A stretch of DNA of 64,000 nucleotides. Origin: Rhodopseudomonas palustris (GTDB taxonomy: Bacteria; Pseudomonadota; Alphaproteobacteria; Rhizobiales; Xanthobacteraceae). The position numbers were made by a program, and so were the translations under genes. The stretch spans positions 992,001 through 1,056,000 of the forward strand of contig NZ_CP058907.1 in assembly GCF_013415845.1 (NCBI RefSeq). Direction: 5' to 3'. The notes beneath the pieces are model-generated. The model did not search any database. It was not told where the DNA came from and saw nothing but the letters and a program-made list of their open reading frames with translations. Below, one piece after another: positions 1 through 64,000 of the stretch (position 1 is its first letter; every line of letters begins with the position of its first letter).

Positions 1-40
1 CAAGGCGGCCGATAAAGGCGGCGAAATCGATGACCGTCAC
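1..40 (-). CDS. Start of a leftward gene, possibly inositol-monophosphatase/histidinol-phosphatase family (partial)
   Basis: Only the first 13 codons lie in the window. A GTG at 40-38 is preceded by AAGGA eight bases upstream, a good ribosome-binding site, and the frame reads MTVIDFAAFIGRL without a stop to the window edge. An in-frame ATG at 61 would add seven residues but has no clear ribosome-binding site. The N-terminus resembles, from memory, histidinol-phosphatase/inositol-monophosphatase proteins of Bradyrhizobium. That identity is a guess from very few residues. Confidence 0.35.
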   Translation of the reverse strand, partial: MTVIDFAAFIGRL

Positions 41-374
41 GGAGCGATCCTTTGCGAGCATTGCGGGCGGGACATGGAACCGCACCATCATCCTAGACGG
101 GAGCGGCCGAACCCTTGCTCCTTTATTATGGCGGGAGACTCCCGGTCCATAGTCTGAATCGTCGGCAATAAGCCGCACTCACAGCTTTGAAGCGGCTTGC
201 GGCGCTGCCGGAACCAAGTGCGACAAGAGCGCTCGGAATCGTCCGAAGACGCGGTGCGGGCTTTGGTCGCGACCGCGTCCATCTCATTGATCTACCTCAA
301 ATAATTTTAGCCGTTCCGCGGCGCGGACGGTGCTCTGACATGCGTTTTTTGCATGGAAAATCGCCTGAAAACAC

Positions 375-403
375 TTGCGTTTTGTGCGGCGCGATCGCAT
401 ATT
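375..403 (+). promoter_or_regulatory. Candidate sigma-70 promoter for small RNA 1
   Basis: TTGCGT at 375-380 and CATATT at 398-403 are separated by 17 bases. This would start a transcript at about 410-411, just before the first hairpin of the candidate small RNA. Both hexamers are imperfect, so this is an inference from spacing and position. Confidence 0.35.
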
Positions 404-410
404 GTTGCGG

Positions 411-498
411 TGCGGTAGCGCCTCGCGCTATCGCTGCCCTCCTTGGGCGTTTCCTCCCTAGACTTGGGCCGCTTGCCATCGCAAGCGGCCCTTTTTTC
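411..498 (+). ncRNA. Candidate small RNA 1 with anti-Shine-Dalgarno motifs (suhB/mmgR-like)
   Basis: No protein is encoded here, but an ordered RNA structure can be drawn. Hairpin 1 has an 8-bp stem (414-421 with 425-432). Hairpin 2 is GCCC/GGGC (436-439 with 445-448) and displays a TCCTT loop. A pyrimidine-rich linker contains CCTCCCT followed by ACTT. A strong rho-independent terminator follows. Loops and linkers with CCUCC can pair with ribosome-binding sites. Rhizobiales have a small-RNA family of this style (Rfam suhB, also called mmgR or alpha-r8); membership is inferred from memory of that family. A second element at 12429-12526 has the same order of parts. Confidence 0.5.
466..497 (+). 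terminator. Rho-independent terminator of small RNA 1
   Basis: An 11-bp perfect stem (466-476 with 481-491) with loop CATC is followed by six T residues. It points rightward. No rightward protein gene lies upstream, so it is best explained as the 3' end of the small RNA. Confidence 0.85.
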
Positions 499-738
499 TT
501 TTCGGATTGTCTTTTCTTTGGATCGCCGCTCGGCATGGCCGGCGGCTCCGTCTGCTTGCGGGTGGCCGCTTGCGCTTCGCCAGCAGCCACCGTGATTGCG
601 GATTGTTCGTCGGCTCTTCTCGGCCGCAGCCTAATTCGCTCTTGGCCTTGCCACCAGTCGGAGAGTGAGAACGCCGTCCAGAAGGCCGTGGAGCCCGGTT
701 TTTTTAAGAGGTGCAGCCCTGACGCGAGCGATCGTCTG
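499..738. other. Non-coding interval
   Basis: Between the small-RNA terminator and the leftward pilin stop codon nothing convincing is visible. Rightward open frames here have no ribosome-binding site and no recognisable protein sequence. Confidence 0.5.
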
Positions 739-909
739 CTAGCCGCCGGTGAGGCCGTCCTTCACCGAGGTGAAAGTGGAATTCAGTTTGTCACCGAGCC
801 CGGTGACGGCGGTGATGATCGCCAGCGAGATGCCGGCGGCGATCAGCCCGTATTCAATAGCGGTGGCGCCGGATTCTTCCGACAAGAATTTCAGAACAAG
901 ACGCTTCAC
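739..909 (-). CDS. Flp/Fap-type pilin (56 aa, GTG start)
   Basis: A short leftward frame starts with GTG at 909. GGGAGAA lies immediately upstream at good spacing. The 56-residue product begins MKRLVLKFLSEESGATAIEY. It has the Flp pilin layout: a short basic leader, a glutamate-rich pseudopilin-like stretch with the GATAIEYGLIA core, one hydrophobic helix (about residues 14-36), and a short polar tail. Flp pilins are processed by a TadV/CpaA-type peptidase and assembled by the Tad secretion machinery into adhesive pili. No tad or cpa genes lie nearby, so it would depend on machinery elsewhere. The identity is secure from the core motif; the exact role is not known. Confidence 0.85.
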   Translation of the reverse strand: MKRLVLKFLSEESGATAIEYGLIAAGISLAIITAVTGLGDKLNSTFTSVKDGLTGG

Positions 910-1059
910 GTTGTTCTCCCAGGATAGCCTGCGGTTTGGAGTTCACAACCGAAGATTGCAGGTTCCGCGTTAATGCGGGCTGAATCGGTTCCCGTCTTTG
1001 TGGTTAAAGATTGATGGCATGGGATGAGCGAGAAGACAGCGGCCCGGCCGCCCGCCTGT

Positions 1060-1947
1060 TTACTCTGCCGCCGCCTGAAAGGGGCGGAGATCGTCCAGCG
1101 GTATCTCGGCCAGCCTCTCGGCGAGGCGGCTGAAATCCTCCGCCACGGTGGCAAAGCGGTCGCTGCGCAGCCGCAGCCGCTCGTCCATGTAGATCGCCCG
1201 GTTGAGCTCGACCTGCACGGTGTGCAGCCCGGTGGCCGGGCTGCCGTAATGCTCGGTGATGAAGCCGCCCGCATAAGGCTTGTTGCGACCGGTCGAATAG
1301 CCGCGCGCCGCCATCGTCTCTTCGATCACGGTGGCGATCAGCGGCGAGCAACTGGTGCCGTAGCGATCGCCGATCACCACGTCCGGCCGTTTCGGCTCGT
1401 CGCGCGAGATGCCGACCGACGGCATCGAATGGCAGTCGACCAGGATCACCGAGCCGAACTGCTGGTGCGCCTGGTTGATCAGCCGGCGCAGCGCGCGGTG
1501 ATACGGCTTGTACAGCGTCTCGATCCGGCCGAGCGCGTCATCGATGTGGATGCGCTCGTGGTAGATCTCCTGGCCGTCGCCGACCACACGCGGGATCGTG
1601 CCCAGCCCGCCGGCGACCCGCATCGAGCGGGTGTTGGCAAAACTCGGCAGCCGGCCGTTGAACATCCTGGGATCGAGTTCGTAAGGCTCGCGATTGACGT
1701 CGATATAGGAGCGCGGGAAATGCACCCGGACCACCGAAAAGCCGTCGTGAATCAGGTGGCCGATCAGCTCGTCCATGAACGAATCTTCGGAGCGCTGCAG
1801 CGCTTCGAGATCGATCCGCGAGGCGTTCAGGAAGGCGTTCGGATAGACCGAGCCGGAATGCGGCGAATTGAAAATGATCGGGGCGCGCCAGACCGCCGGT
1901 TCGGCGATCTCGAAGGCGGGGGAGAACTCACCGTCGAACTCGGTCAT
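1060..1947 (-). CDS. N-formylglutamate amidohydrolase family protein (295 aa)
   Basis: The family hydrolyses N-formyl-L-glutamate to glutamate and formate, the last step of one histidine-degradation route; some members act on other N-formyl amino acids. The motif FNSPHSGSVYP near residue 30 and DVNREPYELDP further on are family hallmarks, and several histidines and acids that bind the catalytic metal are present (DCHSMPS). I chose the ATG at 1947 (MTEFDGEFSP), because the upstream extension to 2049 looks non-coding and 295 residues suits the family. No hut genes are adjacent, so the physiological substrate is open. cpdR is divergent, 310 bases away. Confidence 0.85.
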   Translation of the reverse strand: MTEFDGEFSPAFEIAEPAVWRAPIIFNSPHSGSVYPNAFLNASRIDLEALQRSEDSFMDELIGHLIHDGFSVVRVHFPRSYIDVNREPYELDPRMFNGRLPSFANTRSMRVAGGLGTIPRVVGDGQEIYHERIHIDDALGRIETLYKPYHRALRRLINQAHQQFGSVILVDCHSMPSVGISRDEPKRPDVVIGDRYGTSCSPLIATVIEETMAARGYSTGRNKPYAGGFITEHYGSPATGLHTVQVELNRAIYMDERLRLRSDRFATVAEDFSRLAERLAEIPLDDLRPFQAAAE

Positions 1948-2257
1948 TTTCGTCCGCCACCCGTCAAATCCGCCGGTCTCCTGCCTGTGCGACAGCGCGT
2001 CTGGTGATTTGGTGAGCGGTATTGTCGGCAATCGGGCCGACGCTGCCAAGCAAAATCATTCCAGAGAGCGGTGTCGGAAACGCCGGAGCCGAACAAAAGT
2101 GCCTGCCTGCGGATTGTTGATTCAAAGGCCGATCGGGCGCAGGATTATCCTCACTTCCCCAAGCGACGGGCTACGGGAATTTCACCCGAAATTTACCAGA
2201 CTTCGGTCTAACTGGATCGATCGGTTTTCCTCGCCCGGATTTGAAGTTCCAGCCACC

Positions 2258-2617
2258 ATGCACAAGATTCTCCTCGCCGAAGACGACAACGACATGCGCC
2301 GCTTCCTGGTCAAGGCGTTGGAAAACGCCGGCTTCCAGGTCTCCTCGTTCGACAACGGCATGTCGGCATACCAGCGGCTTCGCGAAGAGCCGTTCGAAAT
2401 GCTGCTGACCGACATCGTGATGCCGGAGATGGACGGAATCGAGCTGGCGCGCCGCGCCTCCGAACTCGATCCCGACATCAAGATCATGTTCATCACCGGA
2501 TTCGCCGCGGTGGCGCTGAATTCCGATTCGGACGCGCCGAAGAACGCCAAGGTTCTGGCCAAGCCGGTGCACCTGCGGGAATTGGTCAGCGAAGTGAATA
2601 AGATGTTGGCCGCCTGA
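2258..2617 (+). CDS. cpdR: CpdR, single-domain response regulator
   Basis: The 119-residue protein is a lone receiver domain: acidic pocket EDDND (residues 9-13), phospho-acceptor Asp in LLTDIVMPEMDG, the switch Thr in FITGFA, and Lys in LAKPVH. The tail is short, with no output domain. In Caulobacter, unphosphorylated CpdR primes the ClpXP protease for cell-cycle substrates and is switched off by the CckA-ChpT phosphorelay. The sequence and length match alphaproteobacterial CpdR. The ATG at 2258 begins exactly at the receiver fold (MHKILLAEDD), and upstream in-frame sequence is non-coding. RcdA, which works in the same adaptor hierarchy, is encoded 10 kb downstream. Confidence 0.92.
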   Translation: MHKILLAEDDNDMRRFLVKALENAGFQVSSFDNGMSAYQRLREEPFEMLLTDIVMPEMDGIELARRASELDPDIKIMFITGFAAVALNSDSDAPKNAKVLAKPVHLRELVSEVNKMLAA

Positions 2618-2701
2618 AATTGGCGTCGAAATCCTGCTTTGGTGTCCTTGCCTGACCGGCTCGGAGCCGATATAGGGACGCCACCCGTGAAGACGATCTG
2701 A

Positions 2702-2776
2702 GGGCGCGTAGCTCAGCGGGAGAGCACCTCGTTGACATCGAGGGGGTCACAGGTTCGATCCCTGTCGCGCCCACCA
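2702..2776 (+). tRNA. tRNA-Val (GAC)
   Basis: A full cloverleaf can be drawn: acceptor GGGCGCG with CGCGCCC, a D-loop containing AGCTCAGCGGGAGAGC, an anticodon stem CCTCG/CGAGG around loop TTGACAT (anticodon GAC), and the T-loop GGTTCGATCC. The 3' CCA is encoded. The tRNA follows cpdR by 84 bases, and a decayed gene fragment lies downstream. Confidence 0.97.
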
Positions 2777-2994
2777 TTCCCCAGCATCGTCGAATTCCGA
2801 TCCCCGACATCCCGATCGACCGCTACGCTGCCGTCTCTGCGTTTGGCGGAAGCTGCCGCGGAGAGTTCGCCTGGCCTCGCGATTCGGCGCATGAGGCAAA
2901 CCGTTCGGTCGTTGGCGGGTGAGGGAAGCTTGTCCGGCTGAGGGCGAGCCGGCTCGCTGCTAGAATCGGCCTGGGGAGCCAGCGTTCTTCTGGG

Positions 2995-3134
2995 CACCGC
3001 GTGCCCCGATGGGCGCCCGCGGCATCGGCGAGATCGGCATCACCGGCGTCGGCGCGGCGGCTACCAACGCGGTGTTCAACGCCACCGGCAAGCGCATTCG
3101 CGATCTGCCGCTGACGCTCGACAAGCTGATGTGA
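2995..3134 (+). pseudogene. C-terminal remnant of a xanthine dehydrogenase/aldehyde oxidase-type molybdenum subunit
   Basis: The frame ending with TGA at 3132-3134 reads MGARGIGEIGITGVGAAATN, then AVFNATGKRIRDLPLTLDKLM. This is the conserved C-terminal end of the large molybdopterin subunit of xanthine dehydrogenase, carbon-monoxide dehydrogenase-like and aldehyde-oxidase enzymes (GARGIGEIG near the active-site Glu, then the AVFxATGKRIRDLP tail). The family is normally 750 or more residues; only about 43 remain. Upstream of about 3000 the homology stops abruptly. It is a deletion relic next to tRNA-Val, not a functional gene. Confidence 0.75.
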
Positions 3135-3278
3135 GGGAGGACGGGCCGTGACGAGGTTTGCGGTCCGCCCGTCCCACTCCCGGTTAGATCGTCTCTTGTT
3201 GGGAGGCGCTGATAGGGAGAGCGGCATTTCGCAGAGTGTTGCCGTGCGAGGCTTAGCGTGTGGCGGCGGCCTGAACGA

Positions 3279-3428
3279 TTAGTCCGCGTCGGGCGGGGTG
3301 GCGCCGGTACAGCTCCGGCACTGCCGCTTGCCATAGGTCGCGATGCTGAGGCTCTTGCAAACTATACGCTTAGCCATCGCCTGCAGCGGGCTGCGCGCCA
3401 ATTGAAGCATGAAAACCATCTCGAGCAT
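3279..3428 (-). CDS. Possible small protein of unknown function (49 aa)
   Basis: A leftward frame starts with ATG at 3428, six bases after GGGGAGA, and ends with TAA. The product (MLEMVFMLQLARSPLQAMAK, then a basic, cysteine-containing tail) matches no family I recognise. It lies in a 440-base gap between the molybdo-hydroxylase relic and wrbA. The ribosome-binding site is the only good argument for it. It may be a chance frame. Confidence 0.25.
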   Translation of the reverse strand: MLEMVFMLQLARSPLQAMAKRIVCKSLSIATYGKRQCRSCTGATPPDAD

Positions 3429-3544
3429 GTCGTCGTCTCCCCACTAGCAACATGGAGATGGGGCCGAAGCAGCGGACGCAGTAGCCCAGCCGCAGCGCAG
3501 CAGGCATGCGATAGATGCATCTGCATTAAAATTGACCGGAGGGC

Positions 3545-3571
3545 GGCGGGGCGCGGTCTAGGCGCCCCGCC
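3545..3571 (-). terminator. Hairpin after wrbA, probable terminator
   Basis: A perfect 10-bp stem (3545-3554 with 3562-3571) and 7-base loop sits just beyond the wrbA stop codon. The following T-rich stretch starts only about 12 bases later, so it is a weak intrinsic terminator or an mRNA-stabilising hairpin. Confidence 0.45.
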
Positions 3572-3579
3572 GTTCCCGA

Positions 3580-4179
3580 TCAGCCGTGCAGCTTGATGGC
3601 GGTCTCGGCGATGGTCTTGCCTTGATAGCGCGCGCCGGCGAGTTCGGTTTCGCTCGGCTGGCGCGAGCCGTCGCCGCCGGTGATCGTGGTGGCGCCATAG
3701 GGCGCACCGCCGGTGACCTGGTCGAGCCGCATCTGGTCGCCGAAGCCGTAATTGAGGCCGACCACCACCATGCCGAAATGCAGCAGGTTGGTGATGATCG
3801 AAAACAGCGTGGTTTCCTGGCCGCCATGCTGGGTGGCGGTCGAGGTGAAGGCGCCGCCGACCTTGCCGTTCAGCGCGCCGCGCGCCCACAGGCCGCCGGC
3901 CTGATCCAGGAAGTTGGACATCTGCGACGCCATGCGACCGAACCGGGTGCCGGTGCCGATGACGATCGCGTCGTAATTGGCGAGGTCTTCGATGGTCGCG
4001 ACCGGCGCGGCCTGATCGAGCTTGTAGTGCGACGCCTTGGCCACGTCCGGCGGCACCAGTTCGGGCACGCGCTTGATGTCGACCTGCGCGCCGGCCTCAC
4101 GCGCGCCTTCGGCGACCGCGTTGGCCATCGCTTCGATGTGACCGTAAGCCGAGTAGTAAAGAACCAGAACCTTCGCCAT
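3580..4179 (-). CDS. wrbA: WrbA, NAD(P)H:quinone oxidoreductase
   Basis: WrbA is a flavodoxin-like FMN enzyme that reduces quinones by two electrons and so avoids semiquinone radicals. The 199-residue product has the N-terminal FMN phosphate loop ([12 protein letters not shown]), the [13 protein letters not shown] segment, the [11 protein letters not shown] loop and the GLNYGFGDQ region typical of WrbA rather than simple flavodoxins. The ATG at 4179 begins directly at the flavodoxin strand ([10 protein letters not shown]). It is followed by the hairpin at 3545-3571, and a palindromic repeat separates it from the pirin gene upstream, so it appears monocistronic. Confidence 0.92.
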
Positions 4180-4232
4180 GGGAGTCTCCGTTTGGTTGGT
4201 GATGGGGTGGGGAGTTGAAAATGTTAGTAGGC

Positions 4233-4363
4233 CGTCATGGCCGGGCTTGACCCGCCTGCGGGGCCGAAGCCCCCTTCGGCGCGGCGAAGGCCCGGCCATC
4301 CATCTTTCCTCGCCACGATTCTTGCGAAGAGGATGGATGCGCGGGTCGAGCCCGCGCATGACG
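4233..4363. repeat. Intergenic palindromic repeat, type A, long form
   Basis: The outer arms are inverted copies: GTCATGGCCGGGCTTGACCC at the left and a CGCGGGTCGAGCCCGCGCATGAC-type arm at the right, with inner ATCCATC/GGATGGAT arms. An internal GC-rich insert (about 4258-4296) is shared with the copy at 28074-28214. It lies between wrbA and the pirin gene. Confidence 0.8.
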
Positions 4364-4382
4364 TGTTGTGTGTTGGGGCGCC

Positions 4383-5081
4383 TTACGCCGCGTCGACCAG
4401 CACCAGCTCGGCGTCTGCGAGCGCCGTGATGGTCAGCTTTGTTTCGCCGTGGATCGCAGCGCCGTCGCGGGCGTTGACGCGGACGCCGTTGACTTCGACG
4501 CTGCCGACGGCCGGGACGAAATACAGGTGCCGCGCCTTCTCAGCGTCGTAGGTGGCGGTCTCGCCGGCCTTCAGCGTCGTCGCCAGCACCCGTGCGTCGG
4601 CGCGGATCGGCAGTGCGTCGATGTCGGATGCAAAGCCGGACGCGATGGTGACGAGCTTGCCGGAGCGGTCAGCCTTCGGGAACGGCTTGGAGCCCCAGGT
4701 CGGCTGGCCGCCGCCTTGCGTCGGCTCGATCCAGATCTGGAAGATCCGGGTGGTCTCCGGCTCGAGGTTGTATTCGGAGTGCCGGACGCCCGAACCCGCA
4801 CTCATCACCTGGACGTCGCCGGCTTGGGTGCGGCCCTTGTTGCCCAGTGAGTCCTGGTGGGTGATTGCGCCGTCGCGCACATAGGTGATGATCTCCATGT
4901 CGCGATGCGGATGCGGCGGGAAGCCGGTATCCGGGGCGATCTCATCGTCGTTCCAGACCCTTAGGGCGCCGTGGCCCATATTGTTGGGGTCGTAGTAGCT
5001 GGCGAACGAGAAGTGATGCTTGGCCTTGAGCCAGCCATGGTCGGCGCCGCCGAGCCGGTCGAAGGGACGGAGTTCAATCAT
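4383..5081 (-). CDS. Pirin family protein (YhhW-like, 232 aa)
   Basis: Pirins are bicupin iron proteins; bacterial YhhW-type members can act as quercetin 2,3-dioxygenase in vitro, while in vivo roles vary. The N-terminal cupin has the metal-binding histidines in [15 protein letters not shown] and in the SGVRHSEYN stretch with a following glutamate, as in active members. The C-terminal cupin (from about residue 135) is more degenerate, as usual. Length 232 is standard. The gene is divergent from a LysR-type regulator, with inverted repeats between them, an arrangement that usually means the regulator controls the neighbour. The biological substrate cannot be told from the sequence. Confidence 0.9.
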
Positions 5082-5151
5082 TGAAGCCTCCTCATGTCGG
5101 GCGCCGGGTTGGCGCCAGTGACTTGCGTTGGCTCTTGAATAAGGGGCGCCA

Positions 5152-5190
5152 ATCGTTTCATAAATAGAAATGATCGAAACTCATTGTTTC
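5152..5190. promoter_or_regulatory. Candidate LysR operator between pirin gene and regulator
   Basis: Two inverted repeats lie back to back: ATCGTTTC (5152-5159) with GAAATGAT (5167-5174), one mismatch; and GAAAC (5176-5180) with GTTTC (5186-5190), perfect. The first has the T-N11-A style spacing usual for LysR sites. They lie in the 132-base divergent gap, AT-rich compared with its surroundings. Confidence 0.55.
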
Positions 5191-5213
5191 TGAAATCGAG
5201 CTATTGCGGTACC

Positions 5214-6137
5214 ATGAGCAGTCTTCCAGACTTCGAAGCGCTGGCGATCTTCGCCAAGGTGGTGGAGCTGCGCTCGTTTGCGGCGGTGGCGGCCGAGTTC
5301 GGGCTGTCCAAGGCGACGGTGTCGAAGGCGGTGACCCGGCTGGAGACCCGGCTCGGCGCGCGGCTGTTCAACCGCACCTCGCGGCGGCTGGCGCTGACCG
5401 ATGCCGGGCACCGGCTCGCCGAACGCGCCGCGCAGCTGCTCGCCGACGGCGAGGCCGCCGAGGCCGAGGCGCTGGCGCAATCCGCGGCGCCGCGCGGCCT
5501 GGTGCGGCTGGCGGTGCCGATGACGTTCGGCGTCAAGGTGATCGCGCCGCTGCTGCCGGAGTTCTTCGCCGCCTATCCGGACGTGTCGATCGACCTGCAT
5601 CTGTCGGACGCGATGGTCGATCTGATCGGCGACGGCTTCGACGCCGGCGTTCGCATCGCCACGCTGCCGGATTCATCTCTGGTGGCACGGCGGCTGTGCG
5701 CGATGCCGCGCTACACGGTGGCGTCCAAGACGTATCTGGAAGCATACGGCCGGCCGACGCATCCGATGCATCTCGCCCAGCACCGCTGCCTCGGCTACGC
5801 CTATCTGTCGACGCCGAACACCTGGCACTACAGCAACGACGCCGGCGATCAGGTCGCGGTGCGGCCGGGCGGGCCGCTGCGGGTCAACAACGGCGAGGCG
5901 CTGCTGCCCTCGGTGATCGCCGGGCTCGGCATCGCCGACCTGCCGGAGTTCATCGTCGGCGATGCGATCGCGGCCGGTGAGGTCGAAGTGATCCTGGATG
6001 GCTGGCACCAGCGCGAGGGCGCTGTACATCTGGTGACGCCGCCTGGCGGACCGCGGCCGGCTCGGGTCGAGGTGCTGTCGGAATTCCTCGCCGACCGGCT
6101 AGGACGTCTCGGCCGCAAGCGTCGGAGCGGGCGCTGA
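5214..6137 (+). CDS. LysR-family transcriptional regulator (307 aa)
   Basis: The N-terminal 60 residues form the winged helix-turn-helix of LysR proteins (LPDFEALAIFAKVVELRSFA, then LSKATVSKAVTRLETRLGARLFNRTSRRLALTDAG). The remaining 230 or so residues are the periplasmic-binding-like effector domain. The ATG at 5214 fits the domain start; a TTG at 5184 would add an unsupported extension. It is divergent from the pirin gene and most likely controls it and itself through the repeats at 5152-5190. The inducer is unknown. Confidence 0.9.
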   Translation: MSSLPDFEALAIFAKVVELRSFAAVAAEFGLSKATVSKAVTRLETRLGARLFNRTSRRLALTDAGHRLAERAAQLLADGEAAEAEALAQSAAPRGLVRLAVPMTFGVKVIAPLLPEFFAAYPDVSIDLHLSDAMVDLIGDGFDAGVRIATLPDSSLVARRLCAMPRYTVASKTYLEAYGRPTHPMHLAQHRCLGYAYLSTPNTWHYSNDAGDQVAVRPGGPLRVNNGEALLPSVIAGLGIADLPEFIVGDAIAAGEVEVILDGWHQREGAVHLVTPPGGPRPARVEVLSEFLADRLGRLGRKRRSGR

Positions 6138-6151
6138 TCCGCGCGTCCGCG

Positions 6152-6985
6152 CTACTCGAGCGTGACGTTGAACTCGTAAGCCTTGTCGGGACCGACCAGC
6201 GTGAACTTCAGCGCCGCGCCGGTGGCCTGGGCCCCGGAGGGGAGGCCGTCGAGTGCGAAGCTGAAGCGGCGCAGGCCGGGCTGCGCGCCCTTGATTTCCT
6301 TCGGCACCGGTAGCGCCCATTCGGGCGTCGGGCCTTCAACGAACAGGCTGACCTTGGCGCCGGTTGGCGCGACAACATCCACTTCGACGTCCTTGTCGCC
6401 CTTGCGGACGACGTCGCGGATCGTCACCGGGTTGCTGTCGCCGACACTCGCGGGCACGGGCACGGTGTCGAGTGCTGCGGCGAGCGCTCCGTCCTGGGTC
6501 GAGGCGACGCTGGCAAACTCCAGTTCAGGGCTCGCCACCACCGGAATGCACAGCTTCTCGCACACCGCGTAGTCAACAGTGACACGCAGTGTCACCGGCT
6601 TGTCGGCATGTTTGGTCACGATGCGCAGCGGCAGCACCACCTGCTCCTTGTAGCCGAGCGACGTGCCGCCAGCGCCGTCCGAAAACGCCTGCGGTGCCGG
6701 CCACAGGACCGTCACCGCCTCGACGTTCTCGGACTTGGAGAAGTCGAACCGCGGCGGCACGCCGGAATCTCCTGGCGTGCGCCAATAAGTCTTCCAGCCG
6801 GGCTGCAGCTGGAAGGCAATGCCACCCAGCAGCACGCCGCCGCTGCGCGAGCCGGCCAGCAGCCGGACGGCGGAATGTTGCTCGGTGACCCATGGCGACA
6901 CGTCGTCGGCGCGGGCGCCGCAGGCGGAGGCCGCGAGCACGGCGGCGGCGAACAGAACGGCACGAGACGGAACGAATGCGGTCAT
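6152..6985 (-). CDS. Secreted DsbD alpha-domain-like protein (277 aa)
   Basis: A signal peptide (about residues 1-26, ending ACGARA) exports the protein. The mature part resembles the N-terminal periplasmic domain of the thiol:disulfide reductase DsbD, including a CEKLC cysteine pair near the middle. The membrane DsbD-beta domain and the C-terminal thioredoxin domain are absent, so this is a free-standing domain that could pass electrons to periplasmic partners such as cytochrome-maturation or metal-resistance proteins. Stand-alone copies are common in alphaproteobacteria. The partner is not in the window. It converges on the LysR gene, with only 14 bases between them. Confidence 0.75.
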   Translation of the reverse strand: MTAFVPSRAVLFAAAVLAASACGARADDVSPWVTEQHSAVRLLAGSRSGGVLLGGIAFQLQPGWKTYWRTPGDSGVPPRFDFSKSENVEAVTVLWPAPQAFSDGAGGTSLGYKEQVVLPLRIVTKHADKPVTLRVTVDYAVCEKLCIPVVASPELEFASVASTQDGALAAALDTVPVPASVGDSNPVTIRDVVRKGDKDVEVDVVAPTGAKVSLFVEGPTPEWALPVPKEIKGAQPGLRRFSFALDGLPSGAQATGAALKFTLVGPDKAYEFNVTLE

Positions 6986-7119
6986 CTGGCGTATCTACGG
7001 TTTGCGCGAGGCCGGGGCCACTGAAATGGCGGTGAAACCGCGACTATTCGGCGGCCCGAGATTGATTGACAGGATCGGCACCCGATATCAGGATGATGGT
7101 GCAACGCGAGGATCCCCTG

Positions 7120-7773
7120 ATGGAGACTGCATCCAAAAGGCCGAAGTCCGGCGCAGCCAAGAAGCCCGCCGCAGCGAAGGCGCGCGGTGATGGGCCGAGC
7201 TATCTCGATGGCCAGCTCCTGATCGCGATGCCAGTGATGGAAGATGAGCGTTTTGCGCGCTCGGTGATCTACATTTGCGCGCATTCATCGGAAGGCGCCA
7301 TGGGGATCATCGTCAATCGCCCGGCGGGCAGCATCGATTTCCCCGAACTGCTGGTGCAGCTCGACATCGTCGAGAAGCCGGAGCAGATCAAGCTTCCCGA
7401 TCACGCCGAGTCCATGAAGGTGCTGAGGGGCGGACCGGTCGAAACCGGCCGCGGATTCGTGCTGCATTCGAGCGACTTCTTCATCAAGGACGCGACACTG
7501 CCGATCGATGACGGCATTTGTCTGACCGCCACCGTGGACATCCTCAAGGCGATCGCCGGCGGCACCGGCCCGAAGCACGCCATCCTGGCGCTCGGCTATG
7601 CCGGCTGGGCGCCCGGCCAGCTCGAAAACGAAATCCAGGAAAACGGCTGGCTGCACTGCGACGCCGATGCCGATCTGATCTTCGGCGATGACATCGAAGA
7701 AAAATACGACCGCGCGCTGCACAAGCTCGGCATCGAGCCTGGGATGCTGTCAGCAGAGGCCGGGCACGCGTAG
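7120..7773 (+). CDS. YqgE/AlgH family protein (UPF0301, 217 aa)
   Basis: From about residue 25 the sequence follows the YqgE/AlgH fold: [20 protein letters not shown], a [10 protein letters not shown] loop, [16 protein letters not shown], and [17 protein letters not shown] with NGW. These are all family hallmarks. The family is widespread, structurally known, and of unproven biochemical function; in Pseudomonas AlgH affects alginate and stress traits. The Lys/Ala-rich N-terminal extension is strain-variable. I prefer the ATG at 7120, which follows AGGA at 7109-7112. An ATG at 7093 is possible and would add nine residues. Confidence 0.85.
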
Positions 7774-7869
7774 GCCCTCGCAAGTCGGCACGTCGGGGTA
7801 GTGCGCCTAGGCAGCCCCACGCACAAACGTCATCGCCTGCGGAAGGACCCCGCATCCTGCATAATGGCC

Positions 7870-7973
7870 GTCATGCGCGGGCTTGACCCGCGCATCCATC
7901 GTGCGCGTCAGCGCGCTCATTGAAGACTCTTTGCGAAGGATGATGGATTGCCGGGTCAAGCCCGGCAATGACG
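7870..7973. repeat. Intergenic palindromic repeat, type A, short form
   Basis: GTCATGCGCGGGCTTGACCC at the left and GGGTCAAGCCCGGCAATGAC at the right are inverted arms, with ATCCATC/GATGGAT inside. It is the same family as 4233-4363 and 28074-28214 but lacks the central insert. It lies between convergent genes. Confidence 0.8.
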
Positions 7974-7994
7974 CTGTGCTTGACGATTCCGCTG

Positions 7995-10874
7995 TCAGCT
8001 CGCCGCTTCCAGGCGCTGTTCTTCGGTCAGCAGCTTCATCGCCGCATCGACGTCCATCGGTTCGCCGAAGGCGAAGCCCTGGGCGTATTCGCAGCCGAGC
8101 TGATACAGCTCCACCGCATCCGAATCCGTCTCGGCGCCTTCCGCCACCACGTCCATGCCGAGGTCGTGCGCCAGCGCGATGATCGACTTCAGGATCACCG
8201 GGCGGGTGCCGCGGCTGGTCGTGCGGACGAACGACTGGTCGATCTTGATGGTATCGAACGGGAAGCGCTGCAGGTAGCTCAGCGACGAGTGGCCGGTGCC
8301 GAAATCGTCGAGCGCCAGGCCGACGCCGAGTTCGCGGATCCGCTGCAGCATCTGCGCCGCGTGCTCCGGATTCTCCATCACCAGCGATTCGGTGAGCTCG
8401 AGCTTCAGCGTGCCGCGCGCCACCGACGAGCGCGACGTCACGGTGCGGATGTCGTGCAGCAGATCGTGGCGCAGCAGCTGCCGGGACGACACGTTGACCG
8501 ATGCGAAGATCGGCTCGCGGGCGCGCATCGCACGCTGCCAGATCGAGAGCTGCTTGGCGGTCTGGTCGAGCACGAAGGTGCCGAGTTCGACGATCAGTCC
8601 GATCTCTTCGGCGATCGAGATGAACTCGCTCGGCGACATCCGTCCGAGCTTGGGATGATCCCAGCGCGCGAGTGCTTCGAAGCCTGCGATCGACCGATCC
8701 TCGAGCCGCACGATCGGCTGGTACAGGATGGTGATTTCCTTGCGCTCGATCGCCCGGCGCAATTCGGATTCCAGCGTCAGCCGGTCCGACTTCCGCGCCC
8801 GCATGGCCGGCTTGTAAACGTCGATGCGGTCGCCGCCGATCCGCTTCGAATGATACATCGCCAGCTCGGCGTCCTTGATGATCTCGTCGGACAGCTGGGT
8901 CTGCGGGTCGGACAGGGCGAGGCCGATCGAGGCGGTGAGGAAGATCTCGCGGTCGTTGAACGCGATCGGCGCCTTGATGGTCTTGCGGATGGTCTCGGCG
9001 AAGGCGGTGATCTTGGCCGGGTCCTGCTCCGACAGCAGGATCAGCCCGAACTGATCACCGGCGATCCGCGCCAGCGTGTCCTGCGGCTTCAGGATGCGGC
9101 TGAGCCGGCGCGCCAGCGTCAGCAGGATGGAATCGCCGACCGCGATGCCGACGGAATCGTTGACCTGCTTGAAGCGGTCGAGGTCGATTACCATCAGGGT
9201 CGGCCGCAGCGTCGGCATGGTCTTGGCGAAGTTCGACACCGCGCCGAGCCGGTCGATGAACAGCTTGCGGTTGGGCAGGCCGGTGAGGTTGTCGTGCACG
9301 CTGTCGTGCAGCATCCGCTCTTCGGCGTTCTTGATTTCGGTGACGTCGGTCAGGGTGCCGACCACGCGGGTGACTTCGCCGTCGGTGCCGACCACCGGGC
9401 GCGCCTTCAGAGAGAACCACATGAAGTGGCCGTCCGGGGTGCGCAGCCGGAAATCCTGGGTCAGCCGGCCGCGGCGCTGGTCGAGCACGCTGTCGAGCGC
9501 GGCGCGGAAGCGGTCCTGGTCGAGCGGGTGCAAGACTTCGAGCCAGCTCGCAGCGGAGCCTTCCAGCGCGCCGCGCTTCAGGCCGAGCAGCGCTTCGGTC
9601 TCGGGGCTGGTGAACACCTTGTCGGCCGAGACGTCCCAATCCCAGATCAGATCGCCGGAGCCGATCAGCGCCAGGGCGCGGCGCTCGACGTCGGAGATCA
9701 CTCCGCCGGTGGCGCCGCCACCCGAGAACGCGTGCTGCATCACGGTGAAGCCGATCAGCATCACGATCAGCACCAGGCCGCCGAGCAGCGCCGGGCCGAC
9801 GATGTCGTTGGTGACGGTGCCTGCCACCGCCATGCCGGAGGCCACCACCCACACCACCAGCAGGAACCAGGTCGGGATCAGCAGCACCGCGCGGTCGAAG
9901 CCGTGGGTCGACAGATAGACGATCAGCGCGAAGCCGGCGAACGCGATCGCCACCAGGGAAATCCGGGCGATCCCGGACGCGACCGCCGGATCGAACAGCG
10001 CCAGCGCCACCAGCGAGCCAAGGAAGGCGAGCCATCCCAACGTGATGTGCGAATAGCGGACGTGCCAGCGACTGAGATTGAGATAGGCGAACAGGAACAC
10101 GAGCAGCGTTGCCGCAAGGATCGCTTCGCCCGAAGCGCGCCAAACCCGTTCGGCGCCGGACGACATGTCCAGCACCTTGCCCCAGAAGCCGAAATCGATG
10201 CCGATATAGACCAGCACCGCCCAGGCCAGCGCCGCAGCGGCCGGGAACATGATGCTGCCCTTGACCACGAACAGGATGGTCAGCACCAGCGCCAACAGGC
10301 CGGAGATGCCGATCACGATGCCCTGGTACAGCGTGAACGAGTTGACCTTGTCCTTGTAGGCTTCCGGCTCCCACAGATAGAGCTGCGGCAGCTTGTCGGT
10401 GCGCAGCTCGGCCACGAAGGTGATCACCGAGCCGGGATCGAGCGTGACGCGGAAGATGTCGGCGGTCGCGCTGTCCTGCCGCTCGGGGCGGTCGCCGGTC
10501 GACGGCGTGATGGTGGCAATGCGCGACATGCCGAGGTCGGGCCACAACAGTCCGGAGCCGACCATCCGATAATGCGGCGCCACGATCAAACGATCGAGCT
10601 GGTCGTCGGAGTTGTTGGCGAGCGCGAACACCACCCAGTTCTGACCGCCTTCGCGGGCGCGCACCTCGACGCGGCGGACGATGCCATCATTGCCGGGCGC
10701 GGTGGAAATCTGAACCCGGTCGTTGTCGCTGTGCAGATGCTCCAGCACGCCGGTGAGGTCGATCGCCGGCGCGTCGCTGCGGACACTGACGGCATCGAGG
10801 GCGTGAGCCTGCGGAGCAGCCGCAACCAACATCACGCCCAGCGCCAGCAGCGCGAGGCATCTGATTAGACGCAA
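7995..10874 (-). CDS. Membrane PAS-GGDEF-EAL protein with a degenerate cyclase site (959 aa)
   Basis: A signal peptide (residues 1-26) is followed by a periplasmic beta-rich sensor region to about residue 180, about seven membrane helices (about 185-400), a PAS domain (about 425-535), GGDEF (about 545-700) and EAL (about 710-950). The arrangement resembles 7TMR-DISM receptors. The cyclase signature is AGDQF near residue 605 instead of GGDEF, so c-di-GMP synthesis is unlikely. The EAL domain keeps EALARW (about 734), ELTES, DDFGTG (about 856) and IKIDQSF, so it should be an active c-di-GMP phosphodiesterase, perhaps with GTP binding at the dead cyclase as an allosteric input. It appears monocistronic. 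Confidence 0.9.
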   Translation of the reverse strand: MRLIRCLALLALGVMLVAAAPQAHALDAVSVRSDAPAIDLTGVLEHLHSDNDRVQISTAPGNDGIVRRVEVRAREGGQNWVVFALANNSDDQLDRLIVAPHYRMVGSGLLWPDLGMSRIATITPSTGDRPERQDSATADIFRVTLDPGSVITFVAELRTDKLPQLYLWEPEAYKDKVNSFTLYQGIVIGISGLLALVLTILFVVKGSIMFPAAAALAWAVLVYIGIDFGFWGKVLDMSSGAERVWRASGEAILAATLLVFLFAYLNLSRWHVRYSHITLGWLAFLGSLVALALFDPAVASGIARISLVAIAFAGFALIVYLSTHGFDRAVLLIPTWFLLVVWVVASGMAVAGTVTNDIVGPALLGGLVLIVMLIGFTVMQHAFSGGGATGGVISDVERRALALIGSGDLIWDWDVSADKVFTSPETEALLGLKRGALEGSAASWLEVLHPLDQDRFRAALDSVLDQRRGRLTQDFRLRTPDGHFMWFSLKARPVVGTDGEVTRVVGTLTDVTEIKNAEERMLHDSVHDNLTGLPNRKLFIDRLGAVSNFAKTMPTLRPTLMVIDLDRFKQVNDSVGIAVGDSILLTLARRLSRILKPQDTLARIAGDQFGLILLSEQDPAKITAFAETIRKTIKAPIAFNDREIFLTASIGLALSDPQTQLSDEIIKDAELAMYHSKRIGGDRIDVYKPAMRARKSDRLTLESELRRAIERKEITILYQPIVRLEDRSIAGFEALARWDHPKLGRMSPSEFISIAEEIGLIVELGTFVLDQTAKQLSIWQRAMRAREPIFASVNVSSRQLLRHDLLHDIRTVTSRSSVARGTLKLELTESLVMENPEHAAQMLQRIRELGVGLALDDFGTGHSSLSYLQRFPFDTIKIDQSFVRTTSRGTRPVILKSIIALAHDLGMDVVAEGAETDSDAVELYQLGCEYAQGFAFGEPMDVDAAMKLLTEEQRLEAAS

Positions 10875-10996
10875 GTCGGTTCTCCGCGTTCACACCAGTC
10901 CGAATGGCGCGGCCCCGCGCGCCACGAGCCCCGGATAGATGCCATGAAAGCGTGCGAAAACATAGACTCTCTCGCCGGCCCCCGGGGTAGCCCCAC

Positions 10997-11995
10997 TCAC
11001 ACAGTCAACACAATTTTGCCAATATGTTGGCTGGTTTCCATCCGCCGGTGAGCATCGGCGGCGTCCCGCAGCGCGAAGGTGCCGTCGATCAGCGGCTTGA
11101 TCCGGCCCTGCTCGAGCAGAGGTAGCACCTTGGCTTCGATCGCCGCGACCATCGCGGCCTTATCGGCGTTGGAGCGCGGCCGCAGCGTCGAGCCGGTGTG
11201 GTGCAGCCGCTTGGTCATCAGCTTGACGAAGTTGACGTTGGCCTTGGCACCGCCAAGGAACGCGATCTGCACGATGCGGCCGTCCATCGCCGCGGCGTCG
11301 TAGTTGCGCTCGATGTAATCGCCGCCGACCATGTCGAGGATCACCTCGACGCCCTTGCCGCCAGTGGCTTCCTTCACCGCCGCGACGAAATCCTCGGTCT
11401 TGTAGTTGATGGCGCGGCTGGCGCCGAGCTTGAGGCAGGCGTCGGCTTTGTCCTGCGAGCCGACGGTGGTGATCACTTTCGATCCGAGCGCGACCGCAAG
11501 CTGGATCGCCATCGTACCGATACCGGACGAGCCGCCGTGCACCAGCAACGTTTCGCCGGGCTGCAGGCCGCCGCGCTCGAACACGTTGTGCCACACCGTC
11601 ATCAGCGTCTCGGGCGTGGCGCCGGCTTCGATCATCGAATAGGCGGCCGGTACCTTCATCGCCTGCGCGTCCTGGGCGATGCAATATTCCGCGTAGCCGC
11701 CACCAGCCACCAGCGACATCACCTTGTCGCCGAGCTTGTGCCGGGAGGCGCCGTCGCCGAGCGCCACTACTTCGCCGGCGATTTCCAGGCCCGGCAGATC
11801 GCTTGCGCCGGGCGGCGGCGGATAGCTGCCGGAGCGCTGTGCCACATCGGGACGATTGACGCCGGCGGCCGCAACTTTGACCAGGATTTCCCCGGGGCCG
11901 GGCTTCGGCACGTCCCGCGTCTCGGGCAGCAGGACCTCGGGACCGCCGGGCTTGCTGATCCCAACCACGGTCATTTGCGAAGGGATCGGTTCCAT
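10997..11995 (-). CDS. NAD(P)H quinone oxidoreductase, zinc-independent MDR family (PIG3-like, 332 aa)
   Basis: This is a medium-chain dehydrogenase/reductase: N-terminal GroES-like half (VLLPETRDVPKPGPGEILVK, AAGVNRPDVAQRSGSYPPPP), then a Rossmann domain with the NADPH loop VHGGSSGIGTMAIQLA and a SRAINYKTEDF segment. The catalytic-zinc ligands are absent, as in quinone oxidoreductases and PIG3/TP53I3. It probably reduces quinones or enals with NADPH in the cytoplasm. The ATG at 11995 has AAGGAAA seven bases upstream, which decides it over a longer frame reaching 12076. Confidence 0.88.
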   Translation of the reverse strand: MEPIPSQMTVVGISKPGGPEVLLPETRDVPKPGPGEILVKVAAAGVNRPDVAQRSGSYPPPPGASDLPGLEIAGEVVALGDGASRHKLGDKVMSLVAGGGYAEYCIAQDAQAMKVPAAYSMIEAGATPETLMTVWHNVFERGGLQPGETLLVHGGSSGIGTMAIQLAVALGSKVITTVGSQDKADACLKLGASRAINYKTEDFVAAVKEATGGKGVEVILDMVGGDYIERNYDAAAMDGRIVQIAFLGGAKANVNFVKLMTKRLHHTGSTLRPRSNADKAAMVAAIEAKVLPLLEQGRIKPLIDGTFALRDAADAHRRMETSQHIGKIVLTV

Positions 11996-12108
11996 GATTT
12001 TTCCTTGGCTGGCGAGGCGGGTGGGTGTCATCTGGCGAAGTAGGTTGTGATTAGACAGCCGGAGGGCGGCTGGCAACCGCAGCGGATCACGAACGGGCGA
12101 GGCACGAT

Positions 12109-12300
12109 ATGGCGATCGAAGAAGACGACAAGCCGAGGACCAAGACCAGCCACGACATCGGACAGGATTTGTCGCTGCTGTCGGTTGAAGAACTCAGCGG
12201 GCGTATCGCTTTACTGCAGGCCGAAATCGCCCGCCTCGAAACCGCGCTGACGATGAAGCGCGCGACCCGCGAAGCAGCGGATCGCATCTTCAAATCTTGA
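12109..12300 (+). CDS. DUF1192 family small protein (63 aa)
   Basis: The short acidic N-terminus is followed by the family core LSLLSVEELSGRIALLQAEI and ARLETALTMKRATREAADRI, predicted as one amphipathic coiled coil. DUF1192 proteins are about 60 residues, almost confined to Rhizobiales and relatives, and have no established role. It is divergent from the quinone oxidoreductase gene. Confidence 0.85.
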   Translation: MAIEEDDKPRTKTSHDIGQDLSLLSVEELSGRIALLQAEIARLETALTMKRATREAADRIFKS

Positions 12301-12428
12301 ACGAAAAGTTGATAGCAGGGCGCGCCGCTGTCTCATGCTGGGACATTTGCTGGCGGCCGCGGTATGGCAAATCGACCGTAAACAAATCCGCTCATTTACG
12401 CGCGATTAAGCTTTCCCGCCTATTACTG
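12301..12428. other. Non-coding interval before small RNA 2
   Basis: No gene is visible. TATTAC at 12421-12426 could serve as a -10 element for a transcript starting near 12430, but no good -35 is seen 17 bases upstream. Confidence 0.4.
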
Positions 12429-12526
12429 TGGATGTCCATCTTTGGACCGAGTGGCTCCTGTCCACTCTGTTTTGACGCCTCCCTGTTATCAACTTAAAAG
12501 CCGCCGGAAACGGCGGCTCTTTTTTG
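12429..12526 (+). ncRNA. Candidate small RNA 2 with anti-Shine-Dalgarno motifs
   Basis: The order of parts matches the element at 411-498. Hairpin 1 is GTCCA/TGGAC (12434-12438 with 12443-12447) with a TCTT loop. Hairpin 2 is GAGTGG/CCACTC (12449-12454 with 12462-12467) with loop CTCCTGT. The linker carries CCTCCCT and then AACTT. The terminator is AGCCGCC/GGCGGCT followed by six Ts. Primary sequence outside CCTCCCT and ACTT is different, so the two are homologous in layout or converged. The predicted action is base-pairing to ribosome-binding sites. Confidence 0.5.
12498..12525 (+). terminator. Rho-independent terminator of small RNA 2
   Basis: AGCCGCC (12499-12505) pairs with GGCGGCT (12512-12518), and the stem is followed by CTTTTTT. 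It is rightward, more than 190 bases beyond the DUF1192 stop, so it more likely ends the small RNA. Confidence 0.8.
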
Positions 12527-12720
12527 GCCTCGGTATCGTCCGCAGTGCCGGCGTCACGCTTTGGTCATTGACCGCCACAATGCTGTCTCTGAAGCTGCGT
12601 TAACCTTTGCGCGCGGGTCCGCTGGACTCCACGCATAGGCGGCGTAATGATTTGTTCATCATAAGCCGGTGCGCACCTTCGCGAGCCGGCACAAGTATCC
12701 GGTAGTGTGAGGCGTTGACC

Positions 12721-13230
12721 ATGTCTGATGTCGCGCAGGGCGAATCCGCTCTGGTGGTGCTCAGCGAACGGCTGACCAGTTCGGCAGCGTTCACTGCTCT
12801 GTTTCGGGAGGGCATGGATCTGGTCGAAGAGACCGCCGCCTATCTCGACGGCGACGGCCGCGCGGAGGCCAAGCAGCTCGACCGCGCGGTGAGCCTGAGC
12901 TACGCCACCGAAAGCATGCGCCTGACCACCCGGCTGATGCAGCTCGCCTCCTGGCTGCTGCTGCACCGGGCGGTGAAGGAAGGCGAGATGACGCTGATCC
13001 AGGCCAACCGCGAAAAGACCAAGGTCAAGCTGTCGGCCGCTGATCCGGGCGCGCCCGACGTGCTGGAACGGCTGCCGGAGCAGCTGCAGTCGCTGATCGC
13101 GCGGTCGATGAGCCTGCAAAGCCGGATCCGCCGGCTCGACTCCACCATGCACACCCCGCCGGAGCCGCCGGCGCTCGGCAACCCGCTGGTGCCGCAGCTC
13201 AATATGCTGAAGGCCGCGTTCGAGAACTGA
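12721..13230 (+). CDS. rcdA: RcdA-type protease adaptor (DUF1465, 169 aa)
   Basis: The protein matches the DUF1465/RcdA family: an all-helical body with LTSSAAFTALFREGMDLVEE near the start, YATESMRLTTRLMQLASWLL in the middle, and a C-terminal disordered tail rich in Pro and Leu. In Caulobacter, RcdA binds ClpXP that has been primed by CpdR and delivers further substrates, or passes them through PopA, for cell-cycle degradation including CtrA. The ATG at 12721 is chosen; the TTG two codons earlier is less likely. TGAGG lies at 12707-12711. cpdR lies 10 kb upstream on the same strand. Confidence 0.88.
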   Translation: MSDVAQGESALVVLSERLTSSAAFTALFREGMDLVEETAAYLDGDGRAEAKQLDRAVSLSYATESMRLTTRLMQLASWLLLHRAVKEGEMTLIQANREKTKVKLSAADPGAPDVLERLPEQLQSLIARSMSLQSRIRRLDSTMHTPPEPPALGNPLVPQLNMLKAAFEN

Positions 13231-13240
13231 CGTCTCCGTC

Positions 13241-13268
13241 GTGGACCACAATTAAGGTGGACCACAAT
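13241..13268. repeat. Two tandem copies of GTGGACCACAAT
   Basis: The 12-mer is present at 13241-13252 and 13257-13268, a 16-base period. Each copy contains the palindrome GTGG-A-CCAC. It starts 10 bases after the rcdA stop codon. It could be a protein-binding site or a minor duplication. Confidence 0.6.
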
Positions 13269-13365
13269 AAAAGTGGCTGTGGCCGGGCTCGCCCCGGCCA
13301 TTGGCATTTTTGGGGGACCGGCTGGTTACCCCAGCGCCCAAGGCCCGCAGCGATTTGATCTGCCA

Positions 13366-13396
13366 ACGCAAAACGCCCCGCGCGAGCGGGGCGTTT
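13366..13396 (-). terminator. Rho-independent terminator of rpmE
   Basis: A perfect 10-bp stem (13371-13380 with 13387-13396) followed, in the leftward direction, by further T residues lies 56 bases beyond the rpmE stop codon. Confidence 0.8.
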
Positions 13397-13451
13397 GTCG
13401 TATTGGGTCTCGAAAGAAGCGGCGAGCAGCCGGCGAAAAGCCGGCGCCGGC

Positions 13452-13679
13452 TCAATCCTTCTTGAGGAAGCCCGAGAACTTCTTCTGGAAGCGCGACACG
13501 CGGCCGCCGCGGTCCAGCACCTGCTGGGTGCCGCCGGTCCACGCCGGATGCGACTTCGGGTCGATGTCGAGGTTCAGCTTGTCGCCCTCTTTGCCCCAGG
13601 TCGACCGCGTCTGGTACTCGGTCCCGTCGGTCATGACGACGGTAATGGTATGATAGTCCGGGTGAATTTCGGTCTTCAT
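13452..13679 (-). CDS. rpmE: Ribosomal protein L31
   Basis: The 75-residue product starts [20 protein letters not shown] and ends with the L31 motif [24 protein letters not shown] is in the middle. The zinc-binding CxxC pair is absent, so it is the zinc-independent (C-minus) form of L31. The ATG at 13679 fits the family start exactly; upstream in-frame sequence is non-coding. A terminator follows at 13366-13396. It is divergent from the ABC exporter gene. Confidence 0.95.
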
Positions 13680-13876
13680 GGGTGATCCCTTGCGCTCGCC
13701 GGCGCCTGCATCGCGATGATTTCGGGCGAATTTGCCGGGCTCTATATCCCAGGCGCGCCGCATGCACAAGGCACTGCACACGATCCGGTGACCGGGTTGT
13801 CCCGGATTTGCCAGCCGCGGGCATTGCGGCCTATGTGGTGCCAGCTAAAGCGTTTTCATCGATTTGGCAGTTCCGA

Positions 13877-15781
13877 ATGACGGCACCGAATAAACCGCAG
13901 AGCTCCAACTCCGACGCGTCGGCGATCAGTTTGTCGCTGGACGCGATCGCGGCGACCGAGAACGTCGGGCCGCGCACCGGCACCTTGCGGGCCGATGCCG
14001 ATCCGAGCCAGGTCGAGGAGGTCGCGGCCGTCGTCAAGCGCAGCCGGCTGAAGCCGCTGCTCTCGCTGATGCCGTATGTGGCCCGCTACCGCGGCCGCGC
14101 CACGCTGGCGCTGATCGCCCTGATCGTCGCGGCCGCCACGACCCTGGTGGTTCCTGTCGCGGTGCGTCGGCTGATCGATTTCGGCTTCAGCGCCGAAGGT
14201 GTCGAGCTGATCAACGGCTATTTCAGCGTCATGCTCGGCGTCGTGGTGGTACTCGCGGCCGCCAGCGCGGCCCGGTATTACCTGGTGATGACGATCGGCG
14301 AGCGGATCGTCGCCGACGTCCGGCGCGACGTGTTCCGGCATCTCACGGCGCTGTCGCCGGCGTTCTTCGATTCCGCCCGCAGCGGCGAGCTGATTTCGCG
14401 GCTGACCGCCGATACCACCCAAATCAAATCCGCCGTCGGCGCCTCGGTGTCGATCGCGCTGCGCAACATGCTGCTGTTCGTCGGCGCGATCTCGATGATG
14501 GTGATCTCGAGCCCGCGGCTGTCCGGCTTCGTGCTGGCGGCGATTCCGCTGATCGTGATTCCGCTGGTGGCGTTCGGGCGCTGGGTGCGGAGGCTGTCGC
14601 GCAATGCGCAGGACACGCTGGCGGACGCTTCGGCCTATGCGGCCGAACTGGTCGGCGCGATCCGTACCGTGCAGGCCTACACCAACGAACGCGTCGCCAA
14701 TGCGCGGTTCGGCGGCGCGGTCGAAGAGTCCTACGAGGCGGCGCGCAGTTCGACCGGGGCGCGGGCGCTGCTCACCGCGATCATCATCTTCATCGTGTTC
14801 GCCAGCGTGGTGGCGATCCTGTGGGTCGGCTCGCACGACGTCGCCATCGGCGCCATGTCGCCGGGCCGGCTCGGCCAGTTCATTCTGTATGCGGTGTTTG
14901 CCGCCTCCAGCCTCGGCCAGCTCAGCGAAGTGTGGGGCGAAGTCTCGGCGGCCTCGGGCGCGGCCGAGCGGCTGTTCGAAATCCTGCGGGTGAAGCCCGA
15001 GATCGCCGCGCCGGCGAAGCCGAAGGCGCTGCCGATGCCGGTGCGCGGCGACGTGCTGTTCGACAATGTCAGCTTCTCCTATCCGACCCGGCCGGACTTC
15101 CTGGCGCTCGACGGCCTGTCGCTGAGCATCAAGGCCGGTGAGAAGGTCGCGATCGTCGGCCCCTCCGGCGCCGGCAAGAGCACGCTGTTTCATCTGTTGC
15201 TGCGGTTCTACGATCCGACCTCCGGCATTATTGCGCTGGACGGTGTCGCCATCAACGCCGCCGATCCGCAGGCGGTCCGCGAGCGGATCGCTCTGGTGCC
15301 GCAGGACTCGGTGGTGTTCGCCGCAACCGCGCGCGACAACATCAGCTTCGGCCGCGACGACGCCAGCGAGCTCGACGTCGAGCGCGCCGCCCAGCAGGCT
15401 CACGCCACCGAATTCATCTCGCGTCTGCCGGAAGGTTTCGACACCAAGCTCGGCGAACGCGGCGTGACGTTGTCCGGCGGCCAGCGCCAGCGGATCGCCA
15501 TCGCCCGCGCGATCCTGCGCGACGCGCCGCTGCTGCTGCTGGACGAGGCGACTTCGTCGCTCGACGCTGAAAGCGAAGTGCTGGTGCAAACCGCGCTGCA
15601 GCAGCTGATGCGCGACCGCACCACGTTGGTGATCGCCCATCGGCTCGCCACCGTGCTGTCGTGCGACCGCATCGTGGTGATGGAGCACGGCCGCATCGTC
15701 GAACAGGGCACCCATGCCCAGCTCGTCGCCCGCGGCGGCCTCTACGCGCGTCTCGCGAAGCTGCAGTTCGAGGCGGCGTAG
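13877..15781 (+). CDS. ABC exporter, transmembrane domain fused to ATPase (MsbA-like, 634 aa)
   Basis: After a hydrophilic N-terminus (about 60 residues) come six membrane helices (about 75-370) of the ABC type-1 exporter fold, then a nucleotide-binding domain: Walker A GPSGAGKS, Q-loop VPQDSVVF, signature LSGGQRQR, Walker B LLLLDEATSS, and the switch His in VIAHRLAT. As a half-transporter it would work as a homodimer. The family includes lipid A flippases (MsbA), peptide/drug exporters and ATM-like exporters; nothing around it fixes the substrate. The ATG at 13877 (MTAPNKPQS) is chosen. Confidence 0.9.
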   Translation: MTAPNKPQSSNSDASAISLSLDAIAATENVGPRTGTLRADADPSQVEEVAAVVKRSRLKPLLSLMPYVARYRGRATLALIALIVAAATTLVVPVAVRRLIDFGFSAEGVELINGYFSVMLGVVVVLAAASAARYYLVMTIGERIVADVRRDVFRHLTALSPAFFDSARSGELISRLTADTTQIKSAVGASVSIALRNMLLFVGAISMMVISSPRLSGFVLAAIPLIVIPLVAFGRWVRRLSRNAQDTLADASAYAAELVGAIRTVQAYTNERVANARFGGAVEESYEAARSSTGARALLTAIIIFIVFASVVAILWVGSHDVAIGAMSPGRLGQFILYAVFAASSLGQLSEVWGEVSAASGAAERLFEILRVKPEIAAPAKPKALPMPVRGDVLFDNVSFSYPTRPDFLALDGLSLSIKAGEKVAIVGPSGAGKSTLFHLLLRFYDPTSGIIALDGVAINAADPQAVRERIALVPQDSVVFAATARDNISFGRDDASELDVERAAQQAHATEFISRLPEGFDTKLGERGVTLSGGQRQRIAIARAILRDAPLLLLDEATSSLDAESEVLVQTALQQLMRDRTTLVIAHRLATVLSCDRIVVMEHGRIVEQGTHAQLVARGGLYARLAKLQFEAA

Positions 15782-15798
15782 GTTCGCCTCATCAACGC

Positions 15799-15897
15799 CG
15801 TCATCGCCCGCGCAGGCGGGCGATCCAGTAGCCCGAGCCTTTCACTTCCAAAGCAACGCTTCGGAATACTGGATCCTCCGCATTCGCGGAGGATGAC
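15799..15897. repeat. Intergenic palindromic repeat, type B
   Basis: GTCATCGCCCGCGCAGGCGG and GGATCCTCCGC...GGAGGATGAC are the outer arms, with GATCCAGTA/TACTGGATC inside. A second copy in inverse orientation is at 27929-28026. It lies between convergent genes. Confidence 0.75.
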
Positions 15898-15924
15898 TAT
15901 TGTGCTGGTTGAACTGACGACACG

Positions 15925-16371
15925 CTAAGCCGGCCGCCACAGCATGTTCAGCACCGGCCGGCCGGAGCTATTGAGCTCCTCGCTGGTCACTGCGAAGCCG
16001 TTGCGGCGATAGAATTTGATGGCGCGGTAGTTGTCGGCGTTGACCTTGAGGGTGACCTCGGTCGGCGAGCGCCGCTTGGCTTCGTCCACCAGCGCTTCGG
16101 CGACACCCCAGCCCCAATGCTCGGGTTCGACCACGAGCTGATCAAGATAACCGGCCGCGTCGATGGTGACGAAGCCGATGAGGGTGCGGTCCTGCTCGGC
16201 GACGATGATGGCGGCCTGCGGCACCAGCTCGGTGCGCCAGCGCTCGCGCCACCAGTCGACCCGCTTGGTGAAGTCGATCGCCGGGTAGGCGAGCTGCCAG
16301 GTCCGCAGCCACAGCGCGATAGCGGGGTCTTCGTCGGCTTCGGTGTAGGGGCGGAGGGTGAAGGTGGGCAT
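15925..16371 (-). CDS. GNAT-family N-acetyltransferase (148 aa)
   Basis: The sequence has the GNAT fold: N-terminal LRPYTEADEDPAIALWLRTW, central strand TLIGFVTIDAAGYLDQLVVE, acetyl-CoA loop EHWGWGVAEALVDEAKRR, and C-terminal NADNYRAIKFYRRNGFAV. The canonical Q/RxxGxG/A loop is present as HWGWGVA, a mild variant. The substrate cannot be inferred. The ATG at 16371 is preferred to a TTG at 16380. Repeats flank the gene on both sides. Confidence 0.85.
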   Translation of the reverse strand: MPTFTLRPYTEADEDPAIALWLRTWQLAYPAIDFTKRVDWWRERWRTELVPQAAIIVAEQDRTLIGFVTIDAAGYLDQLVVEPEHWGWGVAEALVDEAKRRSPTEVTLKVNADNYRAIKFYRRNGFAVTSEELNSSGRPVLNMLWRPA

Positions 16372-16391
16372 GCTGATCAATCAAGCGCTAA

Positions 16392-16492
16392 GTCATTCCG
16401 GGGCGGGCGCAGCGAAGCTGCGCGCGAACCCGGAATCTGACAAGGGCGCTGGTCGAGATTCCGGGGTCGCGCTACGCGCGCCCCGGAATGAC
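16392..16492. repeat. Intergenic palindromic repeat, type C
   Basis: GTCATTCCGGGGCG at the left and CGCCCCGGAATGAC at the right are inverted arms, with GAACCCGGAATC/GATTCCGGGGTC inside. It is related to the copy at 40528-40644. Confidence 0.8.
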
Positions 16493-16516
16493 GAACTCGA
16501 GGGTGAAAAAGACGCT

Positions 16517-17542
16517 TCACCGCTCCGTCAGCTTCAGTTCGATCCGGCGGTTGCGCTTGTAGGCATCGTCGGTATCGGCGGTGTCGAGCGGCTGGAATTC
16601 GGCGAAGCCGGCGGCGACCAGACGCTGCGCCGGCACGCCGCGCGACATCAGATATTGCACGACTGAGATGGCGCGGGCGCTCGACAGCTCCCAGTTCGAC
16701 TTGAAGCTGCCTGTGATCGGCCGCTTGTCGGTATGGCCGTCGACCCGGACCACCCAAGGCAGCTCGGCCGGGATCTTCTTGTCGAGCTCCTTCAGCGCGT
16801 CGGCGACCTTGTCGAGCTCGGCGCGGCCTTCCGGCAGCAGTAGTGCCTGGCCGGTGTCGAAGAACACTTCGGACTGGAACACGAAGCGATCGCCGACGAT
16901 GCGGATGTCGGGCCGGTCGCCGAGGATGGCGCGCAGACGGCCGAAGAACTCCGAGCGGTAGCGCGACAGCTCCTGTACCCGCTGCGCCAGCGCGACGTTC
17001 AGCCGCTGGCCGAGATCGGCGATCTTGTTCTGGGACTCCTTGCCGCGCTTTTCGGATGCGTCGAGCGCCTCTTCGAGCGCGGCGAGCTGGCGGCGCAGCG
17101 CGGCGATCTGCTGGTTCAGCACCTCGACCTGCGCCAGTGCGCGCGCCGAGATCTGCTTTTCCGAATCCAGCGCTTTGTTGAGTTCGGTGGCGCGACCGGC
17201 GGCGTCGTTGCCGGCGCCGGCGAGGCCATCATACAGGCCCTTGACCCGGTCACGCTCGCTCTCGGCGGCCGACAGCCCGGCGCGCATCTGCGCGAGCTGC
17301 TCCTCCAGATTGAGCTTGCCGAGTTTTGCCAGCGACAGGATGTCGTTGAGCTGGGCGATCTTGGCGTTCAGCTCGGCCAGTGCCTTGTCCTTGCCGGTGA
17401 CCTCCTGCGACAGGAAGAACTGCACCACCAGAAATACCGTGAGCAGGAACACGATGCCGAGGATCAGCGTCGACAGCGCATCGACGAAGCCCGGCCAGTA
17501 GTTGAAGCCGGACTCCTGCCGGCGGCCGCGGGCCAGCGCCAT
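16517..17542 (-). CDS. OmpA/MotB-like peptidoglycan-binding membrane protein (341 aa)
   Basis: A short cytoplasmic N-terminus with the MotB-like FVDALSTLILGIVFLLTVF membrane helix (about residues 15-45) is followed by a long coiled coil (about 50-190). The OmpA-like peptidoglycan-binding domain (about 200-341) contains FDTGQALLLPEG, VDGHTDKRPI and NWELSSARAISVVQYL. It overlaps the upstream MotA/TolQ-like gene by one base (TGATG), so the two are translationally coupled and should form a proton-channel stator-like complex anchored to the wall. No flagellar genes surround it. The partner it drives is unknown. Confidence 0.85.
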   Translation of the reverse strand: MALARGRRQESGFNYWPGFVDALSTLILGIVFLLTVFLVVQFFLSQEVTGKDKALAELNAKIAQLNDILSLAKLGKLNLEEQLAQMRAGLSAAESERDRVKGLYDGLAGAGNDAAGRATELNKALDSEKQISARALAQVEVLNQQIAALRRQLAALEEALDASEKRGKESQNKIADLGQRLNVALAQRVQELSRYRSEFFGRLRAILGDRPDIRIVGDRFVFQSEVFFDTGQALLLPEGRAELDKVADALKELDKKIPAELPWVVRVDGHTDKRPITGSFKSNWELSSARAISVVQYLMSRGVPAQRLVAAGFAEFQPLDTADTDDAYKRNRRIELKLTER

Positions 17543-18561
17543 CAGCTCTTCTCCGGCTCGCGCAGGCTCTTCTCGGGCCGGTTCACCAGGGCGGACAATA
17601 GCTCCTTGATCTCGCGGTTCTGCTCGCCCTGGGCGTCCGCCCATTCGCGGATCATCTGCTGCTCGTTGCGCATGTGCCCGACCAGGCTCTGGATCGCATT
17701 GGCGAGGTTGGCCATCGCAGCGGTGGTGGCGCGGTTGGCGCCGCCATCTTCCAGCGTCAGCCGCAGCCGCTCCAGCGCGGCCTGCAGATCCGCGCTGCCG
17801 GCGAACGCGCCATCGTCCACCGAGCCGCGCACCGTCGAAGCCAGCCAGTCTTCGAGGTCGGTATAGAACCGGTTCTGCGCCTGGCTGGATTGCAGATCGA
17901 GGAAGCCGAGGACCAGCGAGCCGGCGAGGCCGAACAGCGACGACGAGAACGAAATCCCCATGCCGCCGAGCGGGGCGGCGAGGCCTTCCTTCAGCGTGTC
18001 GAACAGCGAGCCGGCGTCGCCGGTGACTTTCAGGCTGCCGATCACTCCGCCGATCGAGCTGACGGTCTCGATCAGGCCCCAGAAGGTGCCGAGCAGGCCG
18101 AGGAAGACCAACAGGCCGGTCATGTAGCGCGAGATGTCGCGCGCTTCGTCGAGCCTCGTGGCGATCGAGTCGAGCAGATGCCGCATCGTCTGCGGCGAGA
18201 TCGCGATTCGGCCCGAGCGCTCGCCGCCGAGCATCGCGGCCATCGGCGCCAGCAGGCTCGGCCGCCGGTCGAGGGCGAGGCCTGGATCGCTGATGCGGAA
18301 ATTGTTGACCCAGGCGACTTCGGGATACAGCCGGATCACCTGGCGGAAGGCCAGCACGATGCCGATCACCAGCACCGCGCAGATCAGGCCGTTGAGGCCC
18401 GGATTGGCCATGAAGGCAGCCAGGATCTGCTTGTACAGCACCACCACGATCAGCGCGCACAGCACCAGGAACACCAGCATCCGCACCAGGAAGATTCGCG
18501 GCGACGACAGCTTGTCGAGTTCGATCTCCATCGCCTGGCGCGGGGAAGGGCCTGAAGCCAT
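17542..18561 (-). CDS. MotA/TolQ/ExbB-family proton-channel protein (339 aa)
   Basis: Four hydrophobic segments are visible: residues about 25-48, 57-75, 145-170 and 190-215. The conserved LLVFLGLLGTFWGLIETV and GMGISFSSSLFGLAGSLVLG stretches of the MotA/TolQ/ExbB channel domain are in the last two. A helical cytoplasmic tail (about 220-339) follows. The stop codon overlaps the start of the OmpA-domain partner. Pairs like this are common on rhizobial chromosomes and are annotated as motor or biopolymer-transport proteins, but their function is unproven. The ATG at 18561 is chosen, with GGAGA upstream; an ATG at 18606 would add 15 residues. Confidence 0.82.
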   Translation of the reverse strand: MASGPSPRQAMEIELDKLSSPRIFLVRMLVFLVLCALIVVVLYKQILAAFMANPGLNGLICAVLVIGIVLAFRQVIRLYPEVAWVNNFRISDPGLALDRRPSLLAPMAAMLGGERSGRIAISPQTMRHLLDSIATRLDEARDISRYMTGLLVFLGLLGTFWGLIETVSSIGGVIGSLKVTGDAGSLFDTLKEGLAAPLGGMGISFSSSLFGLAGSLVLGFLDLQSSQAQNRFYTDLEDWLASTVRGSVDDGAFAGSADLQAALERLRLTLEDGGANRATTAAMANLANAIQSLVGHMRNEQQMIREWADAQGEQNREIKELLSALVNRPEKSLREPEKS

Positions 18562-18740
18562 CGTCTGTTCTGTCTCCGGTTTGCCGGAAGCGGCTGTTTC
18601 ACCCAATATGGCACAGCACGGCGCGGAAGGAAGCGGTTGCGGCGGTTATCTGCCTCAGCGCGGTGCGGAACTCGAATCGAAACTCCGCTGCGGCCCAGAA
18701 CGTATCTGGCATCTCAGCATGGCGGTCGAACGACGGGTGG

Positions 18741-19568
18741 ATGATGACGGGTTTGTATCTCGGAGCGCTGGCGGGAATCGCAGTGGCGTTGGCGGTGCTG
18801 ATGGCGGGCGCCTGGGTGGTGCAGCAGCGGACCGGCAATTCCGGCTGGGTCGATACCATCTGGACGTTCTCGCTCGGACTGACCGGTGCGGTGTCGTCGC
18901 TGTGGCCGATCGACGGCACCGCGCCGGACGTGAGGCAATGGCTGGTGGCGGTGCTGGTGGCGACATGGTCGCTGCGGCTCGGCTCGCACATCGCCGCCCG
19001 CACCCGGCACATCACCGACGATCCGCGCTACGCCGCCTATGCGGCGCAGTGGGGCGCCGACGCGCCGAAGCGGATGTTCTTCTTTCTGCAGAACCAGGCC
19101 TACGGCACCATCCCGCTGGTATTCGCGATCTTCGTCGCGGCGCATGCGCCGGCCGGCAGCCTGCGGCTGCAGGACTATCTCGGTGTGCTGATCCTGATCG
19201 TCGCGATCGCCGGCGAGGGGCTGTCGGATGCGCAGCTCAAGGCGTTCCGCGAAAATTCGGCCAATAAGGGCAAGGTCTGCGATGCCGGGCTGTGGCGGTG
19301 GTCGCGGCACCCGAACTACTTCTTCCAGTGGTTCGGCTGGCTGGCCTATCCGGTGATCGCGATCCCGTTCGCCGAGCCGCTGTCCTATCTGTGGGGCTAC
19401 GCGGCGCTCCTGGCACCGCTGTTCATGTACTGGATCCTGGTGTACGTCACCGGCATTCCGCCGCTCGAGGAGCAGATGCTCAAATCGCGCGGCGACCGCT
19501 ACCGTGACTATCAGGCCAGGACCTCGATGTTCTTTCCGCTGCCACCCCGGCGCTCCGCCACGCCATGA
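18741..19568 (+). CDS. DUF1295 membrane protein (steroid-reductase-like, 275 aa)
   Basis: DUF1295 proteins are polytopic and related to steroid 5-alpha-reductase and isoprenylcysteine methyltransferase. About seven membrane segments are visible. The C-terminal signature includes GLWRWSRHPNYFFQWFGWLA and PPLEEQMLKSRGDRYRDYQ, the NADPH- and substrate-binding end in relatives. The ATGA overlap with the downstream CFA-like methyltransferase gene indicates translational coupling and a shared lipid-modification pathway, probably acting on unsaturated fatty acyl chains. The ATG at 18741 starts directly before the first helix. Confidence 0.85.
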   Translation: MMTGLYLGALAGIAVALAVLMAGAWVVQQRTGNSGWVDTIWTFSLGLTGAVSSLWPIDGTAPDVRQWLVAVLVATWSLRLGSHIAARTRHITDDPRYAAYAAQWGADAPKRMFFFLQNQAYGTIPLVFAIFVAAHAPAGSLRLQDYLGVLILIVAIAGEGLSDAQLKAFRENSANKGKVCDAGLWRWSRHPNYFFQWFGWLAYPVIAIPFAEPLSYLWGYAALLAPLFMYWILVYVTGIPPLEEQMLKSRGDRYRDYQARTSMFFPLPPRRSATP

Positions 19569-20590
19569 GCGGGCTCGCCTCGCTGATCGACATTGCCGAG
19601 CGGGTGCCGCTGCCGGACGCGGTGATCCGCGCCGGCATCCGGATGCTGTGCGCCCGCACCGCCGCCAAGATGGCGCTCGGCAACGCCGCCAGCGACGCGG
19701 CGTTCGCGCAGGCGATGGCGGCGCGCGAAGTCGCCGAGCATACTGACGCGGCGAACGCTCAGCACTACGAGGTCCCGGCTGAGTTTTTCGGCAAGGTGCT
19801 CGGGCCGCACCGCAAATACTCGTCCTGCTTCTATCGCGAGGCCGAGACCACGTTGGCGCAGGCCGAAGCGGAGGCGCTGCGGCTGACGATGGAGCATGCC
19901 GATCTGCGCGACGGCCAGGCGATCCTCGAACTCGGCTGCGGCTGGGGTTCGCTGTCGCTGGCGATGGCCGAGCGATTTCCCTATGCGCGGATCCTGTCGG
20001 TGTCGAACTCGGCGTCGCAGCGGCAGTACATCGAGGCTCAGGCCGCTGCGCGGCGACTGATGAACTTGCGCGTCGTCACCTGCGACATGAACGCGTTCGA
20101 ACCGCACGACAAATTCGACCGGGTGGTCTCGGTCGAGATGTTCGAACACATGATGAACTGGCGCAAGCTGATGACCTGGATCCGCGGCTGGCTCAAGCCG
20201 GGCGGGTTGTTCTTCATGCACATCTTCAGTCATCGCCGCGGCGCTTACTTGTTCGATCGCACCGATCGCGCCGATTGGATCGCCCAGCATTTCTTCACCG
20301 GCGGGGTGATGCCGAGCCACCGGCTGATCCTGCAATACGCCGATCTGTTCAAGATCGACGAGCAATGGCGCTGGAGCGGCCGTCACTACCGGCGCACGGC
20401 CGAAGACTGGCTGGTCAATTTCGACAAGCACCGGGGCGAGATCGAAGCCATCCTTCGCCCGGTGTACGGCGACGACACCGCATTGTGGATGCGGCGCTGG
20501 CGCTGGTTCTTCCTCGCAACCTCCGGCCTGTTCGGCTACGCCGATGGCGACGAGTGGGGTGTCAGTCATTACCGCCTGAAGCCGGCCTGA
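19565..20590 (+). CDS. Cyclopropane-fatty-acid-synthase-like methyltransferase (341 aa)
   Basis: The SAM-binding motif LELGCGWGSLSLAMAERFP is followed by SNSASQRQYIEAQAAARRL, and the C-terminal half keeps FEHMMNWRKL, FFMHIFSHR and FFTGGVMPSH, which mark the CFA-synthase-like family that adds methyl or methylene groups to acyl-chain double bonds. At 341 residues it lacks most of the N-terminal domain of classical Cfa, like the shorter UfaM/mycolic-methyltransferase type. It overlaps the DUF1295 gene by four bases. The product (cyclopropane, methyl-branched or furan fatty acid) cannot be decided from the sequence. Confidence 0.85.
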   Translation: MSGLASLIDIAERVPLPDAVIRAGIRMLCARTAAKMALGNAASDAAFAQAMAAREVAEHTDAANAQHYEVPAEFFGKVLGPHRKYSSCFYREAETTLAQAEAEALRLTMEHADLRDGQAILELGCGWGSLSLAMAERFPYARILSVSNSASQRQYIEAQAAARRLMNLRVVTCDMNAFEPHDKFDRVVSVEMFEHMMNWRKLMTWIRGWLKPGGLFFMHIFSHRRGAYLFDRTDRADWIAQHFFTGGVMPSHRLILQYADLFKIDEQWRWSGRHYRRTAEDWLVNFDKHRGEIEAILRPVYGDDTALWMRRWRWFFLATSGLFGYADGDEWGVSHYRLKPA

Positions 20591-20803
20591 CTGTTCGTGC
20601 ACCGGGGCGCGACGTGTTGTCGCTCTGCGCGTGCTGCAAAGCACGACGATGCGCGCGCTCGTTGTGGTGCCTCCTTCACGGCCAATTCACAACACAGTGA
20701 GCAGTAGTGTTTTCAAGCGGTTCTGGGCCCGAAAATCCCGCTTAATAAACAGCTAACTACATGGAACTAATCGCTTCTTGGTTCGTGAACCGGGCCGGCA
20801 AAA
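20591..20803. other. Non-coding interval
   Basis: No gene or terminator with a T-run is visible after the methyltransferase stop. The last 60 bases before the FixK box are AT-richer than the surroundings. Confidence 0.4.
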
Positions 20804-20817
20804 TTGATCCGGCGCAA
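20804..20817 (+). promoter_or_regulatory. FixK/FNR-type box upstream of two small membrane genes
   Basis: TTGATCCGGCGCAA fits the rhizobial FixK2 consensus TTG(A/C)-N6-(T/G)CAA. Its centre is about 62 bases before the GTG start at 20873. Placing the box at -41.5 puts transcription start near 20851, with TAGTTT at 20839-20844 as a plausible -10 and the ribosome-binding site at 20861-20868. It differs from the ubi box at 25303-25316 at only one position. Confidence 0.65.
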
Positions 20818-20872
20818 TGCGGGCAGCGGTACTTTCCCTAGTTTTGCCTTCGACGAAAGCAGGAGGTGTGAC

Positions 20873-21067
20873 GTGTTTCTGGATTCTGTCGGATCGCTCG
20901 TGTTGTTCCTGACGTGCGCCGTCGGCCCTGCGTTGATTGCGTATCTCGTCGTCGACGATCTGTGGCGTAAGGCAACTCAGCGTGCGCAACCGCAGCCCCC
21001 GGCTCCGGTGGTGACCGCCAAGCAGGCACCCGAGCGGCGTTTCGGCTGGTTCGCGTGGGCGAACTAA
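20873..21067 (+). CDS. Small single-helix membrane protein of unknown function (64 aa, GTG start)
   Basis: The start GTG at 20873 is fixed by a near-perfect AGGAGGTG (20861-20868). The product begins MFLDSVGSLVLFLTCAVGPA and has one membrane helix (about residues 8-27), then a basic, Pro/Gln-rich cytoplasmic tail ending RRFGWFAWAN. I recognise no family. The FixK box upstream suggests expression at low oxygen. Probable roles of such proteins are accessory subunits of respiratory or photosynthetic membrane complexes, but that is inference. A second microprotein gene follows 84 bases later. Confidence 0.7.
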   Translation: MFLDSVGSLVLFLTCAVGPALIAYLVVDDLWRKATQRAQPQPPAPVVTAKQAPERRFGWFAWAN

Positions 21068-21151
21068 GTTCGGACTGAGCTTCGAGTTCAAGACGGGCGC
21101 ACCCGCCGTCGAGCTTCCAGGGTGCTCATCGCAAACAGTGAGGAAAGAGCC

Positions 21152-21346
21152 TTGACCATTGTTGCATTGATCGCAGCGATCTACGGGCTGGTCGGCCTGA
21201 TCGGTCTGGTGGCCTTGATCATCGGTGGCCGTGAGGTCGTGGCGCAGAACGCGCACTGGAAGCGCTTCGATGAAGCCCATTATTGGGACGAAGCGGCGGA
21301 AGACTGGCGGCCGCACGAACACGCCTCGCGGCCCGCGACGGCCTGA
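21152..21346 (+). CDS. Second small membrane protein of unknown function (64 aa, probable TTG start)
   Basis: GAGGAAAG at 21140-21147 places translation start at TTG 21152, giving MTIVALIAAIYGLVGLIGLV as the N-terminus. An in-frame GTG at 21122 would add ten residues but lacks a ribosome-binding site. One hydrophobic helix (about residues 2-24) is followed by an acidic, Trp- and His-rich tail (WKRFDEAHYWDEAAEDWRPH). The tail is acidic where that of the upstream microprotein is basic, so the two may pair. A terminator at 21396-21438 closes the unit. No family recognised. Confidence 0.65.
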   Translation: MTIVALIAAIYGLVGLIGLVALIIGGREVVAQNAHWKRFDEAHYWDEAAEDWRPHEHASRPATA

Positions 21347-21395
21347 TCGGACGTCGAACCGCTCGCGCCGATCGCGGCGCCAACTTGAAAATTCG

Positions 21396-21438
21396 AAGGC
21401 CGGCACCTGCGCCCTGCAGCTGCCGGCCTTTTCTTGTT
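21396..21438 (+). terminator. Terminator of the microprotein operon
   Basis: AAGGCCGGCA (21396-21405) pairs perfectly with TGCCGGCCTT (21421-21430) and is followed by TTCTTGTT. It lies between convergent genes and could act in both directions. Confidence 0.7.
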
Positions 21439-21443
21439 CGCTG

Positions 21444-21653
21444 CTACTTGTCCTCGACGTATTCGAGAATGTCGCCGGGCTGACACTCGAGCACCGTGCA
21501 GATCCGTGACAGCGTCTCGAACCGGATGCCCTTCACCTTGCCGGATTTCAGCAACGAGACGTTCTGCTCGGTGATGCCGATCTGCTCGGCGAGCTCCTTC
21601 GAGCGCATCTTGCGCCGCGCCAGCATCACGTCGAGGTTGACTACGATCGCCAT
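21444..21653 (-). CDS. XRE/Cro-type HTH regulator (69 aa)
   Basis: The whole protein is one helix-turn-helix domain of the small YozG-like type: MAIVVNLDVMLARRKMRSKE, then LAEQIGITEQNVSLLKSGKVKGIRFETLSRIC and a short tail. It lies three bases after the DUF2975 gene. HTH and DUF2975 genes occur together in many bacteria, where the regulator controls the membrane protein. The palindrome at 22264-22282 before the first gene is the likely operator, giving autoregulation. Confidence 0.88.
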   Translation of the reverse strand: MAIVVNLDVMLARRKMRSKELAEQIGITEQNVSLLKSGKVKGIRFETLSRICTVLECQPGDILEYVEDK

Positions 21654-21656
21654 CGC

Positions 21657-22232
21657 CTACACGAAGCTCGCGTTCTCGTCGGCGAGCCGCGCCGCTTCGC
21701 GCATCACCGCCGCGACCGCCACCAGCACGCCGCCGACGATCACCGAGACATAGTCGTTGCTGGAGAACGTCAGCACCAGCAGACGTTGACCGGGGGGATT
21801 GCTCAGCGACAGTGCGAGCGCCAGGGCGGTCGCGGTGACGGGACCAAGCAGGCCCTGCGCCAGCACGGCGATGCCGAAGCGCTGCAGGTAGGTGGCTGCT
21901 GTGGTGGTGAAGACCTGGCCGCGCGCGAACTCTGCGAACAGCGCGCGCACATTGACCAGCCCCCACAGCATCACGGCCACCGGCACGGTGATGATGACAG
22001 CCGCCAGCGCCTGATTACCGGCGTCGAGCGGCAGCCGAGTGCCGATCTCGCCGAGCTTGGTCAGCAGCAGATTGCGGGTCCAGCTCGGGACCAGGAAGAC
22101 GGCGCCGATCAGTCCCACGATCAGCACGATCCCGATCGTGCTCATCCATTCCATCGCGCGCGACAGCCGCACCAGCTTGGTGGCCGCCGGACCGGTCAGT
22201 CCGATCGAGGTGCCGGATAGTCGTGCTTGCAT
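21657..22232 (-). CDS. DUF2975 membrane protein (191 aa)
   Basis: Four hydrophobic helices are visible (about residues 32-52, 75-95, 115-140, 155-178), with the family-like segments RNLLLTKLGEIGTRLPLDAG and ALFAEFARGQVFTTTAATYL. DUF2975 has no established biochemical function. It is the first gene of a two-gene leftward unit with the HTH regulator. The ATG at 22232 lies 31 bases from the nearest half of the palindrome. Confidence 0.8.
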   Translation of the reverse strand: MQARLSGTSIGLTGPAATKLVRLSRAMEWMSTIGIVLIVGLIGAVFLVPSWTRNLLLTKLGEIGTRLPLDAGNQALAAVIITVPVAVMLWGLVNVRALFAEFARGQVFTTTAATYLQRFGIAVLAQGLLGPVTATALALALSLSNPPGQRLLVLTFSSNDYVSVIVGGVLVAVAAVMREAARLADENASFV

Positions 22233-22263
22233 TGCAAGGCTCCATCATCTATTTCGAGATGAA

Positions 22264-22282
22264 ATTATCGTAAAACGATAAT
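22264..22282. promoter_or_regulatory. Palindromic operator ATTATCGT-AAA-ACGATAAT
   Basis: A perfect 8-bp inverted repeat with a 3-base spacer, followed by a further half-like TTATCATCG. It lies in the divergent gap between the DUF2975-HTH unit and the lipoprotein gene. It is strongly AT-rich for this genome, so it probably overlaps promoters and binds the HTH regulator. Confidence 0.7.
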
Positions 22283-22301
22283 TTATCATCGTCAAGATAG
22301 G

Positions 22302-22889
22302 ATGAGCGTCATGTGCTTCCCCGCCTCGTTCAGATTTGCTGCCGCCGCCATGGCGCTCGGTGCCCTGACTGCCTGCAGCTCCGTTCCGATCACCTCGATG
22401 GTCAAGCTGGTGCGTACCGATCTGGCAGCAACTGATCCGGCGGTGCTGCGCATTGCCGTGCGGTTGCCGCAAGGGCTGCGGCCGCGCCGCGTGACCCTGC
22501 GCGTCACTGTCGCGGTGGGCGCAGAGAAACGCGAGCAGGCGTTCGTGCTGGCCGATCTGGACGATCCCGGCGAACTGTTGTCGCTGAAAGACGAAGTGAC
22601 GAACGACACCATGATCTACGCGTTCCGGATCGCGCCCGAGGACGTGCCGCGTCTGCTCGCGGTCCGCGACCAGATGGCGGCCCATAAGGCGAAGGGCGAG
22701 CGTGGCTCGCTGACCATCGGGGTCGGCGCCGAAGCGTGCCGCATCGGCACGCTGCCGGCCAAAACGCTGATCACGACGTATCTGAAGACCGAACGCGCCG
22801 GCGACTTCTTCCCGCTGACGCGCGACGTCGATCTGCGCAAGGACGTGCCGAAAGAGGCTGTGCCCGAGCGCATTCCGCTGTGTAACTAA
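22302..22889 (+). CDS. Putative lipoprotein of unknown function (195 aa)
   Basis: The N-terminus ends in a lipobox (LGALTAC followed by SS), so the mature protein should be acylated at the cysteine near residue 25 and anchored in a membrane. The rest is soluble and carries no domain I recognise; it reads as a beta-rich periplasmic fold with VTLRVTVAVGAEKREQAF and two late cysteines. Starts at 22302 or 22311 are both in frame; the second is better spaced from AGGATGA. It is divergent from the DUF2975-HTH unit and shares its operator region. Confidence 0.6.
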   Translation: MSVMCFPASFRFAAAAMALGALTACSSVPITSMVKLVRTDLAATDPAVLRIAVRLPQGLRPRRVTLRVTVAVGAEKREQAFVLADLDDPGELLSLKDEVTNDTMIYAFRIAPEDVPRLLAVRDQMAAHKAKGERGSLTIGVGAEACRIGTLPAKTLITTYLKTERAGDFFPLTRDVDLRKDVPKEAVPERIPLCN

Positions 22890-22901
22890 AGGGTCAGTTC
22901 T

Positions 22902-23090
22902 TCACCTCTCCCCGCGCGCGGGGTGAGGTCGGCCCGGATGAGCGTAGCGAAGCCGGGCCGGGTGAGGGGCGTCTCCACGAGTTCGAGCGTCTCGAACTGT
23001 TCGTGCGTAGTTGTCGTGATCGCCGCCGCGCTCGGCCGCTTGGAAACGCCCCCTCATCCCACTCTTCTCCCAGCGCGCGGGGAGAAGGAG
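22902..23090. repeat. Intergenic palindromic repeat, type D
   Basis: CCTCTCCCCGCGCGCGGGG at the left and CCAGCGCGCGGGGAGAAGG at the right are inverted arms, with GTGAGGGG/CCCCTCA inside and a central unrelated stretch. It lies between convergent genes. Confidence 0.7.
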
Positions 23091-23114
23091 TAGGCAGTGC
23101 ATCGAAGGAGCGGC

Positions 23115-23717
23115 TCAGGGCTTCGGGCAGGTCGGCGGGGTATCGTCGGACCATTCGGGGGCCGACAATTCCAGATCGTTTAGGCCGAGCAAGCCGATCG
23201 CGCGCAGGGCCATGTGGTCGATCATTTCCGAGATCGAGCGCGGCCGCTGATAGAACGCCGGCGACAGCGGCGCCACGATGGCGCCGATCTCGGTTGCCTG
23301 CGCCATGCTGCGGATATGGCCGAGATGCAGCGGTGTTTCGCGCAGCATCAGCACCAGCCGGCGTCGCTCCTTGAGCTGCACGTCGGCGGCGCGCACCAGC
23401 AGATTGTCGAGATCGCCATGGGCGATCGCCGACAGCGTGCGGATCGAGCACGGCGCCACGATCATGCCGGAGGTGCGGAACGAGCCGGAGGCGATGCAGG
23501 CGCCGACATCTTCGATCTTATGGAAGCGATGCACCAGGTCGGCGGCGTGATCGAGCGCGTTCGGCCCGGCCTCGTAGGCGATGGTCCGCCGTGCGGCCTT
23601 CGACACTACCAGATGCACTTCGCAATCGACCGAGGCCAGCAGTTCGACCACCCGCAGCCCCACCGCGGCGCCCGAGGCGCCGCTGATGCCGACCACGATG
23701 CGGTGCTGCGTGCTCAT
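23115..23717 (-). CDS. ubiX: UbiX, flavin prenyltransferase
   Basis: UbiX joins dimethylallyl phosphate to FMN, making the prenylated flavin that UbiD needs. The 200-residue product has VVGISGASGAAVGLRVVELL at the N-terminus, LVVSKAARRTI, the phosphate/FMN segments ASGSFRTSGMIVAPCSIRTLSAI, and ERRRLVLMLRETPLHLGHIRSM, all diagnostic. The ATG at 23717 overlaps the ubiD stop by four bases (ATGA), so the pair is translationally coupled, enzyme and cofactor maker together. It is the second gene of the leftward unit. Confidence 0.95.
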   Translation of the reverse strand: MSTQHRIVVGISGASGAAVGLRVVELLASVDCEVHLVVSKAARRTIAYEAGPNALDHAADLVHRFHKIEDVGACIASGSFRTSGMIVAPCSIRTLSAIAHGDLDNLLVRAADVQLKERRRLVLMLRETPLHLGHIRSMAQATEIGAIVAPLSPAFYQRPRSISEMIDHMALRAIGLLGLNDLELSAPEWSDDTPPTCPKP

Positions 23718-25252
23718 CGGATCAGCCGGCGTTGCCCGGCCGCCGGTTGATGTTCCGGCGACAGTCCGAGGCTGGTCCACATCGCATCGACCCGTGCGAT
23801 CACGTCCTTGTCCATCTCCAGCACCTTGCCCCACTCGCGCTCGGTCTCGGTGCCGATCTTGTTGGTGGCGTCGATGCCGAGCTTACCGCCGAGTCCGGAT
23901 TTCGGCGAGGCGAAGTCGAGATAATCGATCGGGGTGTCGCTGATCGACACCATGTCGCGCGAGGTGTCGCAGCGTGTCGACACCGCCCACATCACGTCGG
24001 CCCAGTCGCGGACATCGACGTCGTCGTCGACGATGATCAGGAGCTTGGTATAGCTGAACTGCGGCAGCATCGACCACAGCCCCATCATCAGCCGGCGCGC
24101 CTGGCCGGGATAGCGTTTCTTGATCGAGGCGACGGCGATACGGTACGAGCACGCTTCCGGCGGCAGCCACAGATCGACGATCTCGGGGAATTGCCGCCGC
24201 GCGACCGGAAGAAACACGTCGTTGAACGCCTCGCCAAGTCGCGATGGCTCATCCGGCGGCCGTCCCGTATAGGTCGACAGATAGATCGGGTGGCGCCGCA
24301 TGGTGATCGCGGTGATCCGCATCACCGGGAATTCCTCGACCGCGTTGTAATAGCCGGTGTGGTCGCCATATGGCCCCTCCGGCGCGGTCTCGGTCGGTGA
24401 CACGAAGCCTTCCAGCACGATCTCGGCATCGGCCGGCACGCTGATCGGAATGGTCTGGCACGGCGTCAGGCTCGGACGCTCGCCGCCGAGCAGGCCGGCG
24501 AATTTGATTTCCGACACCGTCTCCGGTAGCGGCAGCACCGCGGAGAGAATCATCGACGGATCGGCGCCGATCACAATCGCGACCGGCATCTCGCGCTTGT
24601 CGGCCTTCCACTGGTGGTGGTGCTTGGCGCCGCCGCGATGCGCCAGCCAGCGCATGATGAGGCGATCCTTGCCCAGCACCTGCATCCGGTAGACGCCGAC
24701 ATTGTCGGTGCCGTGTGCGCCGGGCGGCGGCTTGGTGAAGACGAGGCCCCAGGTGATCAGCGGTGCCGGTTCGCCTGGCCAGGGGATCTGCACCGGCAGC
24801 CGGCCGAGATCGACCGCGTCGCCGGTCAGCACCACTTCCTGCACCGGCGCCGATTTCGCCAGCTTCGGTCGCATCGCCAGCGCGGCCTTGGCCATCGGCA
24901 GCTTGCTCAAAGCGTCGGTCAGGCTCTGCGGCGGTGCCGGCTCGCGCATTTCGGCGAGCGCCTCGCCGAGCCGCGACAGGTTTTCCGGCAGGATGCCGAG
25001 GCCCCAGGCCACCCGTTCGACGGTGCCGAACAGATTGACCAGGATCGGCATCTCGGACGGCGTGCCGTCGGCCTTGATCGGGTTTTCGATCAGGAGTGCC
25101 GGGCCACCGGCATGCAGCACACGACGATGGATTTCTGTGAGGTCATGGACCACCGACACCGGCTTGCGGATGCGGTGCAACTGTCCGCGTGATTCGAGAT
25201 AGCCACTAAATGCACGCAGATCAGGGAAGGGCGGTTTGACGCGGCTCAGCAT
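23714..25252 (-). CDS. ubiD: UbiD, 4-hydroxy-3-polyprenylbenzoate decarboxylase
   Basis: UbiD decarboxylates the prenylated benzoate ring intermediate of ubiquinone synthesis using prenylated FMN. The 512-residue length is standard. Motifs include the metal/prFMN region AHRGGAKHHHQWKADKREMP, EGPYGDHTGYYN with the catalytic glutamate region (SPTETAPEGPYG), and DDDVDVRDWADVMWAVSTR near the C-terminus. The ATG at 25252 follows GGAGA closely. It is divergent from ubiTUV with a FixK-type box between. ubiX follows with a four-base overlap. Confidence 0.95.
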   Translation of the reverse strand: MLSRVKPPFPDLRAFSGYLESRGQLHRIRKPVSVVHDLTEIHRRVLHAGGPALLIENPIKADGTPSEMPILVNLFGTVERVAWGLGILPENLSRLGEALAEMREPAPPQSLTDALSKLPMAKAALAMRPKLAKSAPVQEVVLTGDAVDLGRLPVQIPWPGEPAPLITWGLVFTKPPPGAHGTDNVGVYRMQVLGKDRLIMRWLAHRGGAKHHHQWKADKREMPVAIVIGADPSMILSAVLPLPETVSEIKFAGLLGGERPSLTPCQTIPISVPADAEIVLEGFVSPTETAPEGPYGDHTGYYNAVEEFPVMRITAITMRRHPIYLSTYTGRPPDEPSRLGEAFNDVFLPVARRQFPEIVDLWLPPEACSYRIAVASIKKRYPGQARRLMMGLWSMLPQFSYTKLLIIVDDDVDVRDWADVMWAVSTRCDTSRDMVSISDTPIDYLDFASPKSGLGGKLGIDATNKIGTETEREWGKVLEMDKDVIARVDAMWTSLGLSPEHQPAAGQRRLIR

Positions 25253-25302
25253 GGTGTCTCCCTGCGGACAACACTGGTCAGCACTTGCCATCGACCCTGT
25301 CT

Positions 25303-25316
25303 TTGATCAGGCGCAA
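25303..25316. promoter_or_regulatory. FixK/FNR-type box between ubiD and ubiT
   Basis: TTGATCAGGCGCAA matches TTG(A/C)-N6-(T/G)CAA. It sits near the middle of the 115-base divergent gap, about 58 bases from both start codons, so it could activate ubiT and ubiD alike. Oxygen-sensing control fits O2-independent ubiquinone synthesis. Confidence 0.7.
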
Positions 25317-25367
25317 AGAAGTACCGTCGGGGCCGGGCTACGCGAACTGTTCACGATAAGGTGGCCC

Positions 25368-25913
25368 ATGTCGGTATCCAATTCGTCCGTCTCCAGGATG
25401 CCCGCGCCGCTTGCCCTCGCGACGCGGGTGTTGCCGCTGTTGCCACTGCAGGTGTTGCTCGGAATCTGCTTGCGCGAAATTCGCGCGCGCCATCCCCGGA
25501 TCTTCGATCGCCTCGGTCCGCACACCGGCAAGCGATACGGCCTCGCGCCGACCGATCTGCCGATCGCGTTCGTGCTCGAGCCGCGCCGGATGAATCCGCG
25601 GGTTACGGTGGTGCGTACGCTGCCTACCAACATCCACGCGCGGATCGCGGGGCCGCTGTCGGCGCTGATCGGTATGACCGACGGCTCCTATGACGGCGAC
25701 GCGCTGTTCTTCTCGCGCGACATCGAAATCGACGGCGACATGGAAGCGGTGGTCGCGCTGCGCAATGCGATCGACGATTCCCGCGTCGACTTCCTGAAAG
25801 AGTCGGTGGCGTGGTTCGGCCCGCTGGCGGCGCCGATCGAACGGATCTTGCGCAGCCTGGTCGGCGCGCAGCCCGGTTATCGCGAAGAGCTGGGTGTCGG
25901 AGGCGGAGGTTAG
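25368..25913 (+). CDS. ubiT: UbiT, SCP2-domain protein of anaerobic ubiquinone synthesis
   Basis: UbiT carries a sterol-carrier (SCP2) lipid-binding domain and, in E. coli, is required with UbiU and UbiV for O2-independent ubiquinone synthesis, probably by binding the hydrophobic intermediates. Here the domain covers most of the 181 residues: LPLLPLQVLLGICLREIRAR, RFDRLGP-like segment, LPIAFVLEP, ISGPL-like ARIAGPLSALIGM, DGDALFFSRDIEIDGDMEAV. The ATG at 25368 follows AAGGTGG at 25358-25364. ubiU starts three bases after its stop. Confidence 0.88.
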   Translation: MSVSNSSVSRMPAPLALATRVLPLLPLQVLLGICLREIRARHPRIFDRLGPHTGKRYGLAPTDLPIAFVLEPRRMNPRVTVVRTLPTNIHARIAGPLSALIGMTDGSYDGDALFFSRDIEIDGDMEAVVALRNAIDDSRVDFLKESVAWFGPLAAPIERILRSLVGAQPGYREELGVGGGG

Positions 25914-25916
25914 AGC

Positions 25917-26894
25917 ATGGAACTGATCTGTCCCGCTGGTACGCCGGCAGCGCTGCACGATGCCGTCGCCGCAGGCGCCGATGCGATCTATTGTGGTTTC
26001 AACGACGAAACCAACGCGCGCAACTTCCCGGGGCTGAACTTCAGCCGCGAGGAGATGCGTGAGTCGATCGCGCACGCGCATCGCTACGGCACCAAGGTGC
26101 TGGTGGCGATCAACACCTTCGCCCGCGCCGGCAATGTCGAGCTGTGGCAGCGCGCGGTCGACGACGCGGTCGAAGCCGAGGCCGACGCGCTGATCCTCGC
26201 CGACGTCGGCGTGATGGATTACTGCGCCAAGACCCATCCGGAGCAGCGGTTGCACGTCTCGGTGCAGGCGGCTGCCGCGAATCCGGATTCGATCCGGTTC
26301 TATGTCGACAGCTTCAACGCGCAGCGCGTGGTGCTGCCGCGCGTGCTCAGCGTGCAGGAAATCGCCGCGATCACCAAAGAGGTGAAGGTCGAGACCGAGG
26401 TCTTCATCTTCGGCGGCCTGTGCGTGATGGAGGAGGGCCGCTGCTCGCTGTCGTCCTACGCCACCGGCAAGTCGCCGAACATGGACGGCGTGTGTTCGCC
26501 GGCCGCCTCGATCCAGTATCGCGAGCAGAACGGCTCGCTGGTGTCGCGGCTCGGTGAGTTCACCATCAACAAGTTCGCCAAGGGCGAGGCTGCGGCGTAT
26601 CCGACGCTGTGCAAGGGCCGCTACCAGACCGACGAAGGCTGCGGCTATCTGTTCGAAGACCCGGCCAGCCTCGATGCCACCACGATGCTGCCGGACCTGC
26701 GCGCCGCCGGCGTCGCGGCGCTGAAGATCGAAGGCCGCCAGCGCGGCCGGGCCTATATCGAGCGGGTGGTGAAGACGTTCAAGGACGTGCTCGCCGCGCT
26801 CGATGACGGACGGCCGCTGCCGGTCGACGCACTGCGCGGCCTGACCGAAGGCCAATCCACCACCACCGGCGCCTACAAGAAGACCTGGCGCTGA
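25917..26894 (+). CDS. ubiU: UbiU, iron-sulfur hydroxylase subunit (U32 family)
   Basis: UbiU and UbiV form a complex with a [4Fe-4S] cluster each and carry out the ring hydroxylations of ubiquinone without oxygen, using prephenate as hydroxyl donor in E. coli. The 325-residue protein keeps cysteines at positions 169, 176, 193 and 232, the cluster-ligand spacing of the family (C-x6-C-x16-C-x38-C). The U32 signature appears as EVFIFGGLCVMEEGRCSLSS. It lies in the unit ubiT-ubiU-ubiV. The FixK box before ubiT suggests induction at low oxygen. Confidence 0.95.
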   Translation: MELICPAGTPAALHDAVAAGADAIYCGFNDETNARNFPGLNFSREEMRESIAHAHRYGTKVLVAINTFARAGNVELWQRAVDDAVEAEADALILADVGVMDYCAKTHPEQRLHVSVQAAAANPDSIRFYVDSFNAQRVVLPRVLSVQEIAAITKEVKVETEVFIFGGLCVMEEGRCSLSSYATGKSPNMDGVCSPAASIQYREQNGSLVSRLGEFTINKFAKGEAAAYPTLCKGRYQTDEGCGYLFEDPASLDATTMLPDLRAAGVAALKIEGRQRGRAYIERVVKTFKDVLAALDDGRPLPVDALRGLTEGQSTTTGAYKKTWR

Positions 26895-26962
26895 CAGCGT
26901 GGCGCCGACGCCCGTCGGCGCCGAGTGATTTTTCGCGAACCACCCACAGCGAGGCTACTCCC

Positions 26963-27883
26963 ATGCAACTCACGCTTGGACCGGTGCTGTTCAACTGGAA
27001 GCCGGAAGAGTGGCGCGACTTCTATTTCCGCATCGCCGACGAAGCGCCGGTCGACACCGTCGTGGTCGGCGAGGTGGTGTGCTCGAAGCGCCAGCCGTTC
27101 CTCGAGGAGCACATCCCGGCGGTGGTCGAACGCCTCGCCGGCGCCGGCAAGAAGGTGCTGATGGGCTCGCTGGTGCTGATGTCGCTGCCGCGCGAGCGCA
27201 AGGCGATGGGCGAGCTCGCCGCCGACGACGGCTTCATGATGGAGGTCAATGACCTCTCCTGCCTCGGCATGCTCGGCGGCAGGGCGCACGCGATCGGTCC
27301 GTTCGTGAACATCTACAACGAGTCGACTGCGGCGTATTTCGCCTCGCGCGGCGCCGACCGCATCTGCCTGCCGCCGGAGCTGCCGCTGTCGGCGATCCGC
27401 AGCATCGCCAAGTCGCTGCCCGACGTGTCGTTCGAGGTGTTCTCGTTCGGCCGCGTGCCGCTGGCGATCTCGGCGCGCTGCTATCACGCCCGGCTCAACA
27501 AGCTGACGAAGGACAACTGCAAGTTCGTCTGCGAGCAGGACCCCGACGGTCTTGCCGTGACCACGCTCGATGACGAGCCGTTCCTGGCGATGAACGGCGT
27601 GCAGACGCTGTCCTACACCTGCGCCAGCCTGCTTGGCGACATCGACAAGCTCAAGGACGCCGGCGTCTCCTCGATGCGGCTGTCGCCGCAGCAGTGTGAC
27701 ATGGTGGCGGTCGCCAAGCTGTATCGCGAGGTGATCGACGGCAAGATCGCCGTCGCCGAAGGCGGGCAGAAGCTCGATCAGCTCTACCCTCTGAAGAAGT
27801 CCAACGGCTTCCTGTTCTCGAAGCCGGGCGCCGCGTTCGTGACTGACAGCGGCGACGTGCGGCGGATCGTGCCCGCCGCGTAA
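26963..27883 (+). CDS. ubiV: UbiV, iron-sulfur hydroxylase partner (U32 family)
   Basis: UbiV is the second [4Fe-4S] U32 protein of the anaerobic hydroxylation complex. Cysteines at residues 40, 173, 186 and 190 match the C-xn-C-x12-C-x3-C pattern of UbiV. The product has 306 residues, standard length, and starts MQLTLGPVLFNWKPEEWRDF. It lies 68 bases after ubiU in the same direction. The ring decarboxylase genes ubiD and ubiX are across the divergent promoter, so most of the O2-independent steps visible are in one 5-kb locus. Confidence 0.95.
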   Translation: MQLTLGPVLFNWKPEEWRDFYFRIADEAPVDTVVVGEVVCSKRQPFLEEHIPAVVERLAGAGKKVLMGSLVLMSLPRERKAMGELAADDGFMMEVNDLSCLGMLGGRAHAIGPFVNIYNESTAAYFASRGADRICLPPELPLSAIRSIAKSLPDVSFEVFSFGRVPLAISARCYHARLNKLTKDNCKFVCEQDPDGLAVTTLDDEPFLAMNGVQTLSYTCASLLGDIDKLKDAGVSSMRLSPQQCDMVAVAKLYREVIDGKIAVAEGGQKLDQLYPLKKSNGFLFSKPGAAFVTDSGDVRRIVPAA

Positions 27884-27928
27884 GCGCGGCGATTATTTGA
27901 AGCTCGGCGCCTCTCTACACAAACAACC

Positions 27929-28026
27929 GTCACCCTCCGCGCAAGCGGAGGGCCCAGTGCGGCCGTGCGCTGATCATTGAAGCAAAGCTCTGGATACTGG
28001 ATCGCTCGTCTGCGCGGGCGATGGCG
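27929..28026. repeat. Intergenic palindromic repeat, type B
   Basis: This is the inverse of the copy at 15799-15897: GTCACCCTCCGCGCAAGCGG on the left, ATACTGGATCGCTC and GCGCGGGCGATGGC on the right. Confidence 0.7.
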
Positions 28027-28073
28027 GCCGATTGTGTGGCATCGAGTGGCAATGCGGATCACCACTCGGTCCC

Positions 28074-28214
28074 GTCATGCGCAGGCTCGACCCGCCTGCG
28101 GGGCCGAAGCCCCTTCGGCGTGGCGAAGGCCCGCGCATCCATCCCGCGCGTGAGCGCGTGCGCAACAGCTTCATTTGAAGAAGATGGATCGCCGGGTCCA
28201 GCCCGGCGATGACG
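28074..28214. repeat. Intergenic palindromic repeat, type A, long form
   Basis: Arms GTCATGCGCAGGCTCGACCC and GGGTCCAGCCCGGCGATGAC, with ATCCATC/GATGGAT inside and the same GC-rich central insert as the copy at 4233-4363. The type-B copy lies 47 bases upstream. Confidence 0.8.
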
Positions 28215-28370
28215 GCTTGCTTGGTTCGAAGAGGGAGCGTGCTCTCAGCCCGTTACGTCAGCGGCTTCAATATTCTGCACCTCGCCGCCGCCAAGGTCAT
28301 CGACCATGGTGGGTACGCCGGATGTCGCCGGCGACGTTAATCCCGGGGCGCTCAGCCGGGCCAATTGCCG

Positions 28371-29672
28371 CTAGCCGAGCGTCTCGTCGAGCCAATCGAA
28401 GATTCGGGCGAAAGCCAATCGGTTGGCTCCGACTTGGCAATGCGCGCCGGCGCCTTCCGCCGTCGTGAAACGGATCAGGGTCTTACGACAGGTCAGGTGA
28501 TCGTACAGTTGCTGGGGCTGTTGTGTGAAGAACAGATCTGCCTCGGCGTCGCAAACCAGCGTCGGGCAAGTGATCGCCTCCGCCACCCCATTGCGAAGAT
28601 TGTAGTCGAGCATCTTAGCTAGGAAAGCGCGTGGTGACGCGGCGCCGGTCGACCACATCCCGTGCTCGTAGGCCCAGCGGAAAGTCGTCGACGTCTTCAT
28701 TTGCTGCGCCAGCATCTGATCGATCGCCGGCGCTTGATCCGCTTTCAAACCCGACAGGAAGCCTTCGAGTTTTTCAGGCGGAACGTTCGCTTTGAAGGTG
28801 GCGGAAAAATCGTAGACGCCGTCATTGGCAATCAGAGCCGCAAGGCGCTTCTCGTAGGCGGCCGCCCGCGGGGCCAATAGCCCGCCCAGGCTGATTCCCA
28901 TCAGCGCCAAGCGTTTCGGATCGACGTCGGGCCGCGTCAGCGCGAAATCGACCACCGGACCGACCGCATTTTCCCAGTCCGGCCTGAAGACGAGGCCGTC
29001 GCGATGCAGCGGGCCATATTGGCCGGGGCCGTCAAAAGCCAGGACATTATAGCCGCGTTCGACTGCCGCGCGTGCGCCGAACACATGCATCTCTTCAGCT
29101 GAACCGTCGAAGCCGGTATGCAGGATCAGAGTTGGACGCCGGCCAGGGCGGCCGGCTGAGTGGAAATAGCCGGGCAGCGTGCCGGTCCCGTATGGGATTT
29201 CGACGGGTTCGATGGCCGGTTCGTGCATCCTGGCGGCTTGGCCGTAGCATTCCACCGACCGCTTATAAGCCCGCAAAACCCTGGCGTCGTGCGGGCTTCC
29301 GTGCAGGAAGAAATCGGAGCACTGGTAGTAGGTCGCCGCGCGCAACAGACCATCTCGCGCGCTGACCCGATGGCCCCGCGCCAACTGTCTGGACGCTTCC
29401 TCTGCAACACGGTCTGCGGTCGCGTTCCATGCTGCGTACCAGCTATCCACGTCGCCAGCTTGGATGCTGTTGGCCGTCGCCAGAACTTCGCCAAATGATG
29501 AGCCGCCGTATTCTCCGGCTCCGATCGCTCGCAGCGTCTCGTACCAGAACTGATTATCGCTGGGAAACAGCAGCCGATCGACCGGAGGCGAGCCTGCCGC
29601 CGCTGGCGCTTGGCCAGCGTTGGTGAACAGAGTTGCAAGTGAAGTCGCGGCGAGAAAGAAACGACGATCCAT
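28371..29672 (-). CDS. Exported alpha/beta hydrolase (433 aa)
   Basis: An N-terminal export signal (DRRFFLAATSLATLFTNAGQ, a possible Tat-like RR start, cleavage near residue 25) precedes a helical cap (about 30-175) and an alpha/beta-hydrolase fold. The nucleophile elbow is GISLGG, with LILHTGFDGS forming the oxyanion region and a late His near AGAHCQVG as the probable catalytic base. The cap-plus-core layout resembles FrsA-like esterases and 2,6-dihydroxy-pseudo-oxynicotine hydrolase relatives. The substrate is unknown. It is divergent from a TetR regulator that probably controls it. Confidence 0.82.
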   Translation of the reverse strand: MDRRFFLAATSLATLFTNAGQAPAAAGSPPVDRLLFPSDNQFWYETLRAIGAGEYGGSSFGEVLATANSIQAGDVDSWYAAWNATADRVAEEASRQLARGHRVSARDGLLRAATYYQCSDFFLHGSPHDARVLRAYKRSVECYGQAARMHEPAIEPVEIPYGTGTLPGYFHSAGRPGRRPTLILHTGFDGSAEEMHVFGARAAVERGYNVLAFDGPGQYGPLHRDGLVFRPDWENAVGPVVDFALTRPDVDPKRLALMGISLGGLLAPRAAAYEKRLAALIANDGVYDFSATFKANVPPEKLEGFLSGLKADQAPAIDQMLAQQMKTSTTFRWAYEHGMWSTGAASPRAFLAKMLDYNLRNGVAEAITCPTLVCDAEADLFFTQQPQQLYDHLTCRKTLIRFTTAEGAGAHCQVGANRLAFARIFDWLDETLG

Positions 29673-29723
29673 GGGGAATGCTCCTGTAACGAGCCACCAT
29701 GATAGGCGCCGAGGAGCGTTATT

Positions 29724-29737
29724 GCAAAATTTTTTGC
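29724..29737. promoter_or_regulatory. Candidate TetR operator GCAAAA-TT-TTTTGC
   Basis: A perfect 6-bp inverted repeat with a 2-base centre lies in the 81-base divergent gap between the hydrolase and TetR genes. Its position 16 bases before the regulator start suggests autorepression. Confidence 0.5.
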
Positions 29738-29753
29738 GTTAAGGACTGTCGCG

Positions 29754-30326
29754 ATGCAGCGTAATTCTCCTAAATCCCGACCTGGCGGTCGCGCGGCGCG
29801 GACAAAAACTGCTACGTTTCAAGCAGTTGCGGAGCTCGTCGCGGAAAAGGGACATGGGGCGGTAAGCATGACCGACGTGGCCGAGCGAGCCGGAGTCGCG
29901 GCGACGAGCCTCTATCGGCGCTGGGGAGACATCGGCTCGCTGATCCGCGAGGTCGCGGTCGAGCAGTTGATGCGCGACTATCCCATTCCCGACACGGGAT
30001 CGATCGAGGGCGATCTCCGCCAGTGGGCGCGATCGATCGCTTTGACCTTAAGCCGGCCCGAAGGTTCGTCTTTCTTTCGCGCCTTCGTCGCCACCGCCAC
30101 GCCGACACATGCCGGGACCGTGGCGCCGCCGGAAGCGTTGGCACGGCGGATCGAGCAGATTGAGCAGATGCTGGCGCGCGCGAATGCCCGCGGCGAACGC
30201 GCGCTCGCCGTCGATGACGTCATCGACTTTCTGCTCGCCCCGCTGTTCGTGCGCGCGCTTTTCGGCACGCCGCTCGACGAGGAAGCGGCCGAGGCTCTAG
30301 CCGAAAGGTTGCTGAAGAGATGGTGA
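29754..30326 (+). CDS. TetR/AcrR-family regulator (190 aa)
   Basis: The N-terminal helix-turn-helix is canonical: FQAVAELVAEKGHGAVSMTD, VAERAGVAATSLYRRWGDIGSLIREV. The C-terminal ligand-binding half (about residues 80-190) is helical and resembles the TetR C-terminal group with a long second helix. It is divergent from the exported hydrolase and likely represses it through the palindrome at 29724-29737. The ligand is unknown. Confidence 0.88.
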   Translation: MQRNSPKSRPGGRAARTKTATFQAVAELVAEKGHGAVSMTDVAERAGVAATSLYRRWGDIGSLIREVAVEQLMRDYPIPDTGSIEGDLRQWARSIALTLSRPEGSSFFRAFVATATPTHAGTVAPPEALARRIEQIEQMLARANARGERALAVDDVIDFLLAPLFVRALFGTPLDEEAAEALAERLLKRW

Positions 30327-30354
30327 TGCAGAAGGAGGGCTGATCACGAGCCTC

Positions 30355-31143
30355 TCAGCTCAGCGGCTTCAGGATCCGCGCGAGTTCGGCGTGGATGGTT
30401 TCGTTGCCGCAGACGATGTCGCCGGTCTTGAGAACGTCGCCGCCGTTGATGTCGCCGACGGTGCCGCCGGCTTCGCGGATCATCACGATGCCGGCTGCGA
30501 TGTCCCACGGCGACAGGTTGCGTTCCCAGAAGCCGTCGAAGCGGCCGGCCGCGACCGCGCCGAGGTCGAGCGAGGCGGTACCGAACCGGCGCAGGCCGGC
30601 GACCTTCGGCTGCAGGGCGGCCATCTCGCGCTGGTTCTGCGCGAAGTCACCGCGGCCGATATGCGGCAGGCCGCAGCCGATGACGCAGTCGTGGAGTTCA
30701 CGGCGATTGGCGACGCGCAGGCGGGTGTCGTTGAGGAAGGCGCCCTTGCCGCGCTCGGCGATGTACAGCTCCTCATTGGCAGGATTGTAGATCACGCCAG
30801 CGATCATCGTGCCCTCGCGCTCGAGCCCGATCGAGATCGCGAAATGCGGGATGCCGTGCAGGAAGTTGGTGGTGCCGTCGAGCGGATCGACGATCCAGCG
30901 GTGGCTCTTGTCGGCGCCTTCGCGCACGCCGCCTTCCTCGCCGAGGAAGCCGTAGCCCGGCCGGGCTTTCGACAGGTCCTCGTACAGCATCTCCTCGGCG
31001 CGCTTGTCGGCGCGCGACACGAAGTTTGCCGGGCCCTTCAGCGACACCTGGAGATTCTCGATCTCGCCGAAGTCGCGCTTGAGGCTGCGGCCGGCGCGGC
31101 GCGCCGCCTTGACCATGACGTTGATGAGGGCGGAATGGATCAT
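30355..31143 (-). CDS. suhB: Inositol monophosphatase family protein SuhB
   Basis: The Mg2+-binding motifs are all present: GEEGG (about residue 70), WIVDPLDGTTNFLHG (about 83-97) and SPWDIAAGIVMIREAGG (about 211-227). The 262-residue length is typical. Family members hydrolyse inositol-1-phosphate; in E. coli SuhB also takes part in ribosomal RNA antitermination. It ends the leftward series of genes starting at tkt, 104 bases after the Sel1 gene start side, so it may be transcribed with it or separately. Confidence 0.9.
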   Translation of the reverse strand: MIHSALINVMVKAARRAGRSLKRDFGEIENLQVSLKGPANFVSRADKRAEEMLYEDLSKARPGYGFLGEEGGVREGADKSHRWIVDPLDGTTNFLHGIPHFAISIGLEREGTMIAGVIYNPANEELYIAERGKGAFLNDTRLRVANRRELHDCVIGCGLPHIGRGDFAQNQREMAALQPKVAGLRRFGTASLDLGAVAAGRFDGFWERNLSPWDIAAGIVMIREAGGTVGDINGGDVLKTGDIVCGNETIHAELARILKPLS

Positions 31144-31247
31144 GGTCTGGTCTCGTGACGACCTGCGAATGGTCTGGTCGGGAAGGGGATGTGTGGGGTT
31201 TGCGGCCGCAAGGGGTGCCCTTTGCGGCGGGCGGCGTCAACCCCGGA

Positions 31248-32339
31248 TCATTTGCCGCCGCCGATCCAGGTCCGCGCCGCCTCTTCGGCCTTGGCGCGAT
31301 CCTCGGCCGACATCTGGGCCAGCGTCTGGTCGAGCTGCAGATCGCCCTTGCCGGCGGTCTTGGCGACCAGGTGCCATTTCATCGCCTCGTTGATGTCGCG
31401 CGGCGCGCCCTGGCCGGAGACCAGCACATGGGCGAGGCGGTTCTGGGCGATCGGGTTGTTGGCCCGCGCCGCCTTGCGCAGCAGCGCAACGGCGGCCGGC
31501 TCGTTCTTCGGGGTGCCGGTGCCGTTGTACAGCGCGATGGCGTATTCGACCTGGGCCGGGACGTTGCCGGCGAGCGCGGCGGCCTGCAGCAACCGCACCG
31601 ACTGCTCGATGCTCTTGGTTACCCCTGTACCTTCCTTGTAGAAGGTCGCCAGCGCGTATTGGGCTTCCGGGTTGCCGGCATCGGCGGCCATCCGCAGCAG
31701 TTCGGCAGCGCGCTTGACGTCCTGCGGGAAGGTCTGGCCGTCGAGATAGAGCAGCGCCAGATTATAGGCTGCCTTCGGCTCGCCAAGCTTGGCAGCCTGC
31801 GCCAGCCATTTGGCGGCTTCCTCGCGGTTCGGCGGGCCGCCGCGGCCGCCCATCCGGGCCATGGCGAGGGCAAACATCGCCTCGCGGTCGCCGAGATCGG
31901 CCGCTCGCGAGTACCACTCCGCCGCCTTCTTGTAGTCGCGCTTCACGCCGAGGGCATTGGCATAGAGCTCGCCCAGCATGGTCATGGCCTTGGCGTCGTT
32001 GTCGGCGGCGCGCTTCTGCGCCAGTTCGAACGCGGTCTTGTAGAAGCCGCGCTGATAGGCGCCGTACACCAGGTCGACGTTGGGATCTTCGGCCGTGGCC
32101 GCGCCGCCCTCGGGGGCGGCCTTAGCGTCGGGTTTGTCTCCCGGCTTCTTGGCCTTGTCCTTCGCCTCGGTGGCGGGTGCCTTAGCCGGAGCCGGCGGCC
32201 TGGGCTTCGGCTTTTCCGGCTCCAGCGGCTTCGGGAATGGGTTGGGGCCAGACGGCGGCGACAGCGAAACTTGCGCCGCCGCGCCGGTGGCAAGCAGCAG
32301 TGAAGCCGCAACAATCGCGAACGCGCGCAGCGCCTTCAT
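31248..32339 (-). CDS. Periplasmic Sel1-repeat protein (363 aa)
   Basis: A signal peptide (residues 1-22, LLLATGAAAQ) is followed by a Pro/Lys-rich low-complexity linker (about 30-80), then about six Sel1-like repeats (about 90-330) with the pattern A...LG.LY..G.GV..D...A..WY..AA..G. Sel1 repeats form an alpha-solenoid for protein binding. The ATG at 32339 is chosen. Its partner is unknown; the gene lies between the ThiE-like gene and suhB in the same direction. Confidence 0.85.
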   Translation of the reverse strand: MKALRAFAIVAASLLLATGAAAQVSLSPPSGPNPFPKPLEPEKPKPRPPAPAKAPATEAKDKAKKPGDKPDAKAAPEGGAATAEDPNVDLVYGAYQRGFYKTAFELAQKRAADNDAKAMTMLGELYANALGVKRDYKKAAEWYSRAADLGDREAMFALAMARMGGRGGPPNREEAAKWLAQAAKLGEPKAAYNLALLYLDGQTFPQDVKRAAELLRMAADAGNPEAQYALATFYKEGTGVTKSIEQSVRLLQAAALAGNVPAQVEYAIALYNGTGTPKNEPAAVALLRKAARANNPIAQNRLAHVLVSGQGAPRDINEAMKWHLVAKTAGKGDLQLDQTLAQMSAEDRAKAEEAARTWIGGGK

Positions 32340-32355
32340 CGTCGAATCCAATGTG

Positions 32356-33015
32356 TCATTGCCGGGGGGCGGCAGCGAAGCCTTGACGTAGCGCTTCGCC
32401 GGCGTCCGCCAGCGCGGCCGTGGGATCGTCGGCGCCCCAGATGAAGTCGCCCACCAGCACGAAATCGGCACCTGCTGTGGCGAATTGATGGACTTCCTCG
32501 CGGCTGGTCGCATAGCCGACGCATGGCGGCTCGAACAGCTCGGCCCACCAGTCCAGCCGCTCGGCGATCGCCTCCGGCGACGGCCGGGTTCCATCGGCGC
32601 CGGGTTCGCCGAACAGCACGTAATCGGCGCCGGCTTCGCCGGCGATCATCGAATCATGGCGGGTTTCCAGCCCGCCGACGCCGGCGATCCGGGACGGCTG
32701 CAACTGCGGCAGCCATTCCTGCATCGCCTTGATGCCTGACAGATGCGCGCCGTCGGCGCCGCCGCGGGCCACCAGGTCGGCGTGGCCGTCGACCAGGAGC
32801 GCCGCGCCGCCTGCCTGCACCACTGGTGCCACCGCCTTGATCCGCGACGTCAGGGTCCGCGGATCGGACGACTCCAGCCGTAGCAGTACCGCCGCGATAT
32901 CGGCAGCGGCGAGCAGCTTCGGCAGAGCCGCGGCCAGGGCGGCGGGATCGGCAGTCACCGGCGTCGCCAGATACAGGCGCGGCGCCGGACGCGATGGAGC
33001 AGGCTTGGCGTTCAT
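32356..33015 (-). CDS. ThiE/TenI-like TIM-barrel protein (219 aa)
   Basis: The sequence follows the thiamine-phosphate-synthase barrel: LYLATPVTADPAALAAALPK, LLVDGHADLVARGGADGAHL, AGVGGLETRHDSMIAGEAGA, DYVLFGEPGADG and FVLVGDFIWG. The usual ThiE substrate motifs (HLGQED, GVSxHS, GPVFPT) are replaced, so synthesis of thiamine phosphate is doubtful; it may be a TenI-like or specialised member. It starts five bases after the fba stop, so it is cotranscribed with the aldolase. No thi genes are nearby. Confidence 0.7.
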   Translation of the reverse strand: MNAKPAPSRPAPRLYLATPVTADPAALAAALPKLLAAADIAAVLLRLESSDPRTLTSRIKAVAPVVQAGGAALLVDGHADLVARGGADGAHLSGIKAMQEWLPQLQPSRIAGVGGLETRHDSMIAGEAGADYVLFGEPGADGTRPSPEAIAERLDWWAELFEPPCVGYATSREEVHQFATAGADFVLVGDFIWGADDPTAALADAGEALRQGFAAAPRQ

Positions 33016-33020
33016 ACGGC

Positions 33021-34055
33021 TCAGGCGGCCTTCTTGGTTTCGAGCTCGGCGCTCCACTCGCCCTTGGCGGCGAGCGAGTTCATCCGGGCCCGGTGGGTGA
33101 ACGCGGCCTGGCCGGCCGCGACGTTCTCGGCCTTGCCCGACCACGCCTTCTGCGGCGCGGCCTGCAGGGCACGGCCGTACGAGAAGGTGAGGCCCCAGGG
33201 CAGGCCACCGATCTTGTTCATGGCATCGAGGTGGGCCGTCGCTTCTTCGTCCGACTGGCCGCCGGACAGGAAGGCGATGCCCGGCACCGCCGACGGCACG
33301 CAGGCCTTCAGCAGCTTCACGGTCTTCTCGGCGACTTCCTGCACCGACGCCTTCTTAGCCGATTTCTTGCCGGGGACAGCCATGTTCGGCTTCAGGATCA
33401 TGCCTTCAAGGGCGACGCGCTGGAAGTACAGTTGCTGGAAGGTTTCCTTCAGCACCCATTCGGTGATGCTGTAGCAGGTGTCGATGTCGTGGGCGCCGTC
33501 CATCAGCACCTCCGGCTCGACGATCGGCACGATCTGGGCCTGCTGGCACAGCGCCGCGTAGCGCGCCAGCGCGTGGGCGTTGGTCATGATCGCGGTGTGG
33601 CTCGGAACGCCACGGGCAGTGTCGATGTCGATCACCGCGCGCCACTTCGCGAACCGGGCACCCTGCTTGTAGTATTTGGCGAGCCGCTCGGCGAGCTTGT
33701 CGAGGCCGACCGTGATGGTTTCGCCCGGGCAGTTCGGCAGCGGCTGAGTGCCCTCGTCGACCTTGATGCCCGGAATGCTGCCGGCCTGCTCGATCAGCTT
33801 CACCAGCGGGGTGCCGTCGGCGGCGTTCTGCCAGATCGTCTCGTCGTACAGGATCACGCCGGAGACGTAGTCGCTCATCGCTTCCTTGGAGCGGAACAGC
33901 ATCTCGCGATAGTCGCGGCGGTTGGTCTCGGTCGACTCCACCCCGATGACGTCGAACCGCTTCTTGATCGTCCCCGAGGACTCGTCGGCGGCGAGAATGC
34001 CTTTGCCGGGCGCGACCATGGCGCGAGCGATCTGGTTCAAGTCAGCGAGGTTCAT
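33021..34055 (-). CDS. fbaB: Class I fructose-bisphosphate aldolase
   Basis: The enzyme cleaves fructose 1,6-bisphosphate into two triose phosphates, or the reverse in Calvin-cycle and gluconeogenic flow. This is the Schiff-base (class I) type: GILAADESSGTIKKRF near residue 20, ARFAKWRAVIDID with the binding lysine region, VEPEVLMDG, GMILKPNM with the catalytic lysine, and FLSGGQSDEEAT. The 344-residue length is standard. It follows pgk after a toxin-antitoxin pair and precedes the ThiE-like gene by five bases. Confidence 0.95.
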   Translation of the reverse strand: MNLADLNQIARAMVAPGKGILAADESSGTIKKRFDVIGVESTETNRRDYREMLFRSKEAMSDYVSGVILYDETIWQNAADGTPLVKLIEQAGSIPGIKVDEGTQPLPNCPGETITVGLDKLAERLAKYYKQGARFAKWRAVIDIDTARGVPSHTAIMTNAHALARYAALCQQAQIVPIVEPEVLMDGAHDIDTCYSITEWVLKETFQQLYFQRVALEGMILKPNMAVPGKKSAKKASVQEVAEKTVKLLKACVPSAVPGIAFLSGGQSDEEATAHLDAMNKIGGLPWGLTFSYGRALQAAPQKAWSGKAENVAAGQAAFTHRARMNSLAAKGEWSAELETKKAA

Positions 34056-34109
34056 CGCGTCTCTCCTTTGGCTGTTCTTGTTGGTTTGGGAAGCCGTTCG
34101 GACAGGGTC

Positions 34110-34433
34110 TTAGACAATGCCGAGGAAGATGGCGAGGGCGCGATTGACCGCGGCCATGTCGTCGGTGGAGAGGGAACCGATCACCGGGCCGACTTTCCGT
34201 CGTGCCAGCGAACCGATCTTTTCAATCATGATGCTGGAAGGGCTTCGCAGTCCATTTTCCTTCGTCGGCAAGACCAGGATACGCGTTCGCCGAGTGTCCA
34301 GCAGATGCGAAGTCAGCGGCAGGACGGTTACCGACGCAAGGTCGTCAAAACCATCAGACTGAATGACTAAAGCCGGCCGGGGCTTTCCGTAGTCTCCTGA
34401 AAACGCGACGGTGACCAGATCGCCGCGCTTCAT
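34110..34433 (-). CDS. PemK/MazF-family toxin (107 aa)
   Basis: MazF-type toxins are ribosome-independent mRNA endonucleases. The product has the family opening MKRGDLVTVAFSGDYGKPRP (the RGD/RPALVIQ segment), VTVLPLTSH, and the C-terminal strand-helix SIMIEKIGSLARRKVGPVIG, where acting residues sit. The start ATG at 34433 overlaps the antitoxin stop by four bases. The pair sits between pgk and fba, inside the central-carbon block, which is unusual for a mobile addiction module. Confidence 0.85.
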   Translation of the reverse strand: MKRGDLVTVAFSGDYGKPRPALVIQSDGFDDLASVTVLPLTSHLLDTRRTRILVLPTKENGLRSPSSIMIEKIGSLARRKVGPVIGSLSTDDMAAVNRALAIFLGIV

Positions 34434-34714
34434 GCTTTCCAATCACCGAAATCGGCCAGTTCCCACATGCCTTCCAGCACGATTTCGCTTTCGGGATCGG
34501 CGTTGATGAGTTCGCACTCTCGCCGGATCTCGGCCTTGTATTCCGGAGAGTTGTAGTCCTCCGGAACCCAGATCGTGACTGGCTTCAGGCCCATGGCCTT
34601 CATCTTTTCGCGGTGACGGCGGACCCGTTCGGCGCTGGCGCTGCGGGGCTTCGAGGCTCCACCGGAAGCGGCAGGGCGCTTGCCCTTGGCTGGCTTGTCG
34701 ACCGGCTTGTCCAT
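34430..34714 (-). CDS. MazE-like antitoxin (DUF3018, 94 aa)
   Basis: A Lys/Ala-rich disordered N-terminus (about 1-28) is followed by the DUF3018 core: ERVRRHREKMKAMGLKPVTI, WVPEDYNSPEYKAEIRRECE and an acidic C-terminus (EGMWELADFGDWKA) that would bind the toxin. Antitoxin first, toxin second with four bases of overlap is the usual gene order. It is expected to repress its own promoter between pgk and itself. Confidence 0.82.
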   Translation of the reverse strand: MDKPVDKPAKGKRPAASGGASKPRSASAERVRRHREKMKAMGLKPVTIWVPEDYNSPEYKAEIRRECELINADPESEIVLEGMWELADFGDWKA

Positions 34715-34811
34715 CGCAGGCCTCCTCCGACCGGAGCGTTACATGTAACGCAAGATAGGCTCCGGTGGAGGCGGTCGCAAGCCGGCGCCGCGGGGGCGCC
34801 GGCAGTAGGGA

Positions 34812-36008
34812 TCACTTGACCTGGAGCACTTCGACGCCCGGCAGCGGCTTGCCTTCCATCCATTCCAGGAAGGCGCCGCCGGCGGTCGAGATGTAGGTGA
34901 AGTCGTCGGCGACGCCGGCATGGTTGAGCGCCGCGACGGTGTCGCCGCCGCCGGCGACCGACACCAGCTTGCCGGCCTTGGTGCGCTTGGCGGCATGTTT
35001 GGCGGCTTCGACCGTGCCCTTGTCGAACGGCGTCAGCTCGAAGGCGCCGACCGGGCCGTTCCACACCAGGGTCGCGGCATCGTCGATCGCGGCGTGAATG
35101 CGCTCGATCGAACGCGGGCCGACGTCGAGGATCATGGCATCGTCCGGGATGGCGTCGAGCCCGTAGGCGAACGACGGCGCATTGGCCTCGAAGTGATAGG
35201 CGACGGTGGCGTCGACCGGCAGGATGATGGCGCAGTTGGCGGCCTCGGCCTTGTCGAGGATGCGCAGCGCGGTCGGGGCCAGGTCCTTCTCGCACAGCGA
35301 CTTGCCGACCTTGACGCCCTGGGCGTGCAGGAAGGTGTTGGCCATGCCGCCGCCGATCACCAGCGCCTGCACCTTGGTGACCAGGTTTTCGAGCAGGTCG
35401 ATCTTGGTCGACACCTTGGCGCCGCCGACGATCGCGATCACCGGCTTCACCGGCGCTTCCAGCGCCTTGTTCAGCGCGACCAATTCGGCCTGCATGGTGC
35501 GGCCCGCGTAAGCCGGCAGCTTGTGGCCGAGGCCTTCGGTGGTGGCGTGGGCGCGGTGCGCGGCCGAGAACGCGTCGTTGACCCAGATGTCGCCGAGCTC
35601 GGCGAGCTTGGCGACGAACGCCGGATCGTTCTTCTCTTCCTCGGGATGGAAGCGGGTGTTTTCCAGGCACAGGATGTCGCCGTCGGCCATCGCGGCGATC
35701 GCCTTGGCGGCGGGCTCGCCGATGCAGTCGTCAGCGAAGCCGACCGGCTTCTTGATGACGTCGGCCAGCGCAGCAGCGACCGGCTTGAGCGAGTTCTTGT
35801 CGTCGCGGCCCTTCGGCCGGCCGAAATGCGCCAGCAGGATCACCTTGGCGCCCTTGCCCGACAGCTCGGTGATGGTCGGCATCACGCGTTCGAGCCGGGT
35901 GGTGTCGGTCACCTTGCCGGCGTCCATCGGCACGTTGAGATCGACGCGCAGCAGCACGCGCTTGCCCTTCAAATCGACGTCGTCGAGGGTGCGGAATGTC
36001 TTTGTCAT
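34812..36008 (-). CDS. pgk: Phosphoglycerate kinase
   Basis: PGK interconverts 3-phosphoglycerate and 1,3-bisphosphoglycerate with ATP/ADP. The 398-residue protein has [12 protein letters not shown] (residues about 15-26), [10 protein letters not shown], the [15 protein letters not shown] segment, and the [13 protein letters not shown] nucleotide loop near the C-terminus, all canonical. The ATG at 36008 is chosen; an in-frame extension to 36092 is unlikely because it reads through a palindromic repeat. It follows gap in the leftward block. Confidence 0.96.
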
Positions 36009-36029
36009 GATGAACCCGGTGCCTTGGGT

Positions 36030-36073
36030 GTCATCCTTCGAGACGCCTCGCTGCGCTCGGCTCCTCAGGATGA
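36030..36073. repeat. Partial intergenic palindromic repeat
   Basis: GTCATCCTTCGAGACGCC at the left and CTCCTCAGGATGA at the right are short inverted arms around a CGCTGCGCTCGG core. It lies just upstream of pgk. Confidence 0.55.
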
Positions 36074-36229
36074 GGGAGGATGAGGGGCGCACGAAGAACA
36101 GCTTCGGCGCGTCGAATGCGGCGCCCCATGGGAGAAGCGGGTAATAACCCGAACTTGGTCCATGAGGCGCCGTGTCGTTTTCGACTTCGTCGCTGAGCGA
36201 CTTGGTCGACGAGATCGAGACTTAGTCGA

Positions 36230-37237
36230 TTAGATCAGCTTGCCAATCGCGACGGCAGTGTCGGCCATGCGGTTGGAGAAGCCCCACTCGTTGTCGTACC
36301 ACGACATCACGCGAACCAGCGTGCCGTTCTGCACCTTGGTCTGGTCCATGTGGAAGGTGGACGAGTGCGGATCGTGGTTGAAGTCGATCGAGACGTTCGG
36401 CGCGTTGGTGTAGCCGAGGATGCCCTTCAGCTCCTGCTCGGCGGCGCGCTTGATCGCTTCGTTGATCTCTTCCTTGGTGGTGGCCTTCTTGGCGATGATC
36501 TTGAGGTCGACCACCGAGACGTTCGGGGTCGGCACGCGGATCGCGACGCCGTCCAGCTTGCCCTTCAGCTCCGGCAGCACCAGGCCGATCGCCTTGGCGG
36601 CGCCGGTCGAAGTCGGGATCATCGACATCGCCGCGGCGCGGCCGCGGTAGAGATCCTTGTGCATGGTGTCCAGCGTCGGCTGGTCGCCGGTGTAGGCGTG
36701 GATCGTGGTCATGAAGCCGGTTTCGATGCCGACGGTGTCGTTGAGCACCTTGGCGACCGGAGCCAGGCAGTTCGTGGTGCACGAGCCGTTCGAAACCACC
36801 ATGTGGTCCTTGGACAGGGTCTCGTGGTTGACGCCATACACGATGGTCGCGTCAGCGCCGTCCGACGGAGCCGAAACCAGCACGCGCTTGGCGCCGGCGG
36901 TCAGCAGCGTGGCGGCCTTGTCGCGCGCGGTGAAGATACCGGTGCATTCCAGCGCGATGTCGACGCCGACTTCCTTGTACGGCAGCGCCGAAGGATCCTT
37001 GATCGCCGTCACCTTGATCTTGCCGCGGCCGGCATCGATGGTGTCGCCGTCGACCTTGACCTCGAACGGGAAGCGGCCGTGGACGGAGTCGAAGCGGAGC
37101 AGATGGGCGTTGGTCTCAACGGGGCCGAGATCGTTGATCGCAACGACTTCGATATCCTTACGACCGGACTCGTAGATCGCCCGCAGAACGTTGCGGCCGA
37201 TACGGCCAAACCCATTGATCGCGACCCGGACTGCCAT
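36230..37237 (-). CDS. gap: Glyceraldehyde-3-phosphate dehydrogenase, type I
   Basis: The enzyme phosphorylates and oxidises glyceraldehyde 3-phosphate. The 335 residues begin [20 protein letters not shown] (NAD-binding loop), and the catalytic cysteine is in [16 protein letters not shown] (about residue 154), with the substrate loop [20 protein letters not shown] and C-terminal [13 protein letters not shown]. It lies between tkt and pgk, as in Calvin-cycle or glycolytic clusters of Rhizobiales. The 215-base gap after it may hold pgk's own promoter. Confidence 0.97.
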
Positions 37238-37452
37238 CCAATTTCTCCTCGCTGCAGATGATTTTCAGTTCTATGGCGGGGCCCGCCCCGTACTCTTGCG
37301 CGGTTTCATGCCCAAAATGCCGAGCAGTTGCAATCCGCTCGTTCATGATTCAGATCAAAGACTTACCGCAGGCGCGGCCCACCTGATGCGGTGAACCGCC
37401 GCGCCTGAAAAACTGCGCGATCCTTAATCGCCCGAGTGTGGGCGCCGAGATA

Positions 37453-39438
37453 TTAGGCGGCAAGCCGACGCTTAGCGGCGTCCGCCACAGCTTCGGCGGT
37501 GATTCCGAAGTGCTTGTAGAGGTCCTTGGCCGGTGCGCTGGCGCCGAAGCCGGTCATGCCGACGAAGCCGCCGTCCGGACCGATCACCGCGTCCCAGCCG
37601 AACCGCACCGCGGCTTCGACCGCGACCTTGACCGGTGCATCGCCGATGATCGCCGCGCGGGTGGCATCGTCCTGAGCCAGCAGCAGATCGAGCGACGGCA
37701 CCGACACGACGCGGGCGGCGACGCCCTGCACCTCGAGCAGCTTCTGGGCCGCGACTGCGATCTCGACCTCGGAACCGGTGGCGAAGATCGAAACCTGCGC
37801 CTTGCCGGGTGCCGGGATCAGCTCATAGCCGCCGGTGGCGCAGAGGTTGGCCTCGGACGTCGCGGTGCGGACCTGGGCGAGGTTCTGCCGCGACAGCGCC
37901 AGCAAGGTTGGCCCATTGGTGTTTTCCAGTGCGAGCTGCCAGCACTCGGCGGTTTCCACCGCGTCGGCCGGGCGGAATACCCGCATGTTCGGCATCGCCC
38001 GCAGCGCCGCGAGATGTTCGACCGGCTGATGCGTCGGGCCGTCTTCGCCGAGCCCGATCGAGTCGTGGGTCATGATGTACACGACCGGCACATGCGACAG
38101 CGCCGCCACCCGCATCGACGGGCGGGCGTAGTCGGTGAAGCACAGGAAGGTGCCGCCCGCGGGCGCAAACCCGCCGTGCATCGCCAAGCCGTTCATCGCC
38201 GCCGCCATGCCCATCTCGCGGATGCCGTAGTGGATGTAGCGGCCGGAGAAATCGTCCGGCGTCACGTCCTTGGCCTGCTTGACGCGGGTGTTGTTGGAGG
38301 GCGTCAGGTCGGCGGAGCCGAGCAGCAGCTCGGGTACCACGGGCGTCAGCGCTTCCAGCGCCAGCTCGCTGGCCTTGCGGGTCGCGATGGTCTGCGGCTC
38401 GGCAACCAGCTTGTCCTTGAGCGTACGGATCGCGTCCGCAATCGCCGCCGGCCGCTTGCGGTCGATCACCCGGCGCTTGAAATCGTCGCGCTTGTCCGCT
38501 GGCAGGGCGTCGAACCGCGCCAGCCAGTCGGCGCGCGCCGATGCCCCCTGCTTGCCGACATTGCGCCAGGCGCTGAGCACGTCGTCGGGAATCTCGAACG
38601 GGCCGTAATCCCAGCCGAGCGCCTTCTTGGCGCCCGCGAGCTCCTCGGCTCCGAGCGGCTCGCCATGGGCCTTCGAGGTGCCGGCCTTATGCGGCGCGCC
38701 GAACCCGATCGTGGTCTTGCAGGCGATCATGGTCGGCCGGTCGGAGGCCTGGGCTTTGCGGATCGCGTCGGCGATCGCCTTGTGGTCGTGGCCGTCGATC
38801 CGGAACGAATTCCAGCCATGCGCCTGGAAGCGCGCGACCTGGTCGACATTGTCGGTCAGCGACAGCGGCCCGTCGATCGAGATGCCGTTGTCGTCGTACA
38901 GGAAGATCAGCTTCGACAGCCTGAGATGCCCGGCTAGTGCGATCGCTTCGTGGCTGACGCCTTCCATCAGGTCGCCGTCCGAGCACAGCACGTAGGTGTA
39001 GTGATCGACGATGTCGCCGAACTCCGCTTGCAACAGTCGTTCTGCCAGCGCGGTGCCGACCGAGGAGGCGACGCCCTGGCCGAGCGGACCGGTGGTGGTC
39101 TCGACCGAGGAGGTGATGCAGTTCTCAGGATGCCCCGGCGTCTTGGAGTCGAGCTGACGGAAATTCTTGATCTGGTCGAGCGTCAGCTCCTCATTGCCGG
39201 TCAGATACAGCAGCGCATAGAGCAGCATCGAGCCATGGCCGGCCGAGAGGATGAAGCGGTCGCGATCCGGCCAGTGCGGGTCGACCGCATCGAATTTCAA
39301 GAACTGCGTCCACAGCACGGTCGCGACGTCGGCGGCGCCCATCGGCAGCCCGGGATGGCCGGATTTGGCTTTTTCCACCGCATCCATCGCCAGCGCCCGG
39401 ATTGCGTTTGCCATACGGGAATGATCGACCTGCGCCAT
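37453..39438 (-). CDS. tkt: Transketolase
   Basis: Transketolase moves two-carbon units between sugar phosphates in the pentose-phosphate and Calvin cycles. The 661-residue protein has the thiamine-diphosphate region [18 protein letters not shown] (as [13 protein letters not shown]), [18 protein letters not shown], the central [18 protein letters not shown] with the catalytic glutamate, [17 protein letters not shown], and [12 protein letters not shown] near the end. The ATG at 39438 ([20 protein letters not shown]) is chosen; an extension to 39585 lacks support. It heads the leftward block tkt-gap-pgk-TA-fba-thiE-like-Sel1. Confidence 0.97.
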
Positions 39439-39491
39439 GATGGATCTCGCTGAAAAATGAGGGATGCCGTGTTCCGGTGGAATCGGAACGT

Positions 39492-39512
39492 GCCCTGCCT
39501 TGATGGCAGGGC
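39492..39512. promoter_or_regulatory. Hairpin upstream of tkt
   Basis: GCCCTGCC (39492-39499) and GGCAGGGC (39505-39512) pair perfectly around TTGAT, 54-74 bases before the tkt ATG. It may be a 5'-leader hairpin or a protein-binding site. CbbR sites are possible but not shown. Confidence 0.4.
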
Positions 39513-39643
39513 GATGAACAGAACAGATGGGGGTGAGCAGCCGGAGAAGCCAGTTCGGCATAGCACCCGATACCGTTAAGGCCAATATTAGGGCCGGAAA
39601 CCGGCGTTCCGAGGGGCGCTTTGCAGTGCATAGTTCAGCGGCA

Positions 39644-39762
39644 GCGTTGCGCTGGGCTTCTGCGCCACGTAAATTTCATGCTCTAAAGGCTTGTTCAATC
39701 GTGGCTTTTGTGGGGGTCCCCAGAGACCTCGGGTGTGGGAGCTTGCGAGGGGTCGCGCAACG
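39644..39762 (+). ncRNA. Structured leader or small RNA upstream of DUF4164-zapA (6S-like arrangement possible)
   Basis: A closing helix CGTTGCGC (39644-39651) with GCGCAACG (39755-39762) encloses an inner helix GCCACG (39664-39669) with CGTGGC (39700-39705), plus small GC hairpins on the 3' side. A long closing stem, a wide internal bubble and a terminal loop resemble 6S RNA, which lies near zapA in many proteobacteria. I do not recognise a 6S consensus, no terminator is present, and the element abuts the next start codon. A structured 5' leader is equally likely. Confidence 0.3.
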
Positions 39763-39765
39763 AGC

Positions 39766-40110
39766 ATGACGGATCGTCCTGCCCACGGTTCCATCGCTAC
39801 CGATCAGGCACCGGCCGAGATCGTTGCGGCGGCTCGCCGCCTTGCGGCGGCGCTCGAAGCGCTGGAAAGCGCGGTGGAACGGCGTGCCGAGGCCGACCGC
39901 GACGAGGACGAGCTGGCATCGCGAATCCAGGCGCTCGGCGCCGATCGTTCGCGCCTCGCCGATGAACTCGACGGTGCGTTGGTACGCAGCCGCAAGCTCG
40001 AGCGGGTCAATCGCGAGATCGCGCAGCGGCTCGACTCCGCGATCGACACCATCCGTCACGTGCTCGACACGGAAGCAGGCGATCCACAGCCGGCCGAGGA
40101 GGAGTCATGA
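39766..40110 (+). CDS. DUF4164 coiled-coil protein (114 aa)
   Basis: A nearly continuous helix with heptads (IVAAARRLAAALEALESAVE, IQALGADRSRLADELDGALV) makes it a coiled-coil protein of the DUF4164 family, which in Rhizobiales is regularly found before zapA. The ATG at 39766 is chosen. It overlaps zapA by four bases, implying coupling and perhaps a shared role in cell division. Direct functional data for the family are not known to me. Confidence 0.8.
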   Translation: MTDRPAHGSIATDQAPAEIVAAARRLAAALEALESAVERRAEADRDEDELASRIQALGADRSRLADELDGALVRSRKLERVNREIAQRLDSAIDTIRHVLDTEAGDPQPAEEES

Positions 40111-40517
40111 GCTCGAGCGACTCCGCTGGATCCGCCAACCACGTCAGCGTCACCATCAACGGCCGGCAATACCGGATGGCCTGCGAGCCAGGCCAGGAGC
40201 CGCAGCTGCTCGGGCTCGCTGAAAATCTCGAGACACGGATCCAGAGCCTGCGCGGCCGGTTCGGCGAGATCGGCGACGCGCGGCTGACTGTGATGGCGGC
40301 GCTGATGATGGCCGACGAACTCCTCGACGCCCACGGCCGCATTGCCTCGCTGCAGCAGGAGGTCGATGCCCTGCGCAACGACCGCGCCGCTGCGCTCGAT
40401 CGCACGGTCTCGACCAACCGCGCCGTCGCCGCTGCACTCAACAGCGCCGCCGAACGCATCGAACGCACCACCCAAGTGCTCAACCGCACGATCGGCGGCG
40501 GCATCGCGATCGGATAG
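40107..40517 (+). CDS. zapA: Cell division protein ZapA
   Basis: ZapA binds FtsZ and bundles its filaments at the division site. The N-terminal HVSVTINGRQYRMACEPGQE and LLGLAENLETRIQSLRGRFG segment is the ZapA globular head; the rest (about 60-136) is a coiled coil for dimer and tetramer formation. At 136 residues it is slightly longer than E. coli ZapA. The start overlaps the DUF4164 stop (ATGA). Confidence 0.9.
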   Translation: MSSSDSAGSANHVSVTINGRQYRMACEPGQEPQLLGLAENLETRIQSLRGRFGEIGDARLTVMAALMMADELLDAHGRIASLQQEVDALRNDRAAALDRTVSTNRAVAAALNSAAERIERTTQVLNRTIGGGIAIG

Positions 40518-40527
40518 TTGTTACTCC

Positions 40528-40644
40528 GTCATTCTGGGGCACGCGCAGAGCGCGTGAACCCGAAATCCCGACATGTTGAAATGCCGGTTGCTCGACAGCT
40601 CCAGATTCCGGGTTCGCTCGCGTTCGCGAGCGCCCCGGAATGAC
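40528..40644. repeat. Intergenic palindromic repeat, type C
   Basis: GTCATTCTGGGGC at the left and GCCCCGGAATGAC at the right are inverted arms, with GAACCCGAAATC/GATTCCGGGTTC inside; related to 16392-16492. It lies between zapA and a convergent RNA methyltransferase gene. Confidence 0.8.
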
Positions 40645-40652
40645 GCTTTGAA

Positions 40653-41894
40653 CTACTGCTTTCGTAACACCGCCACCAATTCGACATGAGGCGTGTACTT
40701 GAACTGATCGACCGGGATCACGCGTTCGAGCTTGTAGCCGCCATCGATCAACAGTTTCGCATCGCGGGCGAAGGTGGTGGCGTTACAGGAGACGGCGATC
40801 ACCAGAGGCACCCGGCTCGCTGCGAGCTGCGCGGCCTGCGCCTGCGCGCCCTGGCGCGGGGGATCGAACAGCACGGCGTCGAAGTCGCGGAGTTCGGGCG
40901 GTGCCAGCGGGCGACGGAATAGATCGCGTGCTTCGGCCTTCACCGGCTTCAGCCCCGACGTTGCCGGCGCGGCCTTCTGTAGCGCCGTGACCGCCGGCGC
41001 ATCGCTGTCACAGGCGAATACTCGCGCCTTTTCGGCGAGACGTAGCGCGAAAGGGCCGACGCCGCAGAACAAATCCGCGACCTGCTTGGCGCGGCCGAGA
41101 TTCGCCATCGCCAGCTCCGCCAGCGTCTGTTCGCCAAGCGCCGTCGCCTGCAGGAACACACCCGGCGGCAGCGTCACTTTGGCCTTGCCGATCGCCACCA
41201 CCGGCGGCCGGCGCAGCAGAACTAATTCACCGTGGCGCGTCAGCCGGGCGAGCTTGTGCTTCTCGGCGAGTTGCGAGAGTGAAGTGATCATCTTCGGCGG
41301 CAGCGGCCCGGAGCCGCGCACGTCGATATCGAGGCCGTTCTCGGTGGCGGTGACTTGAATGTCGAGCGGCTTGCCGACCGGCGTCAGCGCTTCGGCCAGC
41401 GCCCAGGCCGCCTCCAGCGCGCCGTTCAGCCCCGGATCGAGGATCGGGCAGTGATCGATGCCGATGATGTCGTGGCTCGCGGTGGCGCTGAAGCCGACCT
41501 TGAGAATGTCGTGCGTGCCGCGGCGGGCATGCAGCGTGATGCGGCGGCGGCCGGCGCCGTGGGCGTCGATCAGCGGGTCGACCGGAACGTCGATCCCGGC
41601 TTGGGCCAGCGTCTCGATTACTAGGTTGCGTTTCCACGTCCGATACGGCTCGTCGCGCAAATGCTGGATGGCGCAGCCGCCGCACACGCCGAAATGCGGA
41701 CAGAACGGCGCCACCCGGTCGGGGCTGGGGATCTCGACGCGCAGTAGTTTGCGGCGGTCGGGATGACCCTGCACCGGTTCGGCCTCGACAGTTTCGCCGG
41801 GCAGGGCGAACGGCACGTAGGTCGCGCCGCCTTGCGACAGGCTGACGCCGTCGCCGCGGTGGCCGAGCTGATCGATCGTCAGGGTTTGGATCAT
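40653..41894 (-). CDS. RlmD/TrmA-type RNA m5U methyltransferase (413 aa)
   Basis: The N-terminus is a TRAM-like domain ([20 protein letters not shown]), followed by an iron-sulfur motif [10 protein letters not shown] with a later DHCPIL cysteine, and a C-terminal SAM-dependent domain ([19 protein letters not shown]) with catalytic [10 protein letters not shown] and [11 protein letters not shown]. Such enzymes make 5-methyluridine in 23S rRNA or tRNA; which one cannot be decided here. The ATG at 41894 gives the standard length. Confidence 0.9.
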
Positions 41895-41940
41895 GGCGAT
41901 GCGATAGTCCCCGGCCGGCAGGCCGTAAAGCCGGAAGTGA

Positions 41941-43353
41941 TCAGGCGGCGACGGCCGCGGCCATCGCGTCGCGCGTCAGCCGGTGGAATCGCCACACCAG
42001 CAGCGCCGCATAGACGACGAGGCCGACCGCGAGCCCGATCCAGACACCGAACGGTCCGAGGTCGGTGTGGAAGCCGAGCACCCAGCAGAACGGAAAACCG
42101 ATCACCCAGAACCCGAGCACCGCGAACAGCAGCGGCACCTTGGTGTCGTTGCGGCCGCGCAGCGCGCCGTTGGCGACGACCTGCAGGCCGTCGGCAATGA
42201 AGAAGCTCGCGCCGACGATCAGCAGTGCCGCGGTCAGCGTCGCGGTTTCGATCGAGGTGTCGGAATCGCCGAGGAACAGCTGCGGGATCTGATGCCGCGT
42301 CAGCGCAACCAGCAGGGTCATCGCGGCCATGAACACGAAGCCGAGGCCGATCGCCGCAAAGCCGGCGCGTCGCGCGGACGGCGGATCGCCGCGGCCGACC
42401 GCATGGCCGACCCGCACCGTGGCGGCGACCGAGATCCCCATCGGCACCATGAACATGATCGCGGCCACCTGCAGCGCGATCTGATGCGCGGCGAGTGCGG
42501 TGGTGCCGAACTTGCCCATCAGCAGCGCGGCGGCGCCGAATACACCGTATTCCAGCACGGAAGCGCCGGAGATCGGCAGGCCGAGCTGCAGCAGCCGGCG
42601 CATAAGCTCGCCGTCGAACCGGAACAGTTCGCCGAACACTTGGTATTTCCGGAACGGGCGCATCGTCACGCACACCACGGCGGCGGCGATACACATCGCC
42701 CACGACACGATGCTGGTGGCGAGGCCGGCGCCGAAGATCTCCAGCCGCGGCAGGCCGAACGAGCCGTGGATCAGTACGTAAGCGAGGCCGAGGTTGATCG
42801 GGATCGCGGTCAGCATGATCCACAGCGCCGGCTCGGGCCGGTTCACCGCGCCCATCAAGCCGCGCAGCGCGATGAATAGCCAGCCCGGCACCAGCGACCA
42901 TGCCAGCCCGTCGAGATAATCACCGGCAAGCCGCGAGGTCGCAGGATTTTGGCCGAGCGCGACCAGCAGCTCTTCGCCATAGAGCTGGCCGAGCGTCAGC
43001 GGCACACCGGCGATCACGCCCGCCCACAGGCCGACGCGCAGTGAAGCACGCACCTGACGCGGCGCGCGGGCGCCGAACGCCTGTGCGGCCAGCGGCGTCA
43101 CCGCGGAGACCAGACCCAGACCCATCGTGAAGGTCGAAAACAGCACGAAATGCGCCAGCGCCGCCGCGGCCACGGCGGCATCGCCGAGCCGGCCGATCAG
43201 CGCCAGATCGGTGGTCATCATCGCGATCTGGCCGAGCTGCGTCAGCGCCATCGGCCACGCGAGCCACAGCGTTTCGATCAGCTCTGTCCGCCACGCAGAC
43301 GATTTCGCCGGCGCAAGCGCGCCGGCGGCGATGTTGGAACCAGGTGCGGTCAT
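41941..43353 (-). CDS. MATE-family multidrug efflux transporter (NorM-like, 470 aa)
   Basis: Twelve hydrophobic segments are arranged in two six-helix halves, with MATE hallmarks [18 protein letters not shown] in the first and [20 protein letters not shown] in the second. MATE exporters expel cationic drugs in exchange for Na+ or H+. The start at 43353 (MTAPGSN) is preferred; an ATG at 43365 adds four residues. No regulator is adjacent. It lies 46 bases after the RNA methyltransferase on the same strand. Confidence 0.9.
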
Positions 43354-43427
43354 GGCGCGCACCATAGCCGAAGTTGCGGCCGGAGTAAGACTTTGGTTCC
43401 GGCCAAGTCGTCGCGCCCAGGACGCCT

Positions 43428-44168
43428 TCAGCCGCGCTTCGCACCGAGGAAGAACTCGACATTGCCGTCGCCGCCGGCGATCGACGAGGCAAATACCTCG
43501 ATGTCGCGGCAACCAAGCGAGGCGGCGAAGGCGACGGCCTCGTCGCACACCGCGCGGTGCACCTTGGCGTCGCGGACGATGCCGCGCTTCGAGGGCGCCT
43601 CGAACTGCGGCTTGATCAGTGCCAGCAGACTCATCGGCGATGCGGCGAGCGACAGCGCAGCGGGCAGCACCTGTTTCAGTGAGATGAAGCTGGCATCGAT
43701 CACCACGACGTCCGGCCGCTGCGGCAGCCGCGTGCCTTCGAGTTTGCGGATGTCGGTCTCTTCCATCGAGACGATCTTGGGATGGCCGCGCAGCGAAGCG
43801 TGGAGTTGATCGCGGCCGACATCAACCGCGAACACCAGCGCGGCACCGTGTGCCAGCAGCACCTCGGTGAAGCCGCCGGTGGAGGAGCCGACGTCGAGGC
43901 AGACGTGATCCTCGATCTCGATCGGATAGCGCTCCAGCGCGCCGGCGAGCTTGACGCCGCCCCGCGACACCCAGGGATGCGCCGGCTGCGCTTCGAGCAC
44001 GGCATCAAGCGCGATCGGCTCAGAGACTTTCATCACTGGTTTGCCGTCCGCGACTACGAGGCTGGCCTCGATCGCCGCCTGCGCCCGCGCGCGGCTGTCG
44101 AACAGGCCGCGTTCGACCAGCACGACATCGGCGCGCTTGCGGGGCGTGGAGTCCGATGACTTGGCCAT
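43428..44168 (-). CDS. tlyA: TlyA-family RNA 2'-O-methyltransferase/hemolysin-like protein (246 aa)
   Basis: An S4 RNA-binding domain (RADVVLVERGLFDSRARAQA, residues about 12-70) precedes a SAM-dependent FtsJ-like domain with CLDVGSSTGGFTEVLLAHGA and the catalytic motif PDVVVIDASFISLKQVLP. TlyA proteins methylate rRNA ribose (capreomycin sensitivity in mycobacteria) and were first described as haemolysins. The gene starts only two bases after the deoxyribosyltransferase gene stop, so the two are cotranscribed. Confidence 0.9.
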   Translation of the reverse strand: MAKSSDSTPRKRADVVLVERGLFDSRARAQAAIEASLVVADGKPVMKVSEPIALDAVLEAQPAHPWVSRGGVKLAGALERYPIEIEDHVCLDVGSSTGGFTEVLLAHGAALVFAVDVGRDQLHASLRGHPKIVSMEETDIRKLEGTRLPQRPDVVVIDASFISLKQVLPAALSLAASPMSLLALIKPQFEAPSKRGIVRDAKVHRAVCDEAVAFAASLGCRDIEVFASSIAGGDGNVEFFLGAKRG

Positions 44169-44170
44169 GG

Positions 44171-44734
44171 TCAGCGCGCCTGTTGCGGCCGCAGCCGCTC
44201 TGCCGCGATCTGAAGACAGGCGGTGAAGCTGTCGAGATCGTGCCACAGGTCGGCCGGCCGCCGGCGTGGCGTCACTAACGGAGCCCCGTACAGATCGAGG
44301 CAGTGGATCAGCATCAGGTTGTCGGCGAGGCCGAAGTCCTCGACCGCCAGTCGGTCGGCGCCGATCAGCAGACCGTTGCGGCTCTCGACGGTTTCGAACT
44401 GCTTGACGCGCGCGACGTAGTTCGCCGGATCGTTCGAATAGCCGAGCACCAGCTTGCCGCGTCCGGCCATGTAGCCGAGTTCGTACACCGTGCCGGCGTC
44501 GGCGCTGGGGCCGCGAAACGGCGTCAGATTGGCGATGATGGCGTCGGCATCATTCATCATCGCTTCGTTGCCGCGGAAGATCTGCAGCGACGCGTCGTGC
44601 GCGGCGAGCGCCACCGCGTTGTCGAGCGGAAACAGGCCGGTGAAGCCGTGGTCTGCGCACAGCGCGGCTTTGCGCCGGCCGATCAACAGCGCATCGGGCA
44701 GGAATACGTCGGGACCGGCGAGGTAGATCTTCAT
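44171..44734 (-). CDS. Nucleoside 2-deoxyribosyltransferase family protein (187 aa)
   Basis: The fold is recognisable from MKIYLAGPDVFLPDALLIGR, the acid-containing DADAIIANLTPFRGPSADAG segment and TVYELGYMAGRGKLVLGYSN. These residues carry the nucleophilic glutamate and the ribose pocket in 2-deoxyribosyltransferases, which swap bases on deoxyribose or hydrolyse the bond. It is followed two bases later by tlyA. A salvage or nucleotide-cleaning role is plausible. Confidence 0.85.
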   Translation of the reverse strand: MKIYLAGPDVFLPDALLIGRRKAALCADHGFTGLFPLDNAVALAAHDASLQIFRGNEAMMNDADAIIANLTPFRGPSADAGTVYELGYMAGRGKLVLGYSNDPANYVARVKQFETVESRNGLLIGADRLAVEDFGLADNLMLIHCLDLYGAPLVTPRRRPADLWHDLDSFTACLQIAAERLRPQQAR

Positions 44735-44754
44735 GGTCGGGTGGGTGCAAATTC

Positions 44755-44777
44755 ACCCTCCCCTGGAGGGGGAGGGT
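44755..44777 (-). terminator. Hairpin after dxs, possible terminator
   Basis: ACCCTCCCC (44755-44763) pairs with GGGGAGGGT (44769-44777). In the leftward direction GAATTT follows. It lies between the dxs stop and the deoxyribosyltransferase start and could end the dxs transcript. Confidence 0.45.
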
Positions 44778-44833
44778 CAGAGCACGCCGGCGCAGCCCGG
44801 GAAATCTCTGCCAGGGGCGCGCGTGTCAGCGCC

Positions 44834-46759
44834 TCAGGCCAGCTTCGAGGTCTCGGTCGCGGCATCCTTGCCGAGCACGTCGAACACCTTCTTGACGATT
44901 GCCTTGGCGTCGAGGCCGGCGCGGGCGTACATCGCCACCGGATTGTCGTGATCCATGAATACGTCGGGCAGCACCAGCGCCCGCATCTTCACTTCGCCGT
45001 CGAGCATGCCGTGCTCGGCCAGCGTCTGCATCACGTGGCTGCCGAAACCGCCGATCGAACCTTCTTCGATGGTGAGCAGCACTTCGTGGTCGCGGGCGAG
45101 CTTCAGCACCAGCTCGACATCGAGCGGCTTCATGAAACGCGCATCGGCGACGGTGGTGGAGAGGCCGAGGGTGGCGAGTTCGTCCGCGGCCTTCTCCGCC
45201 TCGGCGAGCCGGGTGCCGAACGACAGCAGCGCGACCTTGTTGCCCTGGCGGATCACGCGGCCCTTGCCGATTTCCAGCGGAATGCCGACTTCCGGCATCT
45301 CGACGCCGCGGCCTTCGCCGCGCGGATAGCGCACCGCGCTCGGCCGGTCGTCGATCGCCACCTGGGTGGCGACCATGTGCACCAGCTCGGCTTCGTCGGC
45401 CGCAGCCATGATCACCATGTTGGGGAGGCAGCCGAGATAGGCGTTGTCGAACGAACCGGCGTGGGTGGCGCCGTCGGCTCCGACGAGGCCCGCGCGGTCG
45501 ATCGCAAAGCGCACCGGCAGCTTCTGGATCGCGACGTCGTGCACGATCTGGTCGTAGGCGCGCTGCAGGAAGGTCGAGTAGATCGCGCAGAACGGCTTGT
45601 AGCCTTCGGTGGCGAGGCCGGCCGCGAAGGTCACGGCGTGCTGTTCGGCAATGCCGACGTCGAACGTGCGCTTCGGGAAGGCCTTCTCGAAGATGTCGAT
45701 GCCGGTGCCCGACGGCATCGCCGCGGTGATGCCGACGATCTTGTCGTCCTTCTGGGCTTCCTTGACCAGGCTCTGGCCGAACACGTTCTGATAGGAGGGG
45801 GCGTTCGACTTGGCCTTGGCCTGGGCGCCGGTGGCGATATCGAACTTGACCACCGCGTGATACTTGTCGGCCGCCGCTTCGGCCGGGCCGTAGCCCTTGC
45901 CCTTCTGGGTGACGACGTGGATCAGGAACGGGCCGGTGTCGGCATCACGGACGTTCTGCAGGATCGGCAGCAGGTGGTCGAGGTTGTGGCCGTCGACCGG
46001 GCCGACGTAGTAGAAACCGAGTTCCTCGAACAGGGTGCCGCCGCCCATCATGAAGCCGCGGGAATATTCCTCGGCGCGGGCGGCGCGGTCGGCGATCAGC
46101 TTCGGCAGGTGCTTCCCGATCTGCTTGCCGGCCTCGCGCAGCGACCGATAGGTCTTGCCCGAGTACAGCCGCGACAGATAGGCGGACATCGCGCCGACAG
46201 GCGGGGCGATCGACATGTTGTTGTCATTGAGGATGACGATCAGCCGGGAGTTCATCGCACCGGCATTGTTCATCGCCTCGTAGGCCATGCCGGCCGAGAT
46301 CGAACCGTCGCCAATCACCGCGATGACGTTGTTCTTCTTGCCGGCGAGTTCGCTGGCGACCGCCATGCCGAGGCCGGCCGAGATCGAGGTCGAGGAGTGG
46401 CCGGCGCCGAACGGGTCGTGGTCGCTCTCGGTGCGCTTGGTGAAGCCGGACAGGCCGCCGCCGGTGCGCAGGGTGCGGATGCGGTCGCGCCGGCCGGTCA
46501 GAATCTTGTGCGGGTAGGCCTGGTGGCCAACGTCCCAGATCAGCCGGTCGCGCGGGGTGTCGAACACATAGTGCAGTGCGGTGGTCAGTTCGACCACGCC
46601 GAGCCCGGCGCCAAAATGCCCGCCGGTGACCGATACCGCGTCGATCGTCTCCAATCGCAATTCGTCGGCGACCTGCCGAACCTGATCGATCCGCAGCTTG
46701 CGCAGATCTTCCGGTGTGCGAATGGTGTCGAGAAGCGGTGTTTTACTAAATTCGGTCAC
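44834..46759 (-). CDS. dxs: 1-deoxy-D-xylulose-5-phosphate synthase
   Basis: DXS condenses pyruvate and glyceraldehyde 3-phosphate, the entry step of the MEP isoprenoid route that feeds carotenoids, bacteriochlorophyll and quinones. The 641-residue enzyme shows [19 protein letters not shown], the thiamine-diphosphate motif [49 protein letters not shown] with the catalytic glutamate, and [18 protein letters not shown]. It starts with GTG at 46759. A purple bacterium may hold more than one dxs. Confidence 0.95.
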
Positions 46760-47173
46760 GGCGATATTCCAGTCTTATAACTATAGGGTGGTGAGTCCCT
46801 CGACGAATGGTCCGAGTGTCCAGTCTGCGCGAGCCTCACCCGGCTCCCGCACTCCTACGTCAGGAGAAATCAACGATCGAAGCGTAGTGTGCGCTCCCGA
46901 TCGTCGAAGTGACCTCGATCACTTATTGCGGCTGCACACGTCCACCGAACTTGACAGTGCCATCCCGGCGAGTGTCAAGCGCGGCGCATAAGCTCATACC
47001 TTTACACAAACCCGTCTTTAAAGCCAACCATCGGCCGCCCAAGGCTTGGTCAGGCTGCGTAAACTTTCGGCCAACAGGGTTGATGGGGGTAATTTCGGAA
47101 CTCCAGTGTTGCGCCGCAAACACGGTGGGTGCCTGGATGGTGGCGCAAACAATTACCTTTACGTATGGTTGAG
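46760..47173. other. 414-base non-coding interval between dxs and xseB
   Basis: Both flanking genes are leftward, so this holds the dxs promoter. A perfect 7-bp inverted repeat CTTGACA (46950-46956) with TGTCAAG (46973-46979) is the only structured element I see. Short frames here have no ribosome-binding sites. Confidence 0.5.
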
Positions 47174-47425
47174 TTACTGCACGTCCAGCGGCTCGGTGCC
47201 GGTCGGAGCGCCCTGCGCGTCGGTGGTAATCTTGTCCACGCGGGCTTCGGCCTGCCGCAGCAGATCCTCACAGCGGCGCTTCAAAGCTTCACCGCGTTCA
47301 TAAATCGTGACCGACTCCTCGAGCGGCACCTTGCCGTCTTCGAGCCGCTTGACGATGGTCTCGAGTTCCTCGAGGGCGCGCTCGAAGCTGAGCTTTTTCA
47401 CATCGGTGGTTGCGGCTTCGGCCAT
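47174..47425 (-). CDS. xseB: Exodeoxyribonuclease VII small subunit
   Basis: The 83-residue product has the XseB core [40 protein letters not shown] and a long helix. XseB binds XseA to form exonuclease VII, which degrades single-stranded DNA ends. The ATG at 47425 starts the standard-length protein; the upstream extension is non-coding. It follows the HDAC-family gene by 83 bases on the same strand. Confidence 0.93.
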
Positions 47426-47508
47426 TTCGCATTCCCAGCTGCACCGCGCGGGGGGCGCGGCAGCATTGTTTTGGTTGTTGTTCTTGGTCGCCTGACGGGG
47501 CGGCTGGT

Positions 47509-48438
47509 TCAAGCGCCCATCAGGGCGCCGACGTGAGCCGCAACCGATTCACTCAGGCCCTGGAGGTCATATCCCCCCTCGAGGACCGAGACAATCCGCC
47601 CGCCGGCGGTCTGGGCCGCGACCTCCATCAGGCGTTCGGTGACCCAGCCGAAATCTTCGGCGCGCAGGTTCAGGCTGGCCAGCGGATCGCGGTAATGGGC
47701 GTCGAAACCGGCCGAAATCACGATCAATTCCGGCGAAAACCGCTTGAGCTGGGGCAGGATCAGCTGCTCGAACGCGAACCGGAACTCGGTGCCACCGTCT
47801 TCGGAGGCGAGGGGGGCGTTGACGATATTGTCATATTCGCCGCGCTCGCCCTGGGAGCCGGTACCTGGGAACAGCGGCATCTGGTGAGTTGAGCAATACA
47901 TCACGGTGCGATCGCCCCAGAAGATGTCCTGGGTGCCGTTGCCGTGGTGGACGTCGAAATCCACCACTGCGGCGCGCTCGATGCCGTATTGCCGCTGGGC
48001 GTAGCGCGCGGCGATCGCCGCATTGCCGAAGAAGCAGAACCCCATCGGCTTGGTGATTTCGGCATGGTGCCCCGGTGGACGGGTGGCCACGAAGGCGTTG
48101 GCGGCCTCGCCCTTCATCACCGCGTCCACCGCGGCGACCGAGCCGCCGACACCGCGTAGCGCGGCTTCGAACGTGCCGGGCGACATCGAGGTGTCACCGT
48201 CGACATAGACGATGCCGGTGGACGGCGACATGTGGCGCAGCTCGACGATGTGGTGATCGGTGTGGCACAGCGCGATGTGCTCGAGCGAGCCGATCGGCGA
48301 CTCCGCGCGCGCCAGCGGTGCAAAGCGTTCTTCACCGAGCGTCTTGTTGATGGCGACGAGCCGCGCAGCGCGCTCAGGATGTCCTTCCGGCGTGTGATGG
48401 TCGAGGCACGCGGAATGGGTCAGAAAAAGCGTGGTCAT
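47509..48438 (-). CDS. Histone deacetylase family protein (309 aa)
   Basis: The zinc amidohydrolase fold is seen in [40 protein letters not shown] (zinc ligands), [20 protein letters not shown], and the terminal [16 protein letters not shown]. Bacterial members include acetylpolyamine amidohydrolases, acetoin-utilisation proteins and protein or small-molecule deacylases. The substrate cannot be told from the sequence. xseB lies just downstream. Confidence 0.9.
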
Positions 48439-48543
48439 TCAGAAGTGCCCGGGCGCCGATCTGTGTCTGCGATATATTCGAATGAATGTAGTTATTCGCA
48501 GCGACGAGCGAAAGGGCCGCTTAAGGCTTAGCCGGCCGCAAGC

Positions 48544-50226
48544 TTAATTCAATCGCGTCACCCGGTCGGTCGGCGGCGGCGCCACCGGGCTGTGAGTCTT
48601 GAAATAAGAGAACAACGCGTCGACGTCGTACACGCCGGTTTGCGGTGCAGCACCGTCCTTGAACACGGTGAAGCCGTCGCCGCCGGCTGCCAGATAGGCG
48701 TTGAGCGTCACCCGATAGGTGCGGTTCGGGTCGATCGGCGCTCCGTTCAGCGACATCCTGTCGGGCGGAATTCGTCCGCCGGGGGCGCCCGCCGCATCCC
48801 AGGCGAAGTGAAAACCCTTCGACACCTGCAGAATTCGCGGCCGCGCCGGCTCAGCCCATTGCTGTTCGAGCGCCGCCTTGAGCTGAGCGCCGGTCAGCGT
48901 CATCGTCACCAGCTGATTGCGGAACGGCTGCGCGGCGAACACCTGGCCGAATGTCACTGCTCCGCCTTCGCCGCCCAGGACATCGGAGCGGACGCCGCCC
49001 GGATTGGTCAGCGCGATCTCAGCGCCGCCTTTGTCCTTGTCGAGGGTGGCGGCGAGCTGAGCATCGGCGACGACGTCGCCGAGTACGCTCTCGCCGGCCA
49101 CGTTCGGCATCCGCGACAGTGCCGAAGTCACCGAGCCTGCCGGCCGCGCCGCGATCGGGCCGGCCAGTTTGTCGTAGGCGGCGATCAGTTCGGTCTGCGC
49201 CGGATCCTTGGCCAGCGTTTCGGTTCGGACGATCGTGTTATTGGCCGCAGCGCTGATCACGTCGCCGGTGGTCGGATCGAGCTTGAGGTCGATCGCGGTG
49301 ACGATGGTGCCGTATTTGTCGCCGCTGGTGACGAGGCGGCCGTCGATCCGGCAGGTGTAGGCGCGGTGGGTGTGGCCGCTGATCACCACGTCGACGGCGC
49401 GATCGAGCTTGTTGACGATCTCGACGATCGGGCCGGAGATGCCCGGGCATTCGTTGTAGTCGCCGGTCGGAAAACCACCTTCATGGATTAGCACCACGAT
49501 CGCCTCGACGCCCTTGGCCTTCAGCTCCGGGATCAGGGCGTTGACGGTCTCGGCCTCGTCCTTGAATGAAAGTCCGGCGACACCTGGCGGTGACACCATA
49601 TTCGGCGTGTTCTTCAGCGTCAGCCCGATGAACGCCACCGGCACACCGCCGAACTTGCGGATCGCATAGGGCGGAAACACCGTCTTGCCGGTCGCGGTCT
49701 CGACCGTGGAGGCGGCCAGATAGTTGAACGCCGCGCCCTTGAACGGATGCGGCCCCTGGCAGCCGTCGACCGGATGGCAGCCGCCGTTCTGCATCCGGAG
49801 CAGCTCGGTCTTGCCCTCGTCGAATTCGTGATTGCCGACCGAGGACAGCGCCAGCCCCATCAGCGACAGCGACTCGATGGTCGGCTCGTCGTGAAACATC
49901 GCCGACAGAAACGGGCTGGCGCCAATCAGATCGCCGGCGGCGACGAAGATTGCATTGGGATGATCCTTGCGCAGCGCTTTGACCAGCGTCGCCATATGTT
50001 CGGCGCCGCCGGCGGGGACGTGAATCTTCTTGGTCCGATCGGCCGGATCGTCGATCGTGATGCCGCCGGGCGGTGGCTGCAAATTGCCGTGGAAGTCGTT
50101 GATCGCGAGAATCCGCAGATCGACCGGCGGCGGCAGCAATTCGGCCGCGCGCGGTGCGGGCACGAATGCGACAGTGAGCGCGGCGGCGGTGGCGAGCAGG
50201 GCTAGGCGGGAGCGGAGCTTGATCAT
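48544..50226 (-). CDS. Periplasmic 5'-nucleotidase/metallophosphatase (560 aa)
   Basis: A signal peptide (residues 1-27) exports the protein. The N-terminal calcineurin-like domain carries the metal ligands: LAINDFHGN, AAGDLIGASP, SSVGNHEFDEG, VLIHEGG and DVVISGHTHRAY. The C-terminal 5'-nucleotidase domain (about residue 350 on) has the substrate-stacking region and AYLAAGGDGFTVF. Such enzymes free phosphate and nucleosides from nucleotides in the periplasm. The ATG at 50226 suits the signal peptide; upstream ATGs at 50265 and 50286 are possible. Confidence 0.88.
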   Translation of the reverse strand: MIKLRSRLALLATAAALTVAFVPAPRAAELLPPPVDLRILAINDFHGNLQPPPGGITIDDPADRTKKIHVPAGGAEHMATLVKALRKDHPNAIFVAAGDLIGASPFLSAMFHDEPTIESLSLMGLALSSVGNHEFDEGKTELLRMQNGGCHPVDGCQGPHPFKGAAFNYLAASTVETATGKTVFPPYAIRKFGGVPVAFIGLTLKNTPNMVSPPGVAGLSFKDEAETVNALIPELKAKGVEAIVVLIHEGGFPTGDYNECPGISGPIVEIVNKLDRAVDVVISGHTHRAYTCRIDGRLVTSGDKYGTIVTAIDLKLDPTTGDVISAAANNTIVRTETLAKDPAQTELIAAYDKLAGPIAARPAGSVTSALSRMPNVAGESVLGDVVADAQLAATLDKDKGGAEIALTNPGGVRSDVLGGEGGAVTFGQVFAAQPFRNQLVTMTLTGAQLKAALEQQWAEPARPRILQVSKGFHFAWDAAGAPGGRIPPDRMSLNGAPIDPNRTYRVTLNAYLAAGGDGFTVFKDGAAPQTGVYDVDALFSYFKTHSPVAPPPTDRVTRLN

Positions 50227-50444
50227 CGGCGATCCGAGCAGAGCTTTTTTCTGGCTTCGCATCGCCTGCCGCGCGAGCGAATGCAAGTGGCGTCGGTTTG
50301 CCGCAGGGTGCCGGCGATACGCCGCCGAATACCAACCTTGCCGAGGTGCCGATTGAACTGGACACAGGCACCACTTTACTGATGACGTTCAATCGCGCAC
50401 CTGCCGTCGAGTCGGGTGCGCTCGTACAAGACCGGGGATGACGC

Positions 50445-50921
50445 ATGAAGATGTTCACGCTCGCCAAGCCCGCCGCAGGAATCATCGGTGCGCTGGCGCT
50501 CGTCGGCACGATCTCGCTGGCCGGCGCACAGCAGCCGCGGGAAGGCGAGCGCCCCCAGCCGCGCCTCGCTGACCTGATGCAAGGCGCGCAGGTCGGGCAC
50601 ATCAAACTCTGGTATGCTGGCAAGGCCGGCAATTGGGGGCTCGCCACTTACGAGACCAAGCAGCTCAAGACTCGGCTCGAAGACGCCGCTCAGCTGTATC
50701 AGAGCCTACCGGTCAACGACGTCACCACCATGGCCAAGCCGATCCAGGCGGTGTCGGCGGCGATCGCCGCCAAGGACGTTCGCGAATTCGCCCGCGCCTA
50801 TGACGAGCTCACCGCCGGCTGCAATTCCTGCCACCAGTCGGTGAAGCTCGGCTTTGTCCATTTGCGGACGCCGTCGTCGAACCCGTTCAGCGATCAGAAT
50901 TTCGCACCGGGGAAGAAGTAA
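50445..50921 (+). CDS. Small c-type cytochrome with C-terminal haem site (158 aa)
   Basis: A signal peptide (about residues 1-28) leads to a mainly helical protein with one haem-binding motif, CNSCH (about residue 135), near the C-terminus. That layout, a helical bundle with the CxxCH on the last helix, resembles cytochrome c-prime and related proteins, but I see no further family match. It would be periplasmic, made by the Ccm system. Neighbouring genes give no hint on partners. It converges on an enoyl-CoA hydratase gene with a hairpin between. Confidence 0.8.
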   Translation: MKMFTLAKPAAGIIGALALVGTISLAGAQQPREGERPQPRLADLMQGAQVGHIKLWYAGKAGNWGLATYETKQLKTRLEDAAQLYQSLPVNDVTTMAKPIQAVSAAIAAKDVREFARAYDELTAGCNSCHQSVKLGFVHLRTPSSNPFSDQNFAPGKK

Positions 50922-50931
50922 TCAGCTCGGC

Positions 50932-50954
50932 TGCGGCACCCGGCGGGTGCCGCA
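50932..50954. terminator. Hairpin between convergent genes
   Basis: TGCGGCACCC (50932-50941) pairs perfectly with GGGTGCCGCA (50945-50954). It lies between the cytochrome and enoyl-CoA hydratase stops. No T-run follows on either side, so termination efficiency is doubtful. Confidence 0.45.
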
Positions 50955-50959
50955 CAGGC

Positions 50960-51721
50960 TCATGCCTTCTTCCGCTGGAAGAACCGCATGAAGGCGTTGA
51001 CGGCTTCGGGCGATTTCATTCGCTCGCCGAACAGATGAGTTTCCTGATCGATCCGCCGGGTGATCTCGTCGGGCGCCAGCCGCAGCAGCTTACGTGAGAT
51101 CGCCACCGCTTCGGCCGGCAGCGCGCAGATTTCCCGCGCGGCTTTCTTGGCTTCCATTTCGGTCTGGCCCGGCGCCACGACGACGTTGACGAAACCGGCG
51201 ACGCGGGCGTTCTCGGCCGTCATCGTGTGGCCCATCACCAGCGTGGCGAACGCGCGCTGATAGCCCATGGTGCGCGGCATCAGCAGGCTGGAGGCGCCCT
51301 CCGGCACCAGTCCGAGCTGGATGAACGGCGTCGAGAACGTCGCCGTGGTCGAGGCCAGCACGTAGTCGCAGTGAAACAGCATCGTGGTGCCGATGCCGAT
51401 CGCGATGCCGTCGACAGCAGCAATGATCGGCTTCACATTGTGAGCCAGCGAATACAGAAATTTGGTGGCGTTGGTGACGCGCGCGGCGCCGCTGGTATCG
51501 GTGCCGGCTTTGAGGAAATCGTCGAGATCGTTGCCGGCGGTGAACACGCCGGAGCCGCCGGTGATGATCAGGCAGCGGATGTCGGGATTGTTCTGCGCGG
51601 TGTCGATCGCGTGGCTCATCTCGCGATACATGTCCTGCGTCAGCGCGTTCTTCTTTTCCGGCCGGCGCATGGTGATCACGCGCGTGCCGTCTTCATCCGT
51701 GACGATCAGATGCTCCGTCAT
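50960..51721 (-). CDS. Enoyl-CoA hydratase/isomerase family protein (253 aa)
   Basis: The crotonase fold is clear: MRRPEKKNALTQDMYREMSH, the oxyanion-hole stretch TAGNDLDDFLKAG, AVDGIAIGIGTTMLFHCDYV and FIQLGLVPEGASSLLMPRTM. The second oxyanion segment has GIGTT; the usual hydratase acid pair is partly replaced by other residues, so hydratase or isomerase activity is open. With the acyl-CoA dehydrogenase upstream on the same strand, a fatty-acid or aromatic-acid beta-oxidation role is plausible. Confidence 0.88.
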   Translation of the reverse strand: MTEHLIVTDEDGTRVITMRRPEKKNALTQDMYREMSHAIDTAQNNPDIRCLIITGGSGVFTAGNDLDDFLKAGTDTSGAARVTNATKFLYSLAHNVKPIIAAVDGIAIGIGTTMLFHCDYVLASTTATFSTPFIQLGLVPEGASSLLMPRTMGYQRAFATLVMGHTMTAENARVAGFVNVVVAPGQTEMEAKKAAREICALPAEAVAISRKLLRLAPDEITRRIDQETHLFGERMKSPEAVNAFMRFFQRKKA

Positions 51722-51865
51722 GGCATTTCCCCCTAAGACTCGGCGTCCCCGCATCGAGCGGAGCGCTCCTCGGTACGCACCGTATCACGTTCGTCCGTGA
51801 CGTCAGCTGACGCCCCCGCCGCCCGCGACGAATTTCTGTCGAAGCGCAGGCCTTAAGCGATGCAC

Positions 51866-51899
51866 ACAAAATAAAGGGTGGCTGCGACGCAGCCACCCC
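51866..51899 (-). terminator. Rho-independent terminator after acyl-CoA dehydrogenase
   Basis: GGGTGGCTGCG (51876-51886) pairs perfectly with CGCAGCCACCC (51888-51898). On the leftward strand TTTATTTTGTG follows. It lies 30 bases beyond the acyl-CoA dehydrogenase stop, separating that gene from the enoyl-CoA hydratase gene. Confidence 0.8.
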
Positions 51900-51927
51900 G
51901 GAGTTCTTCGTAAGCCGAAGGATCAAC

Positions 51928-53709
51928 TTAGGCAGTCAGCACCGCCTCGGCACCGGCCACAGACGCCGCGCTGTCGACCACGCTGCGCTCCAGCGCAGGG
52001 GCCTGCACCGCGACGGTCTCGGCGAAGAACCGTGCCAGCGCGACGTAGCGCGACGGATCGTTGATGCCTTCGAGATCGCGCGCCGCGAGCGCTTCGGCCG
52101 CCAGCGCGCAGCCGCCGAGCGTGGCGCCGAACAGACGCAGGTAGGGCGTGGCGCCGGCCAGCGCGTCGTTGGTGTCGCTGCCGAGCTTGTCCAGGAGATA
52201 ACGGCTGGTGCGGTCGAGCGCTTCCAGCCCCTCGCGCAGCCGCAGGCCGGTGAGGCCGAAGCCCGGATCGTTCGATGCTTCCACATCCTTGACGATCAGC
52301 GTCAGCTCGTCGAGCAGCGCGAACACCGAGGCGCCGCCGTTAGCGCCAAGCTTGCGGGTGACGAGGTCGATCGCCTGGATGCCGTTGGTGCCTTCATAGA
52401 TCGGCGCAATCCGCGCGTCGCGGTAGTGCTGCGCGGCGCCGGTCTCTTCGATGAAGCCCATGCCGCCATGGATCTGGACGCCGAGCGAGGCGACTTCGAT
52501 GCCGATGTCGGTGGAGAACGCCTTGGCGATCGGCGTCAGCAACGCGCCGCGCGCCGCGGCGGAGGCTTTGACCTTCGGGTCGGTGCTGCGCGCCGCGATG
52601 TCGAGTGCCACCGCGGTCGAGTAACAGATGGTGCGTGCGGCGCCGATCAGCGCCCGCATCGTCAGCAGCGTGCGCTTGACGTCGGGGTGCTTGATGATCG
52701 GATCCGACCCCGGGCCGGCGCTGCCGATCGCGCGGCCTTGTTTGCGCTCCTGCGCATAGGCCAGCGCCTGCTGATAGGCGCGGTCTGCAATGCCGACGCC
52801 TTCGAGGCCGACCGCAAGGCGGGCCTGGTTCATCATCGTGAACATGCACTGCATGCCGCGGTTTTCTTCGCCGATCAGATAGCCGATTGCGCCGCCGTGG
52901 TCGCCCATCGTCATGGTGCAGGTCGGCGAGGCGTGGATGCCGAGCTTGTGCTCGACGCCGCTCGGATAGATGTCGTTGCGGGCCCCGAGCGTGCCGTCGG
53001 CGTTGACGAGGAATTTCGGCACCAGGAATAGCGAGATGCCCTTGGTGCCGGCCGGCGCATCCGGCAGCCGCGCGAGCACGAAATGCACGATGTTGTCGGT
53101 CATGTCGTGGTCGCCGTAGGTGATGAAGATCTTGCTGCCGAAGATCTTGTAGCTGCCGTCGGCGGCACGCTCGGCGCGGGTGCGCAGCGCGCCGACGTCG
53201 GAGCCGGCCTGCGGCTCGGTGAGCTGCATCGTGCCGGTCCACTCACCGGAGATCAGCTTGCCGAGATAGACCTGCTTCAGCGCGTCGCTGCCGTGGGTGT
53301 GCAGCGCGTCGATCGCCGACAGGGTGAGCAGCGGGCACAGCCCGAACGCCATGTTGGACGACGCCCAGATCTCGGTGCAGGCGGCGTTGACCGCCATCGG
53401 CAGCCCCTGGCCGCCGAAATCCTCCGGTCCCGACACCGCATTCCAGCCGGCGGCGATCCAGCGCTGATAGGCATCCGGCCAGCCCGGCGCGGTGGTGACC
53501 TTGCCATGCTCGAGCTTGATGCCGTGCTTGTCGCCGACCCGGTTCAGCGGCGCCAGGATGTCGCTGGCGAACTTGCCCGCCTCGTCCAGAACTTGCGCGG
53601 TGATCTCGCTGTCGTAGTCGCCAAAATGGCCGGCGGCGACGGCGGCCTGCAATCCCGCACCGTGGTTCAGGGAAAGAAGGATGTCGTCGATCGGAGCGCG
53701 ATAGGTCAT
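51928..53709 (-). CDS. Acyl-CoA dehydrogenase, long C-terminal-domain type (593 aa)
   Basis: The FAD-binding flavoprotein has TEPQAGSDVGALRTRAERAA (substrate/FAD region), KIFITYGDHDM, GIHASPTCTM, and the C-terminal GVQIHGGMGFIEETGAAQHYRDARIAPIYEGTN in separate segments. At 593 residues it has the additional C-terminal domain of the DmdC/AcdA-like group. Substrates in this group include acyl-CoAs of medium or unusual chains and methylmercaptopropionyl-CoA; I cannot choose. The ATG at 53709 is used. Confidence 0.9.
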   Translation of the reverse strand: MTYRAPIDDILLSLNHGAGLQAAVAAGHFGDYDSEITAQVLDEAGKFASDILAPLNRVGDKHGIKLEHGKVTTAPGWPDAYQRWIAAGWNAVSGPEDFGGQGLPMAVNAACTEIWASSNMAFGLCPLLTLSAIDALHTHGSDALKQVYLGKLISGEWTGTMQLTEPQAGSDVGALRTRAERAADGSYKIFGSKIFITYGDHDMTDNIVHFVLARLPDAPAGTKGISLFLVPKFLVNADGTLGARNDIYPSGVEHKLGIHASPTCTMTMGDHGGAIGYLIGEENRGMQCMFTMMNQARLAVGLEGVGIADRAYQQALAYAQERKQGRAIGSAGPGSDPIIKHPDVKRTLLTMRALIGAARTICYSTAVALDIAARSTDPKVKASAAARGALLTPIAKAFSTDIGIEVASLGVQIHGGMGFIEETGAAQHYRDARIAPIYEGTNGIQAIDLVTRKLGANGGASVFALLDELTLIVKDVEASNDPGFGLTGLRLREGLEALDRTSRYLLDKLGSDTNDALAGATPYLRLFGATLGGCALAAEALAARDLEGINDPSRYVALARFFAETVAVQAPALERSVVDSAASVAGAEAVLTA

Positions 53710-53923
53710 GTTGATGTCCCGGCTGACGGAAGGATGCCGGCCTTTTTCCACGAAAACCCATTCCCCTCAACCGTCCGTCGCGTCGCGCCGGCTCTGCAGC
53801 CGGACCGGCCACACGCCGCGCACGACGCTTTCGGCGGTTGAAATGCCGCTTGGGTGTCGATAGACCGGCGGAGCCGAAGCGAATCCGCCATCCGGCCGCC
53901 CTGCGCGGCCCGGAACCGGCTGT

Positions 53924-53998
53924 TGGGGCGTAGCCAAGCGGTAAGGCAGGGGATTTTGATTCCCCCATGCGGAGGTTCGATCCCTCCCGCCCCAGCCA
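53924..53998 (+). tRNA. tRNA-Gln (TTG)
   Basis: Acceptor TGGGGCG pairs with CGCCCCA; the D-arm holds AGCCAAGCGGTAAGGC; the anticodon loop TTTTGAT gives anticodon TTG; the T-arm GGAGGTTCGATCCCTCC is typical. The CCA end is encoded. It lies 130 bases before the hydrogenase cluster. Confidence 0.97.
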
Positions 53999-54128
53999 AT
54001 TATTTCAACAGCTTAAGTCAGGCGCGACGGCCTATCTCGATGCATGGGTGTCGGACATCCGCCTTGCGGCCGTCGCTCGAACTCCCCCATAGTCGCTGCC
54101 CACAGAGCTGGTTGGGAGGCCGGCGGCG

Positions 54129-55130
54129 ATGGACTCCTTCGACATCCTTTGGCTGCAAGGAGCCAGCTGCGGCGGCTGCACCATGGCGGCACTGGAAGGC
54201 GGGCATTCCGGCTGGTTTGCCGAGCTGAAGCGGTTCGGCATCGATCTGCTGTGGCATCCTTCCGTGAGCGAGGCGACCGCCGAAGAGGCGGTGGCGATCT
54301 TCGAACGCATTGCGTCCGGCGAGCAGAAGCTCGGCGCGTTGGTGCTGGAAGGCGCCGTGCTGCGCGGGCCAAATGGCAGTGGCCGGTTCAATATGCTCGG
54401 TGGCACCGGGCGTTCGATGCTGCATTGGGTGACGGCGCTGGCGCCGCGCGCCGATTATGTGGTCGCGGCGGGAAGCTGCGCGGCGTTCGGCGGCGTGCCG
54501 ATGGCGGGGGGCAATCCGACCGACGCCAGCGGCCTGCAATATGCGGCGGCAGAGCCAGGCGGCGTCCTCGGCACGGCGTTCCGCTCCCGCGCCGGGCTGC
54601 CGGTCATCAACATCGCCGGCTGCGCGCCGCATCCCGGCTGGATTTCCGAAACACTGGCCGCGCTGGCGCTTGGCGGTGTCGACACCGCTGCGCTCGATGC
54701 GTTCGGCCGGCCGCGTTTCTTCGCCGATCATCTGGCGCATCACGGCTGCGCCCGCAACGAGTACTACGAGTTCAAGGCCAGCGCCGAGGAGCTGTCGCAG
54801 CAGGGCTGCCTGATGGAGCATCTCGGCTGCAAGGCGACCCAGGCGGTCGGCGACTGCAATCAGCGCGGCTGGAACGGCAGCGGCTCCTGCACCAGCGGCG
54901 GCTATGCCTGCATCGCCTGCACCTCGCCGGGCTTCGAGTCCTCCCAGGGCTTCATGGAAACCGCCAAGCTCGCCGGCATTCCGGTCGGCCTGCCGCTGGA
55001 TATGCCGAAGGCGTGGTTCGTCGCGCTGGCGGCGCTGTCGAAATCGGCGACACCGAAGCGGGTTCGGGCCAACGCGGCGGCGGATCACATCGTGGTGCCG
55101 CCGCGCAGCGATCCCGGCCGGCGGCCATGA
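54129..55130 (+). CDS. hupU: HupU, small subunit of the regulatory (H2-sensing) hydrogenase
   Basis: HupUV is a soluble [NiFe] hydrogenase that senses H2 and, through a histidine kinase and response regulator (HupT/HupR or HoxJ/HoxA), controls hupSL expression. HupU has 333 residues, begins MDSFDILWLQGASCGGCTMA without a Tat signal (so cytoplasmic), and keeps the iron-sulfur cysteines: GASCGGCTM, AAGSCAAFGG, NIAGCAPHPGW, HHGCARNEYYE, MEHLGCKATQ and the GCNQ-like CTSGGYACIACTSPGF end. It overlaps hupV by four bases (ATGA). Confidence 0.95.
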   Translation: MDSFDILWLQGASCGGCTMAALEGGHSGWFAELKRFGIDLLWHPSVSEATAEEAVAIFERIASGEQKLGALVLEGAVLRGPNGSGRFNMLGGTGRSMLHWVTALAPRADYVVAAGSCAAFGGVPMAGGNPTDASGLQYAAAEPGGVLGTAFRSRAGLPVINIAGCAPHPGWISETLAALALGGVDTAALDAFGRPRFFADHLAHHGCARNEYYEFKASAEELSQQGCLMEHLGCKATQAVGDCNQRGWNGSGSCTSGGYACIACTSPGFESSQGFMETAKLAGIPVGLPLDMPKAWFVALAALSKSATPKRVRANAAADHIVVPPRSDPGRRP

Positions 55131-56572
55131 CGCGGCGAATTACGGTCGGCCCGTTCAACCGCGTCGAGGGCGACCTGGAAGTGCGGCTCGATCTCGACGA
55201 CGGCGTCGTCCGGTCGGCCGAAGTCACTGCGCCTTTGTATCGCGGCTTCGAACAAATCCTGCGCGGGCGATCGGCGATGGATGCGCTGACCCTGGTGCCG
55301 CGGATCTGCGGCATCTGCTCGGTGTCGCAGTCGATGGCCGCGGTGGCGGCGCTGCGGGCAGCCGGCGGCGTGCGGCCGGCGCGCAACGGCGTGCTTGCCG
55401 CCAATTTGGCGCACGCGGCTGAGAACGCGGCCGATCACCTGACGCACTTCAATCTGTTCTTCATGCCGGACTTCGCCCGCGATGCTTATGCGGGGCGGCC
55501 GTGGCATCCTGAGATCGCGGCTCGCTTCAAGGCGGTGCAAGGCAGCGCGGCGCAGGCGATGCTGCCGGCGCGGGCAAGGCTGTTGCAGATCATGGGCCTG
55601 CTCGCCGGCAAATGGCCGCACAGCTTGGCGTTTCAGCCGGGCGGCACGACCTGCGCGATCGATCTCGGCGAGCGGGTGCAACTGCTGTCGATCATCGGCG
55701 ATTTCCGTGATTTTCTCGAACGCACAATGTTCGGCGACAGTCTCGACAACCTGCTGGCGATCGACAGCGTGGCGGCACTGGAAGCTTGGCGCGACGGCCG
55801 CGGCGGCGATTTCGCCAGTTTCCTTGCGGTGGCCGACGATCTTGCGCTGCATCGGCTCGGCCGGATCGCGCTGCCGCTGATGAGCTTCGGCGCCTATCAC
55901 GGCGAGGATGCGCCGCTGTTTGCGGCCGGCGTGCTCGATTCAGCCAGTGCGGCGCGGACGTCGTTCGATCCTGCCGCGATCACCGAGGATGTGGCCCACG
56001 CCTGGATGCGCGACACCTCGCTGTCGCCGCTGGAAGCCGACACCGACCCCGATGCGGACAAGCCCGCCGGCTACAGCTGGTGCAAGGCGCCGCGGCTTGG
56101 CGGCGGTCCGGCCGAAGTCGGCGCTATGGCCCGGCAGGCGATCGACGGCGATCCGCTGATCCGCGATTGTGTCGCCCGTTTCGGTTCGTGCGTCACAACC
56201 CGCGTCATCGCGCGGCTGCGCGAGACCGCCCGGCTGGCGCTTGCGATGCATCAGTGGGCGCGGCAACTCGATCTTGCCGAGCCGTTTCTGGAGCGGGGCG
56301 AGCGGGGACGGGACGGCACCGGCATTGGCCTCGTCGAAGCTGCCCGCGGCAGCCTCGGTCACTGGATCGAGCTGCGCGGAGACAGCATCCGCCGCTATCA
56401 GATCATCGCGCCGACCAGCTGGAATTTCTCGCCGCGTGATCGCGGCGGCGTTCCGGGGCCGCTCGAACAAGCGCTGGTCGGCACGCCGGTCGGTGATGCC
56501 GGCGCACGCGCAGTGACGATCCAGCACGTCGTGCGTTCGTTCGATCCCTGCATGGTGTGCACCGCGCACTAA
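55127..56572 (+). CDS. hupV: HupV, large subunit of the regulatory hydrogenase
   Basis: HupV carries the NiFe site of the H2 sensor. The 481-residue frame is intact: N-terminal VGPFNRVEGDLEVRLDLDDG, L1 cysteines in RICGICSVSQSM, and L2 cysteines at the very end, SFDPCMVCTAH. The protein stops right after that histidine, so it has no cleavable C-terminal extension and needs no HupD-type protease, as in other regulatory hydrogenases. Strain CGA009 is reported to have a four-base deletion in hupV; here the frame is open throughout, so H2 sensing should work. Confidence 0.95.
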   Translation: MTRRITVGPFNRVEGDLEVRLDLDDGVVRSAEVTAPLYRGFEQILRGRSAMDALTLVPRICGICSVSQSMAAVAALRAAGGVRPARNGVLAANLAHAAENAADHLTHFNLFFMPDFARDAYAGRPWHPEIAARFKAVQGSAAQAMLPARARLLQIMGLLAGKWPHSLAFQPGGTTCAIDLGERVQLLSIIGDFRDFLERTMFGDSLDNLLAIDSVAALEAWRDGRGGDFASFLAVADDLALHRLGRIALPLMSFGAYHGEDAPLFAAGVLDSASAARTSFDPAAITEDVAHAWMRDTSLSPLEADTDPDADKPAGYSWCKAPRLGGGPAEVGAMARQAIDGDPLIRDCVARFGSCVTTRVIARLRETARLALAMHQWARQLDLAEPFLERGERGRDGTGIGLVEAARGSLGHWIELRGDSIRRYQIIAPTSWNFSPRDRGGVPGPLEQALVGTPVGDAGARAVTIQHVVRSFDPCMVCTAH

Positions 56573-56601
56573 CTGCTTGGCTGATCGCACCTGCGGTCAC
56601 T

Positions 56602-56702
56602 CGGTTGTCAGCGCCGCAACCGGCTTATCACCTCGTCGTTTCCCGAAGCCCAGGGGGCTCACCCGAGATCGCGGAGCTTTACCGTTGCTATCAAGCACTT
56701 GA
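56602..56702. promoter_or_regulatory. Inverted repeats upstream of the hupS sigma-54 promoter
   Basis: CGGTTG (56602-56607) with CAACCG (56617-56622), and TCAAG (56691-56695) with CTTGA (56698-56702), lie 27-141 bases before the sigma-54 core. The first is the better candidate for HupR/HoxA-type activator binding, at the usual enhancer distance. A related CAACC...GGTTA pair lies before hupG. Confidence 0.45.
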
Positions 56703-56728
56703 TGCAGTGCGTCATTTCTACGCGTCGC

Positions 56729-56743
56729 TGGCACGGTTCTTGC
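56729..56743 (+). promoter_or_regulatory. Sigma-54 promoter of hupS
   Basis: TGGCAC-GGTTC-TTGC is a full match to the -24/-12 consensus TGGCAC-N5-TTGC, with GG and GC ten bases apart. It lies 65 bases before the hupS ATG. RpoN-dependent hup promoters activated by HupR/HoxA are known in related bacteria. Confidence 0.85.
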
Positions 56744-56807
56744 GATCTCTCGTGAAGTTGCGAAGTCCGCACAGAGACTTCGAGAGGGCGGGACACCGGG
56801 AGCCATC

Positions 56808-57920
56808 ATGGGTGCAGTGACGGAAACCTTTTACGAGGTGATCAGGCGGCAGGGGATTACGCGGCGCAGCTTCGTGAAATTCTGCAGTCTCACGGCCACC
56901 AGTCTCGGCCTCGGGCCGATCGGCGCCACCCAGATCGCGCATGCGCTGGAGACCAAGCCGCGCGTGCCGGTGATCTGGATGCACGGGCTGGAATGCACCT
57001 GCTGCTCGGAGAGCTTTATCCGCTCGGCGCATCCTCTGGTGAAGGATGCGGTGCTGTCGATGATCTCGCTCGATTACGACGACACCATCATGGCGGCGGC
57101 AGGCCATCAGGCCGACGCGATCCTCGAAGAGACTCGCAAGAAGTACAAAGGCCAGTACGTGCTGGCGGTGGAGGGCAATCCGCCGTTGAACGAAGACGGC
57201 ATGTTCTGCATCGACGGCGGCCGCCCGTTCGTCGAGAAGCTGAAGGAAATGGCCGAAGACTCGATGGCGGTGATCGCCTGGGGTAGCTGCGCCTCCTGGG
57301 GCTGCGTACAGGCCGCCAAGCCCAACCCGACCAATGCCACCCCGATCGACAAGGTGATCCGCAACAAGCCGGTGATCAAGGTGCCGGGCTGCCCGCCGAT
57401 CGCCGAAGTCATGACCGGCGTCGTTTCCTACATCATAACCTTTGGACGGCTGCCCGAGCTCGACCGCCAGGGCCGGCCGAAGATGTTCTACTCGCAGCGC
57501 ATCCACGACAAATGCTATCGCCGGCCGCATTTCGACGCCGGTCAGTTCGTCGAGGAATGGGACGACGACGGCGCGCGCAAGGGCTACTGCCTCTACAAGA
57601 TGGGCTGCAAGGGCCCGACCACCTACAACGCCTGTTCGACGGTGCGCTGGAACGGCGGCGTGTCGTTCCCGATCCAGTCGGGCCATGGCTGCATTGGCTG
57701 CTCGGAAGACGCGTTCTGGGACAAGGGCTCGTTCTACGACCGGCTCACCACCATCAATCAGTTCGGTATCGAGGCCAACGCCGACAAGATCGGCGCCACG
57801 GTCGCCGGCGTCGTCGGCACGGCGATCGCCGCGCACGCCGCGGTGACCACCGTGCGCAATCTGTCGCGCCGCAAGGAAGTCCCGAACGGCAACGGTACCT
57901 CCAACGGCAAGTCGGCTTAA
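56808..57920 (+). CDS. hupS: HupS, small subunit of the uptake [NiFe]-hydrogenase, O2-tolerant type
   Basis: HupS passes electrons from the NiFe site through three iron-sulfur clusters to cytochrome b (HupC). The 370-residue precursor carries a Tat signal (ITRRSFVKF, residues 17-25), probably cleaved after residue 46. In the mature numbering cysteines occur at 17, 19, 20, 115, 120 and 149 ([23 protein letters not shown]). Cys 19 and 120 are the two extra cysteines that form the [4Fe-3S] proximal cluster of O2-tolerant group 1d enzymes such as E. coli Hyd-1. The C-terminal helix ([20 protein letters not shown]) anchors it in the membrane. Confidence 0.97.
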
Positions 57921-57938
57921 GGCCCAGGACGCAGCATC

Positions 57939-59732
57939 ATGACCAACGTCACGACTCCCAACGGCTTCAAGCTCGACAATGCCGGCCGCCGCGTCGTCGT
58001 CGATCCGGTGACCCGGATCGAGGGGCACCTGCGCGTCGAGGTCAATGTCGACAGCAACAACGTCATCCGCAACGCGGTGTCGACCGGCACGATGTGGCGC
58101 GGCATCGAGGTGATCCTCAAGGGCCGCGATCCGCGCGACGCTTGGGCGTTCACCCAGCGGATCTGCGGCGTTTGCACCGGCACTCACGCGCTCACGTCGG
58201 TACGCGCCGTCGAGAACGCGCTGAAGATCAACGTGCCGGAGAACGCCAACACCATCCGCAACATCATGCAGCTCGCGCTGTATGTGCATGATCATCTGGT
58301 TCACTTCTATCATCTGCACGCGCTCGACTGGGTCGACGTGGTGTCGGCCCTGAAGGCTGATCCGAAGGCCACTTCGGCGCTGGCGCAGTCGATCTCGCCG
58401 TGGCCGATGTCGTCGCCGGGCTACTTCAAGGATCTGCAGATCCGCCTGACCAAGTTCGTCGAGAGCGGCCAGCTCGGCCCGTTCAAGAACGGCTATTGGG
58501 GCCATCCCGCCTACAAGCTGCCGCCCGAAGCCAATCTGATGGCGGTGGCGCACTATCTCGAGGCGCTCGATTTCCAGAAGGAGATCGTCAAGATCCACAC
58601 CATCTACGGCGGCAAGAACCCGCATCCGAACTGGCTGGTCGGCGGTGTGCCGTGCTCGATCAATGTCGACGGCACCGGCGCGGTCGGCGCGATCAACATC
58701 GAGCGGCTCAATCTGGTGTCGTCGATCATCGACCAGACCGTCGCTTTCGTCGAGCAGGTCTATGTGCCGGATCTGGTGGCGATTGCCGGGTTCTATAAGG
58801 ACTGGCTGTATGGCGGCGGGCTGTCGTCGAAGTCGGTGATGTCCTACGGCGATCTGCCCGAATACGCCAACGACTATTCCGACAAGAGCCTGATGCTGCC
58901 GCGCGGCGTGATCATCAACGGCAATCTCAACGAGGTGCTGCCGGTCGATCTGAGTGCGCCGGACCAGATCCAGGAATTCGTCACCCACTCCTGGTACAAA
59001 TACGCCGACGAAGGCAAGGGCCTGCATCCGTATGACGGCGTCACCGAGCCGAACTTCGTGCTCGGCCCCAACGCCAAGGGCACCCGCACCAACATCGAGG
59101 CGCTGGACGAGTCTGCCAAGTACTCGTTCCTGAAGGCACCGCGCTGGAAGGGCCACGCGGTCGAGGTCGGGCCGCTGGCGCGCTACATCATCGGCTACGC
59201 CCAGGGCAAGCCGGAGTTCAAGGAGCCGACTGAAAAGCTGCTGAAGACGCTCGACGTGCCGGTCACCGCACTGTTCTCGACGCTCGGCCGCACAGCGGCG
59301 CGCGGGCTCGAATGCCAGTGGGCGGCGCGCAAGCTGCGTGCGGCGCAGGACAAGCTGATGGCCAGCATCAAGGCCGGCGATCTATCCACCGCCAACACCG
59401 ACAAATGGCACCCGTCGAGCTGGCCGAAAGACGTCAAGGGCGTCGGCTTCACCGAGGCTCCGCGGGGCGCACTGGCGCACTGGGTCAAGATCAAGGACAC
59501 CCGAATCGACAATTATCAGTGCGTGGTGCCGACCACCTGGAACGGCAGCCCGCGCGATCCGCAAGGCAACATCGGTGCATTCGAAGCGGCGCTGCTCGAC
59601 ACCCCGATGGCCGACCCCAACCAGCCGCTGGAGATCATCCGCACGCTGCATTCGTTCGATCCGTGCCTCGCCTGCTCGACCCACGTGATGAGCGAGGACG
59701 GTCAGGAAATGGCACAGGTCAAGGTCAGCTGA
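57939..59732 (+). CDS. hupL: HupL, large subunit of the uptake [NiFe]-hydrogenase
   Basis: HupL holds the NiFe active site that oxidises H2. The 597-residue precursor has [20 protein letters not shown], the L1 pair [14 protein letters not shown], and the L2 pair [10 protein letters not shown]. After that histidine a 15-residue tail ([15 protein letters not shown]) remains, the part cut off by HupD after nickel insertion. It starts 18 bases after hupS and is exported with it as a folded complex by Tat. It is followed by hupC after 16 bases. Confidence 0.97.
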
Positions 59733-59748
59733 CGCAGGGGAGGCGACG

Positions 59749-60477
59749 ATGACCACGGAAATCGCACGGGTCCAGGGCGCCATCGACTCGGCCGGAGAGC
59801 GCGCCCGGTCGTTGCAGACGGTCTATGTCTATCAGGCGCCGGTGCGGCTCTGGCACTGGGTCAACGCGCTGTTGATCGTGGCGCTATGCGTCACCGGCTA
59901 TCTGATCGGTTCGCCGCCGCCCTCAGTGCCGGGCGAGGCCAGCGCCAGCTTCCAGATGGGCTACATCCGCTTCATCCACTTCGCGTCGGGACAGACGCTG
60001 ATCGTGTTCTTCATTCTGCGTGCCTATTGGGCGATCGTCGGCAACAAATACTCCAAGCAGCTGTTCTACATGCCGATCACCAACCGGACCTGGTGGTGGG
60101 GCATGATTTACGAGTTCAAATGGTACGCCTTCCTGGTCAAGGATCCGAAGAAGTACATCGGCCACAATCCGCTGGCGCATGTGGCGATGTTCACCTTCAT
60201 GCTGTTCATGATCTTCATGATGTGCAGCGGCATGGCGCTGTACGCCGAAGGGCAGGGTATCGACAGCTGGCAGTACAAGATGTTCGGCTTCATGTTCTGG
60301 ATCTTCCCGAACAGCCAGGATCTGCACACCGTGCATCATCTCGGGATGTGGGCGATCGTGGTGTTCGTGATCGTGCATATCTACGCCGCGGTGCGCGAGG
60401 ACATCCTCAGCCGCCAGAGCATGATCTCGTCGATCATCTCCGGCGAGCGCCTGTTCCGCGACGATCTGCCGGATTGA
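59749..60477 (+). CDS. hupC: HupC, cytochrome b subunit of the hydrogenase
   Basis: HupC takes electrons from HupS and reduces quinone. Its 242 residues contain four membrane helices (about 30-50, 70-92, 140-165, 195-215), with haem-ligand histidines in PVRLWHWVNALLI, IRFIHFASGQTLIVFF and HTVHHLGMWAIVVFVIVHIY, spread over separate helices as in Ni/Fe-hydrogenase cytochrome b. GGGGAGG precedes the ATG. A palindromic repeat separates it from hupD. Confidence 0.95.
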   Translation: MTTEIARVQGAIDSAGERARSLQTVYVYQAPVRLWHWVNALLIVALCVTGYLIGSPPPSVPGEASASFQMGYIRFIHFASGQTLIVFFILRAYWAIVGNKYSKQLFYMPITNRTWWWGMIYEFKWYAFLVKDPKKYIGHNPLAHVAMFTFMLFMIFMMCSGMALYAEGQGIDSWQYKMFGFMFWIFPNSQDLHTVHHLGMWAIVVFVIVHIYAAVREDILSRQSMISSIISGERLFRDDLPD

Positions 60478-60502
60478 GGTTGGTTGAAGTGGGTTTCTCC
60501 CC

Positions 60503-60583
60503 GTCATTGCGAGCGCAGCGAAGCAATCCAGAGGTGCGGTGCACGGAGCTGGATTGCTTCGTCGCTTCGCTCCTCGCAATGAC
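60503..60583. repeat. Intergenic palindromic repeat, type E, inside the hup operon
   Basis: GTCATTGCGAGCGCAGCGAA, then GCAATCCA on the left; TGGATTGC and GCTCCTCGCAATGAC on the right, perfect or nearly perfect inverted arms around about 19 bases. It lies between hupC and hupD and, as RNA, would form a long hairpin. Similar elements are scattered in Bradyrhizobiaceae genomes. Confidence 0.85.
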
Positions 60584-60604
60584 GCATTGAAACGTGAGGA
60601 CTCA

Positions 60605-61192
60605 ATGACAGATGCGCCCCGCGTCCTGATCCTCGGCATCGGCAACATCCTGTGGGCCGACGAAGGCTTCGGCGTGCGCGCGGTCGAAGCGTTTCACCGG
60701 GCCTATGATGTGCCGGCCAATGTCACCGTGCTGGATGGCGGCACCCAGGGGCTCTACCTCGTCAACTTCCTGCAGGACCACGACCACCTGCTGGTGTTCG
60801 ACGCGATCGATTATGGCCTCGAGCCCGGCACGCTGAAGCTGGTGCGCGGCGACGAAGTGCCGAAATTCACCGGCGCCAAGAAGATGAGCCTGCATCAGAC
60901 CGGTTTCCAGGAGGTGCTGAGCGCCGCCGATCTGCTCGGCGCCGCGCCACGCGAGCTGGCGCTGATCGGCTGCCAGCCGCTCGATCTGGAAGATTGGGGC
61001 GGAGCGCTGACCGAGCCGGTGCGGAGCCGCATCGCCGAGTCGCTGGCGTTGGCCTGCGCGATCCTGGCGGAGTGGGGCGTGGCCGTGACGCCGCGCGCGA
61101 CACCGCTACCCGAAGGTGCCGCCCTGCTGGCCAATGATATCGACCACGATCATTACGAACGGCGCGAAGCCGCCGCATCTCCCACGATCTGA
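60605..61192 (+). CDS. hupD: HupD, maturation endopeptidase
   Basis: HupD removes the C-terminal tail of HupL once nickel is in place. The 195-residue protein has the family core VLILGIGNILWADEGFGVRA with the nickel-binding glutamate, LVFDAIDYGLEPGTL with the binding aspartate, and SLHQTGFQEVL with the histidine. GAGGA precedes the ATG at 60605; an earlier in-frame ATG at 60539 lies inside the repeat and is rejected. The palindrome upstream may tune its level relative to hupSLC. Confidence 0.95.
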   Translation: MTDAPRVLILGIGNILWADEGFGVRAVEAFHRAYDVPANVTVLDGGTQGLYLVNFLQDHDHLLVFDAIDYGLEPGTLKLVRGDEVPKFTGAKKMSLHQTGFQEVLSAADLLGAAPRELALIGCQPLDLEDWGGALTEPVRSRIAESLALACAILAEWGVAVTPRATPLPEGAALLANDIDHDHYERREAAASPTI

Positions 61193-61205
61193 GCGAGGAA
61201 ACCGC

Positions 61206-61799
61206 ATGACTCATCTGCTCCGCGCCGGCACTGCCCTGATTGCGTTGCTCGGCCTGTCCGGCCTCGCCGAGGCCCACACCGGCGTTCACTTGATGGCGGC
61301 GGACGGTTTCGCTGCCGGCTTCGTGCATCCGTTCAGTGGCCTCGACCACCTGCTGGCGATGGTGGCGGTCGGTCTGTGGGCGTGGTCGCTCGGCGGCGCG
61401 GCGCGCTGGATTGTGCCGGCGAGCTTCGTGGCGCTGCTCGCGTGCGGCGCCGTGCTCGGCGCGTCCGGCGTATCGCTGCCGGCGGTCGAGCCGATGATTG
61501 CGCTGTCGGTGATCGCGCTCGGCGTGCTGGTGGCGCTGTCGGTACGGGTGCCGACGCTCGCAGCCGCCGCGGCGGTGGCGCTGTTCGGCCTGTTTCATGG
61601 TTTCGCCCACGGCGCCGAGATGCCTGCGCTGGCGCAGCCGCTTGCTTATGGGGTTGGCTTCGTCGCCGCCACTGCGCTGCTGCACGGCATTGGCCTCGCG
61701 CTCGGCGCCGCGTTGCCGCGGTTTGCACCGGCGCCGTCGATCCGCCTCGCCGGCGGTGCGATCGCGGCGGCCGGTGTCGCGCTCGCGCTCCCGCTGTAA
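61206..61799 (+). CDS. hupE: HupE/UreJ-type nickel permease or nickel-supply protein
   Basis: HupE mediates nickel entry for hydrogenase synthesis in Rhizobium. The 197-residue product has a signal-like N-terminus ending EAHTGVH, then about six helices. The two family motifs are present: HPFSGLDH (H-x5-DH) and FHGFAHGAE, both needed for nickel transport in characterised HupE. The ATG at 61206 is 13 bases after hupD. hupF follows after 21 bases. Confidence 0.92.
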   Translation: MTHLLRAGTALIALLGLSGLAEAHTGVHLMAADGFAAGFVHPFSGLDHLLAMVAVGLWAWSLGGAARWIVPASFVALLACGAVLGASGVSLPAVEPMIALSVIALGVLVALSVRVPTLAAAAAVALFGLFHGFAHGAEMPALAQPLAYGVGFVAATALLHGIGLALGAALPRFAPAPSIRLAGGAIAAAGVALALPL

Positions 61800-61820
61800 G
61801 CGTCCGGCGAGTTTGCGGCG

Positions 61821-62123
61821 ATGTGCGTCGGCCTGCCGATGACGGTGATTTCGACCGAGGAGGGCTCGGCGCTGTGTGTGCGCCGCGGCGAGCATCGCAG
61901 CGTCTCGACCATGCTGATCGGCGAGGTCGTCCCCGGCGATCAGCTTCTGGTGTTCATCGACAGCGCCATCCGCCGGCTCGATGCCGAGGAGGCGCGGCTG
62001 ATCGACGATGCGCTGGACGGCGTCGCCGCTGCGCTGGAGGGCAAGCCGTTCGAACATTTGTTCGCCGATCTGATTGATCGCGAGCCCGAGCTGCCCGAGC
62101 ATCTGCGCCGCGACCCGCAGTAG
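61821..62123 (+). CDS. hupF: HupF, HypC-type hydrogenase chaperone
   Basis: HupF is a HypC paralogue that stabilises the large subunit during maturation, reported to protect it under oxygen. The N-terminal MCVGLPMTVISTEEGSALCV has the family's essential second-residue cysteine; the rest is the OB-like HypC fold with a longer acidic C-terminal helix (100 residues in total, against about 80-90 for HypC). It ends the first hup transcription unit; a 220-base gap with a sigma-54 promoter follows. Confidence 0.93.
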   Translation: MCVGLPMTVISTEEGSALCVRRGEHRSVSTMLIGEVVPGDQLLVFIDSAIRRLDAEEARLIDDALDGVAAALEGKPFEHLFADLIDREPELPEHLRRDPQ

Positions 62124-62277
62124 TTGCGATCCGTTCGCGCATCAACGCACGTCATCTACAAGTCTACTTCCCACCTGCCGGCTACTATGTTTCCATAGGC
62201 CCGCCTTGGCAGCGGGCGATTGGTCACAACCGATCGCAAAATGGTTAGTTTGCTGCCAATTCAGGGCAATCTCCGGC

Positions 62278-62292
62278 TGGCACGTCGCTTGC
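62278..62292 (+). promoter_or_regulatory. Sigma-54 promoter of hupG
   Basis: TGGCAC-GTCGC-TTGC is a second full match to the -24/-12 consensus, 52 bases before the hupG ATG. Upstream, CAACC and GGTTA (62227-62250) form an imperfect inverted pair resembling the candidate activator site of hupS. Confidence 0.85.
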
Positions 62293-62343
62293 TCAATTAG
62301 CGACGGCGAAAACAACAAGCGCCGGAACGGGAGTGGAGGAAAC

Positions 62344-62745
62344 ATGAGCGGTTCGCTCGCGCGCGCGGCTGCGCGGCCAAATGCACCGACATTGGTGGAC
62401 GAAGCCACCGTCGACGACTTCATCGCCCACTCCGGCAAGATCGTCGTGCTGTTCTTTCGCGGCGATGCGGTGCGCTTTCCGGAGGCGGCCGACCTCGCGG
62501 TGGTGCTGCCCGAACTGATCAATGCGTTTCCGGGCCGGCTGGTCGCGGCCGAAGTCGCCGCCGAGGCCGAGCGCGACCTGATGGTGCGCTTCGGCGTCGC
62601 GGTGTGTCCGAGCCTGGCGGTGGTGCAGCCGGAGCGCACGCTCGGCGTGATCGCCAAGATCCAGGATTGGTCCAGCTATCTGGCGCAGATCGGCGCGATG
62701 CTGGCCGAGGTCGATCAGCGTGGCGATGCGGAGCTGCAGTCATGA
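62344..62745 (+). CDS. hupG: HupG, HyaE-type chaperone of the hydrogenase small subunit
   Basis: HupG/HyaE proteins have a thioredoxin-like fold without the active cysteines and are proposed to bind the Tat signal of HupS as a proofreading chaperone. The 133-residue protein matches: VVLFFRGDAVRFPEAADLAV, VAAEVAAEAERDLMVRFGVA, VCPSLAVVQPERTLGVIAKI. There is no CxxC. GGAGGAAAC places the start at 62344. It overlaps hupH by four bases. Confidence 0.9.
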   Translation: MSGSLARAAARPNAPTLVDEATVDDFIAHSGKIVVLFFRGDAVRFPEAADLAVVLPELINAFPGRLVAAEVAAEAERDLMVRFGVAVCPSLAVVQPERTLGVIAKIQDWSSYLAQIGAMLAEVDQRGDAELQS

Positions 62746-63608
62746 GAGTGGGCTACTGGACCAAGCCGGACAGTGACGACATCGAAATGACGCTGCTGCC
62801 GATCGGCGCGGGCGATGCCGGGCGCTTCGGCGTCACCGGCGCCGGCGCGATCTCCGCATTGGCGACCCGCGGCGGCGAGGAATTGACGCGGCAATGCCCG
62901 CTGCTCGCCGGCACCTTGACGCAGCTCGCCGAAGCGCTCGCCGCGCAGCGTGTCGACGCGCCGACCACGCTCTTGTCGATCGATCATCTGTCGGAGACCG
63001 AGCGCAGCCTGCTCGACGACATCCTCGGTGAAGGGGAAGTCTCCGGCATCGTCGCGCTGCCCGATCGCCGCGTCGCGCAGGTGCAGGAATCGGTGCTTGC
63101 CGGGCTGTGGCGGGTGCGGATCGAGGGCGACGCCGACGGACCGGCGCGCGATTATCTGGAAATTGGCTCGATTCCTGCGATCGTCAGCCGTGCCGCGCAG
63201 GATTTTCCCGCGCCCGACATCGAGATCACCGCGCCGCCCGCCGGCGCGATGAACGTGCAGCCGGTGCTGGCTGAAATCCGCGAGCGGATGGCGGCGCATC
63301 AGATCGGCCAGCCGTCGCACGTGATCAACTTCACGCTGCTGCCGATGAACGAAGCCGACATGGATCACCTCGCCGCGACGCTCGGCAATGGCGCGATCCA
63401 GCTGTGGTCGCGCGGCTATGGAAGCTGCCGCGTGCTGGCGACTGGCGCACGCTATGTCTGGTCGGTGCAGTTCCTCAACGCGATGGATGCGCCGATCCTC
63501 GATACCATCGAGATCGGCGACGTGCCGGCTGCCGTGCGTGCCGCCGATGAGGACTTTCAGGACTCAGCCGAACGGCTCGGCGAAATCATCGAGGCGTACT
63601 TCCGATGA
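62742..63608 (+). CDS. hupH: HupH, HyaF-type hydrogenase maturation protein
   Basis: HupH/HyaF proteins are needed for full assembly of the uptake hydrogenase small subunit, particularly in O2-exposed cells; the reaction is not known. The 288-residue product fits the family: MLLPIGAGD-like MTLLPIGAGDAGRFG, LLSIDHLSETERSLLDDIL, VALPDRRVAQVQESVLAGLW, and HVINFTLLPMNEADMDHL. It starts within the hupG stop codon (ATGA) and overlaps hupI by four bases. Confidence 0.92.
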   Translation: MRVGYWTKPDSDDIEMTLLPIGAGDAGRFGVTGAGAISALATRGGEELTRQCPLLAGTLTQLAEALAAQRVDAPTTLLSIDHLSETERSLLDDILGEGEVSGIVALPDRRVAQVQESVLAGLWRVRIEGDADGPARDYLEIGSIPAIVSRAAQDFPAPDIEITAPPAGAMNVQPVLAEIRERMAAHQIGQPSHVINFTLLPMNEADMDHLAATLGNGAIQLWSRGYGSCRVLATGARYVWSVQFLNAMDAPILDTIEIGDVPAAVRAADEDFQDSAERLGEIIEAYFR

Positions 63609-63817
63609 CCGAGTTCGCCACGTCTCACGACAGCGAGACCGATCCACGTACCCGGATGGAATGCGGCGTGTGCTGGACCGTGTATGACCCGGCCGAAGGC
63701 GATCCGCTCGGCCGTGCCGCGCCGGGGACGCCGTTCGCGGCCCTGCCGGAGGATTGGTGCTGCCCGACCTGCGATGCTCCGCCGGTCAAATTCCTGAGGC
63801 TGGACGATGACCGCTGA
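63605..63817 (+). CDS. hupI: HupI, rubredoxin
   Basis: Rubredoxin binds one iron through four cysteines, seen here in MECGVCWTVYDP and DWCCPTCDAPPVKF (CxxC ... CPxC). The 70-residue size is typical. In O2-tolerant or aerobic H2-oxidisers, HupI is thought to donate electrons in HupS assembly or keep its clusters reduced. It overlaps hupH by four bases and hupJ by eleven. Confidence 0.95.
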   Translation: MTEFATSHDSETDPRTRMECGVCWTVYDPAEGDPLGRAAPGTPFAALPEDWCCPTCDAPPVKFLRLDDDR

Positions 63818-64000
63818 GGTCGCAGCGCACCGCGATGTCGAAGCGCTCGCCGCGGGCGAGGCGGTGGCGGCGATCTACCGCGCGGCGGTGCCGGCGATGC
63901 GCGATCTGCCGGTGTTCAATCCCGCGCTCGATGTCGCTGCGGTCGGCTTCCGCGCGTTGGACGACCATGCGTTCGGGGTGATCGTCACGCCGTGGTTCAT
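63807..64000 (+). CDS. hupJ: HupJ, HybE-type hydrogenase assembly protein (partial)
   Basis: The gene continues past the window edge. The visible 64 codons, from MTAEVAAHRDVEALAAGEAV to FGVIVTPWF, match the N-terminal half of HupJ/HybE proteins, which aid small-subunit maturation. The ATG at 63807 lies inside the rubredoxin frame, an 11-base overlap in another frame. Confidence 0.88.
   Translation, partial: MTAEVAAHRDVEALAAGEAVAAIYRAAVPAMRDLPVFNPALDVAAVGFRALDDHAFGVIVTPWF

Follow-up and report, generated by a model that had tools for sequence, protein, structure and literature searches.

What do two very small genes, placed between a FixK-type box and a terminator-like hairpin in Rhodopseudomonas palustris, contribute to the cell? 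We addressed this question in a window of 64,000 nucleotides (the whole stretch of DNA analyzed; NZ_CP058907.1, positions 992,001 to 1,056,000), whose source genome (G000) consists of a single 5,322,414-base contig. The genes, g1 (20873-21067) and g2 (21152-21346), have 64 codons each and are located on the plus strand, as are all operon features given below in window coordinates. Together they make up an operon of the FixK type, conserved and under selection, whose products represent two new families of microproteins. Behind the ribosome-binding site AGGAGGTG (20861-20868), g1 starts with GTG and encodes a predicted single-helix membrane protein of 64 aa with a basic, Pro-rich tail and the C-terminal end GWFAWAN. 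The second gene, g2, starts with TTG and encodes another predicted single-helix membrane protein of 64 aa, with an acidic, Trp/His-rich tail; its probable ribosome-binding site is GTGAGGA (21138-21144), GTGAGG being found in 13/13 aligned intergenic regions (13 of 16 were aligned, and those of G007, G020 and G088 were left out). The first-pass annotation of this DNA had proposed the same box, g1 ribosome-binding site, GTG gene and TTG gene, and the sequence and its open reading frames agree. It had also closed the unit with a terminator, and a hairpin followed by T-rich DNA is indeed predicted at 21395-21431 (-27.3 kcal/mol, z -5.1), with 0/200 shuffles folding as well; a simple terminator pattern scanner called 0 sites. 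An intercistronic hairpin between g1 and g2 was considered and dropped (0/13 predicted pairs changed on both sides, fold z 0.14, G+C-rich bases conserved), and the only Rfam match was far under its gathering score.

One membrane helix per protein, with one basic and one acidic tail, had been expected as well, and in each protein a single segment is strongly hydrophobic (the best 19-residue Kyte-Doolittle mean is 2.47 in g1 and 2.78 in g2), with a net charge behind it of +3 in g1 and -3 in g2. AlphaFold2 models g1 as a helix at residues 2-37 with a tail of low confidence, and g2 as a helix at 2-42 plus a hairpin at 43-46/51-54 (mean pLDDT 79, pTM 0.36; pLDDT about 86 over residues 41-50). There is no histidine in g1, and those of g2 (H35, 43, 55 and 57) are all behind the hydrophobic segment 6-24.

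The FixK-type box TTGATCCGGCGCAA (20804-20817) follows the pattern TTGATCC[GTC][GA]CGCAA in 16/16 genomes carrying the pair, and its centre is 61-67 nt upstream of the g1 start in all of them. Over these genomes the majority-base count averages 15.6/16 within the box, versus 9.5 in the 40 bases before it and 11.0 in the 20 bases after it. Within the window alone such a box is at chance level: TTGATN6CAA occurs 3 times versus 0.95 expected, with 11/100 shuffles reaching 3, and the relaxed pattern TTGMN6KCAA occurs 3 times versus 2.79 expected. One of the TTGATN6CAA sites, the third, is TTGATCTACCTCAA at 287-300. Genome-wide, TTGATN6CAA has 166 matches versus 30 for the reversed pattern, palindromic sites being counted on both strands. 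The box is considered to be beyond chance because of this genome-wide excess, its conservation in 16/16 carriers and the constant spacing to a TAnnTT element, the comparative evidence weighing most. The latter element, a -10 hexamer TAGTTT (20839-20844) at the spacing of class II CRP/FNR promoters, is found as TAnnTT 21-23 nt 3' of the box in 16/16 carriers (chance about 0.03 per genome). A sigma-70 scanner called no promoter, a miss that may be expected since the g1 promoter reads as a class II activator promoter. FixK/FNR boxes have the wider form TTG(A/C)-N6-(T/G)CAA, and such a box near -41.5 with a -10 element downstream is present in 16/16 carriers; the consensus quoted in PMC3050613 is TTGA(N6)TCAA. 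Footprinting across the 16 genomes gives good support to a conserved two-gene unit of membrane microproteins under the FixK-type control that had been suggested for this locus. We infer that the regulator is FixK, although AadR or another FNR-family protein could bind instead; judged by the annotations given there, g1 and g2 do not appear in Tables 1 and 2 of PMC3050613. A second conserved promoter element, TTAATAAACAGCTAACTA at 20742-20759 (TTAACGATCAnCTAACTA in many relatives), contains [ACT]TAACTA in 16/16 carriers, 58-60 nt before the box centre but 49 nt in G007. This pattern, which was derived from these same sequences, has 1 match in the window versus 0.01 expected, and an exact scan of viral contigs for the element matched 3 stretches.

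The earlier reading had named a lack of conservation in sister strains as a finding that would speak against it; both frames are in fact conserved, and the pair is carried by 14/16 Rhodopseudomonas and 2 sister-genus genomes. When 61 relatives were searched, 15 of them, namely 14/16 Rhodopseudomonas and one genome of the sister genus, matched g2 strongly (E 1.7e-25 or better) and 3 more only weakly; g1 has the identical 15 strong carriers (E 1.2e-16 or better) and 14 other weak ones. The g1 profile matched 18/296 genomes of the family, 16 of them strongly (14 Rhodopseudomonas and both sister-genus genomes, G020 and G088). The g2 profile matched 47/391 genomes: the same 16, 30 of Bradyrhizobium and one weak. 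In Rhodopseudomonas and the sister genus g1 and g2 always occur together (16/16 carriers), and the TTG start of g2 is unchanged in 16/16. Ten named g2 relatives with 66-97 % identity are all from Rhodopseudomonas, including R. pentothenatexigens JA575, R. palustris XCP, R. infernalis HC1 and R. pseudopalustris DSM 123. The two Rhodopseudomonas genomes that lack the pair, G009 and G014, are 4.1 Mb in size and, judged by this size, probably of the reduced-genome type that PMC12016538 describes for strains DSM127 and JSC-3b. No match to the pair was found in the plasmid collection, and short matches at L061, L062 and G495 fall inside frames of 423-661 residues and were taken as chance.

Both frames are under purifying selection, with a median dN/dS (simple Nei-Gojobori count) of 0.31 for g1 (119/120 genome pairs usable) and 0.23 for g2 (116/120). 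Codons 1 (the TTG start), 3, 6, 7 and 10 of g2 (21152-21181) are invariant over 16 genomes; this invariance, TTG included, hints at a translational signal. Antisense frames are also partly open across both genes, and the plus frames are taken as coding despite this because of their ribosome-binding sites, hydrophobic segments and residue conservation. Only one of five database matches of g1 has a source name, which is 'hypothetical protein'.

Beyond the earlier reading, comparative searches show that the g1 helix and the g2 tail are separate modules that recur elsewhere. Residues 36-54 of g2 (21257-21313) form the tail W-K-x-F-D-x-x-H-x-W-D-x-x-A-x-x-W-x-P, with the beta-hairpin predicted at 43-46/51-54, and ten of its residues are invariant across alignments of 18 and 24 sequences that include Bradyrhizobium. 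Profile and single-sequence searches, in both directions, place g2 in this tail family. Searching proteins with profile A3 yielded 321 matches (E up to 1), and all organism-named ones among the best 120 are from Rhodopseudomonas or Bradyrhizobium. The tail is present in 30 Bradyrhizobium genomes. Fourteen loci were read (L074-L087; the protein at L080 is P0045 of Bradyrhizobium sp. CSA112), and 14/14 are small frames in which the tail is joined to another N-terminus. A CRP-like box, [TA]GTGA-N6-T[TC]A[CT]A, is centred 67-71 nt before the ATG in 14/14 of these loci; in five Bradyrhizobium stretches totalling 90,505 bases the same pattern has 9 matches, both strands and the tail genes' own sites included. 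With a CRP-like box at class II distance in 14/14 loci, the tail family therefore seems to have been rewired between CRP/FNR regulators. Only part of Bradyrhizobium carries the tail: among the genomes listed from 397 of the order, 4 of this genus have it and 10 do not. The g1 profile found no g1 in Bradyrhizobium among the 296 family genomes. In four 18-kb Bradyrhizobium stretches, g2 was the only one of 13 neighbourhood proteins with a match, and the neighbours of the tail genes vary. Database proteins P0105 and P0113 have the tail attached to another hydrophobic segment. The tail protein of G391, which we take to be B. diazoefficiens USDA 110, lacks a strong membrane helix (its best mean is 0.56; gene at 7,730,834-7,731,040 of a 9,105,828-base contig), so the tail need not have a membrane partner. 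An amphipathic-helix reading of the g2 tail was rejected (moment 0.043 at 100 degrees, with 97 % of shuffles reaching at least that value). A Foldseek search gave 15 matches at E up to 10 and none at 0.001.

Residues 2-36 of g1 (20876-20980) are a membrane module that also begins a larger protein, itself preceded by FixK-type boxes. In an hhalign comparison the two aligned over 35 columns with a probability of 95.7 % and E 1e-8, the second profile comprising three sequences only; a control using the g2 profile gave 0.6 %. The g1 profile also matches this N-terminus directly, with E 4.8e-7 in G020 and E 8e-4 in G012. In G000 this protein (L146, C1:1,323,338-1,323,970, minus strand) has 211 residues from MEYLSALG and a divergently adjoining CBS-domain gene. 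The larger protein is 211-222 residues long, has another hydrophobic segment behind the module and ends in a Cys-rich domain, and the FixK-type boxes before it are TTGACATACCTCAA and TTGATTTTCGACAA in G000, TTGATTTGCCTCAA in G012 and TTGATTTACCTCAA in G020. Three further G000 copies of the Cys-rich domain were observed (C1:4273911, 103840 and 2704060). In strain TIE-1, Rpal_1412 is a hypothetical protein with a signal peptide and transmembrane domains, next to Rpal_1413, annotated as IMP dehydrogenase; its mRNA rises 9.3- to 34.7-fold under anaerobic versus aerobic conditions and falls 3.3- to 31.7-fold in the fixK mutant (PMC3050613). The larger G000 protein is probably Rpal_1412, judged by gene arrangement rather than by sequence, because its CBS-domain neighbour fits the Rpal_1412/1413 arrangement.

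That no described system matches the pair, as had been stated in the first-pass annotation, agrees with searches of families, PDB and the open-licence literature. No model of Pfam, NCBIfam, PHROGs or PADLOC reached its cut-off, and PHROGs and PADLOC had none at E 0.1. Several matches under curated cut-offs were rejected, including DUF4235 (6/18 g1 members, best E 0.019) and DUF6084 (E 0.0064) and B12D (0.1), each in one member of the g2 set; two NCBIfam models for window proteins (E 0.085-0.11) were under cut-off as well. Searches with 18 + 18 members gave no light-harvesting alpha/beta or oxidase-subunit Pfam match at E up to 10. No PDB chain matched g1 by single sequence or profile, or g2 by profile; a PsaR chain for g2 (E 0.92) was rejected. 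The set searched included the R. palustris RC-LH1 structures 6z5r and 6z5s, which, according to PMC7806223, are complexes with and without protein W. Among the open-licence papers listed, none has a title or abstract start that concerns the pair, and a search with the guessed locus tags RPA0942-0946 returned no paper on it; the tag searched is not in the main text of PMC6794480.

Our leading explanation, held tentatively and at somewhat under an even chance, is that g1 and g2 serve some low-oxygen assembly in the inner membrane as an adaptor or accessory unit. According to this model, a FixK-family activator bound at about -41.5 would, as the promoter suggests, switch on the bicistronic operon at low oxygen and yield two single-helix inner-membrane microproteins. 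Their tails, one basic and one acidic, would probably both face the cytoplasm, because of the positive-inside rule. The g1 helix would be a membrane docking module, used too by the larger FixK-boxed protein, and the g2 tail a Trp-rich beta-hairpin, carried in Bradyrhizobium by other N-termini, that binds a partner on the cytoplasmic side of this membrane. In favor of this explanation, the pair and its promoter are jointly kept in 16/16 genomes with both genes under purifying selection, the g1 module is found on a protein with FixK-type boxes in G000, G012 and G020 that is probably the FixK-dependent Rpal_1412, the tail is conserved across genera on different N-termini, and neither protein has enzyme-like residues or an enzyme-like family. 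Against it are the USDA 110-type tail without a strong helix, the survival of G009 and G014 without the pair and the presence of the tail in only part of Bradyrhizobium. It also counts against it that the putative association of g1 with g2 has just two signs, co-conservation and opposite charge, and that the hairpin is a prediction from 24 sequences with no significant Foldseek match. The helices, too, are predictions.

The local neighbourhood offers a different role, as a membrane anchor or regulator of the adjoining anaerobic ubiquinone pathway (UbiT/U/V). The ubiquinone operon has the box TTGATCAGGCGCAA at 25303-25316, which differs from the g1 box by one base, and the genes behind it score as UbiT, UbiU and UbiV by NCBIfam; the earlier remark that both boxes are of one kind thus holds. 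These genes adjoin the pair in 10/10 named relatives and in G088. Nevertheless, G009 and G014 retain ubiX, ubiD, ubiT, ubiU and ubiV with no pair nearby (G014 also keeps a box) and have a CMAS homologue elsewhere (72 % identity), so the pair can be separated from ubiTUV as well as from CMAS, and in the four Bradyrhizobium stretches tested no ubi genes lie near the tail genes. A ubiquinone role is therefore very unlikely. Next to g2, an XRE-type regulator and a DUF2975 membrane protein are encoded on the minus strand (21444-22232); both are missing beside the pair in 2/10 named loci and are located elsewhere in the genome of G014. A functional link to the neighbour genes was rejected on these grounds, CMAS and ubi being kept without the pair and XRE/DUF2975 not being constant. 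It is extremely unlikely that g1 and g2 are just chance open frames in G+C-rich DNA; the partly open antisense strand and the four of five unnamed database matches of g1 would fit this, whereas the dN/dS values, the conserved starts and ribosome-binding sites and the cross-genus tail contradict it.

A role confined to the photosynthetic apparatus (RC-LH1, LH2), as a subunit or an assembly factor, would fit the fact that all 16 carriers belong to Rhodopseudomonas or its sister genus, where reaction-centre genes are present in the three genomes checked (G000, G020 and G088); g1, taken by itself, has been seen in phototrophic genera only. Pigmentation of R. palustris is affected by FixK (PMC3050613), and a substoichiometric or loosely bound factor could escape solved structures. 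However, PF00124 is absent in 30/30 Bradyrhizobium tail carriers, yet present in the pair-less G009 and G014 as it is in G000, G020 and G088, so the tail has no fixed link with photosynthesis, which can itself do without the pair. Neither protein has a match in the solved R. palustris cores with and without protein W, or the bacteriochlorophyll-binding histidine that light-harvesting alpha/beta polypeptides have in their membrane helix. Given the 30 tail carriers without reaction-centre genes, the two phototrophs without the pair and the solved cores, a dedicated photosynthetic subunit is very improbable, and this branch of the first-pass annotation is disfavored. The main specific rival to the adaptor explanation, itself unlikely but to be taken seriously, is that a terminal oxidase used at low oxygen (cbb3 or bd) has g1 and g2 as its accessory subunits or its assembly factors, like CcoQ, CcoM, CcoS and CydX, small helices that stabilize the enzyme or aid cofactor insertion. 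The FixK-type promoter would suit such a role, as would the occurrence of the tail in non-phototrophs and the control of ccoN by FixK in R. palustris, where it is 6.7- to 129-fold down in the fixK mutant (PMC3050613). On the other hand, neither an oxidase-subunit Pfam match at E up to 10 nor a PDB chain match was obtained, and no oxidase genes adjoin the pair in the part of the window examined or in the ten named relatives. Finally, each microprotein might act on its own target as a free-standing regulator of a membrane transporter, protease or sensor. Bradyrhizobium tail genes do stand alone, with varied neighbours and a CRP-like rather than a FixK-type box (14/14), and the larger protein has the g1 module with no g2; since g1 and g2 stay together in 16/16 carriers of Rhodopseudomonas and the sister genus, we regard such independent action as quite unlikely.

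An extension of the adaptor explanation, more speculative and in our opinion rather unlikely as a whole, is that of a modular adaptor kit in this bacterial family. Here, the g1 helix, an exchangeable part, would address proteins to a shared FixK-dependent membrane assembly, and the Trp-rich hairpin, exchangeable as well, would be a docking signal on different anchors, with regulators of FixK type in Rhodopseudomonas and of CRP type in Bradyrhizobium, for a function common to phototrophs and non-phototrophs.

Annotation misses genes of this kind, as the naming of the g1 matches illustrates. The pair adds two uncharacterized families for which the promoter predicts timing, selection shows importance, and modules are shared with a probably FixK-dependent protein and with Bradyrhizobium proteins. 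Both Rhodopseudomonas and Bradyrhizobium hosts are genetically manipulable; therefore, a new low-oxygen membrane component would be directly testable.

Compared with known systems, the oxidase small subunits CydX, CcoQ, CcoM and CcoS have a single helix, a short tail and low-oxygen control, and g1 and g2 resemble them in this way of working only, differing in having no Pfam or PDB match and no adjacent oxidase genes. Protein W (PufW), PufX and light-harvesting alpha/beta are likewise small membrane proteins of purple bacteria, whereas g1 and g2 have no sequence match to the 6z5r/6z5s chains and no helix histidine, and protein W has three helices (PMC7806223). The larger protein, probably Rpal_1412, shares FixK-type promoter boxes and the N-terminal membrane module with g1; it has in addition the second hydrophobic segment and the Cys-rich domain, while g1 consists of the module and a short basic tail. 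The Bradyrhizobium tail proteins (about 68 aa) are similar to g2 in tail, size and a CRP/FNR-type box 67-71 nt upstream (14/14), and they differ in their other N-terminus, the lack of any g1 match in Bradyrhizobium among the 296 family genomes and their CRP-like TGTGA-N6-TTACA box, in contrast to the FixK-type box of the g2 operon.
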